Of a DNA stretch of 38,307 bases, positions 1 to 38,307 are shown one piece after another (the stretch's first letter is position 1; every line of letters begins with the position of its first letter). The notes beneath the pieces were generated by a model. It saw only the letters and a program-made list of their open reading frames with translations, did not search any database and had not been told where the DNA came from. Origin of the DNA: an uncultured Dehalococcoidia bacterium (GTDB taxonomy: Bacteria; Chloroflexota; Dehalococcoidia; Lucifugimonadales; Lucifugimonadaceae); the NCBI GenBank assembly GCA_913048295.1, contig CAJWWK010000018.1, forward strand, positions 1-38,307. The letters run 5' to 3'. The translations under genes were made by a program, and so were the position numbers.

Positions 1-79
1 ACGCCGAATGAAAATGGTCGGCTCGATCGAAGTCCCGCAGGAAGCCTTCATGGCGGTGTTGCAGCTCGACGAGCGGTAG
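1..79 (+). CDS. lepA: Elongation factor 4 (LepA), C-terminal fragment
   Basis: Only the last 25 codons are present, reading in frame from base 2 to a TAG at 77-79; the gene starts outside the window. The visible tail contains RMKMVGSIEVPQEAFMAVL, which closely matches the conserved extreme C-terminus of LepA/EF-4 (family pattern KRMKxxGxVxxPQEAFxAxL). LepA is a ribosome-binding translational GTPase; its C-terminal domain contacts the ribosome near the peptidyl-transferase centre. The MFS gene follows after 13 bases on the same strand, so the two could share a transcript. The short length limits certainty, but the motif is distinctive. Confidence 0.8.
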   Translation, partial: RRMKMVGSIEVPQEAFMAVLQLDER

Positions 80-92
80 ACTCCCGCCAGCC

Positions 93-1328
93 ATGCCAAC
101 TTCACCTAGAGTCTTCGCGCGTCCACACGGGCCCCTCGCAGTACTCGCTTTCCCGAAATACCGCCGTGTTTGGGCCATGTCGATCTTTTTCGCCCTGGGC
201 AACTGGGGAGCCCGGTTGGCGATCGGGTGGGTTGTTCTCGACAAGACCGATTCAGTATTCCTCGCCGCCGCAACATTCGCAGTTCGCCAGGCTCCGCAAA
301 TGGTGGCCGCGCCGTTCGGCGGGGCAGTTGCCGACAGGTTTTCCAGTGGGCGAATCCTGCAGACCTATGGGATATTCAGATTTATTGTGCTCGGTTTGAT
401 GGCGCTGGTCGCTGCCAATGATCTCGAGCCTCTTTGGGCTATTTATGTGCTGCTAATTTTCGCGGGAATCGGCGGGTCATTCGAACTTCCCGCAATGCAA
501 AGACTGGTTACAGGGTCGGTCCCCAGGAAATTGCGGATGAACGCTGTCGCGGTGCAATCAACCGGAACCAGGTTGGTCGGTGCGTTCGGGGCGCTTGCCA
601 GTGGATTCGCGATCGATTCACTCGGCGTCCCTGCGACTCTTGCAGGCTCTGGAGTCCTGTTCGTCGTAGGCGGAGCGTTTGCAATGTTTGCCAGCCAGGG
701 GATTGATGTCCGCGCACAACACCGCGCCGGTTCAGTATTTCGCGATGTGGCAGATGGGCTGAAGATGATGTGGCGACTGCCAATCGTTCGCACTGTCCTT
801 GTTGCGGCGGTGGCGGTCGAAATATTCGGATTTGCATTCGGTTCGGTGATGCCCTCGATTGCCCGTGACGCACTCGGGGTCGATGTGAAGGGACTTGGAA
901 CACTTTCGTTGATGCTGGGAATCGGTTCTGTGTTTGGGACCGTGTTCCTCGCGATGCTAGGGAATTTTTCACGAAAGGGCCTGCTGCTGATTTATATAGC
1001 GCTGTTTTACGGCATCTTCATCTCTACATTTTCGGCTTCCGGCTCGTTCACAATCGCACTCGTACTGATCGTCGGTGTCGGGGCGTCTGCAGCTGCTTTC
1101 GACGCGATGCAGTGGACTTTGCTGCAACTGAATGTGCCAGACAACATGCGTGGCCGGGCCATCGGCGGATGGTCATTTGCAATCGGCTTCGGATGGGTCG
1201 GGCACCTCGGCCTAGGCGCACTCAGCGAATTGGTCGGCGTCCAGTGGGCACTTGCAGGTGCAGGCGCCGTTGTTGTGGCAACCGGGCTGCTGGCCCTGAC
1301 ATTTGCACGGGGTTTACGACGGGCCTGA
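93..1328 (+). CDS. MFS transporter (permease)
   Basis: A 411-residue integral membrane protein with about 12 predicted hydrophobic helices, the normal size for a major facilitator superfamily carrier. The loop between helices 2 and 3 has a motif-A-like stretch (G77-A-V-A-D81-R-F, then SSGRIL), and the second half repeats the alternating helix pattern. Several segments resemble the EntS-like drug/siderophore efflux branch, but the sequence does not fix the substrate. The ATG at 93 is the first start after the lepA stop; the Shine-Dalgarno sequence is weak, as expected if translation is coupled or the message is shared with lepA. The gene is convergent with the galU-like gene, 12 bases apart, with no obvious intrinsic terminator between them. 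Confidence 0.85.
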   Translation: MPTSPRVFARPHGPLAVLAFPKYRRVWAMSIFFALGNWGARLAIGWVVLDKTDSVFLAAATFAVRQAPQMVAAPFGGAVADRFSSGRILQTYGIFRFIVLGLMALVAANDLEPLWAIYVLLIFAGIGGSFELPAMQRLVTGSVPRKLRMNAVAVQSTGTRLVGAFGALASGFAIDSLGVPATLAGSGVLFVVGGAFAMFASQGIDVRAQHRAGSVFRDVADGLKMMWRLPIVRTVLVAAVAVEIFGFAFGSVMPSIARDALGVDVKGLGTLSLMLGIGSVFGTVFLAMLGNFSRKGLLLIYIALFYGIFISTFSASGSFTIALVLIVGVGASAAAFDAMQWTLLQLNVPDNMRGRAIGGWSFAIGFGWVGHLGLGALSELVGVQWALAGAGAVVVATGLLALTFARGLRRA

Positions 1329-1340
1329 CAACGACTATCA

Positions 1341-2219
1341 CTACTCGGCCAGGGCACGCCTTACGATTTCGGCAAGTTCGGGATCCTGCTTCGCAACGTG
1401 GATGGCCGCCTCGAGCATTCCGCCGGGATTGCCGGTATCGGCGTGGAACCCCGCTAATCTCCGAGCGTGCACAGGCGAACTGCCGATCAGAGAAGCGATC
1501 GCATCGGTGATCTGTATCTCGCCGCCAGCACCAGTCCGTTCGTCGTCAAGGTATTCGAAGACACCGTTGTCCAGCACGTAGCGACCGACTATCGCAAGGT
1601 TACTGGGAGCGTCCTCCAGTGTTGGCTTTTCTACGAGAGCATCTACCGACCAAACGCCGTCGCCAACCTCGGTACCGCCGATGATTCCCTTGGTGGGGAC
1701 GATCTCATCCGGGGCTTCCGTTGCAGCGATAACCGATCCCCCGTGGTGCCTGTATACCTGCAGGAGCTGCTCCGAGGCCGACGTGTCGTTGATAATTACG
1801 TCGTCGGGGAAGATGGTCAAGAAAGCTTCTCCGTCGCAGAAATCCCGGGCCTGCAAGATCGCGTGTCCCGGTCCCCTGGGTTCGTGTTGGTAGACCGTGG
1901 TGATGTCGGCAAGGGAAGCAATCTCCAGTTGGGCTTCTAATAGCTCATCTCGCCCCCTCACCTTCAACTCCCGTTCGAGAACGGATTGATTCTGGAAATA
2001 CCCGGCAATCGATTCCATCCCCGGCGACATCACTATCGCGATGTCTCGTACACCCGCTGCAGCAGCCTCACGGACCGCATACTCGATAACGGGGACGTTG
2101 AGAACAGGCAACAGCAATTTCGGGATGGTGCGCGTGGCCGGTAGGAACCGAGTTCCCAGCCCACCAACAGGAATAACGGCTTTTGTTAGCGAGGGCACTT
2201 TGGGGGTTGCATTAGGCAT
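1341..2219 (-). CDS. galU: UTP--glucose-1-phosphate uridylyltransferase (GalU type)
   Basis: This 292-residue sugar-nucleotide pyrophosphorylase would make UDP-glucose from UTP and glucose-1-phosphate, feeding glycan and lipid glycosylation. The N-terminal nucleotide-binding signature is clear: KAVIPVGGLGTRFLPAT (residues 13-29) with Lys34 in the following IPK. Further family motifs are FPDDV (metal/nucleotide binding), VEKP (sugar-phosphate lysine) and APSNLAIVGRYVL, which separates GalU from RmlA-type thymidylyltransferases. Position 35 is Leu where GalU usually has Glu (PKEM), a small deviation. The ATG lies divergent to the SRP RNA with about 80 bases between them. A different nucleotide preference cannot be excluded. 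Confidence 0.88.
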   Translation of the reverse strand: MPNATPKVPSLTKAVIPVGGLGTRFLPATRTIPKLLLPVLNVPVIEYAVREAAAAGVRDIAIVMSPGMESIAGYFQNQSVLERELKVRGRDELLEAQLEIASLADITTVYQHEPRGPGHAILQARDFCDGEAFLTIFPDDVIINDTSASEQLLQVYRHHGGSVIAATEAPDEIVPTKGIIGGTEVGDGVWSVDALVEKPTLEDAPSNLAIVGRYVLDNGVFEYLDDERTGAGGEIQITDAIASLIGSSPVHARRLAGFHADTGNPGGMLEAAIHVAKQDPELAEIVRRALAE

Positions 2220-2298
2220 TATGGGATTCTACGGCAATGATGCCGGTATTCATGCGTGAGACGGCGATTATTTTTATCCCGGGTAGTACGATTGAAAA

Positions 2299-2568
2299 GG
2301 TCGTGCTAGGTGGGGCGTTAGCGGTGCCCTGAACTCGCAATCCGCTATAGCGAGGCTGAAGTCCCCTGTCGAGACTGTTCGCATGTGGCCGCTGGAGTCA
2401 GTATTTGATGTTGATAGCCTGGTCCCGCGCAGCGAGACCTCGTGAACCCCGTCAGGACCGGAAGGTAGCAGCGGTAAGCGAATCACCTCGGGTGCCGTGG
2501 GAACGCCGGGCTAGAGTCGGTATTGCCTCACATGCCCCATGCAACTGGCGACACGGGGGTGCACGATC
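2299..2568 (+). ncRNA. ffs: Signal recognition particle RNA, large bacterial type with Alu domain
   Basis: Two conserved blocks identify this RNA. The Alu-domain block starts at 2303 with CGTGCTAGGTGGGG, followed by GCGGTGCCCT and CGCAATCCGCTATAGC, as in the Bacillus scRNA. The S-domain (helix 8) block is GTCAGGACCGGAAGGTAGCAGC at about 2451-2472. Closing helices support the boundaries: bases 2299-2306 (GGTCGTGC) pair with 2561-2568 (GCACGATC) with one G-U, and AGCCTGG (2416-2422) pairs with CCGGGCT (2506-2512). The length of about 270 nt matches the large type rather than the roughly 100-nt 4.5S type. The RNA scaffolds the Ffh-FtsY cotranslational targeting pathway; ftsY is also in this window. 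Termini are approximate. Confidence 0.93.
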
Positions 2569-2660
2569 AATATCAACGTCCGGTGCCCGATAGTCTCTCT
2601 CGGGCCAATCCCGGGCCGGGAAACGGAAAGTCGTGGTCCCGCACTCGCCAGGATTCGCAT

Positions 2661-3524
2661 ATGACCCCACAAAGACTGGGTCAACATTTTCTCGAAGATT
2701 CCTCGGTCGTCGATTCGATCATCACCGCTGCTGATCTGAAACCGACCGACACGGTAGTCGAAATCGGTCCCGGGCGTGGTGCCCTGACGGGAGAACTGGT
2801 TAACCGGTCGGGCCGCGTGCTGCTGATCGAATACGACACCGACCTTGCCGACCGGCTCGAGGCGAGATACGACGGCAAACCAAATGTGCGGGTGCTGAAC
2901 GCCGATGCACGTGAGTTCGGCTCGGACCTCGATCCCTGGCTATCGGAAGGCCCGTACAAAGTCGTCGGGAACCTTCCCTACTACGCGGCGAACCCTATAG
3001 TCCGGAATTTTCTCGAATCGACCCGTAAGCCAGATTCGATGGTGGTGATGGTCCAGCGAGAAGTTGCGCGTGACATGGCGGCCCAGCCGGGCGACATGAG
3101 CCTTCTGTCGGTCGCAGTGCAGGTTTATGCAAACGCCGAACACGTTATCGACGTTCCGCCCGAGTGTTTTAACCCACCGCCCAAAGTCCACTCTTCAGTA
3201 TTAAAACTCAGTCCAACTCCCGAACCCACCGTGCGATTTGAATCGGCAGAAGATTTTTTTAACCTTGTCCGAAAAGGCTTCAAAAGCCCGAGAAAACAAC
3301 TGCACAACTCGTTGTCCGACGGTCTTTTCATCGCCCTTCAGGATGCTCGCCAACTGGTAGAACTGACCGGATTCGAAACCTCACGCCGACCAGCCACGCT
3401 GTCACTGGCGGATTGGCAGGTGTTGTATGACACCTGGGTGAAACAGGGAAGGCCCCAGCAGGTGGCTGGCTCCACCCGCCGAAAGCGGACCGAAAGCATA
3501 GAGGGAATCCACCGTGACGGGTGA
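2661..3524 (+). CDS. rsmA: 16S rRNA (adenine1518-N6/adenine1519-N6)-dimethyltransferase
   Basis: RsmA/KsgA dimethylates two adjacent adenines in the 3' terminal helix of 16S rRNA using SAM, a late step in small-subunit maturation. From the ATG at 2661 the protein has 287 residues, close to the family norm. It begins MTPQRLGQHFLED, the conserved N-terminus, has the SAM loop VVEIGPGRGALTG (residues 32-44, acidic Glu34) and the catalytic NLPYY at 104-108. An in-frame TTG at 2523 would add 46 residues, but those codons overlap the 3' part of the SRP RNA and resemble nothing in the family, so I reject that start. The gene overlaps ispE by 11 bases; rsmA-ispE adjacency is common in bacteria. Confidence 0.95.
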   Translation: MTPQRLGQHFLEDSSVVDSIITAADLKPTDTVVEIGPGRGALTGELVNRSGRVLLIEYDTDLADRLEARYDGKPNVRVLNADAREFGSDLDPWLSEGPYKVVGNLPYYAANPIVRNFLESTRKPDSMVVMVQREVARDMAAQPGDMSLLSVAVQVYANAEHVIDVPPECFNPPPKVHSSVLKLSPTPEPTVRFESAEDFFNLVRKGFKSPRKQLHNSLSDGLFIALQDARQLVELTGFETSRRPATLSLADWQVLYDTWVKQGRPQQVAGSTRRKRTESIEGIHRDG

Positions 3525-4440
3525 CATCCCACTGAACCCCGAAGCGATCGGCATTTCCGAACTCGCCCACGCCAAGGTAAACCTGACGCTGGAAATCCTC
3601 GGAAAACGGCGCGACGGCTACCACAACCTGTCATCCGTAATGCAGACAGTTGATCTGTTCGACATCGTTACGTTTTCGGAACCGCCAGATTCAAGTGAAG
3701 TGATAGTCACCTGCGACGACGACCGCATTACCCCCGAGATCAACCTGGCGGTCAGGGCGGCAGATGTGCTCGGACAAAAATCGGGCGTCACGACAGGCGC
3801 AGAGATAAATATCCAAAAACGCATCCCGGTCGCAGCTGGACTTGGTGGTGGATCGTCGGACGCAGCCGCCACGCTGAGGGGACTGAACCGTCTCTGGGGC
3901 CTTGATCTTTCTATCGACGATCTGACCGAGATAGCAGCCGAAATCGGTTCCGACGTTCCGTTTCTGGTCCGGGGCGGCACCGCACATGTACAGGGCCGCG
4001 GCGAAGACGTCACCCCCATTACCGCTGCAAAAATCGAACGGTTCCTCATCCTGTGTCCAGACATCTCGGTTCCCGATTCAACAGCTAAAACGGCCTCCGT
4101 CTTCGCTCAGGTCACTGAAACGATGTTCACCCGTGGCCAACTCAGCAGCAAGCTGGCCGCACGCGTGAGGTCAGGCGGCGACTGCCCACCCGAGTTCTTC
4201 TTCAACCAGTTTGGAACGATCGCGGAAAAGCTGTTCCCGGGATGGGGCGAACACCGCGACCAACTGATGGGCCTCGGGGCGCGGGACGTCGTGCTGTGCG
4301 GCGCCGGGCCGTCGATGTTTACCGTCCCACCGAGTAAAGAACTCGGGACAGCCTGGCACCTGTTGCTCACCTCGGTCCACCGAAAAAACGCTTATCTCGT
4401 CCCTCCCGCCCCGACGGTTACGGAAACATCAGGCTCTTAG
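3514..4440 (+). CDS. ispE: 4-(cytidine 5'-diphospho)-2-C-methyl-D-erythritol kinase
   Basis: IspE is the GHMP-family kinase that phosphorylates CDP-methylerythritol in the MEP pathway to isoprenoid precursors. The 308 residues show the substrate motif AKVNLTLEI (Lys21), the RRDGYHNL segment, the glycine-rich ATP loop PVAAGLGGGSSDAAA (105-119) and the catalytic-loop aspartate in IGSDVPF (Asp147). The start is GTG at 3514 with GAGGG at 3501-3505; this overlaps the end of rsmA and implies translational coupling. The stop at 4438-4440 directly abuts the next ATG. The C-terminal GHMP domain is present, so the protein appears full length. Confidence 0.94.
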   Translation: MTGDIPLNPEAIGISELAHAKVNLTLEILGKRRDGYHNLSSVMQTVDLFDIVTFSEPPDSSEVIVTCDDDRITPEINLAVRAADVLGQKSGVTTGAEINIQKRIPVAAGLGGGSSDAAATLRGLNRLWGLDLSIDDLTEIAAEIGSDVPFLVRGGTAHVQGRGEDVTPITAAKIERFLILCPDISVPDSTAKTASVFAQVTETMFTRGQLSSKLAARVRSGGDCPPEFFFNQFGTIAEKLFPGWGEHRDQLMGLGARDVVLCGAGPSMFTVPPSKELGTAWHLLLTSVHRKNAYLVPPAPTVTETSGS

Positions 4441-4872
4441 ATGGACGATCCGCTTCGCACCGTAGTCGCCGGCTTAATTGGTGGTGCGCTGATGGGGATG
4501 TCCTTCATGACACACATGGCGCTTCTACTTGTGTACCACCCCCCGGAAGTGCTCAAGAAACGGGCCGTCGAATCGACCGTGTCGAGTCTGATTACCGTGG
4601 CGTCCGTAATTACTTTCGTCAGTTGGAATCTATTGGCGATCGCGATGGCTTTCGCCGCCCTCGCAACCCAGTCGAGCGACCAACCGCAAGTTTCCGTTGC
4701 GCCCAGCCCCGTATACCTGTTTATCGCCATGTTCCTGACCGTGTTCATCGCGATTCCAGCCTTCATATTTTTTCGAGATCGCAAGCAACATTTGATCGGT
4801 GAACTGCTCATTTTCCTCGTTATTTTCGGGCTGTTGATTCCGAACCTCGTTGTAGTCGTCCATCGGACATAA
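4441..4872 (+). CDS. Small four-helix membrane protein of unknown function
   Basis: I do not recognise a family for this 143-residue protein. It has four hydrophobic segments at about residues 7-31, 47-75, 90-111 and 118-140, with short loops and a basic cytoplasmic-looking stretch (LKKRAVES, then FRDRKQH). No catalytic motif or cysteine pair is visible. Its ATG starts on the base after the ispE stop, so it is very probably translated from the rsmA-ispE message. The tight coupling and the clean hydrophobic pattern support a real gene. An opposite-strand reading frame over the same bases is a shadow. Confidence 0.7.
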   Translation: MDDPLRTVVAGLIGGALMGMSFMTHMALLLVYHPPEVLKKRAVESTVSSLITVASVITFVSWNLLAIAMAFAALATQSSDQPQVSVAPSPVYLFIAMFLTVFIAIPAFIFFRDRKQHLIGELLIFLVIFGLLIPNLVVVVHRT

Positions 4873-5004
4873 CTTGTCGGCGTGTGAGCTTTCGATATTT
4901 TCCGACACCGGACGGGGGTTATAAACTCACCGGGCAAAAATATTGTTCGGAATTTTGACCACATCCGAACCCGCTCATCCGGGCCAAAGCCCAGAGGTAA
5001 AACG

Positions 5005-5832
5005 ATGTCCATACGATTCGCCGAACGCTTCACCGGCAAAGTTGCGCTCCTGACCGGTTCCGCAGCCGCTGAAAAGGGCGAACTGATGGGGTTCGGCGGC
5101 GCCACCGTGTGGAGGTTCCTAGAAGAAGGCGGCCGTGGCGTCGTCATCACAGACGTGCAGGACGAGATCGGGGAACGGTCGGCACAGCAACTTCGCGATG
5201 CAGGCCATGATGCGCTTTACATGCACCTCGACGTAACTGAGGAACAGGACTGGTCGAGGGTAGTCGATGCCACAATGGAACACTTTGGACGGCTCGACAT
5301 CCTGGTGAATATCGCCGGGATCCTCGACCCCAAGTCGCTGCTGGATATCGAACCCGAGGTGTGGAAGAAAACGATGGAAATCAGTACCGTCGGAATCTTT
5401 TTCGGTACGAGGGCAGTCGCAAAGCCGATGGAACAGTCGGGTGGGGGAGCGATCATCAACCTGGCGTCGATGGCGGCAAAACAGGGCTCCGGCGCGTATG
5501 GCACGGCCTATTCGTTTTCCCGCGGCGGGATGCTGAACTTCACCCAGTCATCAGCGCTCCAACTGGGGAGCATGGGCATCAGGGTCAACACGATCATGCC
5601 GGGATGGGTCCACACGCCGTTCACCGATTACCTGTACACCGATCCCGTACAGAGTCAGTACCGCACCGACCGCGTCCCGCTCGGTCGCTGGGGCGAGCCG
5701 GAAGACATTGCCGGGGGAATCCTGTTCCTGGCATCGGACGATGCGGCCTACATGACCGGTGGAGAGCTGCTCATGGACGGCGGTGTGAGTGCTGGCTCGA
5801 TACGGATCAACAACCCGAGGGGCGACGACTAG
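5005..5832 (+). CDS. Short-chain dehydrogenase/reductase with altered cofactor loop and catalytic lysine
   Basis: The 275-residue protein has the SDR fold: a Rossmann start (VALLTGS, residues 13-19), acidic Asp50 at the end of beta-2 suggesting NAD preference, the D76-V pair, LVNIAGI at 100-106 and the C-terminal GGELLMDGG. Three features are unusual. The glycine loop after TG is lengthened (TGSAAAEKGELMGFGG instead of TGxxxGIG). The NNAG motif is NIAG. The catalytic YxxxK reads Tyr169-S-F-S-Arg173, with Ser155 upstream, so lysine is replaced by arginine. It may have changed activity or be a non-classical SDR; the substrate is unknown. AGAGGT precedes the ATG. It is convergent with the metallohydrolase gene. 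Confidence 0.85.
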   Translation: MSIRFAERFTGKVALLTGSAAAEKGELMGFGGATVWRFLEEGGRGVVITDVQDEIGERSAQQLRDAGHDALYMHLDVTEEQDWSRVVDATMEHFGRLDILVNIAGILDPKSLLDIEPEVWKKTMEISTVGIFFGTRAVAKPMEQSGGGAIINLASMAAKQGSGAYGTAYSFSRGGMLNFTQSSALQLGSMGIRVNTIMPGWVHTPFTDYLYTDPVQSQYRTDRVPLGRWGEPEDIAGGILFLASDDAAYMTGGELLMDGGVSAGSIRINNPRGDD

Positions 5833-5840
5833 GATCGTCG
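5823..5840. terminator. Possible bidirectional hairpin between convergent genes
   Basis: CGACGA (5823-5828) pairs with TCGTCG (5835-5840) around a 6-base loop that contains the SDR stop codon. It sits exactly between two convergent genes. There is no T-run on either side, so a terminator role is only a guess. Confidence 0.25.
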
Positions 5841-5842
5841 GG

Positions 5843-8407
5843 TTAATGCGTGTGCAATGGACCGTCACCATGGCGGTGCGGCATTTTCTTGTTCACCGCG
5901 CCGATCGCATCGGTAAACACCTTACGGATGCTCGCATGCCGTGCGGCGTCGGCCCGCGTGGCCAGTGTGTCGAGCCACTCGACGCCTCCCTGCATCGTCG
6001 TTATCAGATACTCACCCAGAGCCGCGTCGAACACTTCCGAGCGTCCTGCCTTCACGTAGACCGGTGAAGTGTGCGCTGCGAAATGCACCGGCCACACGTG
6101 CCAGGCAACGTGGTTGCTCACTGCTCGGGCCGCAATCCAGCCGCTACCCGGCAGGTCAAGTTGCTCATCGATAATCAGCAATTTTTCGCCATCGTCCGAT
6201 GAAGCTTCGGAGATGACCTTGCCGTTGAACACGATCTCCAGCTTGTTGATGGGCATGGCACACGAAGCGGTGGCCTTCACGTGAACGGCCCCGCCGGATT
6301 CCGGTAGTGAAAGTTCATCTCCCGGACGTAAGCCCTCTACCGCGAAGTCCATTAACGGCCCGCTGGTTGTGTAAGTCCGACCAGCCCTGACCGCGTCGCT
6401 CCACGACTTATGTGAAAGCTCGCGATCGCCGATATATGCGTAAGTCCGGACTCCACCAACAGGCATCCCGGCCGACATCTTGTCGGTCCCGCCGACCGCT
6501 GAAATCCGATACCCACAACTCAACAGCCTGTACCACTCGTGAACGGCAAACGTGTCCATGGTCGGAACATGGAAGTCGCGAATCTCGAGTCCATCAACTT
6601 TGCCAAGCACCACTTCGGCAATCACTTCCGAATGCGGGAACGGAAAGTGCGGGATGATCGCGAGACCGTCCTTTTCCCGAACCTCGTCTGCCCAGTCGCT
6701 CATCGCCCGGACCGTTGGATCGCCGATATATCCCTCGGTCGGACCGCTCGTCGACATCGGAAACACCGGTGATCCGGTAGCCCCGAGCAGGCTGATGTGA
6801 CCCATAAAGTGCTGCCGGTTTTCAGTTCCGACCCAGACGATCGTCTCAGCCGTCGACGAGCCCGATATTCCATCGGTGAGATCGCCGACGTTCGTGTACA
6901 GGTCGCCCCACTGAGCTGCCAGCAGGTTGATGATGTTGATGTCTTCAGCCGCCGCCTCAAGGTGGGCCGTTTCGGGTGTCAGGAAGTGGGTGTGCGTATC
7001 GGCCGTAACCCAGCCCGAACCACGCAGATTCGAATTTCGCTCCAGGGTTATTTCGAGCTCACGCTGTCCCGGTTCGATCGATATTTTCTGCCGAATCGGT
7101 TCGAACTCGAATCCTTTCGACACCTCCACATAGACTTCGCCGACCGGCAGCTCGCCCTGGAACGTGCCATCGACGTACGCGTACTGCGTGTCACCAAGCA
7201 GAAGGTCCGCCCCGTAGTCCTCAAACCAGTTGTCGTTCACCTCATGCGTGTGACCGTAGGGAGGAAAGTAACGACCGTCGGGCGAACGGAAGTGAACGCG
7301 GGCGGCGGTGGGTTTTCCCGTGCTTGAGTCGATGATCCTGCCGTGAACCCAGGTGCGCTGTGAGGTGAGAACCCGCGCTGTTACGTTTCCATCACTGCTG
7401 GTCGCTTCGCCAGAATCGAGCAACGGCCCGACCTCGATCTCGGAGCCGTTCACCGAAAGCGTGGCATCGGCCGAAGCAGTCAGGTCGACCGACGCAGAAA
7501 ATTCGGGATCGTCAGGCGCTTCGCCCCAACCCCGGACCGGGCTGGCAAGCCAGTCTTCACTATCGAAGCGCTGTATGTCACGCTGGCGCGCAATTACACC
7601 CAGGTCGACATCGACCTGCATCCCGTCTGCCGCTGTAATTCCGGTGCCACCAAGCTCAATCGTTTCGAGCGGCAGGTGTCTCAACGGATTTTCATGACCG
7701 TCAAACAGCGTTATCGCACCGATAGCAAACGTCGTGGCACCCGTCGGTTCGATCCGCACTGACTTGATTCGAACAGAAGAGTCAGGCAGTTCCAACGCGT
7801 AGATGGTCCATGAACCCGGTGGATTCGATCTACCCTCCCCATCGGCCCGTGCCGCGGTTCTCCCAGATGTCGGTGGGTCGCCGACCATGACCCCGGTCTG
7901 CCATCGGCCCCACGTGTTGTCGGGGTAAGGCCCACGGAAGGGAATAGTCGACAAACCCTGGTGCTGCCTCGATGAGAATCCACTCTGCATGCGGGTCTGA
8001 ACCTGGTTAATCTCGAACCGCCGTCGTACCTGCTGACGGAGCTCGGAGCCGTCTTCGAACACAACCACGTAGTCGGCCAGGTGCTCTCCGGGCGCAGTAA
8101 TCACCGGATTGGAGTAATCGGCCGACTGGCCAGCAACGGTAGTTGAGGCTCTTTCATCGCAGAAGTGGGCGAACACGAGATGGGACCCCGAAGCGCCAAC
8201 TTCGATTTCAACCGCGGACGTGCCGGCCAGCACTAAAAGATCGTGCTCGTCGGTCGGTGCCGTAAATTCGAACGGAATGCCCCAGAAAGTCTGCGATCCC
8301 ACAGGAAGGCCCGCAACGGCCCCGGCTGTCTTGGCTCCCCAGTACCGTGCCTCCGAGATAGCAGAATTGGCAACAGGTGCCAGAGAAACGGGGTTGAATT
8401 TTGGCAA
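5843..8407 (-). CDS. CehA/McbA-type PHP-fold metallohydrolase, large multidomain form
   Basis: This is an 854-residue protein. An N-terminal beta-rich region (about 40-345) of unknown fold is followed by a carboxypeptidase-regulatory-like beta domain (about 350-455, starting TWVHGRIIDSSTGKP). The C-terminal half is a PHP-like hydrolase: D470-T-H472-T-H474 begins the metal site, with H587 and H592 in IIPHFPFPHSE and D642 in VGGTDK as further likely ligands. CehA and McbA are amidohydrolase-like enzymes known for carbaryl hydrolysis, but many relatives have unknown substrates. There is no signal peptide, so it is probably cytoplasmic. The start is TTG at 8405-8407 with GGAGAG six bases upstream; an in-frame stop at 8435-8437 leaves no ATG option. 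The C-terminus is histidine-rich. Confidence 0.82.
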   Translation of the reverse strand: MPKFNPVSLAPVANSAISEARYWGAKTAGAVAGLPVGSQTFWGIPFEFTAPTDEHDLLVLAGTSAVEIEVGASGSHLVFAHFCDERASTTVAGQSADYSNPVITAPGEHLADYVVVFEDGSELRQQVRRRFEINQVQTRMQSGFSSRQHQGLSTIPFRGPYPDNTWGRWQTGVMVGDPPTSGRTAARADGEGRSNPPGSWTIYALELPDSSVRIKSVRIEPTGATTFAIGAITLFDGHENPLRHLPLETIELGGTGITAADGMQVDVDLGVIARQRDIQRFDSEDWLASPVRGWGEAPDDPEFSASVDLTASADATLSVNGSEIEVGPLLDSGEATSSDGNVTARVLTSQRTWVHGRIIDSSTGKPTAARVHFRSPDGRYFPPYGHTHEVNDNWFEDYGADLLLGDTQYAYVDGTFQGELPVGEVYVEVSKGFEFEPIRQKISIEPGQRELEITLERNSNLRGSGWVTADTHTHFLTPETAHLEAAAEDINIINLLAAQWGDLYTNVGDLTDGISGSSTAETIVWVGTENRQHFMGHISLLGATGSPVFPMSTSGPTEGYIGDPTVRAMSDWADEVREKDGLAIIPHFPFPHSEVIAEVVLGKVDGLEIRDFHVPTMDTFAVHEWYRLLSCGYRISAVGGTDKMSAGMPVGGVRTYAYIGDRELSHKSWSDAVRAGRTYTTSGPLMDFAVEGLRPGDELSLPESGGAVHVKATASCAMPINKLEIVFNGKVISEASSDDGEKLLIIDEQLDLPGSGWIAARAVSNHVAWHVWPVHFAAHTSPVYVKAGRSEVFDAALGEYLITTMQGGVEWLDTLATRADAARHASIRKVFTDAIGAVNKKMPHRHGDGPLHTH

Positions 8408-8470
8408 TACGAACTCTCCGGCGGGCAGTGAAATTTAAATGGGCGTCATTTTGGTGAATCATGCGCCAGT

Positions 8471-8506
8471 CTTTTAATGCAAACAAGCCCCGAATTGCTT
8501 CGGGGC
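8471..8506 (-). terminator. Rho-independent terminator downstream of the peroxiredoxin gene
   Basis: On the minus strand an 8-bp stem GCCCCGAA/TTCGGGGC (8506-8499 with 8494-8487, 4-base loop) is followed by TTGTTTGCATT. It lies 25 bases past the peroxiredoxin stop and upstream of the metallohydrolase start, separating those two transcription units. Confidence 0.8.
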
Positions 8507-8531
8507 CTGTGAACTTTCTTGAGAATAATCA

Positions 8532-9005
8532 CTAACTGGCAGCTTCGACCTGGGCCTTCACGTCGTCGAAAGGAGGAAGATCGGAAGGGGCGTCCGACAG
8601 CCACTTCCAGGCGATGTTGCCATCGCTTCCAATCACAAACACCGAACGACGCGCGGCCGTGTAGCCGTCCATACCGGCGAAGTTCGGCCACGCAACATCG
8701 TAATCGTTGATAGTCGCTTGCCCGTAGTCACTCAGGATCGGGAAGGGAATGCGGTTCGCATCCTTGAACGCACCGTTGGCAAAACGACCGTCGATCGAAA
8801 TGCCGACAACCTCGGCGTTAAGCGCCGAATAGTCGGCAAGCGCGTCCCGGAACGTACACAACTCCTCGGCACAGACCCCGCTGAAGGCAGCCGGGAAGAA
8901 CGCAACCACTACTCGTTTGCCGCTCAGGCTACTCAAACCGAACTCGTTCCCATCGGTGTCGAGCAAGTTGAAGTCAGGTGCCCTGGAACCCACGTCTGCA
9001 GACAT
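8532..9005 (-). CDS. Peroxiredoxin (AhpC/TSA family, AhpE/Bcp-like)
   Basis: The 157-residue thiol peroxidase reduces H2O2 or organic hydroperoxides. The active-site stretch FFPAAFSGVCAEELC (residues 36-50) carries the peroxidatic Cys45 in the AhpE-style PAAFxxxC context; Cys50 five residues later could be the resolving cysteine, as in atypical Bcp enzymes. The start APDFNLLDTDG and the later GISIDG are family features, and the length is normal. It follows the alcohol dehydrogenase on the same strand after 63 bases and ends at a good terminator, so the two may be cotranscribed. Its reductant could be the thioredoxin at 37621, though that is only an inference. Confidence 0.92.
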   Translation of the reverse strand: MSADVGSRAPDFNLLDTDGNEFGLSSLSGKRVVVAFFPAAFSGVCAEELCTFRDALADYSALNAEVVGISIDGRFANGAFKDANRIPFPILSDYGQATINDYDVAWPNFAGMDGYTAARRSVFVIGSDGNIAWKWLSDAPSDLPPFDDVKAQVEAAS

Positions 9006-9068
9006 ATAAAACCCCTTAAAAAGTGCTAAAGCGCGTTAAGTATCGATCAGATTATGCCATCGGAATGC

Positions 9069-10034
9069 TTAGAAAGACATTGCGATCTTAATTACGCCAT
9101 CCTCCCGCAGCCGGTACATCTCGAATGCCTCCTGTGCTTCTGTGAAGTTCATATCGTGGGATTTCAGAACACCAGGGTCGATCCAGCCCCGTTCTTTCAG
9201 CGCGACAATTTCGCGAATTTCTTTCACCGGCTCATCGGTCGCGGCGATCACTGTGGCGTTGATCTGAATGTTTTTACCCATCAACTCGCGATGATCGAAC
9301 ATTACTTTTACCGGATCAACCAGGCTGAACGAAATGATCTGCCCTTCGTCCCTCACGAGTCCGACTGCGATGCCAAGACCTTCCCGGTTTCCACTGGCGT
9401 CGACTACGACGTCGAATAAATTGCCGGCCGTTATTTCCGTAGCTGCTTCCTGAACGTTCTCATTGGTCGCGTTGATTGTGTGGGTTGCACCTAGCTCCAT
9501 GGATTTTCGACAGCGGTACTCTTCGAGATCGATCCCGACCACCTGCTGCGCCCCCTGCCGCTCGGCGATCATGGTGAAGGTGAGGCCAATGCCACCCTGG
9601 CCGATTATCGCGATTTTCTTGCCCATGAGATTGCCCCAGTGCTTTGCTGAATACAGGGCCGTGCCGGAATGCTGGCACATTACCCATTCGGACAGGTCAC
9701 CCCATTCCGGCAGCTTTATCAGGCGGTCGGCAGTCTGCACAGCCTGTTCCTGCATCCCCGCAACATCGCGCGGGATCACGATTACCCGCTGGCCCTCCCC
9801 GTAGCCCGCATCACGACTTTCCACAACAACTCCAGCGCACTCATGCATCGGGGCCCCGGGAACGAAGGGGTAGTCTTCCTCTGGGAGTTCGGCGTCGTAT
9901 TCAAGATAGATATCACTCCCGCACACCGAGAGTGCCTCGAGCTTGACCCGGACCTCGTTCTCTTCGAGCGGTCCTGGCTCGGGGACATCTAAAAATTCGA
10001 TCTTTCGACGGGCTACAACTCTGGCTGCTTTCAC
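9069..10034 (-). CDS. Zinc-type alcohol dehydrogenase (MDR family)
   Basis: A 321-residue medium-chain dehydrogenase/reductase likely oxidising a polyol or sugar alcohol with NAD(P). Catalytic-zinc residues are Cys38 (SVCGSD), His64-Glu65 (in GAPMHECAG; the usual GHE reads MHE) and probably Cys120. The Rossmann loop is IIGQGGIG (133-140), and acidic Asp155-range residues suggest NAD. The structural-zinc lobe with four cysteines is missing, making the protein shorter than classical ADH, as in some sorbitol/threonine-dehydrogenase relatives. I chose GTG at 10032-10034, where AAAGAGG precedes and homology begins; an upstream in-frame start would add 32 basic residues with no family likeness. It is divergent from the enolase-superfamily operon, with a shared 187-base spacer. 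Confidence 0.88.
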   Translation of the reverse strand: MKAARVVARRKIEFLDVPEPGPLEENEVRVKLEALSVCGSDIYLEYDAELPEEDYPFVPGAPMHECAGVVVESRDAGYGEGQRVIVIPRDVAGMQEQAVQTADRLIKLPEWGDLSEWVMCQHSGTALYSAKHWGNLMGKKIAIIGQGGIGLTFTMIAERQGAQQVVGIDLEEYRCRKSMELGATHTINATNENVQEAATEITAGNLFDVVVDASGNREGLGIAVGLVRDEGQIISFSLVDPVKVMFDHRELMGKNIQINATVIAATDEPVKEIREIVALKERGWIDPGVLKSHDMNFTEAQEAFEMYRLREDGVIKIAMSF

Positions 10035-10221
10035 TGGTTCCTCTTTGCGGGGTTCGCGTGTACTTTGTCTGACTGATCTCAGGGGTTGTCGGGTTCGGAT
10101 CGGACCGACGCCACGAAATTCTAACCCCAACCCGGCGTATACTCGGCCCCCATCTGACCGGAATCGGCAGCGATAGGCCGGATATCGTCAGGGTTCAAAT
10201 CGCACAAGGTAGTCGTTTAGC
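10035..10221. promoter_or_regulatory. Divergent intergenic region, probable paired promoters
   Basis: This 187-base spacer separates the alcohol dehydrogenase (minus) from the dehydratase operon (plus), so both promoters should lie here. A plus-strand -10-like TATACT is at 10138-10143 and a minus-strand TAGAAT at 10119-10124, but neither has a convincing -35 box at 17 bases. I see no operator with clear dyad symmetry. Confidence 0.35.
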
Positions 10222-11553
10222 GTGAAAATCAAACACATCGAGACTGTCCGCGTAAGCGACCCGGCCGACGTTATATGGGTCAGGATCCATACGGATACCG
10301 GTCTTATTGGTCTGGGTGAAACCTGGTACGCGTCGAAAACGGTCGAATCGGCGGTTCACGACCACTTCGCGCCGCTGATTGTCGGGCGCGACCCGTTTGC
10401 GATAGAGCGCCACTGGCTGAACATGTTCAGGTTGTCGGACCACGCCGGATATGGTGGTGCCGAGCTGAGGGCAATCTCGGCAATCGACATGGCCCTCTGG
10501 GACATCAAGGGACAGGCAGCAGGCGTACCGGTCTACGAGCTCCTGGGGGGCGCGGTCCGCAAGAAAATCCGCGTATACGCCACCGGAGCACCTTTCGTGG
10601 GTGCCGGTGATCTGGCCAGAGAGTTGATCGACGACGGCATGATCGCAATGAAGATGGGGCCGACCATCCCGGTCGCGACGCCGTCGGAAGGGCAGTACCT
10701 GTCTTCGAAAGACCTCGACCTTGCACTGCAACCGTTCAGAGACGTGCGTGACGCGGTGGGCGACGGCATCAAAATCGCCAACGATGGGCATGGAAAATGG
10801 GCCCTGCCAGTTGCGATCCAGATCGCCAAGGCGATGGAACCGCTCGACATCATGTGGCAGGAAGACCTGATGCCGCTGCTGAACCCGGACGCCCTAAGGC
10901 AGCTGCAAGATGCCACAAGCACGCCCGTATGCATCTCCGAGCGGCTACTCACCAGATGGCAGTTCCGTGAATTTATCGAGAACGGATCTGCACAGATCGT
11001 AATGCCCGATCTGATCTGGACAGGGGGAATTAGCGAAACTCATCGCATCGCGATCATGGCATCGGCGCACCAGGTGCCGGTCGCACCGCACGACGCCACG
11101 GGGCCGGTCAACATCTTCGCCTGCGCACACATCTGCATGAACTCGCCAAACGCAATGATCATGGAGCACGTACGTCCCTACCTGTACGGCTGGTACGGCG
11201 ATTTCGTCGACCCTCTTCCTCCCATCGAACACGGATGGCTCAGTGCTCCCCAGAATCCCGGTATAGGCACCCGCCTACGGCCCGAAGTACTCGAACGCTC
11301 CGACTGCGAGACGCGGGTGACCGATGAATCCGTGGCTATTCCCGGCATGAATGACGAAGGCTGGACGGGCCGCGAATACTTTTCCGATGGAATGTGGACG
11401 GAAATGGAAGAGATAATGAAATTCCGTTCACTCGGTTATTCGGATGCAGGACGGCTTTCGCCCGGCGAGGGCGACGCTCCAACCGGCGGCCCGGGCGGCG
11501 GCATCGCAACCTGGTACAAAGACGGTGAACCGGATAAAGGAGGTGACGAATGA
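10222..11553 (+). CDS. Enolase-superfamily dehydratase, galactonate/mannonate-dehydratase-like (paralogue 1)
   Basis: The 443-residue protein has the enolase N-terminal capping domain and a TIM barrel. Every residue of the GalD-type active site is in place: metal ligands Asp188, Glu214 and Glu240; acid/base His190 in NDGHGKW; His290-Asp291 in VAPHD; and Glu315 in MIMEH. The spacing is five residues off E. coli DgoD (D183, H185, E209, E235, H285, E310). It should dehydrate a sugar acid to a 2-keto-3-deoxy acid, but the substrate is not readable. The start is GTG. It overlaps paralogue 2 by four bases (ATGA). The C-terminus has a long Gly/Pro-rich tail absent from paralogue 2. Confidence 0.88.
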   Translation: MKIKHIETVRVSDPADVIWVRIHTDTGLIGLGETWYASKTVESAVHDHFAPLIVGRDPFAIERHWLNMFRLSDHAGYGGAELRAISAIDMALWDIKGQAAGVPVYELLGGAVRKKIRVYATGAPFVGAGDLARELIDDGMIAMKMGPTIPVATPSEGQYLSSKDLDLALQPFRDVRDAVGDGIKIANDGHGKWALPVAIQIAKAMEPLDIMWQEDLMPLLNPDALRQLQDATSTPVCISERLLTRWQFREFIENGSAQIVMPDLIWTGGISETHRIAIMASAHQVPVAPHDATGPVNIFACAHICMNSPNAMIMEHVRPYLYGWYGDFVDPLPPIEHGWLSAPQNPGIGTRLRPEVLERSDCETRVTDESVAIPGMNDEGWTGREYFSDGMWTEMEEIMKFRSLGYSDAGRLSPGEGDAPTGGPGGGIATWYKDGEPDKGGDE

Positions 11554-12809
11554 TCATCTCCAAAATCGAAACGATTCGGGTCGGCCAGTTCCCAGACTTG
11601 ATCTTTGTACAGGTCCACACCGACACTGGCCTTATCGGTCTGGGTGAGACCTGGTACGCTGCCTCGACCGTCGAATCGGCCATCCACGATCACTTTGGAC
11701 CGCTTCTGATCGGGCGTGATCCGGCCGAGATAGAGCGCCACTGGCAGACGATGTTCCGCCTTTCCGATCACGCCGGGTACGGCGGAGCCGAACTCAGAGC
11801 AATATCGGCCCTCGACGTGGCCCTCTGGGACATCAAGGGTCAGACGCTACAGATGCCGATTTTTGAGATTATTGGGGGCGGCACGCGGCACCGGATCAGG
11901 GTCTACAACACGCTCGGCGTCTATGGCGATATCACCGACGGGTACGACGTGTGGACCGATCCGGTGGGAGTGGCAAAACGGCTGCTTGACGAGGGCATCA
12001 CCGGAATGAAGATGTCGCCAACCGATTTCATTGCGAGGGAGTCCGACGGGCAGCTTCTGTTCAAAGACGACCTCGAGTGGGCGCTCCGCCCACTCCGCGA
12101 GATCCGGGACAAGTTAGGCATGGATATCGAAGTTGCAAACGATGCCCACGGCAAGTGGAACCTTCCTAACGCGATTAAGATCGTCCGAGAGATGGAACCC
12201 CTGCGCCCGATGTGGCACGAGGAGCTCATTTCGCCGCTGAACGAAGAAGCGCATGCAAGGCTGCAGTCAGCCACCTCGACTCCGATCGCGGCGGCAGAGC
12301 GCCTGATGACCCGGTACCAGCACCGCCGTTTTATCGAATCGTCAGCAGCTCGAATTACGATGCCCGACCTCACATGGACGGGCGGAATCTCGGAAGTAAT
12401 GAAAATCGCGATCCTCGCATCGGTTCACCAGATGCCGATCGCCCCACACGATTGCGTTGGTCCCGTAAACATGCTCGCCTGCGCACACATTGCGATGGCC
12501 ACGCCAAACGTGATGATCATGGAATACAACCGGGCGATGCACCTCGGCTGGTACCGCGACTTTATCGAGCCGGATTTCGTGATAGAAAGCGGATTCCTGA
12601 TGGCCCCAACCGAGCCCGGCCTGGGAACTCACTTGAAAGCATCAGTTCGTGAACGTACCGACGCGACGGTCCGGACCAGCGACGAAAGAGCCGAGTCGTG
12701 GCTGATGTCGCGGCAGCGCTACACCTATCCTCCACCCGAAATTCAAGACGACTTTATTGAAAGCACCGAGCGCCGAAAAGCCGGATCAGAAGCCGTTTAT
12801 TACGACTGA
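11550..12809 (+). CDS. Enolase-superfamily dehydratase, galactonate/mannonate-dehydratase-like (paralogue 2)
   Basis: This 419-residue tandem paralogue shares near-identical stretches with the preceding gene (for example TDTGLIGLGETWYA and AGYGGAELRAISA). The active site is complete: Asp198, His200 (NDAHGKW), Glu224, Glu250, His300-Asp301 (IAPHD) and Glu325. Compared with paralogue 1 it has a 10-residue insertion around 122-135 in the barrel, a region that often shapes specificity, and Ala in place of Ser before the third metal Glu. A strong Shine-Dalgarno AAAGGAGGTGA precedes the ATG. The ATGA overlap with paralogue 1 shows cotranslation. The two products may act on different epimers or form a mixed oligomer; this is inference. 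Confidence 0.9.
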   Translation: MIISKIETIRVGQFPDLIFVQVHTDTGLIGLGETWYAASTVESAIHDHFGPLLIGRDPAEIERHWQTMFRLSDHAGYGGAELRAISALDVALWDIKGQTLQMPIFEIIGGGTRHRIRVYNTLGVYGDITDGYDVWTDPVGVAKRLLDEGITGMKMSPTDFIARESDGQLLFKDDLEWALRPLREIRDKLGMDIEVANDAHGKWNLPNAIKIVREMEPLRPMWHEELISPLNEEAHARLQSATSTPIAAAERLMTRYQHRRFIESSAARITMPDLTWTGGISEVMKIAILASVHQMPIAPHDCVGPVNMLACAHIAMATPNVMIMEYNRAMHLGWYRDFIEPDFVIESGFLMAPTEPGLGTHLKASVRERTDATVRTSDERAESWLMSRQRYTYPPPEIQDDFIESTERRKAGSEAVYYD

Positions 12810-12864
12810 ATCCGGCTCCGTTCGGGATGTCCGAAGTCGAAAGCAAGACACTGAGAAATGACTG

Positions 12865-13938
12865 ATGCCGACCAAAAGTGAAAAAAAGCGAATCATTTTT
12901 ATTGGTGCCGGAGCTGTCGGCTCGTATATCGGCGGATGGCTGTCCCACACCGGACACGATGTAACGATGGTCGATATGTGGGACGAGCAGGTCGAAACGA
13001 TTCGCAGAAACGGATTGCAGGTGAACGGTCCCCACGACCCTTTCATTGCCCGACCGACAATGTTTCACCTCCACGAAAACGAACTTGTGGCCCGCCAGGA
13101 CCAGTTCGATATCGGATTCGTTGCCGTGAAGGCCTACGATACTTCCTGGGCAGCAACTTTTATCAACGGGTTTGTGAAGCCCGACGGTTACATCGTTTCG
13201 TCTCAGAACACCTGGACTGACCCCGCAATGGCAGCTGCGGTCGGTGCTGATCGCGCCGTTGGGCTGGTGATGTCGAGCATCAGCGTCGCGTCGTGGGAAG
13301 CTGGAGTGGTAGGGCGCTCCGGCGAGACTCGCAGGCGCGATCACGGCCACCTCGTGTTCAGGGCGGGTAATCACGACGGCAGCGACACGCCGCGTCTTCA
13401 TCAACTCATCGACATTCTTGACCCACTCGACGGTGGCAAAGTGACGACCAACCTCTGGGGAGAACGGTGGGCCAAGCTCTGCCAGAACTCGATGGGTAAT
13501 CCGGTAGCTGCTGCCAGCGGAATGGGAATAGCCGATCTGAACAAGCACGCCCGTGGCCGAGAACTGCAGATTCGACTGGCGCAGGAATGCGCAGAAGTAG
13601 GCCTGGCACTGGGCCACAAAGTAGAGAATTTCGGTGGAAGACCTGCCGGCGAGTGGGCTGGCGCTTCAAAGGGCGATGTATTCGAAGTACTCGATGCCGC
13701 CCTTGCAGAAAACATTTCAGGCGCGAACTGGCGCCCGTCGATGGCACAGGACACGGCCAAGGGCCGCCCGACCGAGATCTACCAGATGAATGGTTTTGTG
13801 TGTCAACAGGGGGCGACGGTCGGTGTGGAAACGCCGGTTAATGCAGCCATAACAGACGTGATTCGGGCGATTGATGCTCGCGAAGTCGAAGCCGAATACG
13901 AAAACGTGGAACGAGTTCTGACGGCCGCCGGGTACTAA
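12865..13938 (+). CDS. Ketopantoate reductase-like dehydrogenase (ApbA/PanE family)
   Basis: The 357-residue NAD(P)-dependent 2-ketoacid reductase family member has the dinucleotide loop IFIGAGAVGS (11-20), the ketopantoate-reductase catalytic pair Lys204-xxx-Asn208 (AKLCQNSMGNP) and the C-terminal GRPTEIYQMNG motif that normally binds substrate in PanE. It is about 50 residues longer than E. coli PanE. It follows the two dehydratases on the same strand after 55 bases. This context suggests it works on a 2-keto-3-deoxy or branched keto acid from their pathway rather than on ketopantoate for CoA synthesis; the sequence alone cannot decide. The ATG is preceded by a modest GAGAAAT. Confidence 0.85.
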   Translation: MPTKSEKKRIIFIGAGAVGSYIGGWLSHTGHDVTMVDMWDEQVETIRRNGLQVNGPHDPFIARPTMFHLHENELVARQDQFDIGFVAVKAYDTSWAATFINGFVKPDGYIVSSQNTWTDPAMAAAVGADRAVGLVMSSISVASWEAGVVGRSGETRRRDHGHLVFRAGNHDGSDTPRLHQLIDILDPLDGGKVTTNLWGERWAKLCQNSMGNPVAAASGMGIADLNKHARGRELQIRLAQECAEVGLALGHKVENFGGRPAGEWAGASKGDVFEVLDAALAENISGANWRPSMAQDTAKGRPTEIYQMNGFVCQQGATVGVETPVNAAITDVIRAIDAREVEAEYENVERVLTAAGY

Positions 13939-14034
13939 TTAGATAGTGAATTTCTGATTAATCCATCATCTTTATGACTTCGAGTCAGGCCTTTTCAGCG
14001 GGATTCGGGTAGCCTTTCTCAGGCGTCACTTCAC

Positions 14035-14049
14035 GGTGAATTTTTCACC
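14035..14049. repeat. Short inverted repeat upstream of dinG-like gene
   Basis: GGTGAA (14035-14040) and TTCACC (14044-14049) form a perfect 6-bp inverted repeat with a 3-base spacer, 24 bases before the TTG start. It could be a small leader hairpin or a chance palindrome. The rest of the 134-base spacer shows nothing I recognise. Confidence 0.3.
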
Positions 14050-14072
14050 AACAGTTCAAAAAACACGGGCAA

Positions 14073-16895
14073 TTGACAGGAATTCGAGACGACATACTCA
14101 TCTCGCTCGATCTCGAAACTACGGGGACGAATGCGAAATCCGATCACATCATCGAGGTCGGCGCGGTCAAGTTCCGCGGCGATGAACAGATCGACACTTT
14201 CAGTGAGCTGGTCAACCCTCATCGCAGGCTTTCGAGCTTCATCGTCGGTCTGACCGGTATAAGCCAGTCTGAAGTCGATTCTGCACCCGATTGGGATGAG
14301 GTCAGACCCAAACTTGCTCAATTTATTTCAGGCGTTCCGATAATCGGGCACAACGTCGGATTCGATGTGTCGTTCCTGAGATCGCACAAGGTGTTTCCAG
14401 ACGGCGTATACGACACCATGTCGATGTCGGAAATAGCGCTTCCCGCTGGGCCCGAATACAGCCTGGGCCGATTATCACAGCGCTTCGGATTTTCGCACGA
14501 CAACCCACACCGTGCGCTCTCCGACGCCCTTGTTACCAGGGACCTGTTCCTGCACTTACTCGATCTGATAGAGAAATTCGAGCGGCCTGTACTGGAGCAG
14601 GTGAAAGCGCTGGGGTCATATGCCCACACACCGCTCGGCCAACTCGTGTCGCGCGTACTCGATTCCGACGATTCGGCACTGCTCCCGACCAGCGACAACC
14701 TGACCGGAATCGATCCGAAAGAACTCTCTCAACGTCTTCGCTCCGCTGGCAAAAACCCATCGGTTGAGCCACATAAATATGAAGAGAAAGAGCAGGGCAT
14801 TTCCGGGGCGATCGAGGAGATATTCGGCGAAGGCGGATCACTTGAAAAATCATTGCCTGGCTTCGAATCGCGCCCCGAGCAGGTCGAAATGGCCAGTGCA
14901 GTCACCGCGGCAGTCGAAAATGGCGAACACCTTGCGGTCGAGGCCGGCACCGGCGTTGGAAAATCGCTTGCCTACCTGCTCCCGTCTGTACTTCACGCGA
15001 TCCGCACCGGCGGCAAAGTAATGATCTCGACAAACACGATCAACCTCCAGGAGCAGCTGATCGGCAAGGATGTTGAGATAACCCGCGCCGTCCTGGCCGA
15101 ATTCGGGGAGTCCCCCGACCAGATGCGAGCCGCCCAGTTGAAAGGCAGGGCAAATTACCTGTGCTTCAAACGATGGCAGAACGCCGTGTTGCACACAGAG
15201 CCGAACGACACCGAATCGAAGGTCCTGTCAAAAATCCTCGTGTGGCTGAAGCAGACCGAGACGGGCGATCGCAACGAACTCGCACTGGGCAGGTTGATCC
15301 CCATGTTCACTCGGTACTCTGCGCAGGGGGCGGCCATGTGCCCATCGAACGAGGGCCCGTGTTTTCTTCGTAAAGCGCGCAATCAGGCCAACGGTTCAAA
15401 CGTGGTGATAATCAATCACGCGTTGTTGATGTCTGACATCGCGATGGGGGGTGGCCTGCTCCCCGACCACGATGTGCTGATTATCGATGAAGCCCATCAT
15501 CTCGAATCGGCAGCTACAACTCACCTCGGATTTTCTGTCAACCAGTTCCAGCTTGAGAACGAACTGCGCCAGCTAACCGGCAATCGTGGCGTCGTTGCGC
15601 GCCTGGCGCGGGTCATTTCGGAAGGAGAAGTCAACGCTCTCGACGCCTCGCCGAACATTGGCCTGCAGGCGAATGAAGCTGTCGATGCGGCAATCCAGAA
15701 CGCTGGCATGCTGTTCGATATGGCAACCGAAATCGCCGGAGCAGAGTCGCAGGGCCGACAGGCGGGCGCTGAACTTCGATTGACAGATGCGGTCCGGACT
15801 CAGCCGGTCTGGAGCGATTTTGAAATAGTGTGGGAGAACACGAATACCCGACTTCTGGAGGTCTCAGAGCATCTTGGGACGCTTTGCGAACAGGCTTCTG
15901 CGACCAAAGACTCTACGTCGGAGGGACTCGTACTGGACGCCTACGCAATCAAGGACTCAGTTGAATCGGCAGTCTCCTCACTCAGAGAAGTGGTCCCGGA
16001 GCCCAAAAACGACAGCGTTTACTGGCTCCGAACGCAGTCCGGTAATCGCGGAACCAGCATTAACGGGGCACCGCTCAACGTATCGGATAAATTGAACCAG
16101 GCACTGTTCAGTTCTGACAGGACGGTGATTCTCACCGGTGCGACTGTCGCCTACGAAAAGAGCTTCGAGCGATACCGGGCATCGATCGGTCTGGAAGGTG
16201 GCAGCGACCTGGTACTCGGATCGCCATTCGACTACGAAAAAAACGCGCTGATCGTGGTTCCCGAAGATATGCCCGAACCCGGCGCTGCAGGATTCGCCAG
16301 CTCAACCGCCGATGCACTGGTCGATATAGCCAGGGCAAGCGCGGCAGGTACCGACGGTAAAACCGGCAGGGTGCTTGCACTGTTCACTTCGATATCGGCG
16401 CTCGATAACGCAAGAAAGGCAATCACCCCGGTACTGAGCCAGATGGGCATAAGGGTTATCGCCCAGGGTTCAGGCGGGTCGCCGGCAAGAATCATGCGAA
16501 TGCTTGCTGATGAAGAGCCGACCATCGCTCTGGGAACAAGTAGCCTCTGGGAAGGCGTCGACCTGCAGGGAGCATCACTCGATGCGCTCGTGATGGCGCG
16601 GCTGCCGTTCCCAGTGCCAACCGACCCGATCGTGGCGGCACGCAGTGAGCAGTTTGAGGACGGCTTCCTGGAGTACAGCATCCCTGAGGCGGTACAGCGG
16701 TTCAGGCAGGGGTTTGGTCGGCTGATCAGATCACGGACCGACCGTGGGGCCTTCATAATCCTCGATAACAGAATTGTTTCAAAAAATTACGGTGTGAAGT
16801 TCCAGCGAGCGCTGCCGAAATGTACCGTGCGCCGGGTCAGCACCGAACGTCTTTATCCGCTGTTGGAAAGCTGGCGTAATGGGACAATTGAGTGA
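14073..16895 (+). CDS. dinG: DnaQ-like exonuclease / DinG-type superfamily 2 helicase fusion
   Basis: A 940-residue fusion. Residues 7-165 are a DEDDh 3'-5' exonuclease with all catalytic residues: Asp13 and Glu15 (DLETTG), Asp98 (GHNVGFD), His146 and Asp151 (HRALSD). Residues 265-935 are a DinG/XPD-type helicase: Walker A AGTGVGKS (291-298), DEAH at 472-475 and motif VI QGFGRLIRS. In the Fe-S region I find Cys364 (NYLC), Cys423 and Cys430, but not the fourth cysteine of the XPD/DinG cluster. Such fusions process or repair DNA. The start is TTG at 14073, the only usable start after a stop at 14037; no clear ribosome site. It overlaps the glycosylase gene by four bases. Confidence 0.92.
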   Translation: MTGIRDDILISLDLETTGTNAKSDHIIEVGAVKFRGDEQIDTFSELVNPHRRLSSFIVGLTGISQSEVDSAPDWDEVRPKLAQFISGVPIIGHNVGFDVSFLRSHKVFPDGVYDTMSMSEIALPAGPEYSLGRLSQRFGFSHDNPHRALSDALVTRDLFLHLLDLIEKFERPVLEQVKALGSYAHTPLGQLVSRVLDSDDSALLPTSDNLTGIDPKELSQRLRSAGKNPSVEPHKYEEKEQGISGAIEEIFGEGGSLEKSLPGFESRPEQVEMASAVTAAVENGEHLAVEAGTGVGKSLAYLLPSVLHAIRTGGKVMISTNTINLQEQLIGKDVEITRAVLAEFGESPDQMRAAQLKGRANYLCFKRWQNAVLHTEPNDTESKVLSKILVWLKQTETGDRNELALGRLIPMFTRYSAQGAAMCPSNEGPCFLRKARNQANGSNVVIINHALLMSDIAMGGGLLPDHDVLIIDEAHHLESAATTHLGFSVNQFQLENELRQLTGNRGVVARLARVISEGEVNALDASPNIGLQANEAVDAAIQNAGMLFDMATEIAGAESQGRQAGAELRLTDAVRTQPVWSDFEIVWENTNTRLLEVSEHLGTLCEQASATKDSTSEGLVLDAYAIKDSVESAVSSLREVVPEPKNDSVYWLRTQSGNRGTSINGAPLNVSDKLNQALFSSDRTVILTGATVAYEKSFERYRASIGLEGGSDLVLGSPFDYEKNALIVVPEDMPEPGAAGFASSTADALVDIARASAAGTDGKTGRVLALFTSISALDNARKAITPVLSQMGIRVIAQGSGGSPARIMRMLADEEPTIALGTSSLWEGVDLQGASLDALVMARLPFPVPTDPIVAARSEQFEDGFLEYSIPEAVQRFRQGFGRLIRSRTDRGAFIILDNRIVSKNYGVKFQRALPKCTVRRVSTERLYPLLESWRNGTIE

Positions 16896-17839
16896 TAACT
16901 CCTGAAAAACAGGTACTGAACGAACTCACCACCGCCGATTCGGTGTTTCTCCCGGTCGGATTTATCGATCTGGAAGCAACCCTCGATGGCGGGCAGGCGT
17001 TCCGTTGGTGGCGTCAGCAGGATGGCGCGTACCGGGGTGTCGTTGGCCGCAGAGTTGTGACCATTATCGAGGCCGATGGCGGGCTGTTGATCAGACCGGC
17101 CGATGGCAAAGATTCCTCGGGCCTGGGCCGTTCTTTATCTGATTACCTCGGACAGGACCAGGACCTCGACGGCTTCAGAGCGAGGTTTGCCGACGACCCC
17201 TGCCTTGGACCGGCACTTCGCGGTTACTCGGGTCTGCGTGTCTTAAGACAGGACCCCTGGGAATGCCTTTTCAGTTTCATCTGTTCCAGCACTTCAAACA
17301 TCCCCAGAATCAAGCTGAACGTAGGTGCTGTGGCCGAGATGCTTGGATTTCTGATCGGGCCTGATTCGCACGATGTGACGTTTCCCGAACCGGAGGCGAT
17401 AGCAGAGTGCGGTGAACAGTTTTTACGAGATCTTGGGCTTGGCTTCAGGGCGAAATACCTTGTTCCTGCAGCCGAAGCGGTGGCATCGGGGGAGCTAAAC
17501 CTCTCCGTTCTTCGTGAAGCCCCATATGCCGAAGCCCGCAACGCCCTGACGGAACTGCACGGTGTTGGCGAGAAGGTAGCCGACTGCGTACTTGCGTTCT
17601 CGCTTGATAAGCCCGAATCGTTCATCGTCGATCGCCACATCCTGCGCGCTTTGCACAGGTGGTACGACGTTCCTGAAAAGGCGAGTCTAACCTACGCGGC
17701 CAACTGGGCCAGGGATTATTTCGGAGAGCACGCAGCACTGGCCAACCAGTACATGTTCCATCGGGAACGGTTGGCCCGCCGTGCGACCGAGTGGGGCGGT
17801 GCCCATATCAGCCGGGCGTTACCTGAGGACGGCCGTTAG
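16892..17839 (+). CDS. ogg: 8-oxoguanine DNA glycosylase (OGG1 family)
   Basis: The 315-residue HhH-GPD glycosylase/AP lyase excises 8-oxoguanine. The N-terminal OGG domain has the diagnostic GGQAFRW (33-39); the hairpin HGVGEKVADC (223-232) carries the Schiff-base Lys228, and Asp247 in IVDRHI matches the OGG1 catalytic Asp (human K249/D268). PWECLFSFICSSTSNI is also typical of OGG1, whose N-terminal domain is found in eukaryotes and some bacteria. GTG at 16892 overlaps the dinG-like stop, so the two repair genes are translationally coupled. Its stop overlaps the convergent CCA-enzyme stop by four bases. Confidence 0.92.
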   Translation: MITPEKQVLNELTTADSVFLPVGFIDLEATLDGGQAFRWWRQQDGAYRGVVGRRVVTIIEADGGLLIRPADGKDSSGLGRSLSDYLGQDQDLDGFRARFADDPCLGPALRGYSGLRVLRQDPWECLFSFICSSTSNIPRIKLNVGAVAEMLGFLIGPDSHDVTFPEPEAIAECGEQFLRDLGLGFRAKYLVPAAEAVASGELNLSVLREAPYAEARNALTELHGVGEKVADCVLAFSLDKPESFIVDRHILRALHRWYDVPEKASLTYAANWARDYFGEHAALANQYMFHRERLARRATEWGGAHISRALPEDGR

Positions 17840-19101
17840 CTCGGGTTTATCAGAAATCCCGGAAGCCGACTTTTCGCGAGATCAAGTTCTTCCTGTTTGG
17901 TCTTCACCTGGCCATCAAGCCGCGCGCGTCGCACGATATCGATTAGCTGACCGATAACAGGTCCTTCCTCGATGCCCGCGGCGATCAGGTCGTCACCGGT
18001 AATTTCCGGCCTCTCGAACCTGATTTTGTCAATGTATTCGATCATACGATCGCGCCGTGGCAAGGGTGGCCCGGCAGCAATGTACGCCCGTATCGATTGA
18101 AGCGGTACTGAATCCAGTATTTCGGCGACTTCGCTGCGCCGGATGTCAGATCTGTCTAAAACCGCAACAAGATCGGCGAGTTCTGGGTTTCCCCTGATAG
18201 TTTTAGTCCACATTTCCGGTCCATCGAAGCGTTTCGCTACCTGTTCGGCTTCATCCTGTGTCAACCCGAAAGTCGAAAGCGCCAGCAGATCTTCAAATCG
18301 AGTCGAAGCGCCAGATTCCATTACCTCAAGCGACCGCGAGCCAATCCGCAGGCCGGGACTGATTGCGGCGAGCAGCCCGAGATCCTCCGCCTCATGAAGA
18401 ATTTCGACTCGTTTCGGTTCACCAAGCATCAACTCAAACTCGTTGCGCAGACGGGCTCCACTGAGTCGATCGACTTTCCCGAGTGAATCGTCGATAAGAC
18501 TTTTCGTAGTTGAGTCAATCGAAAAATCAAGTCGGACCGCGTATCGGACAGCCCTGAACAATCGTGTCGGGTCGTCGATAAAGCTCGCATCGTGCAGAAC
18601 GCGGATTCGCTTGCGCATGATATCGCCAAGGCCGTTCATTGGGTCAACCAGGTTTCCCCAATCGGAATCCGATAGCGAAATACCCATCGAATTGACGGTG
18701 AAATCGCGTCGTTCCAGATCATCTTTAATCGACGAAGGGACCACGTCCGGGAGTGCCGCCGGTTCAGGATAGGTTTCTGCCCGTGCGGTGACCACGTCGA
18801 TACTGGTCGCGCCCTCACTGGTGTTCCCCAGGGTGATTTTGAAGGTCAGAAACTCCGATTCAGTTGGGCGGGCCGCCCCGAGTCGCCCGGCGAGCGCTCC
18901 CGAAAACGCGCCAGCATCGCCTACCACCGATATGTCTGCATCAACCGGTTCCCGGCCCAGTATCAGGTCGCGAACCACCCCGCCGACAACGTAAACGCTC
19001 TCAACTTGCGCAATAGTTTCCGAAAGTTCCCTGCACAGATTAAATATCTGTTGGTGCTCGACCGGGGATTTGGTTGACAGAAGTTGTGCTAAGTTCGGCA
19101 A
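17836..19101 (-). CDS. CCA tRNA nucleotidyltransferase / poly(A) polymerase family protein
   Basis: A 421-residue class II nucleotidyltransferase. The catalytic head has VYVVGGVVRDLILGR (37-50), the metal-binding DAD pair Asp54/Asp56 and the third carboxylate Asp102 (SIDVVTAR). The neck contains RRDFTVNSMG (131-140) and DDPTRLFRAVRYA (176-188). The family adds CCA, only A, or poly(A) to RNA 3' ends; specificity cannot be assigned here, though CCA addition is most likely given the size. The start is TTG at 19099-19101; no ATG, GTG or other TTG lies between it and the upstream stop at 19141. The opposing orientation to ogg gives a stop-to-stop overlap. Confidence 0.88.
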   Translation of the reverse strand: MPNLAQLLSTKSPVEHQQIFNLCRELSETIAQVESVYVVGGVVRDLILGREPVDADISVVGDAGAFSGALAGRLGAARPTESEFLTFKITLGNTSEGATSIDVVTARAETYPEPAALPDVVPSSIKDDLERRDFTVNSMGISLSDSDWGNLVDPMNGLGDIMRKRIRVLHDASFIDDPTRLFRAVRYAVRLDFSIDSTTKSLIDDSLGKVDRLSGARLRNEFELMLGEPKRVEILHEAEDLGLLAAISPGLRIGSRSLEVMESGASTRFEDLLALSTFGLTQDEAEQVAKRFDGPEMWTKTIRGNPELADLVAVLDRSDIRRSEVAEILDSVPLQSIRAYIAAGPPLPRRDRMIEYIDKIRFERPEITGDDLIAAGIEEGPVIGQLIDIVRRARLDGQVKTKQEELDLAKSRLPGFLINPS

Positions 19102-19202
19102 ATTCGTGAAACCAGAAGATTCTGAAGATAATGTTAAATACTATGAAATTATCTGGATTCATTGCCCGTGAGATTCGATGTAGCGTAACCGTAATTTTGG
19201 GC

Positions 19203-19208
19203 TAAAAT
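19203..19208 (+). promoter_or_regulatory. Possible -10 element upstream of the dsbA-like/rnc/ftsY operon
   Basis: TAAAAT lies 38 bases before the first possible start of the DsbA-like gene, inside the 144-base divergent spacer (19102-19245). No matching -35 box is seen at the usual distance, so the call is weak. Confidence 0.3.
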
Positions 19209-19266
19209 CTGAACGGCCTTCAATTCAACGTTATCCAGCGAACACATGAAAGCAGTATCACACCCC

Positions 19267-19902
19267 ATGGGAACAGAAACGCCAATCAAGATTGACATCT
19301 TTATCGACTACACCTGACCATGGGTAAGACAGGCTGGCATGTGGCTGGCCAGGGTGAAGGAAGAACTCGGCGACGGCCTGGAGATTAACTGGCGCAGTTT
19401 CGCGCTCGAACAGATCAACTCCAAAGAAGGCGATGAATGGAAAGCCTGGGAGCAGGGTGCCGATTACACAAGCCGGGGCCTGTGGGCTCTGCGTGGTGGG
19501 ATTGCGGCACGTGCCCAGGGAACGGACGCACACAATGACTACATGGAGAAAATCCTCCACATTAAGCACGTCGAACGGGAAGACATCAGAACACGCGAGG
19601 CCGTGATCGCGGTCGCCGAAGCAGCTGAAATCGACGTCGGTGAATTTACCAGTGTCCTGGATGATCCCGCAACGCTACAGCAAATCGGAATCGATCACGA
19701 ATCTGCCCTTGAGCGCGGCGTATTTGGAACACCAACCTTCGTTTTCGAAGACGGCACTTCCGCATTCTTGAAGATGTTCACACCCCCCGGAGACGAAGCG
19801 ATGGGTGCATTCAACGATTTCATGGGAATTGCGAGTAGAAGAAAATATTTCGGCGAACTGAAGCGTCCGCAGCCGCCCTGGCCACGAGATGCAGGAAATT
19901 AA
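19267..19902 (+). CDS. DsbA-family thioredoxin-fold oxidoreductase, probable selenoprotein (in-frame TGA at 19315-19317)
   Basis: Reading from ATG 19267 (or in-frame ATG 19246) gives an N-terminus IKIDIFIDYT, then TGA, then PWVRQAGMWLARVKEELG. In DsbA/FrnE/HCCA-isomerase-like proteins this site reads D-Y-T-Cys-P-W, so the TGA replaces exactly the nucleophilic cysteine (residue 17). Coding continues without interruption for 194 more codons with the cis-proline loop VFGTPTFVF and the C-terminal FGELKRPQPPWP. The protein has no cysteine at all, so selenocysteine would be its only redox residue. A 7-bp stem-loop follows the TGA. The internal ATG at 19339 would make a protein lacking beta-1 and the active site. 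A nonsense mutation is the alternative. The stop is six bases before rnc. Confidence 0.72.
19332..19350 (+). promoter_or_regulatory. Candidate bacterial SECIS element
   Basis: GGCTGGC (19332-19338) pairs with GCTGGCC (19344-19350) through seven pairs, two of them G-U, closing the loop ATGTG (19339-19343). The loop begins 21 bases after the TGA, within the distance expected for bacterial SECIS hairpins. The expected G in the first two loop positions is absent; it comes third. An alternative 5-bp fold CTGGC/GCCAG is possible. Confidence 0.45.
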
Positions 19903-19908
19903 CTGCAA

Positions 19909-20664
19909 TTGCCGATAACTCCGTTAGGACCTGAGCAACTCGATTCGGCGGAAGCCGCACTGCACGTTAAGTTCCGCGACAAGGACGTGCTCGCCCTCGC
20001 ACTCACCCATCAGTCGTACCTGAACGAGCACCTAGCTACACCGAAGTCCAGTTCGAATTCGGGCTCTAACGAGCGCCTTGAGTTTCTAGGCGATTCAATC
20101 GTGGGAATGGTCATCGCCGATCAAATGTACGCGGGAGCGCCCGAGCTGCCCGAAGGTGACCTGACGATCCGCCATTCCCACGTTGTGCGAAAGGAAACGC
20201 TCACGCTGGCCGCCCGGGCAATCGGCCTGGGCCAGTGGCTGGTCATGGGAAAAGGCGAAGCGAACGCCGGTGGGGCAGACCGGTCTTCGAACCTCGCCGA
20301 TGCCTTTGAGGCCGTCGTCGGGGCGGTTTATGTCGACCGTGGCTATCGACAGGCGAGGTCGTTCGTCAATCGGTGGCTTGGACATCACGTCGTGGACGCA
20401 CTCAGCTCAGAAACACGCAAGGACCCCAAGTCGCTGTTGCAGGAATATTTGCACGCTAACCGGATAGAGTCACCAAAATATCGCCTTGTATCTGAGTCCG
20501 GTCCGCCGAACGACAACGTATTCAAAATGGAAGTGGTTATCGGCTCGACACCGGTAGCGTCCGGTTCGGGTCCAAGAAAACTCGACGCCGAGCGCGAAGC
20601 TGCCCGAAAAGCACTTAACCTGCTAGAACCGAAAACAGAGCCCATTTCACCAACGGAAAACTGA
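19909..20664 (+). CDS. rnc: Ribonuclease III
   Basis: RNase III cleaves double-stranded RNA in rRNA precursors and mRNAs. The 251-residue protein has the RNase III signature NERLEFLGDS (54-63) with Glu55 and Asp62, the second acidic cluster in NLADAFEAVVGAVYVD, and a C-terminal dsRNA-binding domain (about 165-238: DPKSLLQEYLHAN through AEREAARKALNLL). The start is TTG at 19909 with AGGA at 19893; no ATG exists upstream in frame before the preceding gene. It lies six bases after the DsbA-like stop and 10 bases before ftsY, so all three are likely one operon. rnc-ftsY adjacency is common in bacteria. Confidence 0.94.
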   Translation: MPITPLGPEQLDSAEAALHVKFRDKDVLALALTHQSYLNEHLATPKSSSNSGSNERLEFLGDSIVGMVIADQMYAGAPELPEGDLTIRHSHVVRKETLTLAARAIGLGQWLVMGKGEANAGGADRSSNLADAFEAVVGAVYVDRGYRQARSFVNRWLGHHVVDALSSETRKDPKSLLQEYLHANRIESPKYRLVSESGPPNDNVFKMEVVIGSTPVASGSGPRKLDAEREAARKALNLLEPKTEPISPTEN

Positions 20665-20674
20665 GGGACAGAAA

Positions 20675-21607
20675 CTGTTCGGAGTATTCAAAAAGAAAGA
20701 GCGGACTGCAGCCAGTGCGGCAAAGACCGGTTCGGCGTGGCGGAGTCGGCTTTCAGGCCTTTTCAGTCGTTCTGACATTGACGTCGATTTCTGGGACGAA
20801 CTCGAAGAGGCACTGGTCGTGTCGGATGTCGGCATCAACACCACGATGCGGCTGATCGACCGGCTCCGCGAGATCGTCGACGACGAATCGCTGACGGAAC
20901 CTGACCAGGTCAGGGTGCGAATGCGGTCGGAGATTGCCGAAATGCTGACCGACTCGTCTGACGTCGACCCGTTCCCCCCCGATAAACCGGTGGCACTGCT
21001 CGTGGTTGGCGTAAACGGCGCGGGCAAAACCACTTCTATCGCCAAGTTGGTGCAGGTCGCCACCGACGAAGGCCAGAACGTTATGCTTGCCGCCGCCGAC
21101 ACTTTTCGGGCCGGGGCTATAGAGCAAATCAAGATATGGGGCGACAGACTGGGCGTGCCGGTCATTACGCAGCAGGCCGGTAGCGATCCTGGGGCCGTCA
21201 CGTTCGATGCGATCAATGCAGCGCGAGCCCGTGGGGTCGATCTGCTAATCATCGATACCGCCGGTCGCATGCACACCACACACAACCTGATGGAGGAACT
21301 CCGAAAGGTGCGCGGCATTGTCGAAAAAAACAGCGATTGGTTCACCGAGCGAGTTCTATTGGTGATTGACGGCACTACGGGCCAAAACGGTCTGATGCAG
21401 GCAAAGTCGTTTATAGAATCGGTACAGTGCAACGGTGTGTTCCTCACCAAGCTGGACGGCACGGCAAAGGGTGGCGTGGCCTTAGCGATCGCGGGGGAGT
21501 TGGGTTTACCTATATGGTTCATCGGCACGGGCGAGAAGGCGTCTGATATGTCGGCCTTTGATGCCGAAGCGTTTGCCGAGGCCCTCCTCCCCGACCCCGC
21601 AAAGTGA
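20675..21607 (+). CDS. ftsY: Signal recognition particle receptor FtsY, apparent CTG start
   Basis: FtsY is the SRP receptor GTPase that docks ribosome-SRP complexes at the membrane. The NG domain is complete: helical N domain with DVDFWDELEEALVVSDVG, P-loop GVNGAGKTT (112-120), ADTFRAGAI, DTAGR (194-198) and TKLDGTAKGG (258-267). The first GTG in frame (20819) would cut off most of the N domain. The reading frame upstream encodes a typical FtsY beginning, FGVFKKKE, directly after CTG at 20675, with GAGGG (20663-20667) eight bases before. No ATG, GTG or TTG occurs in between or just upstream. This gives 310 residues. The long acidic A domain of E. coli FtsY is absent, as in many bacteria. Confidence 0.92.
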   Translation: MFGVFKKKERTAASAAKTGSAWRSRLSGLFSRSDIDVDFWDELEEALVVSDVGINTTMRLIDRLREIVDDESLTEPDQVRVRMRSEIAEMLTDSSDVDPFPPDKPVALLVVGVNGAGKTTSIAKLVQVATDEGQNVMLAAADTFRAGAIEQIKIWGDRLGVPVITQQAGSDPGAVTFDAINAARARGVDLLIIDTAGRMHTTHNLMEELRKVRGIVEKNSDWFTERVLLVIDGTTGQNGLMQAKSFIESVQCNGVFLTKLDGTAKGGVALAIAGELGLPIWFIGTGEKASDMSAFDAEAFAEALLPDPAK

Positions 21608-21656
21608 TTACCCGTAGCCAACCATTTGCGACCGGCCGCAACCGTACTAACCAACC

Positions 21657-24083
21657 ATGCTGCAAGCATTCGCAACACTCCTAACGGTCGAACTGATCGG
21701 GCTTGCTGCGTTTCCGCTCGTGGCGCGTGCATTCCCGGTGCTTGCCGATCGGGGGTGGGCTATTTCAAGACCGGTCGGCATGCTGCTCGTCGGCACGTCA
21801 GTATGGCTCGCCTCTTACACGCGGCTGGTTCCCAACGAACCCCTCACCTGGTGGGTGTTTCTCATACTGTTTGGCGTTGGCAGCGCCTGGATGATGCGAT
21901 CGGACTTGCAAAGCCTCCGTAAGACGTTCGTTCGACGATGGCGGATCATCGTCACAATCGAGCTGATATTCCTGCTGTTTTTTTTGATGTTCCTGTCCCT
22001 GCGGACGTTTGATCCGGCGGCAGATGCGACTGAAAAGCCAATGGACCTGATGATGCTGACCGCGGTCACCGGCGCTCAATACGCCCCGCCTCAAGACCTG
22101 TGGCTGGCCGGCGAGCCGGTCGCCTATTACTACTTCGGTTACTGGATGTACGGCGGAGTCAGCGCAATGGCAGGTACCGGCCCCGCGGTTGCGTTTAATG
22201 TCGGGCTGGCTCTGGTCGCGGGGATGGCTGCGTCAGTGGCAGCCGCACTGGTCACAACCCTGGTGTGGCGCGACGGTGCCAGCAAAAAAGTTGCTTTGCT
22301 GGCAGGTGGAGTATCAACGTTACTACTGATGCTGGTATCCAACTTGTCGGGACTGTGGACATTGCTCGACATCACTCGAGTCGCACCCGACTGGCTTCTC
22401 AACTGGTACAAGGGAACCGACTACGACAGAGTCGCTCAGATCGTTGCATGGCGACCTGATATTTTGGAGTCGGGCAGTGGATGGTGGTGGTGGGATAGTT
22501 CCCGGATCATCAACACGTACGGGGAACCCGGGGAATCACTCAGCGGCAAGGTCATCGAACTCGACCCCACGATCCACGAATATCCTTTCTTCAGCTTCCT
22601 GCTTGGTGATTTTCACCCGCACGTGATGTCGATTCCCTTCCTGCTGACCGGCATCACCGTGTTAACCGCTTTGTTTATCGCAAATCGATCTATTTCGTTC
22701 GGTGCCCTGAGAAGAAACGCTCCGGCAGCGCTGATCGCTGCAATCGTCATCGGGGCGTCCGGATTCATCAACTTCTGGGACATCGGACTACTCGTGTTGT
22801 TATCGACCGGACTTGTAGTGGCAGGCTGGATATTAGTTCGCGAGCCTGGGCTCAGATCGCTAATAATGGCAGCTTTACCACTGGGTATTTTGTGGATCGC
22901 CGGAATTCTGATCTATTCGCCGTTTTATTTTGGAACGGCCGAAAGTCAGGTCCAGTGGCCGCCGATCGCGCCGGTCAAGTACGGCTCGCGACCGATTCAC
23001 TTCATCTCTGTATGGCTCATTTTATTGATTGTGGTAGCACCAATCTCCGTAGCCGTTTCGAAGAAATACACCACCGCCATGTTTGAACGGCTGCGAGGCA
23101 AGAACAATGCGAGTCGCGCGGAAAGAATGCTAATCTGGCTTCCTGCTTGGATTACTGGCCTTGCGCTTATTGTCGTGCCCTGGCTCGCATGGGCAGCCAC
23201 ACACCTCGCGTTCAACAACAACGCCCGCCCTTCCGACGTCATATCTCGATTGCCCGTTACGGGGCTGCTTGGCTTGATATCAGTTGTGCTGATAGCGGTA
23301 ACGCTTACAAGGGCGCGCCGCGGTGCTGACGATGGGGCGCACTATGTACTGCTCCTCGGAACGCTGGCCTTGTATCTCCTGTTCGCCGCCGAGCTGTTTT
23401 TCGTGCACGACCTGTTTGGCAATCGCATGAATACCGTCTTCAAGTTCTACTACCAGGCCTGGATAGTATTGTCGATTGTGGGTGGTTACGGCGCGTACGT
23501 CTGGTGGCGATATCACCCGGTGCTCACAGGTCGATCGATGTGGATTAGCAGAACCGGAATCGCGGTCCTTGCCGTAGTAGCAATAAGTTCGTTTTATTTT
23601 CCTGTCGCATCGGCGGTCTCCAAAACGCTCGATTCGGGGCTGGGACCCAATCTTGATGGCCTGAGTTTTCTCGAACCCCGGAACCAGGAGGAGAAGGACG
23701 TGATCGAGCAAATTCGCGAAATGGCCGACGTGGATGACGTCCTGGTTGAGGCAGTTGCAGAACGTGGAGGCAGCTACACCGATTACGGGAGAATTGCCGG
23801 TTCATCTGGCGTTCCCACGATTCTCGGCTGGCTAGGTCATGAGCGGCAGTGGCATGGGATCGACGATTCTTTTGTCGACCGGCAAGGCGATGTAGAGACC
23901 ATCTACACAACTGATGATGAAAATGAATTGCGTGGGTTGATCGACAAATATTCACTGACAATGGTAGTCGTCGGGCCACGGGAAATAACAACCTACGGCA
24001 ACATCGACATGACATTGTTCGATACGCTTGGTGACCGAATAATCGAGCACGGCGAATTTACCGTGTTCAGTATCAATCGATAG
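21657..24083 (+). CDS. DUF2298 multi-spanning membrane protein (Chlor_Arch_YYY family)
   Basis: An 808-residue protein with about 14 hydrophobic helices and a C-terminal soluble region of roughly 140 residues. Features I associate with the DUF2298 family are TEKPMD (125-130), GEPVAYYYFGYWMYGG (152-167), and the DFHPHVMSIPFLL loop, whose acidic and histidine residues resemble GT-C glycosyltransferases. The family is shared by Chloroflexi and archaea; its function is not established. The next gene begins three bases later, and such pairs of DUF2298 and Agl23 proteins recur in these groups. I infer a role in glycan or lipid-linked sugar handling at the membrane. ATG start; 49 bases after ftsY. 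Confidence 0.82.
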   Translation: MLQAFATLLTVELIGLAAFPLVARAFPVLADRGWAISRPVGMLLVGTSVWLASYTRLVPNEPLTWWVFLILFGVGSAWMMRSDLQSLRKTFVRRWRIIVTIELIFLLFFLMFLSLRTFDPAADATEKPMDLMMLTAVTGAQYAPPQDLWLAGEPVAYYYFGYWMYGGVSAMAGTGPAVAFNVGLALVAGMAASVAAALVTTLVWRDGASKKVALLAGGVSTLLLMLVSNLSGLWTLLDITRVAPDWLLNWYKGTDYDRVAQIVAWRPDILESGSGWWWWDSSRIINTYGEPGESLSGKVIELDPTIHEYPFFSFLLGDFHPHVMSIPFLLTGITVLTALFIANRSISFGALRRNAPAALIAAIVIGASGFINFWDIGLLVLLSTGLVVAGWILVREPGLRSLIMAALPLGILWIAGILIYSPFYFGTAESQVQWPPIAPVKYGSRPIHFISVWLILLIVVAPISVAVSKKYTTAMFERLRGKNNASRAERMLIWLPAWITGLALIVVPWLAWAATHLAFNNNARPSDVISRLPVTGLLGLISVVLIAVTLTRARRGADDGAHYVLLLGTLALYLLFAAELFFVHDLFGNRMNTVFKFYYQAWIVLSIVGGYGAYVWWRYHPVLTGRSMWISRTGIAVLAVVAISSFYFPVASAVSKTLDSGLGPNLDGLSFLEPRNQEEKDVIEQIREMADVDDVLVEAVAERGGSYTDYGRIAGSSGVPTILGWLGHERQWHGIDDSFVDRQGDVETIYTTDDENELRGLIDKYSLTMVVVGPREITTYGNIDMTLFDTLGDRIIEHGEFTVFSINR

Positions 24084-24086
24084 CAG

Positions 24087-26453
24087 TTGACGACAGAAAA
24101 CACACCAGCAGAACAGGCCCAATCACCCGCCGGTCGATGGGTTGGCGGGCTTTGGACAACTGGAGAGGCGGCAGAAAATGTCCCTCCCGCTATTTCCGCC
24201 GAGCAGGCAAGGACAGCCCGCGCGCCGGCAAATATCGGCCTCAAAATTCCGTTTCGTGCCGAATGGTCGATCTACGCGGGCTTAGTGCTAATTGCACTGG
24301 CGATGCGGCTCTACGATCTCGGCGGTCGGGCCGTTCATCACGATGAGAGCCTGCACGGGTATTTCGCCTACCAACTGTTCATTGGCAACGGTTACGACCA
24401 TAACCCGTTGATGCACGGAATGTTCCAGTTCTATTCGATAGCGACCGCGTTCTTTCTGGTCGGCGATAGCGATTTTTCGTTAAGGCTTGCGATGGCGGTG
24501 TTCGGAACCGGCCTTGTACTTGTGCCTCTGCTCCTCAGGCCCCGCATTGGGCAGGTCGGAGCCCTGCTCGCGGCGTTGATGCTCGCGTTCTCGCCATCAA
24601 TGCTCTACTTCAGCCGATTCGCCCGTAACGACATATTCATGGCAGTATTCGCACTCGCACTTGTCGGGGTGATGTGGCGCTACATAGACGAGCGAAAACA
24701 CCGCTGGTTGTACATCGGTGCGGGGCTTGTAGCGATTGGCTTTACGACAAAAGAGACCATGTACATTGTCGTAGCATTGCTAATGGCCTATCTCGGTACC
24801 CAGGTCTGGCGAGAGATCCGTGACTGGCTGTACGCGCGGCGGACCCTGAGCGAGTTCAGTCCGACAGCATCTTTCCTGGTCCTGCTTGGAACGTTAGTCC
24901 TTCCGTTACTCGCTGCCGGGGCGGCCATATTTCAAAGCACACTCGGCGTAACCCTCGCTGCCGAAGATGGTTTGCCCGGTGTGCCAACCGGCAGTCCCAA
25001 TGGCGCGGGATGGCCCATAGCCATTGGAATAAGCGCTGCACTACTTGCCGCCTCGCTCTTGCTCGGTTGGTACTGGAAGCGCCGCGTGTTTCTCGGAGCA
25101 TGGGCCATATTCACCGCCGTTTTCATAATGCTGTTCGCCAGCTTCGGCTCTAATCCCGTCGGCGTGGGAAGCGGTTCCTGGCAATCGCTTGGCTACTGGC
25201 TCGCACAGCAGGATGTAGCGCGGGGAAATCAACCCTGGTATTACTACTTCACGCTGAGCGCGATCTACGAATTTCTGCCATTTGCGATTGGCGGTGCGGC
25301 AGCGATCTACTACGGGTTCAAGTCAGGTTTCCGCCCGTGGGTGCTGATTCTGCTGATTGCCGCGGGTATGGCGATCCTGGCAAACGGTGATCTCAGTTTC
25401 GAACGTGGAATCGTTCAGGGGACCGAACAGGACGTTTCGACAATCGTTGGCAAACTGGCACTGCTGGTTGTTTACGGATCGGCCATCGCGATCCCGTTTG
25501 TTCTCAGAACATCGAAAATCAACAGGTTTTTGATTTTCTGGACAATTGGCACGTTCATCGCCTACACACAGGCCGGCGAAAAAATGCCGTGGCTGCTTGT
25601 GAACGTCTCGCTGCCCGCGATCATCCTCGCCGCAAAGACGCTCAATGACATCGTGATGTCGATCAACTGGTCCAATGCGATTCGGCGCAGGGCGGCCTTC
25701 GCCCTTGTCGGGGTGCCGATATTTTATTTGCTGTTGTGGAAAATCGTGTTCCATGACCTCGGAACTGGCGGTCGCCAGTTCGCTTCCACCTGGGCGATTC
25801 TCGCCGGTCTGGGACTGCTCTTACTGGGCCTTCAGGTTCTTTTCAGCAGGATCGGTCGCTCGCAGGCCCTCGGTATCGTCGGCCTCGTCACCGCAGTCTT
25901 GCTGTTCGGGCTCACTTTCAGGGCCGGGTGGATCGCCAGTTACCAGAATGGAGACGTTCCGCGCGAAATGCTCGTCTACACCCAGACGTCCCCTGATTTG
26001 CACAGGCTGGCAGACGAGATCGAGCAAACCGCACGGTTGACTGGCGACCGGTCCAAAATTAAGATCGCAATCGATATCCGGGACGCCTTTTCGTGGCCAT
26101 GGCAGTGGTACCTGCGACGCTACACGCAGGTGGCATTTGCGGACCATCAAGAAGACGAAGTCGAAGTCGGCGACGACCGGCTGATCGCGGTGGTCAATGC
26201 GAACAACAATGTAAAAACCGTCACCAAGCTGCCCGATGGTTTTTCCGATGGTAGAAGGCTGGTGCACCGCTGGTGGTTCCCCGAGCTCTATCGGGAATTA
26301 ACACCGGAAACGTTCTTTGAAACACTGATAGACCGGAACCGCTGGAAGGGGTCGATAGACTACTTCCTGTACAGGAAGCTTTCGAACCCGCTTGGCACGA
26401 TCGATTCATTCGTTTACTACTCTGATCAGATACCCCTGATGCACGCGAAGTAG
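24087..26453 (+). CDS. Agl23-like (TIGR03663) GT-C-type membrane protein
   Basis: The 788-residue protein has a soluble N-terminus of about 58 residues, then roughly 12 hydrophobic helices and a C-terminal soluble domain of about 150 residues. Just after the first helix is RAVHHDESLHG (81-91), the acidic first-loop motif of GT-C glycosyltransferases related to ArnT and PMT; Asp86 and Glu87 are the likely functional residues. YFSRFARNDIF and TKETMY are further family features. The family is called flippase-activity-associated protein Agl23 from haloarchaeal work; biochemical function in Chloroflexi is unknown. The start is TTG, three bases after the DUF2298 stop, so the two are translationally linked. 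Confidence 0.82.
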   Translation: MTTENTPAEQAQSPAGRWVGGLWTTGEAAENVPPAISAEQARTARAPANIGLKIPFRAEWSIYAGLVLIALAMRLYDLGGRAVHHDESLHGYFAYQLFIGNGYDHNPLMHGMFQFYSIATAFFLVGDSDFSLRLAMAVFGTGLVLVPLLLRPRIGQVGALLAALMLAFSPSMLYFSRFARNDIFMAVFALALVGVMWRYIDERKHRWLYIGAGLVAIGFTTKETMYIVVALLMAYLGTQVWREIRDWLYARRTLSEFSPTASFLVLLGTLVLPLLAAGAAIFQSTLGVTLAAEDGLPGVPTGSPNGAGWPIAIGISAALLAASLLLGWYWKRRVFLGAWAIFTAVFIMLFASFGSNPVGVGSGSWQSLGYWLAQQDVARGNQPWYYYFTLSAIYEFLPFAIGGAAAIYYGFKSGFRPWVLILLIAAGMAILANGDLSFERGIVQGTEQDVSTIVGKLALLVVYGSAIAIPFVLRTSKINRFLIFWTIGTFIAYTQAGEKMPWLLVNVSLPAIILAAKTLNDIVMSINWSNAIRRRAAFALVGVPIFYLLLWKIVFHDLGTGGRQFASTWAILAGLGLLLLGLQVLFSRIGRSQALGIVGLVTAVLLFGLTFRAGWIASYQNGDVPREMLVYTQTSPDLHRLADEIEQTARLTGDRSKIKIAIDIRDAFSWPWQWYLRRYTQVAFADHQEDEVEVGDDRLIAVVNANNNVKTVTKLPDGFSDGRRLVHRWWFPELYRELTPETFFETLIDRNRWKGSIDYFLYRKLSNPLGTIDSFVYYSDQIPLMHAK

Positions 26454-26511
26454 CAGACTGGTTATTGCGGCCGCTTCGAGCCGGTAGATTCAGGGACAAC
26501 ATCGGCATTTC

Positions 26512-27609
26512 ATGATCTTCGGGAACAAGGCATTTTGGCTGGGCGCAATTGGCAGCGCGGTATTTCTTGCTGTGTTCGTCGTTGTGTTTGTCGATTTCGA
26601 CACGATAGGCGATGTACTCAGCGGAGCCAACTACACGTTCGTTGCACCCTCGCTGTTCTTCTACTTCCTGGCCGTCGGGTTTCGTACAGGCCGATGGAAG
26701 TTTCTACTGCGGCCGCTGATCGGGAAGCCGGAGCGAAGCATCTATACCGTTGTGGTTGTCGGCTATATGGCAAACAACCTGATCCCGTTGAGGATCGGCG
26801 AGGTCGTCCGGTCGTACTACCTGAGCCTTCGCGAAAAGTGTTCCGTCTCTGCGGCGCTGGGCACAGTAGCGGTCGAGCGCGCGACCGATGTGGTGGCCCT
26901 GCTGTTCCTCCTGGCAGCCGCCGGACTGATGGGGACAGTCGGTGTCGACCGGGCTGTGGGGGATATCTCTTCGAGCGTACCGGGCGGGGCAGTAGTCCTG
27001 GCACTCTTCGCCCTGCTGCCGTTCATCGCGGTGCTGGGATTCGTTGCCGTCGTTTCGACGGCCAGCCGCGAGACCGTCATACGATGGCTCGACCGCAGCA
27101 TGTTTATGATCGAGCGGGGGCTTCGTGACCGCCTCCTTGGAGTGGCCGACCGGTTGCTCGAAGGGCTTATGGAAGGACTCACAGTCCTGAGTTCACCATC
27201 AGATATGCTCAAAGTATTCCTCTGGTCAGTCCCCATCTGGGCTGCAGAGGCAGCGATGTACTACCTGATAGCCCTGGGCTTCGACCTCCGCCCGATTTTC
27301 GATAGTCAACTTGAATTCATAGCGGTGATCCTCGTATTCACCTCTGCGGCAAATTTGGCCGGCGTCGTCCCCTCAACCGCGGGAGGCTGGGGGCCGTTCG
27401 ACGTGTTCGGCGCTCTGGCCCTGGTAGCGCTTGGAGTCGAGTCGGGCCTCGCCGGTACATACGCCGTGACAGTACACGTTATCTTGTGGGTACCACCCAC
27501 AGTGCTGGGAGCCGTGATTTTGATAGTCGACGGCCGTTCGCTCCGTGGATTGATGCGCGGTGTAAAAGAGTCCGATCAACCTGTTACTGGAGAAGAATCG
27601 ACATCATGA
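26512..27609 (+). CDS. AglD/LPG-synthase-TM-like membrane protein (UPF0104)
   Basis: The 365-residue protein carries about eight transmembrane helices and the lysylphosphatidylglycerol-synthase transmembrane domain (PF03706-type). Its signature is MANNLIPLRIGEVVRSYYL (86-104) followed by VERATDVVALL (121-131) and the late NLAGVVPSTAGGWGPFD. Members include MprF-like flippase domains and the archaeal AglD. There is no C-terminal aminoacyl-transferase domain, so lipid lysinylation is unlikely; lipid or glycolipid flipping is more plausible. It lies 58 bases after the Agl23-like gene, and its stop overlaps the next ATG by four bases (ATGA). Confidence 0.87.
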   Translation: MIFGNKAFWLGAIGSAVFLAVFVVVFVDFDTIGDVLSGANYTFVAPSLFFYFLAVGFRTGRWKFLLRPLIGKPERSIYTVVVVGYMANNLIPLRIGEVVRSYYLSLREKCSVSAALGTVAVERATDVVALLFLLAAAGLMGTVGVDRAVGDISSSVPGGAVVLALFALLPFIAVLGFVAVVSTASRETVIRWLDRSMFMIERGLRDRLLGVADRLLEGLMEGLTVLSSPSDMLKVFLWSVPIWAAEAAMYYLIALGFDLRPIFDSQLEFIAVILVFTSAANLAGVVPSTAGGWGPFDVFGALALVALGVESGLAGTYAVTVHVILWVPPTVLGAVILIVDGRSLRGLMRGVKESDQPVTGEESTS

Positions 27610-28943
27610 AGATCGGGATTATCGGCGCGGGGGCAGCCGGCCTCTCTGCCGCCTACGATCTTTCGTCCCAGGGTCACAGGGTCGTAGTCTACGAGTCCGC
27701 CCCGTTCATCGGCGGTCAGGCTTCCACAATCCCGGTTGGCGGCGGACCTCTCGAACGTGGGTATCACCACCTGTTTACCAATGACAGCGCCATTCTCCAG
27801 CTCATGGCGGACCTTCGCATAAGCGACGCAATGGAGTGGTACCCGTCGCGGGTCGGCACTTACACTTCGGGCAAGGTGTACAAGACGACCACCCCGCTCG
27901 ATCTCCTGCGTCTAGGCGCCATTCCGATCATAGATCGTATAAAACTCGGGCTTTTCGCGCTTCGGGTAAAACGCATCAAGGACTGGCGGGGGCTCGAAGA
28001 CCAGACTGCCGACTCCTGGCTCAGGGAGAAGCTTGGGGGCATGGCCTACGAAAAGGTCTGGGCTCCGCTCCTCAAAGGCAAGTTCGGTGATTACTACGAC
28101 CAGATCGGCATGCCGTGGTTCTGGTCGAAAATACAAACTCGATTCGCCTCTCGACAGGGCATTCGCGGGCGCGAAATGCTCGGATACCCCACCGGTAGCT
28201 TTGATACCGTCTTCGATCGGCTCAGAAGTACCATCGAATCACAGGGCGGTGAAATTCAACTCTCTGCCCCGGTCGTGAAGATCGAGGTGACCGACGGCGT
28301 AGCCTGTGCGCTGACGGTCCGGCCCGAGGGAAGCGACGAACGTCGCGATGGGTTCGATTGCGTACTCTCGACCGTCCCGTCATTCTCATTCCCGGACTTG
28401 GTCGAACTGCCAGAAGAATACCGTAGTCGTCTGACAGGTGTTCACTACCTGGCGGCCGTCGTGGTGATTCTCGAACTGTCACGCCCGCTGACGAACATTT
28501 ACTGGATGAACATCGCCGACTCAGAGGTACCGTTCCTGGGTTTGATCGAACACACGAACATGCTGCCGAAAGAGTGGTACGGCGGCAACAACGTACTTTA
28601 TATAACGAACTATCTTGACCGGACAGACGCGCTATTCAAGATGTCGAAAGACGAGCTTCTCGACCTGTATCTACCGCACCTGACAAAATTTAATCCTGAG
28701 TTCGACCGCTCCTGGATCAAGGCCGTTCACTACAACTCGGTGAGTGCAGCGCAGCCGATCATCGGAACGAACTATTCGAAGGTCATCCCGGATCACAGGA
28801 CGCCCATCAAGCGGCTGTATCTCGCCAACACGACGCAGGTTTACCCGGAAGATCGCGGTACCAACTACAGCATAAGAATGGGCCGCGAACTGGCGACAAT
28901 GATTCTGGACGACGAAAAACAGGGCTGGGCGAATTGGCGGTAA
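27606..28943 (+). CDS. FAD-dependent amine-oxidase-like oxidoreductase
   Basis: A 445-residue flavoprotein. It begins MKIGIIGAGAAGLSAAYDL with the dinucleotide-binding GxGxxG loop and closes the beta-2 strand at Tyr29-Glu30; ERGYHHLF is a substrate-domain hallmark shared with phytoene desaturase, protoporphyrinogen oxidase and HpnE relatives. The C-terminal FAD motif reads RLYLANTTQVYPEDRGTNYS. I chose ATG 27606 because it starts the FAD fold exactly; an upstream in-frame start would add 40 unrelated residues overlapping the AglD-like gene. The operon suggests a role in modifying an isoprenoid lipid carrier or sugar, which is inference. Possibly a UDP-sugar or polyprenyl substrate. Confidence 0.85.
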   Translation: MKIGIIGAGAAGLSAAYDLSSQGHRVVVYESAPFIGGQASTIPVGGGPLERGYHHLFTNDSAILQLMADLRISDAMEWYPSRVGTYTSGKVYKTTTPLDLLRLGAIPIIDRIKLGLFALRVKRIKDWRGLEDQTADSWLREKLGGMAYEKVWAPLLKGKFGDYYDQIGMPWFWSKIQTRFASRQGIRGREMLGYPTGSFDTVFDRLRSTIESQGGEIQLSAPVVKIEVTDGVACALTVRPEGSDERRDGFDCVLSTVPSFSFPDLVELPEEYRSRLTGVHYLAAVVVILELSRPLTNIYWMNIADSEVPFLGLIEHTNMLPKEWYGGNNVLYITNYLDRTDALFKMSKDELLDLYLPHLTKFNPEFDRSWIKAVHYNSVSAAQPIIGTNYSKVIPDHRTPIKRLYLANTTQVYPEDRGTNYSIRMGRELATMILDDEKQGWANWR

Positions 28944-28996
28944 AATTCCGCCAGGACCGGTACGGCGATTGAAACATCTAACACGGGATTTTAAAA

Positions 28997-29779
28997 ATGG
29001 GACTTTTGGACGGTCAGATCGCAATTATTACCGGGGCGGGAACCGGTATCGGACGTGAAGCCGCATTGATGTTTGCCAACGAGGGCGCCAGCCTGGTGCT
29101 GGCCGGCCGCCGCATCGAACCCCTGAACGAGGTCGTGCAGTTGATTGAGTCCGACGGCGGTACCGCGGTAGCGCGCTCGATCGACCTCGAGGACGGCGAT
29201 GCTGCGGCGGCGCTCGGGACCTGGACGCTCGACGAGTTCGGCCGCGTCGACATCCTTGTCAACAACGCTGGCCACAGCTCCCACGCCCGCTCCATTCGGT
29301 ACGTCAGTGCGGAAGAATGGCAGAGCGTCTTCCGAGTAAACGTCGAAGGTGTGTACCGTCTCACGCAATCGGTGGTCAACTCGATGATCGAACGTGGCAG
29401 TGGGACCATCATCACAACATCCTCGTACGCCGCACTCACGCCGGGGCTTCTCGGCGGCGCCTCTTACAGCGCAGCGAAAGCGGCTTCGTACAACCTGATG
29501 CGTGGAATCAGTGCCGAGCTAAAAAACAAGGGAATACGTGCGACCACGATTTTGCCGGCCGAAGTCGACACGCCAATCCTTAACAACCGCCCACTCAATC
29601 CCGACGCTGCAGCCCGCGCCACGATGATGATGCCCGAAGACGTTGCTCAGGCCATTTTGTTGTGCGCCACGCTGCCGGGCCGGACCGTGATTGAAGAAAT
29701 CGTGATGTCACCGACTCAACCCCGCGATCGAACCCTCGATATGGAAGCGGCGGCAAACGCCAGGTCCCCCGAGCTGTGA
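28997..29779 (+). CDS. Short-chain dehydrogenase/reductase (classical)
   Basis: A 260-residue SDR with all classical residues: TGAGTGIG (12-19), D64 after beta-3, NNAG (89-92), structural Asn115, a Ser at 142/143, and Tyr157-xxx-Lys161 in YSAAK. Arg38-Arg39 after beta-2 suggests NADP(H) preference. It lacks the usual C-terminal GG(x)xxxDGG segment and instead ends with EIVMSPTQPRDR, typical of YdfG-like SDRs. Substrate unknown. The ATG follows a purine-rich leader, 53 bases after the FAD oxidoreductase. Unlike the SDR at 5005, nothing in its active site looks altered. Confidence 0.9.
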   Translation: MGLLDGQIAIITGAGTGIGREAALMFANEGASLVLAGRRIEPLNEVVQLIESDGGTAVARSIDLEDGDAAAALGTWTLDEFGRVDILVNNAGHSSHARSIRYVSAEEWQSVFRVNVEGVYRLTQSVVNSMIERGSGTIITTSSYAALTPGLLGGASYSAAKAASYNLMRGISAELKNKGIRATTILPAEVDTPILNNRPLNPDAAARATMMMPEDVAQAILLCATLPGRTVIEEIVMSPTQPRDRTLDMEAAANARSPEL

Positions 29780-29860
29780 TCCGCAGCACCTGCCAGGGAA
29801 GGGGTTCAGGGGGTGGGTCACACCTCAAACGAATTTCAGTCCGCAGGGCAGCTGGAATGG

Positions 29861-30263
29861 CTACTCCTCGTTGAAATCCGAAAAATAATCCTGCATCGGG
29901 GCGAAATAGAAGTTGGGCCATCCCGACTCATAACCTTCGGCCTGATCTGGCGGGATGTTCCAGTGACGAAGCGTGACGAGCGTGCCGGTCGAAGAAACCT
30001 CGAATGTCACCTCGATTAACGAATCCCGGTCGGAATCTTCGAACTGGATTGTGCGCCAGGTCTGCAGTACTCTCTCGCCGTCTACCAGTTCCAGGTTGAT
30101 ACCCGAGATGTAATCGCCATGAGCGGTGAACTCTCCGCCTACCTGGCTCGACGCCGTAGCCGGAGCGCCCGTCATTTCGGCATGCCGATTCGCCGTCGAG
30201 CCATGCGTCGTAGACGCTCTGTGGCGATGCTGGAATATCTGCAGAGACCGTGAACCTGTTCAA
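29861..30263 (-). pseudogene. SRPBCC/AHSA1-domain protein with a +1 frameshift near 30185
   Basis: Two overlapping minus-strand frames together make one normal START-like (Aha1/ SRPBCC) protein of about 134 residues. The first frame, from TTG 30263 with GGGAG upstream, encodes MNRFTVSADIPASPQSVYDAWLDGES, a typical AHSA1 beginning. After Ser at 30186-30188 homology jumps to the other frame as HAEMTGAPATASSQVGGEF and continues through LVTLRHWNIPPDQ to a TAG at 29861. Omitting one base at about 30185 restores the frame. Either the gene has a recent frameshift or the assembly has one base too many. AHSA1 proteins bind small hydrophobic ligands; the role here is unknown. It lies next to the dehydratase gene on the same strand. 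Confidence 0.78.
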
Positions 30264-30305
30264 CGTATTTCTCCCGATAACTTCGTGCTGCCGCCGTTCA
30301 TACGA

Positions 30306-31586
30306 TTACCCACTCGAATCAGACACCATATCGGGATCTGCACCGCTCCATGAATCGCGCATCCGGACCTCTCGTTCGCCATGGGCTCCAACCACCTCAA
30401 ATACCGGTGACTCATGGCCTCCCCAGTGGAAGTGCTGGCCCGGCTCATCGGTCACCTCGACGGTCAGGTCTGAACGATCAAATACGTCTCGCCGCAAACG
30501 CGTACCCAGCCCGGGTCCCTGCGGTGCAAGTAGAAATCCGTCAACGACCTGAATATCGGTCTCTAAGACTTTTTGGTACCAGCCGCCCTTGCCGTAGAAA
30601 GCCCGGCAGGTCTCCATCAGAAATACATTCGGTGCGTTCATCGAAATGTGTGCACACGCGAACACGTTCACGGGGCCGGTCATATCGTGCGGTGCCACCG
30701 GTCTTTGCTCGGCTTCAGCCATCGTGCAGATCTTCTTGGTCTCGGTGATCCCCCCGGTCCAGATCAAGTCGGGCATCACCACCTCGGCAGCTCCCGCCCT
30801 GAGATATTCCCGAAACTGGTACTTGGTGATGAGCCGCTCTGAGACGCACACTGGCGCTTCGATCTCGTCGGCCAGCCGCAGGTGGCTCTCAACGTTGGTC
30901 GGCTGGATTAGCTCTTCCTGCCACATCATATCGAGGTGATCCATCGCCTTGCCGATCTTGATCGCTGAATTCAGATTCCACCTTCCGTGGCCATCATTTG
31001 CGACCTCGATCCGGTCGCCGACTGCCGCCCGAATGTCTTCAACCGGTTTGATAAGAAGTTTCAGGTCTTCCCTCGAAATGTGGGTCCCGCGGTTGATATC
31101 GGCGAACTGGTCAGTAAATGCCCACTTCATCGCGGTAATCCCCTCATCGAGCAGGCTCTTCGCAAGCGTTCCGGCATCTAGTACCGCCATCTCCATGTCG
31201 CGGTTCGCACCGTACTGACCGGTCGTGTTGTACGTGCGAACGCGGTCACGGCAGGCTCCACCGAGCAGGTTGTAGATCGGCTGCCCCGCGACCTGGCCGG
31301 AGATATCCCAGAGAGCGATATCGATCGCCGAGATCGCCCGGGCTTCGGCGCCGGCATAGCCAAATGCGTTCGCCATGTCGAACATGTCGCGCCAGTGGCG
31401 CTCGATCGCGAGCGGATCTTTCCCGATAAGCATCGGGGCGAACATCTCGTGCACACAACCGGCCACGGCCCGGGGTCCGAAAAAAGTCTCGCCCAGCCCC
31501 ACATGCCCCGAATCAGTCTTGACCTGCACCCAGATAACCGCCGGGAACTCAGCAAGGTGAACCGTTTCGATTGACGTAATCTTCAA
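30306..31586 (-). CDS. Enolase-superfamily dehydratase, galactonate/mannonate-dehydratase-like (paralogue 3)
   Basis: A 426-residue third family member with the full active set: Asp198, His200 (NDGHGRW), Glu224, Glu250, His300-Asp301 (VAPHD) and Glu325. It is more divergent from paralogues 1 and 2 than they are from each other; the specificity loop differs (FFGPRAVAGCVHEMF instead of WYASKTVESAVHDHF near residue 35-49) and the barrel lysine region is MKWAFTD. It probably dehydrates a different sugar acid. The start is TTG at 31584-31586 with GAGG upstream. It is divergent from an RraA-like aldolase gene, a pairing consistent with a dehydrate-then-cleave route for a keto-acid. Downstream on the same strand lies the frameshifted SRPBCC gene. 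Confidence 0.88.
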   Translation of the reverse strand: MKITSIETVHLAEFPAVIWVQVKTDSGHVGLGETFFGPRAVAGCVHEMFAPMLIGKDPLAIERHWRDMFDMANAFGYAGAEARAISAIDIALWDISGQVAGQPIYNLLGGACRDRVRTYNTTGQYGANRDMEMAVLDAGTLAKSLLDEGITAMKWAFTDQFADINRGTHISREDLKLLIKPVEDIRAAVGDRIEVANDGHGRWNLNSAIKIGKAMDHLDMMWQEELIQPTNVESHLRLADEIEAPVCVSERLITKYQFREYLRAGAAEVVMPDLIWTGGITETKKICTMAEAEQRPVAPHDMTGPVNVFACAHISMNAPNVFLMETCRAFYGKGGWYQKVLETDIQVVDGFLLAPQGPGLGTRLRRDVFDRSDLTVEVTDEPGQHFHWGGHESPVFEVVGAHGEREVRMRDSWSGADPDMVSDSSG

Positions 31587-31636
31587 ATCGGACCTCAGTT
31601 TCGTAAGTGATAATCATGGGCCGCATCGGTCTCCAA

Positions 31637-31666
31637 TAGTCAAAATGCGACCGGCCGCCGTATTCT
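31637..31666 (+). promoter_or_regulatory. Possible promoter of the RraA-like gene
   Basis: TAGTCA (31637-31642) and TATTCT (31661-31666) are separated by 18 bases, 4 of 6 matches to each sigma-70 consensus box roughly. They sit 44 bases before the TTG start in the 123-base divergent spacer (31587-31709). Confidence 0.35.
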
Positions 31667-31709
31667 AGGCGTCACATCGTGTTCAGACCACAACTCACAG
31701 GTAAGCGCA

Positions 31710-32360
31710 TTGGACAACAACTTCACACAGCGGCTTTCGAAGTGCTACACCGGCGCCATTTTCGATGTCATGCGGGGGTTGGGAAATCCCGACTGCGCGT
31801 TGCCGCACGAGATTCGGCCACTCGATGACACACAGACACTTGCGGGTCCTGTCTGGACCTGTAGTGGACGCATCGATAAGTCGATCTCGAACGATGCGTC
31901 GCTGTTGGGCTGGACCGGGCTACTCAGCAAGGCACCCTCGGGAAAGGTCCTCGTGTGTCAGCCAAACGATTCGACCATTGCCCACATGGGCGAACTTTCG
32001 GCTGAAACGCTCAAGCACCGGGGCGTCCTCGGCTTCGTCGTAGACGGCGGCACGCGCGATGCGGCGTTCATAAGAAAACTCGGATGGCCTATGTACTTCC
32101 GTTACTACACCCCCCGCGATGTGGTGGGCATATGGGGGGTCGAGTCGACAGGGGAACCAATCACAATCGGTGAGGTCCAGATATCCACCGGAGACTGGAT
32201 TCTGGCCGATATCGACGGTGTAGTCGTAATCCCTGAATCACTGATCGAAGAGGTCCTGGACAGAACCGAAGAAATAATGTCGACAGAGAACGAACTGAGA
32301 ACAATGATCCTGGATGGCATGGACCCTCAGGAAGCCTATAAAAAATACCGCCTTTTCTAA
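31710..32360 (+). CDS. RraA-like protein / 4-hydroxy-4-methyl-2-oxoglutarate aldolase family
   Basis: The 216-residue protein has the RraA/HMG-aldolase core: GELSAETLKHRGVLGFVVDGGTRD at about 94-117, with Glu95, Arg104, Asp112, Arg116 and Asp117 in the positions used for divalent metal and pyruvate-enolate binding in HMG/CHA aldolases. RNase E inhibitor RraA shares the fold but lacks the catalytic set, so an aldolase or oxaloacetate decarboxylase activity is more likely here. The adjacent divergent dehydratase supports a catabolic role. The start is TTG at 31710 with AGGTAAG upstream. The C-terminus extends about 40 residues beyond the minimal RraA domain. Confidence 0.85.
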   Translation: MDNNFTQRLSKCYTGAIFDVMRGLGNPDCALPHEIRPLDDTQTLAGPVWTCSGRIDKSISNDASLLGWTGLLSKAPSGKVLVCQPNDSTIAHMGELSAETLKHRGVLGFVVDGGTRDAAFIRKLGWPMYFRYYTPRDVVGIWGVESTGEPITIGEVQISTGDWILADIDGVVVIPESLIEEVLDRTEEIMSTENELRTMILDGMDPQEAYKKYRLF

Positions 32361-32385
32361 CCGGCTTTAATCCGCTGCGTGTGCG

Positions 32386-32414
32386 TTGTGTGGCCTATTG
32401 GGCTCTGCTAGGAT
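32386..32414 (+). promoter_or_regulatory. Possible promoter of the NuoE/NuoF/FdhA-like operon
   Basis: TTGTGT (32386-32391) and TAGGAT (32409-32414) are 17 bases apart, 48 bases before the first TTG start. The match is moderate, but it is the best candidate in the 101-base spacer. Confidence 0.35.
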
Positions 32415-32461
32415 TGTGAATCGATTTTCGAAGTCAAAAATCCACCTATTTTGAGGTTCCG

Positions 32462-32956
32462 TTGACAACTGCTGACACGAAGCAGGGTTCTAAGGTGCGT
32501 GAGCAGATCAGACAGGTCCTGAGCTCTCAACGACAACCCACAATCACCGTTCTCTCCTCTCTCCTCGCCGTACAGGATTCACTCCATTACATTCCTGACG
32601 AAGCCATCAGGGAAACCGCGACATTTAGCGGATCGACTATCAACGAAGTGTGGAGCGTCGCTTCTTTCTACACCAATTTCAGGTTTACCCCACCCGGAGA
32701 AAAGACTCTCGACGTTTGCTGGGGCCCATCCTGCCACCTCCTTGGCGCTCAAGAAGTGCTCAATGCCGTGCATTTGGCGCTTGAAATAGAAGAAGAAGGT
32801 GAGAGCGCCGATGGCAAGGTGACTCTGAAATACAACACCTGCCTGGGTGCTTGCGCACAGGGCCCGGTTATCGCGATCGATCATCACCCGATCGGAAAGC
32901 AGACGCCAGAATCCGCAGCGCAGGTCGCGCGTGAATTACGAGGGCTCGACGGCTAG
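32462..32956 (+). CDS. NuoE-like 24-kDa subunit (thioredoxin-like [2Fe-2S] ferredoxin)
   Basis: A 164-residue subunit that carries a [2Fe-2S] cluster in NAD-linked complexes (NuoE, HoxE, HydC/A, FdhG-like). The four ligands are present: Cys86 and Cys91 (DVCWGPSC), Cys127 and Cys131 (NTCLGAC). The N-terminal helical part (LLAVQDSLHYIPDEAI, then VASFYTNF) matches the family. The start is TTG at 32462 with GAGGT close upstream. It heads a three-gene operon with NuoF- and FdhA/NuoG-like subunits, and the rest of complex I is absent, so this is more likely a soluble NAD-reducing module than part of a quinone-reducing Nuo. Confidence 0.9.
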   Translation: MTTADTKQGSKVREQIRQVLSSQRQPTITVLSSLLAVQDSLHYIPDEAIRETATFSGSTINEVWSVASFYTNFRFTPPGEKTLDVCWGPSCHLLGAQEVLNAVHLALEIEEEGESADGKVTLKYNTCLGACAQGPVIAIDHHPIGKQTPESAAQVARELRGLDG

Positions 32957-32998
32957 TCGCCAGATCGCCAGACCAAACAACGAGTAACAAAGATTCCG

Positions 32999-34735
32999 AT
33001 GCCAACACCGTTCGAAGATCTTCAATCTCGCGCCGCAGCACGCTGGGAAGAGTTGACCGCGGGCCAGAGCGCGTGGATTCGGGTCGGCGGCGGTACATCG
33101 GGCCTGGCGGTTGGTGCCGACAGGGTTTTCGACGCCTTCAATCACGCGGTGGAATCATCGGGTGTGAACGCCAGCGTTTCCATGGTGGGCGCACTCGGAC
33201 TTATGTACATGGAACCACAGGTGGATGTGCTAATGCCGGATGGCACGCGCATCTACTACGGAAACGTCGAGCCTGAAGAAGCAATTTCAATAGTTGAACA
33301 GCATGTGAAGAACGGCGAGCCGCTGCTGGACCGCGCATTCGCGTATTCAGTTAGCGATGGCGCAGCTTCAGGCGAGACGGGCGTTGGAAAGCTGCCCGTT
33401 CTCGAAAGCCTGCCGATGTTCGCTCTGCAGGAACGGATTGCTACCCGGAACTTCGGCGAGATCGACCCCCACGACCTGCTTCAGTACGTGGCTAACGACG
33501 GCTACACGGCGTTGAACCGTGCGTTGACCGAAATGACGCCCGAACAGATCGTTGATGAGATAAAAGCAGCCGGATTGCGTGGCCGGGGCGGCGCAGCTTT
33601 TCCCGCTGGCCTGAAGTGGAGCTTCCTTGCGCCATCAGACGCACCGGTCAAATACGTGCTCTGCAACGCCGAAGAAGGCGACCCCGGGGCTTTCAACGAC
33701 AAGGGGATTATCGAAAGTGATCCGCACACACTTGTCGAAGGCTTGATCATCAACGGCTACGCCACACGTTCATCCCACGGCTTTATCTTTATTCGCCAGG
33801 GCCATGAAATGTCGATTGACGCGGCCCGCAAGGCCATCGACCAGACTTACGAAGCCGGGCTACTCGGCAAGAACATCCTGGGGACCGAATTCTCTTTCGA
33901 AATGGAAGTCTCTCTCACCGGTGATTCCTACGTTGCAGGTGAAGAGACCGCCTTGATGGAAGCCATCGAAGGAAAGCGAGCCACCCCCCGGTTTAAGCCG
34001 CCCTTCCCGGCTGCAGAAGGCCTGTGGAAGAAACCGACGAACATCAACAATGTCAAGACACTCGCATACGTCCCGGAGATCGTGCGAAACGGTTCCGAGT
34101 GGTTCAAAGGGATCGGTACAGAAACAACATCCGGCACTGCAATAGTCTGTCTCTCGGGGCACATAAAATATCCCGGCATGTACGAAATTCCAATGGGAAT
34201 GACCATCCGGGACGTGCTCGAAAAAGTCGGAGGTGGCGTGTCGGAAGGCGAGCAGATCAAGGTTCTTCAGGCAGGGGGTCCGCTCAACGGTCTGCTCGGT
34301 GAAGAAGCATTCGACACGATAATCGACTTCGACGCGATGACCGCAGCGGGCGCATCGATTGGTTCCGGCGGGATAATCGTGGGCAATGAGACGACGAACA
34401 TTGTCGATCTGCTCAGGACGCTTATTGCGTTCAACCAGTTCGAGTCGTGCGGTAAGTGTTTCCCGTGCCGACTCGGAAACACCCATATGCTCGAAATCCT
34501 CGACCGTATGTGTCAGAACAAGGCGAAATCTTCAGACCTCGCTCTGCTCCAGCGGGTGGGCAGCAGTATGAAGGCCGGATCGCTCTGCGGTCATGGTCAA
34601 CTCGGCTACAACCCCATCCTTTCTGCAATGAAGTATTTTGGCGACGAAATCAAATCATCTCTCGACGGAGAACTCGAACTGGTAGGAGTCTTTGGTGACG
34701 GCACGATGATCCTACCCAGCCGCACGCGTCCTTAG
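32999..34735 (+). CDS. NuoF-like 51-kDa NADH-binding FMN/[4Fe-4S] subunit
   Basis: The 578-residue flavoprotein binds NAD(H) and FMN and passes electrons to the FeS chain. The core has GLRGRGGAAFPAGLKW (192-207, nucleotide/FMN loop), CNAEEGDPGAFND (222-234), the SLBB-like region and the [4Fe-4S] ligands Cys484, Cys487, Cys490 and Cys530. The extra N-terminal domain (about 24-110) is the thioredoxin-like ferredoxin domain seen in HydB-type NuoF relatives, but the cysteine positions read Ser34, Ala65 and Met69, so it cannot hold a cluster. No C-terminal 2x[4Fe-4S] extension is present. ATG start, 42 bases after the NuoE-like gene. Confidence 0.92.
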   Translation: MPTPFEDLQSRAAARWEELTAGQSAWIRVGGGTSGLAVGADRVFDAFNHAVESSGVNASVSMVGALGLMYMEPQVDVLMPDGTRIYYGNVEPEEAISIVEQHVKNGEPLLDRAFAYSVSDGAASGETGVGKLPVLESLPMFALQERIATRNFGEIDPHDLLQYVANDGYTALNRALTEMTPEQIVDEIKAAGLRGRGGAAFPAGLKWSFLAPSDAPVKYVLCNAEEGDPGAFNDKGIIESDPHTLVEGLIINGYATRSSHGFIFIRQGHEMSIDAARKAIDQTYEAGLLGKNILGTEFSFEMEVSLTGDSYVAGEETALMEAIEGKRATPRFKPPFPAAEGLWKKPTNINNVKTLAYVPEIVRNGSEWFKGIGTETTSGTAIVCLSGHIKYPGMYEIPMGMTIRDVLEKVGGGVSEGEQIKVLQAGGPLNGLLGEEAFDTIIDFDAMTAAGASIGSGGIIVGNETTNIVDLLRTLIAFNQFESCGKCFPCRLGNTHMLEILDRMCQNKAKSSDLALLQRVGSSMKAGSLCGHGQLGYNPILSAMKYFGDEIKSSLDGELELVGVFGDGTMILPSRTRP

Positions 34736-34777
34736 CCCCTCAAAGCCCACCAAGTCTTAGCGCTCGGAGATTTCTGC

Positions 34778-37477
34778 ATGGCCGATGGAATTACCTTCAC
34801 GATCGATGGCCGCGACGTTGTCGCACAACCGGGCCATACGATTCTGCAGGCGGCGCTCGATCAGGAAATCTACATTCCCTACCTGTGCTACTACCCGAAA
34901 ATGAAGCCAGAGGGCACGTGTCGGACATGCATGGTCGAGGTCGAAGTCAACGGCCGCAAGATGACGGTCGCCTCCTGCACCACACCCCCGATGCCCGATG
35001 CGGTGGTCATGACGAACACCCCTGAGGTCCAGGAGCTTCGCAAAGATGTCATCGAGCTTCTGATGACCGAACATCCGCATGGGTGCCTGACCTGCCACCG
35101 GATCGAACTTTGCGGACCGCAGGACATCTGCCAGCGCCACGTGACGGTCACCGACCGGTGCACGATCTGCCCCAAGAACGAGCGCTGCGAGCTGAAAGAC
35201 ACCGTGCGGATGGTCGAACTCGATCTGCGCACACCACTCAACTATCACAGGCGCGACCTTCCGATTCATGCCGACGATCCGTTCTACGATCGGGATTACA
35301 ACCTCTGCATCGTCTGCTCGCGCTGTGTCCGCGTTTGCGACGAGGTCAGGTTCGATACTGCTCTGACACTCACCTCGCGATCAGGAGTAACGCTGGTCGG
35401 CACCGCACATGGCACTTCGCTGCTTGAATCGGGCTGTGAATTCTGCGGCGCATGCGTAGACGTTTGCCCGACCGGAGCCCTGACCGAACGTTCATACAAG
35501 TGGGAAAAGGCGGTATCCGAGGTCACGACAATCTGCACGAACTGCCCGGTCGGCTGTCAGATGGTGGCCGAGGTCAACAAGTTCGGTAAAGTGGTCCGCT
35601 TCAAAGGCGATCTCGCCGGGGCTGCAAACAACGGCCAGGCGTGCATGACCGGCAAGTTCGGGTACGACTACACGAACGATGGTTCGAGGTTGAAGCGACC
35701 GTACATCCGTGAAGACGGAATACTGCGCAAGGCGACATGGGATGAGGCACTGGAGCGGATCAAGCAGGGTCTTGCCGGGCGAACACCAGGTGAAGTCGCA
35801 ATCATCACATCGCCACGGGGTTCTAATGAAGATCAATACAGCGCTGCAAAATTCGCCCGGACCGTACTCAACACGACAAATATAGATTCCGCTCTGAACT
35901 CGGACCATGCACTGCTATCGCAATTGGAAGTTCGACTCGGTGCAGGTGCCGCCACGAATCCGATCTGGGACCTCGAAGATGCGAAGTGCCTGCTGGTAGT
36001 GGCCGGCAACCCAACTGAAGAACAGAACGTCCTTGCGGTGGCTGCCAAGAAGGCGGTTCGTGAAGGCGCAAAAATGATCGTGATCGACTCGCGTGAAACC
36101 GAGTTGACCCGCTACGCCGTCGAATGGCTCCGCCCCCGACCGGGTTCGGAAGCTCTTCTCATAGCGGGTATTGGCCGGACCATTTTTGATGAAGCGCTTG
36201 AGGACAAAGAGTTTGTAGCAACGCGAATAGAACAGGGCGAAGCACTGAAGCAGTCGCTCTGGGCGTTCGATCTGGCAAAGGTTTCCCGTGATACCGGAAT
36301 CGAAGAGTCGCAGATTCGCCGGGCGGCCAGAATTTTTGCAACAAGCGATGCCGGGGCTATTTTGCTCGGGGCCAACGGGCTCGACGATAGCGCCGCTGAA
36401 AAGTTGGTCGATGCCGCAGTCGATCTCTCGGCGATCACCGGGAACATCGGCAGGGCGTTCGGGGGAATCTATCCGCTTTACCAGGGCGCAAACACGCTAG
36501 GTGCCCGCGACATGGGAGCCACACCGGGTGAAAACGGGCTGGGCATAATCGACATGATTCCGGCGATGTCACGCGGCGATATCAAGGCCGCCCTGGTAAT
36601 GGCCGACGGCGTTTCCGGCTACGCACCTGCACTCGAAGGTCTCCCCATAGCACTGGGGAATCTCGATTTCCTTGTCGTTTCCGCAGTGTTCGACTCGGAA
36701 ATCACCGCGCAAGCCGACGTAGTGCTCCCTGCTGCGACCTACGCCGAACAATCGTCCACAGTTACCAATGTTGAACGGAGAGTTCAGCTACTGCGGGTAA
36801 CGGCCGAACCACGGCACGAAGAACTCACAGGCTGGGAAACTATCGCTCGAATCGCCAGGGCGATGGGCAGCACCGATTTTGCACACGGGTCGTCTTCAGA
36901 CGTGTTCGCCGAGATCGCTGGCAACATTTCGAACTACCGCGAACTTTCCCACGAAGTTCTTCAGTCCGGCGGCATCCAGTGGCCGGTCGATTCTTCGAGC
37001 GTCGTTGGTACCCCGCTCCTTTATGCAGATTCCACGCAGAAAGTGACCGTAGTCCAGCTCAGTTACGACGAGCTGGCAGAGTCGATAGGCACCTCCGCTC
37101 TGACCTTTGCGCCCGGGCGTGTCCTGAATCAGCCCGCACGTGATGTGAAGGTACGAAAACCCGGCGAAATGAACTACATTGATCGAGAACAGCTGGTGCA
37201 AATACACCCGGACGACGCGAAGGCGACCGGGCTCAGAGAAGGTGATCTCATCCAGGTCAAAACCGAGGATGGGCACGTACTGGCGTGCGGCACGGCGGTA
37301 TATGAATCTCCCCAGCCGGGGCTTGTCGGGTCAACGACGCTGTTTGGCGAACTTGCAACCAGAATGCATGAACTTGAAGCCCCCGATTGGGCGCCACTAA
37401 TGCCGGGCCTGGGCTTTGCGCGGGTTACACTGGAAACGGCACCGGTTGAACAGGAAGCGGGCGCCGCGGCCGATTAA
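34778..37477 (+). CDS. Formate-dehydrogenase/NuoG-like iron-sulfur molybdopterin-fold subunit
   Basis: An 899-residue subunit with, in order: [2Fe-2S] domain (Cys37, 48, 51, 67); a His-Cys cluster (H99, C103, C106, C112) followed by a second cysteine set (C118, C128, C131, C137); a ferredoxin 2x[4Fe-4S] domain (C177-C187 and C220-C230); the MopB [4Fe-4S] (C253, C256, C260, C289); and a molybdopterin-dinucleotide fold with GNPTEEQN and QGANTLGARDMG, as in NAD-linked formate dehydrogenases. The Mo-ligand Cys/Sec before the catalytic His is Asp376 (SDH, H377). It may be an FDH-related enzyme with Asp ligation, or a NuoG-like electron conduit. ATG start; 42 bases after the NuoF-like gene. Confidence 0.87.
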   Translation: MADGITFTIDGRDVVAQPGHTILQAALDQEIYIPYLCYYPKMKPEGTCRTCMVEVEVNGRKMTVASCTTPPMPDAVVMTNTPEVQELRKDVIELLMTEHPHGCLTCHRIELCGPQDICQRHVTVTDRCTICPKNERCELKDTVRMVELDLRTPLNYHRRDLPIHADDPFYDRDYNLCIVCSRCVRVCDEVRFDTALTLTSRSGVTLVGTAHGTSLLESGCEFCGACVDVCPTGALTERSYKWEKAVSEVTTICTNCPVGCQMVAEVNKFGKVVRFKGDLAGAANNGQACMTGKFGYDYTNDGSRLKRPYIREDGILRKATWDEALERIKQGLAGRTPGEVAIITSPRGSNEDQYSAAKFARTVLNTTNIDSALNSDHALLSQLEVRLGAGAATNPIWDLEDAKCLLVVAGNPTEEQNVLAVAAKKAVREGAKMIVIDSRETELTRYAVEWLRPRPGSEALLIAGIGRTIFDEALEDKEFVATRIEQGEALKQSLWAFDLAKVSRDTGIEESQIRRAARIFATSDAGAILLGANGLDDSAAEKLVDAAVDLSAITGNIGRAFGGIYPLYQGANTLGARDMGATPGENGLGIIDMIPAMSRGDIKAALVMADGVSGYAPALEGLPIALGNLDFLVVSAVFDSEITAQADVVLPAATYAEQSSTVTNVERRVQLLRVTAEPRHEELTGWETIARIARAMGSTDFAHGSSSDVFAEIAGNISNYRELSHEVLQSGGIQWPVDSSSVVGTPLLYADSTQKVTVVQLSYDELAESIGTSALTFAPGRVLNQPARDVKVRKPGEMNYIDREQLVQIHPDDAKATGLREGDLIQVKTEDGHVLACGTAVYESPQPGLVGSTTLFGELATRMHELEAPDWAPLMPGLGFARVTLETAPVEQEAGAAAD

Positions 37478-37620
37478 GCCGGGGAATTCACCAGTTACGC
37501 TGCATCCATATGCCAGCAAACTGTATCTAATGTATCGAGTGACAGTCCGGAAGACTGATCGCTCTGCCAACTATCGAAAGTTGGATTCTGTTTGGAAAAT
37601 CGCTAAAGGGGCGAATTGGA

Positions 37621-37950
37621 ATGGCAAAACCGCAGGAAGTGAATGACGCCGAATTCGACACAGAAGTAATCGACTCGGACCTACCGGTTCTGGTCGACTT
37701 TTGGGCTGAATGGTGTGGGCCCTGCAAAATGATAGCCCCGGTCGTCGAAGAGTTGGCCGTTGAATACGACGGTAAAGTCAAGTTCGCCAAACTGAACGTC
37801 GACAACAACCCCCAGACATCAGCCAAGTACGGAGTGCGCAGCATTCCCACGCTGCTGATCTTCAGGGGCGGAGCTCCCGTTGGACAGATCGTCGGAGCGG
37901 TTCCGAAGAGCGTGCTTCAGTCACGGCTCGAAGAAGCCCTGATTGTCTAA
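37621..37950 (+). CDS. trxA: Thioredoxin
   Basis: A 109-residue thioredoxin with the classical active site WCGPCK (31-36), the buried Asp26 region (VLVDFWAE) and the cis-proline in RSIPTLLIF. It reduces disulfides in peroxiredoxins and other proteins. AAAGGGG precedes the ATG by about ten bases. It lies 143 bases after the FdhA/NuoG-like gene on the same strand and ends in a strong terminator, so it could be at the end of the redox operon or have its own promoter in that spacer, where I see no convincing box. Confidence 0.95.
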   Translation: MAKPQEVNDAEFDTEVIDSDLPVLVDFWAEWCGPCKMIAPVVEELAVEYDGKVKFAKLNVDNNPQTSAKYGVRSIPTLLIFRGGAPVGQIVGAVPKSVLQSRLEEALIV

Positions 37951-37972
37951 TACAGCGCCGATCTAAGTAAGC

Positions 37973-38009
37973 CCCGGAAGTAGCACTGCTGTTGCTTCCG
38001 GGTTTTTTT
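37973..38009 (+). terminator. Rho-independent terminator after thioredoxin
   Basis: An 8-bp stem CCCGGAAG (37973-37980) with CTTCCGGG (37995-38002) is followed directly by seven Ts (38003-38009). It closes the thioredoxin transcription unit 22 bases after its stop. Confidence 0.93.
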
Positions 38010-38240
38010 CGTGTCTTTTTTCCAACCGCACATTGTCATTGTGAACGCGCGCTTGCACGACTCTGGACGGCTGGCTGTTACCCCTATGATCACATCATAT
38101 CGGCCAAGCCAGGCAGATTCAGAATCGACGTTGGCAGATCACACATCGACAATTTGCCGGAAATGGGTAACTCCGGCGTTCACTGGTCTGATTTACGTTC
38201 AAAACCCCTGAACACGCTGTACTCTTGCCTGGTTCACAAA
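38010..38240. other. Intergenic region with no recognised feature
   Basis: I see no gene of convincing quality in these 231 bases. A short frame at 38011-38211 overlaps the terminator tail and lacks family resemblance. The region should hold the promoter of a gene starting near 38241. Confidence 0.5.
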
Positions 38241-38307
38241 ATGACAGGGGAGTGGATGGGTCCCGGTGGGCCTCACGGACTTCAACTCCGCTGGCGTGCG
38301 TCCTTCG
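38241..38307 (+). CDS. Possible 5' end of a gene cut by the window edge
   Basis: From ATG 38241 a frame reads MTGEWMGPGGPHGLQLRWR and is still open at the window end. An ATG at 38256 in the same frame, preceded by AGGGGAG, has the better ribosome site. The 22 codons are too few to name a family. Confidence 0.35.
   Translation, partial: MTGEWMGPGGPHGLQLRWRASF

Follow-up and report, generated by a model that had tools for sequence, protein, structure and literature searches.

A marine SAR202-group bacterium almost certainly encodes a selenium-dependent DsbA-like protein: judging from sequence, SelB, aided by a hairpin just downstream, would deliver Sec-tRNA(UCA) to an in-frame UGA, making residue 17 selenocysteine (Sec). 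The window, meaning the whole stretch of 38,307 nucleotides that was analysed, is an entire contig (C18) of a 2.43-Mb genome (G000) that comprises 110 contigs and is ~89% complete. No published description of selenoproteins in SAR202 was found in our literature search, and the predicted selenium-dependent enzyme is conserved across much of this clade. The finished genome of a cultured strain, Candidatus Lucifugimonas marina JH1073, holds the same TGA-containing gene together with selA, selB, selD and tRNA-Sec; thus, this strain allows a direct test both of the prediction and of what a single-selenol DsbA-like protein does.

Table 1. Positions in the window of the predicted selenoprotein gene and associated features
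Feature	Position	Strand	Remarks
Predicted selenoprotein gene (DsbA-like, PF01323, thioredoxin fold)	19267..19902	+	211 aa with Sec17
TGA codon read as Sec, residue 17, motif D-Y-T-U-P-W-V	19315..19317	+	Supported by homologue codons
SECIS-like hairpin, GGCTGGC-ATGTG-GCTGGCC	19332..19350	+	7-bp stem, 5-nt loop; loop starts 21 nt past the UGA
rnc (RNase III)	19909..20664	+	6 bases past the selenoprotein stop; named by reading
tRNA-Sec (selC), first 60 of 94 bases	38248..38307	+	Gene cut by the contig end; other part at G000:C36:1-89

An in-frame TGA at the active site of a DsbA-like gene

The frame reads MGTETPIKIDIFIDYT-TGA-PWVRQAG..., contains this single internal TGA and continues to a terminal TAA. 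Its best-supported start is the ATG given in Table 1, and a second in-frame ATG lies at 19246. The encoded protein has no cysteine, leaving Sec17 as the sole Cys-like residue. The PF01323 DSBA domain extends across the TGA (residues 9-163, 5.5e-17, 62.6 bits against a gathering score of 25.6), while Thioredoxin_5 matches the read-through protein more weakly. In the NCBIfam profile search no model exceeded its cut-off; the Rcas_1661 family (NF041057, DsbG-like selenoprotein) scored 22.8 bits against a curated cut-off of 190, so the protein is not a member. In the absence of an NCBIfam model, standard callers would truncate the SAR202 protein: gene calling with table 11 starts at ATG 19339 and yields an ORF of 187 aa from which the active site is lost. 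A preliminary description, made from the letters of this DNA, had read the frame in the same way, with an otherwise complete fold, no further cysteine and a caller start that misses the active site, and all of these points are borne out.

Codon-position substitution rates indicate coding constraint both 5' and 3' of the TGA, in line with the coding quality noted earlier on either side. For the nine codons 5' of the TGA, genus-level rates at codon positions 1, 2 and 3 are 0.104, 0.015 and 0.437, which identifies the frame preceding the TGA as coding. The weak termination context that had also been invoked is a different matter: a C does follow the TGA, but it is the first base of an invariant Pro codon and therefore provides no independent evidence, and the argument was dropped.

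Conservation of the codon was assessed in two sets of homologues that overlap in species. Of 60 related genomes searched, 43 contained a match; 41 active sites were readable, with TGA in 36 and Cys in five (G023, G033, G024, G034 and G044). A scan of GTDB genomes listed 80 of 180 relatives, all of them Chloroflexota and often labelled Dehalococcoidia or SAR202; the cultured JH1073 is one of these relatives, at 79% identity. Among the 79 listed matches with a readable active site, the codon is TGA in 70, TGC in six and TGT in three, and neither TAA, TAG nor any residue besides Sec or Cys occurs. The recurrence of TGA at the identical codon in 36/41 and, among the matches listed, 70/79 excludes chance, as the preliminary description had anticipated in assigning the TGA to the catalytic cysteine and judging a random nonsense mutation unlikely. 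It had named unrelated residues or scattered stops at this site, or a genome without Sec machinery, as observations that would speak against a selenoprotein. Neither was seen: the aligned homologues have only TGA or Cys, and the genome contains selA, selB and selD as well as a tRNA-Sec gene, which is divided between two contigs.

A tree of 88 proteins, built with the active site masked, requires three changes of the Sec/Cys label, compared with a mean of 10.6 after shuffling. Since most branches carry Sec, this tree, which is rooted at its midpoint only, reads best as an ancestral Sec that would have switched to Cys three times. Such repeated switches, some accompanied by loss of the whole Sec machinery, offer a clean natural comparison. 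Additionally, two genomes of the same family (G020 and G025) have Sec machinery and high completeness without any match to the DsbA-like selenoprotein, so that the protein is dispensable in some lineages.

The gene had been described as part of an operon with rnc and ftsY. The link to rnc is real, rnc being the next gene in 76/80 listed loci, while ftsY lies farther downstream, within the fetched flank in 46 of the 80 listed loci. A divergent upstream gene resembling a CCA-adding enzyme is likewise found in 46 of the 80. The rnc linkage may be mere ancestral gene order. An apparent fusion to another domain in G312 (a 670-aa open frame) was rejected as a spurious upstream open frame in GC-rich DNA. 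Elsewhere in the window, three paralogous genes, by reading similar to the mandelate-racemase/enolase superfamily (10222-11553, 11550-12809 and 30306-31586), agree with the expansion of enzyme paralogues reported in SAR202.

Protein fold and proposed chemistry

When 32 homologues are aligned, no variation is seen at D14, residue 17, P18, G154 or P156, or in the C-terminal K-x-P-Q-P-P-W-P; more distant members, from other orders of the class, retain the active site and have partly lost the C-terminal tail. The predicted structure (mean pLDDT 92.5) adopts a DsbA-type thioredoxin fold, in which Sec17 follows the first strand, where helix 1 begins, and the invariant Pro156 occupies an F-G-T/V-P loop that corresponds to the customary cis-Pro loop. 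The PF01323 match, the solitary Sec17 and the homologue codons together support the earlier proposal of a one-selenocysteine thioredoxin-fold enzyme.

Position +3 from Sec17 is Val in 79/79 homologues among the matches listed, and other cysteines are sporadic. With Val at +3 and no resolving Cys, the protein would be a mono-selenol enzyme whose nucleophile lacks an internal resolving partner. The selenolate of Sec17 would then act as a one-nucleophile catalyst and, given the missing resolving Cys, the Se-bound intermediate would probably be freed by an external thiol, for instance thioredoxin or a small thiol. By reading, the N-terminus has no apparent signal peptide, and the protein likely serves in redox reactions of thiols or peroxides in the cytosol rather than in disulfide formation in exported proteins. 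We consider this redox reaction and its partner reasonably likely, with appreciable room for doubt.

The principal competing view of function keeps the selenoprotein and assigns it a non-redox activity, either isomerisation or group transfer, of the kind carried out by 2-hydroxychromene-2-carboxylate isomerase or kappa-class glutathione transferase. The structural model matches both folds (Z 15.0 and 16.8, respectively), and these enzymes likewise have no resolving Cys, as is the case for the Sec17 protein. However, both use Ser at the equivalent site, whereas the restriction to Sec or Cys observed here argues for a strong nucleophile, and the single-Cys protein DR2335 is far closer in structure (Z 23.0). 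A non-redox function is therefore unlikely, and a redox role for Sec17 is preferred.

Selenocysteine machinery and the SECIS-like hairpin

The genome's own selA (508 bits, C56), selB (323 bits, C22) and selD (362 bits, C10) all pass curated cut-offs, and selD carries an in-frame TGA of its own. The predicted tRNA-Sec gene is also present, split over contigs C18 and C36, because the last 61 bases of the window are 100% identical to the tRNA-Sec 5' ends of three relatives (G014, G009 and G013) and C36 opens with the remainder, a 5'-cut match to RF01852 (50.8 bits) from which only 5 bases of the tRNA are absent. The two contigs overlap by ~55 bases within the gene and are probably neighbours in the genome; in relatives, tRNA-Sec follows the selenoprotein gene at a distance of ~18-19 kb, which is the place where the window ends. 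The window yielded no tRNA with ARAGORN, since tRNA-Sec is incomplete at its end. A 54-bit RF01852 match on C11 of the same genome was rejected as an ordinary tRNA (RF00005). In G013, too, two contigs (C17 and C3) are broken at tRNA-Sec.

Among the 36 TGA-form genomes, selB is above its cut-off in all 36 and selA in 35, the exception (G026, 86% complete) having no selA above cut-off. Three of the five Cys-form genomes (G023, G033 and G024) are without both selA and selB, and the other two (G034 and G044) have kept the Sec machinery.

The hairpin following the UGA has a calculated energy of -11.2 kcal/mol and satisfies the stem, loop size, distance and energy of a published bacterial SECIS model, which specifies a stem of 4-16 bp, a loop of 3-9 nt, a position 16-37 nt after the UGA and an energy of <= -7.5 kcal/mol (PMC13188914). 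Mean local energy is -10.2 kcal/mol in the 36 TGA homologues versus -2.2 in the five Cys homologues, from which the hairpin is mostly gone, and shuffling of synonymous codons gives mean z values of -1.88 and -0.29, respectively; for single sequences the z is modest (-1.26 for the window hairpin). In the genus and part of the family, alignment columns 18-24 pair with 30-36, and in the outer clades 18-24 pair with 29-35. In both clades the covariation score is higher than in any of 500 shuffles, although kinship alone can push sequences above shuffles without any structure; the weight therefore rests on the comparison with the Cys homologues and on a slide control, in which shifting the pairing by 1-3 bases destroys the score. 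As a side observation, a Cys (TGC) homologue in a Sec-capable lineage (G034; L028, L153, L158) has kept a hairpin of 6 bp downstream of the codon, which may be a SECIS relic.

The model's loop rule, a G within the first two positions, does not hold for the majority of the genus (AUGUG, AUUUG), the window's AUGUG included, but does for most homologues of the outer clades (GUGU) and for members with AGUUG. Some SECIS elements depart from the published bacterial model according to that source itself (PMC13188914). Comparison with the hairpin after the selD UGA did not bring out a shared loop rule. Furthermore, SelB of the window's genus (G000:C22:889-2025 in the own genome) in most cases matches TIGR00475 only over about the first 345-363 positions, and SelB of most other lineages matches to position 580. 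The C-terminal, SECIS-binding part of SelB in this genus may have diverged along with the unusual hairpin loop.

These observations bear on two further explanations. Genome-wide decoding of TGA as another amino acid such as Trp, or near-cognate read-through without selenium, would account for a frame that is open on either side of the codon; it is nevertheless highly improbable, as TGA also serves as an ordinary stop that ends 9/29 window genes, Cys is the sole alternative residue among the matches listed, the full Sec machinery co-occurs and the hairpin tracks the TGA forms. That the TGA genuinely ends translation, or was introduced by faulty sequencing, leaving a pseudogene or a protein begun at the internal ATG as the standard caller has it, is scarcely credible, given that it recurs in many species and assemblies, the finished genome of the cultured strain included, that the other nine of the 79 listed homologues have Cys and never TAA or TAG, and that the codons before it evolve as coding.

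Comparison with known selenoproteins and structures

The nearest solved structure is DR2335 of Deinococcus radiodurans (7dk9, 7dka), with a profile match of 1.2e-21 and a structural match at Z 23.0 (rmsd 2.4, 194 aligned). It has a single conserved Cys, and its experimental function was not reported (PMC8945050). In contrast to the SAR202 protein, DR2335 has Cys instead of Sec, shares ~22% identity, and the match stops at RPxP, the full KRPQPPWP tail being absent. The DsbA-family oxidoreductases Rv2466c (Z 17.4) and FrnE (Z ~15) have the DSBA fold in common, but they possess CxxC-type active sites, CP[WF]C in FrnE (PMC8945050), and are more distant in both fold and sequence.

Two DsbA-like selenoproteins have been catalogued. 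Form 1 (UxxC), known from Sargasso Sea data (PMC1088965, COG2761), likewise uses Sec as the N-terminal nucleophile; however, it has a resolving Cys where the present family has Val, so that the protein is not form 1. Proteins of the form-1 kind, of a U-P-W-C DsbA-like type with an in-frame TGA, were also observed in other Dehalococcoidia orders (L205, L206, L207, L208 and L209). Form 2, listed in a 2026 review, is defined by PF01323 and the motif DxxUP (MDP6049977.1; PMC13188914 Table 1) and was earlier given as a crotonase/enoyl-CoA hydratase family protein (KAA1296466.1; PMC9312934); the reference given for form 2, Peng 2016 (PMC5029168), contains no description of the family in its main text. 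In a comparison of domain and motif, the SAR202 protein shares PF01323, its DYTUP (D14-Y-T-U17-P18) fits DxxUP, and neither is of the UxxC type. No hairpin, gene neighbourhood or taxonomic description of form 2 was found in our literature search.

By domain and motif, the SAR202 type has thus probably already been catalogued as form 2. It is doubtful, if conceivable, that it instead represents a separate, SAR202-ancestral and rnc-linked mono-selenol DsbA-like family, marked by U-P-[WFY]-V and, in a core clade, by the invariant C-terminal tail, with a Lucifugimonas SECIS loop that is off the published model and may have co-evolved with the diverged SelB C-terminus. What the present analysis adds to the catalogued form is its spread in SAR202, the linkage to rnc, the Sec/Cys switches with loss of the machinery, the hairpin, and a cultured strain in which the prediction can be tested.
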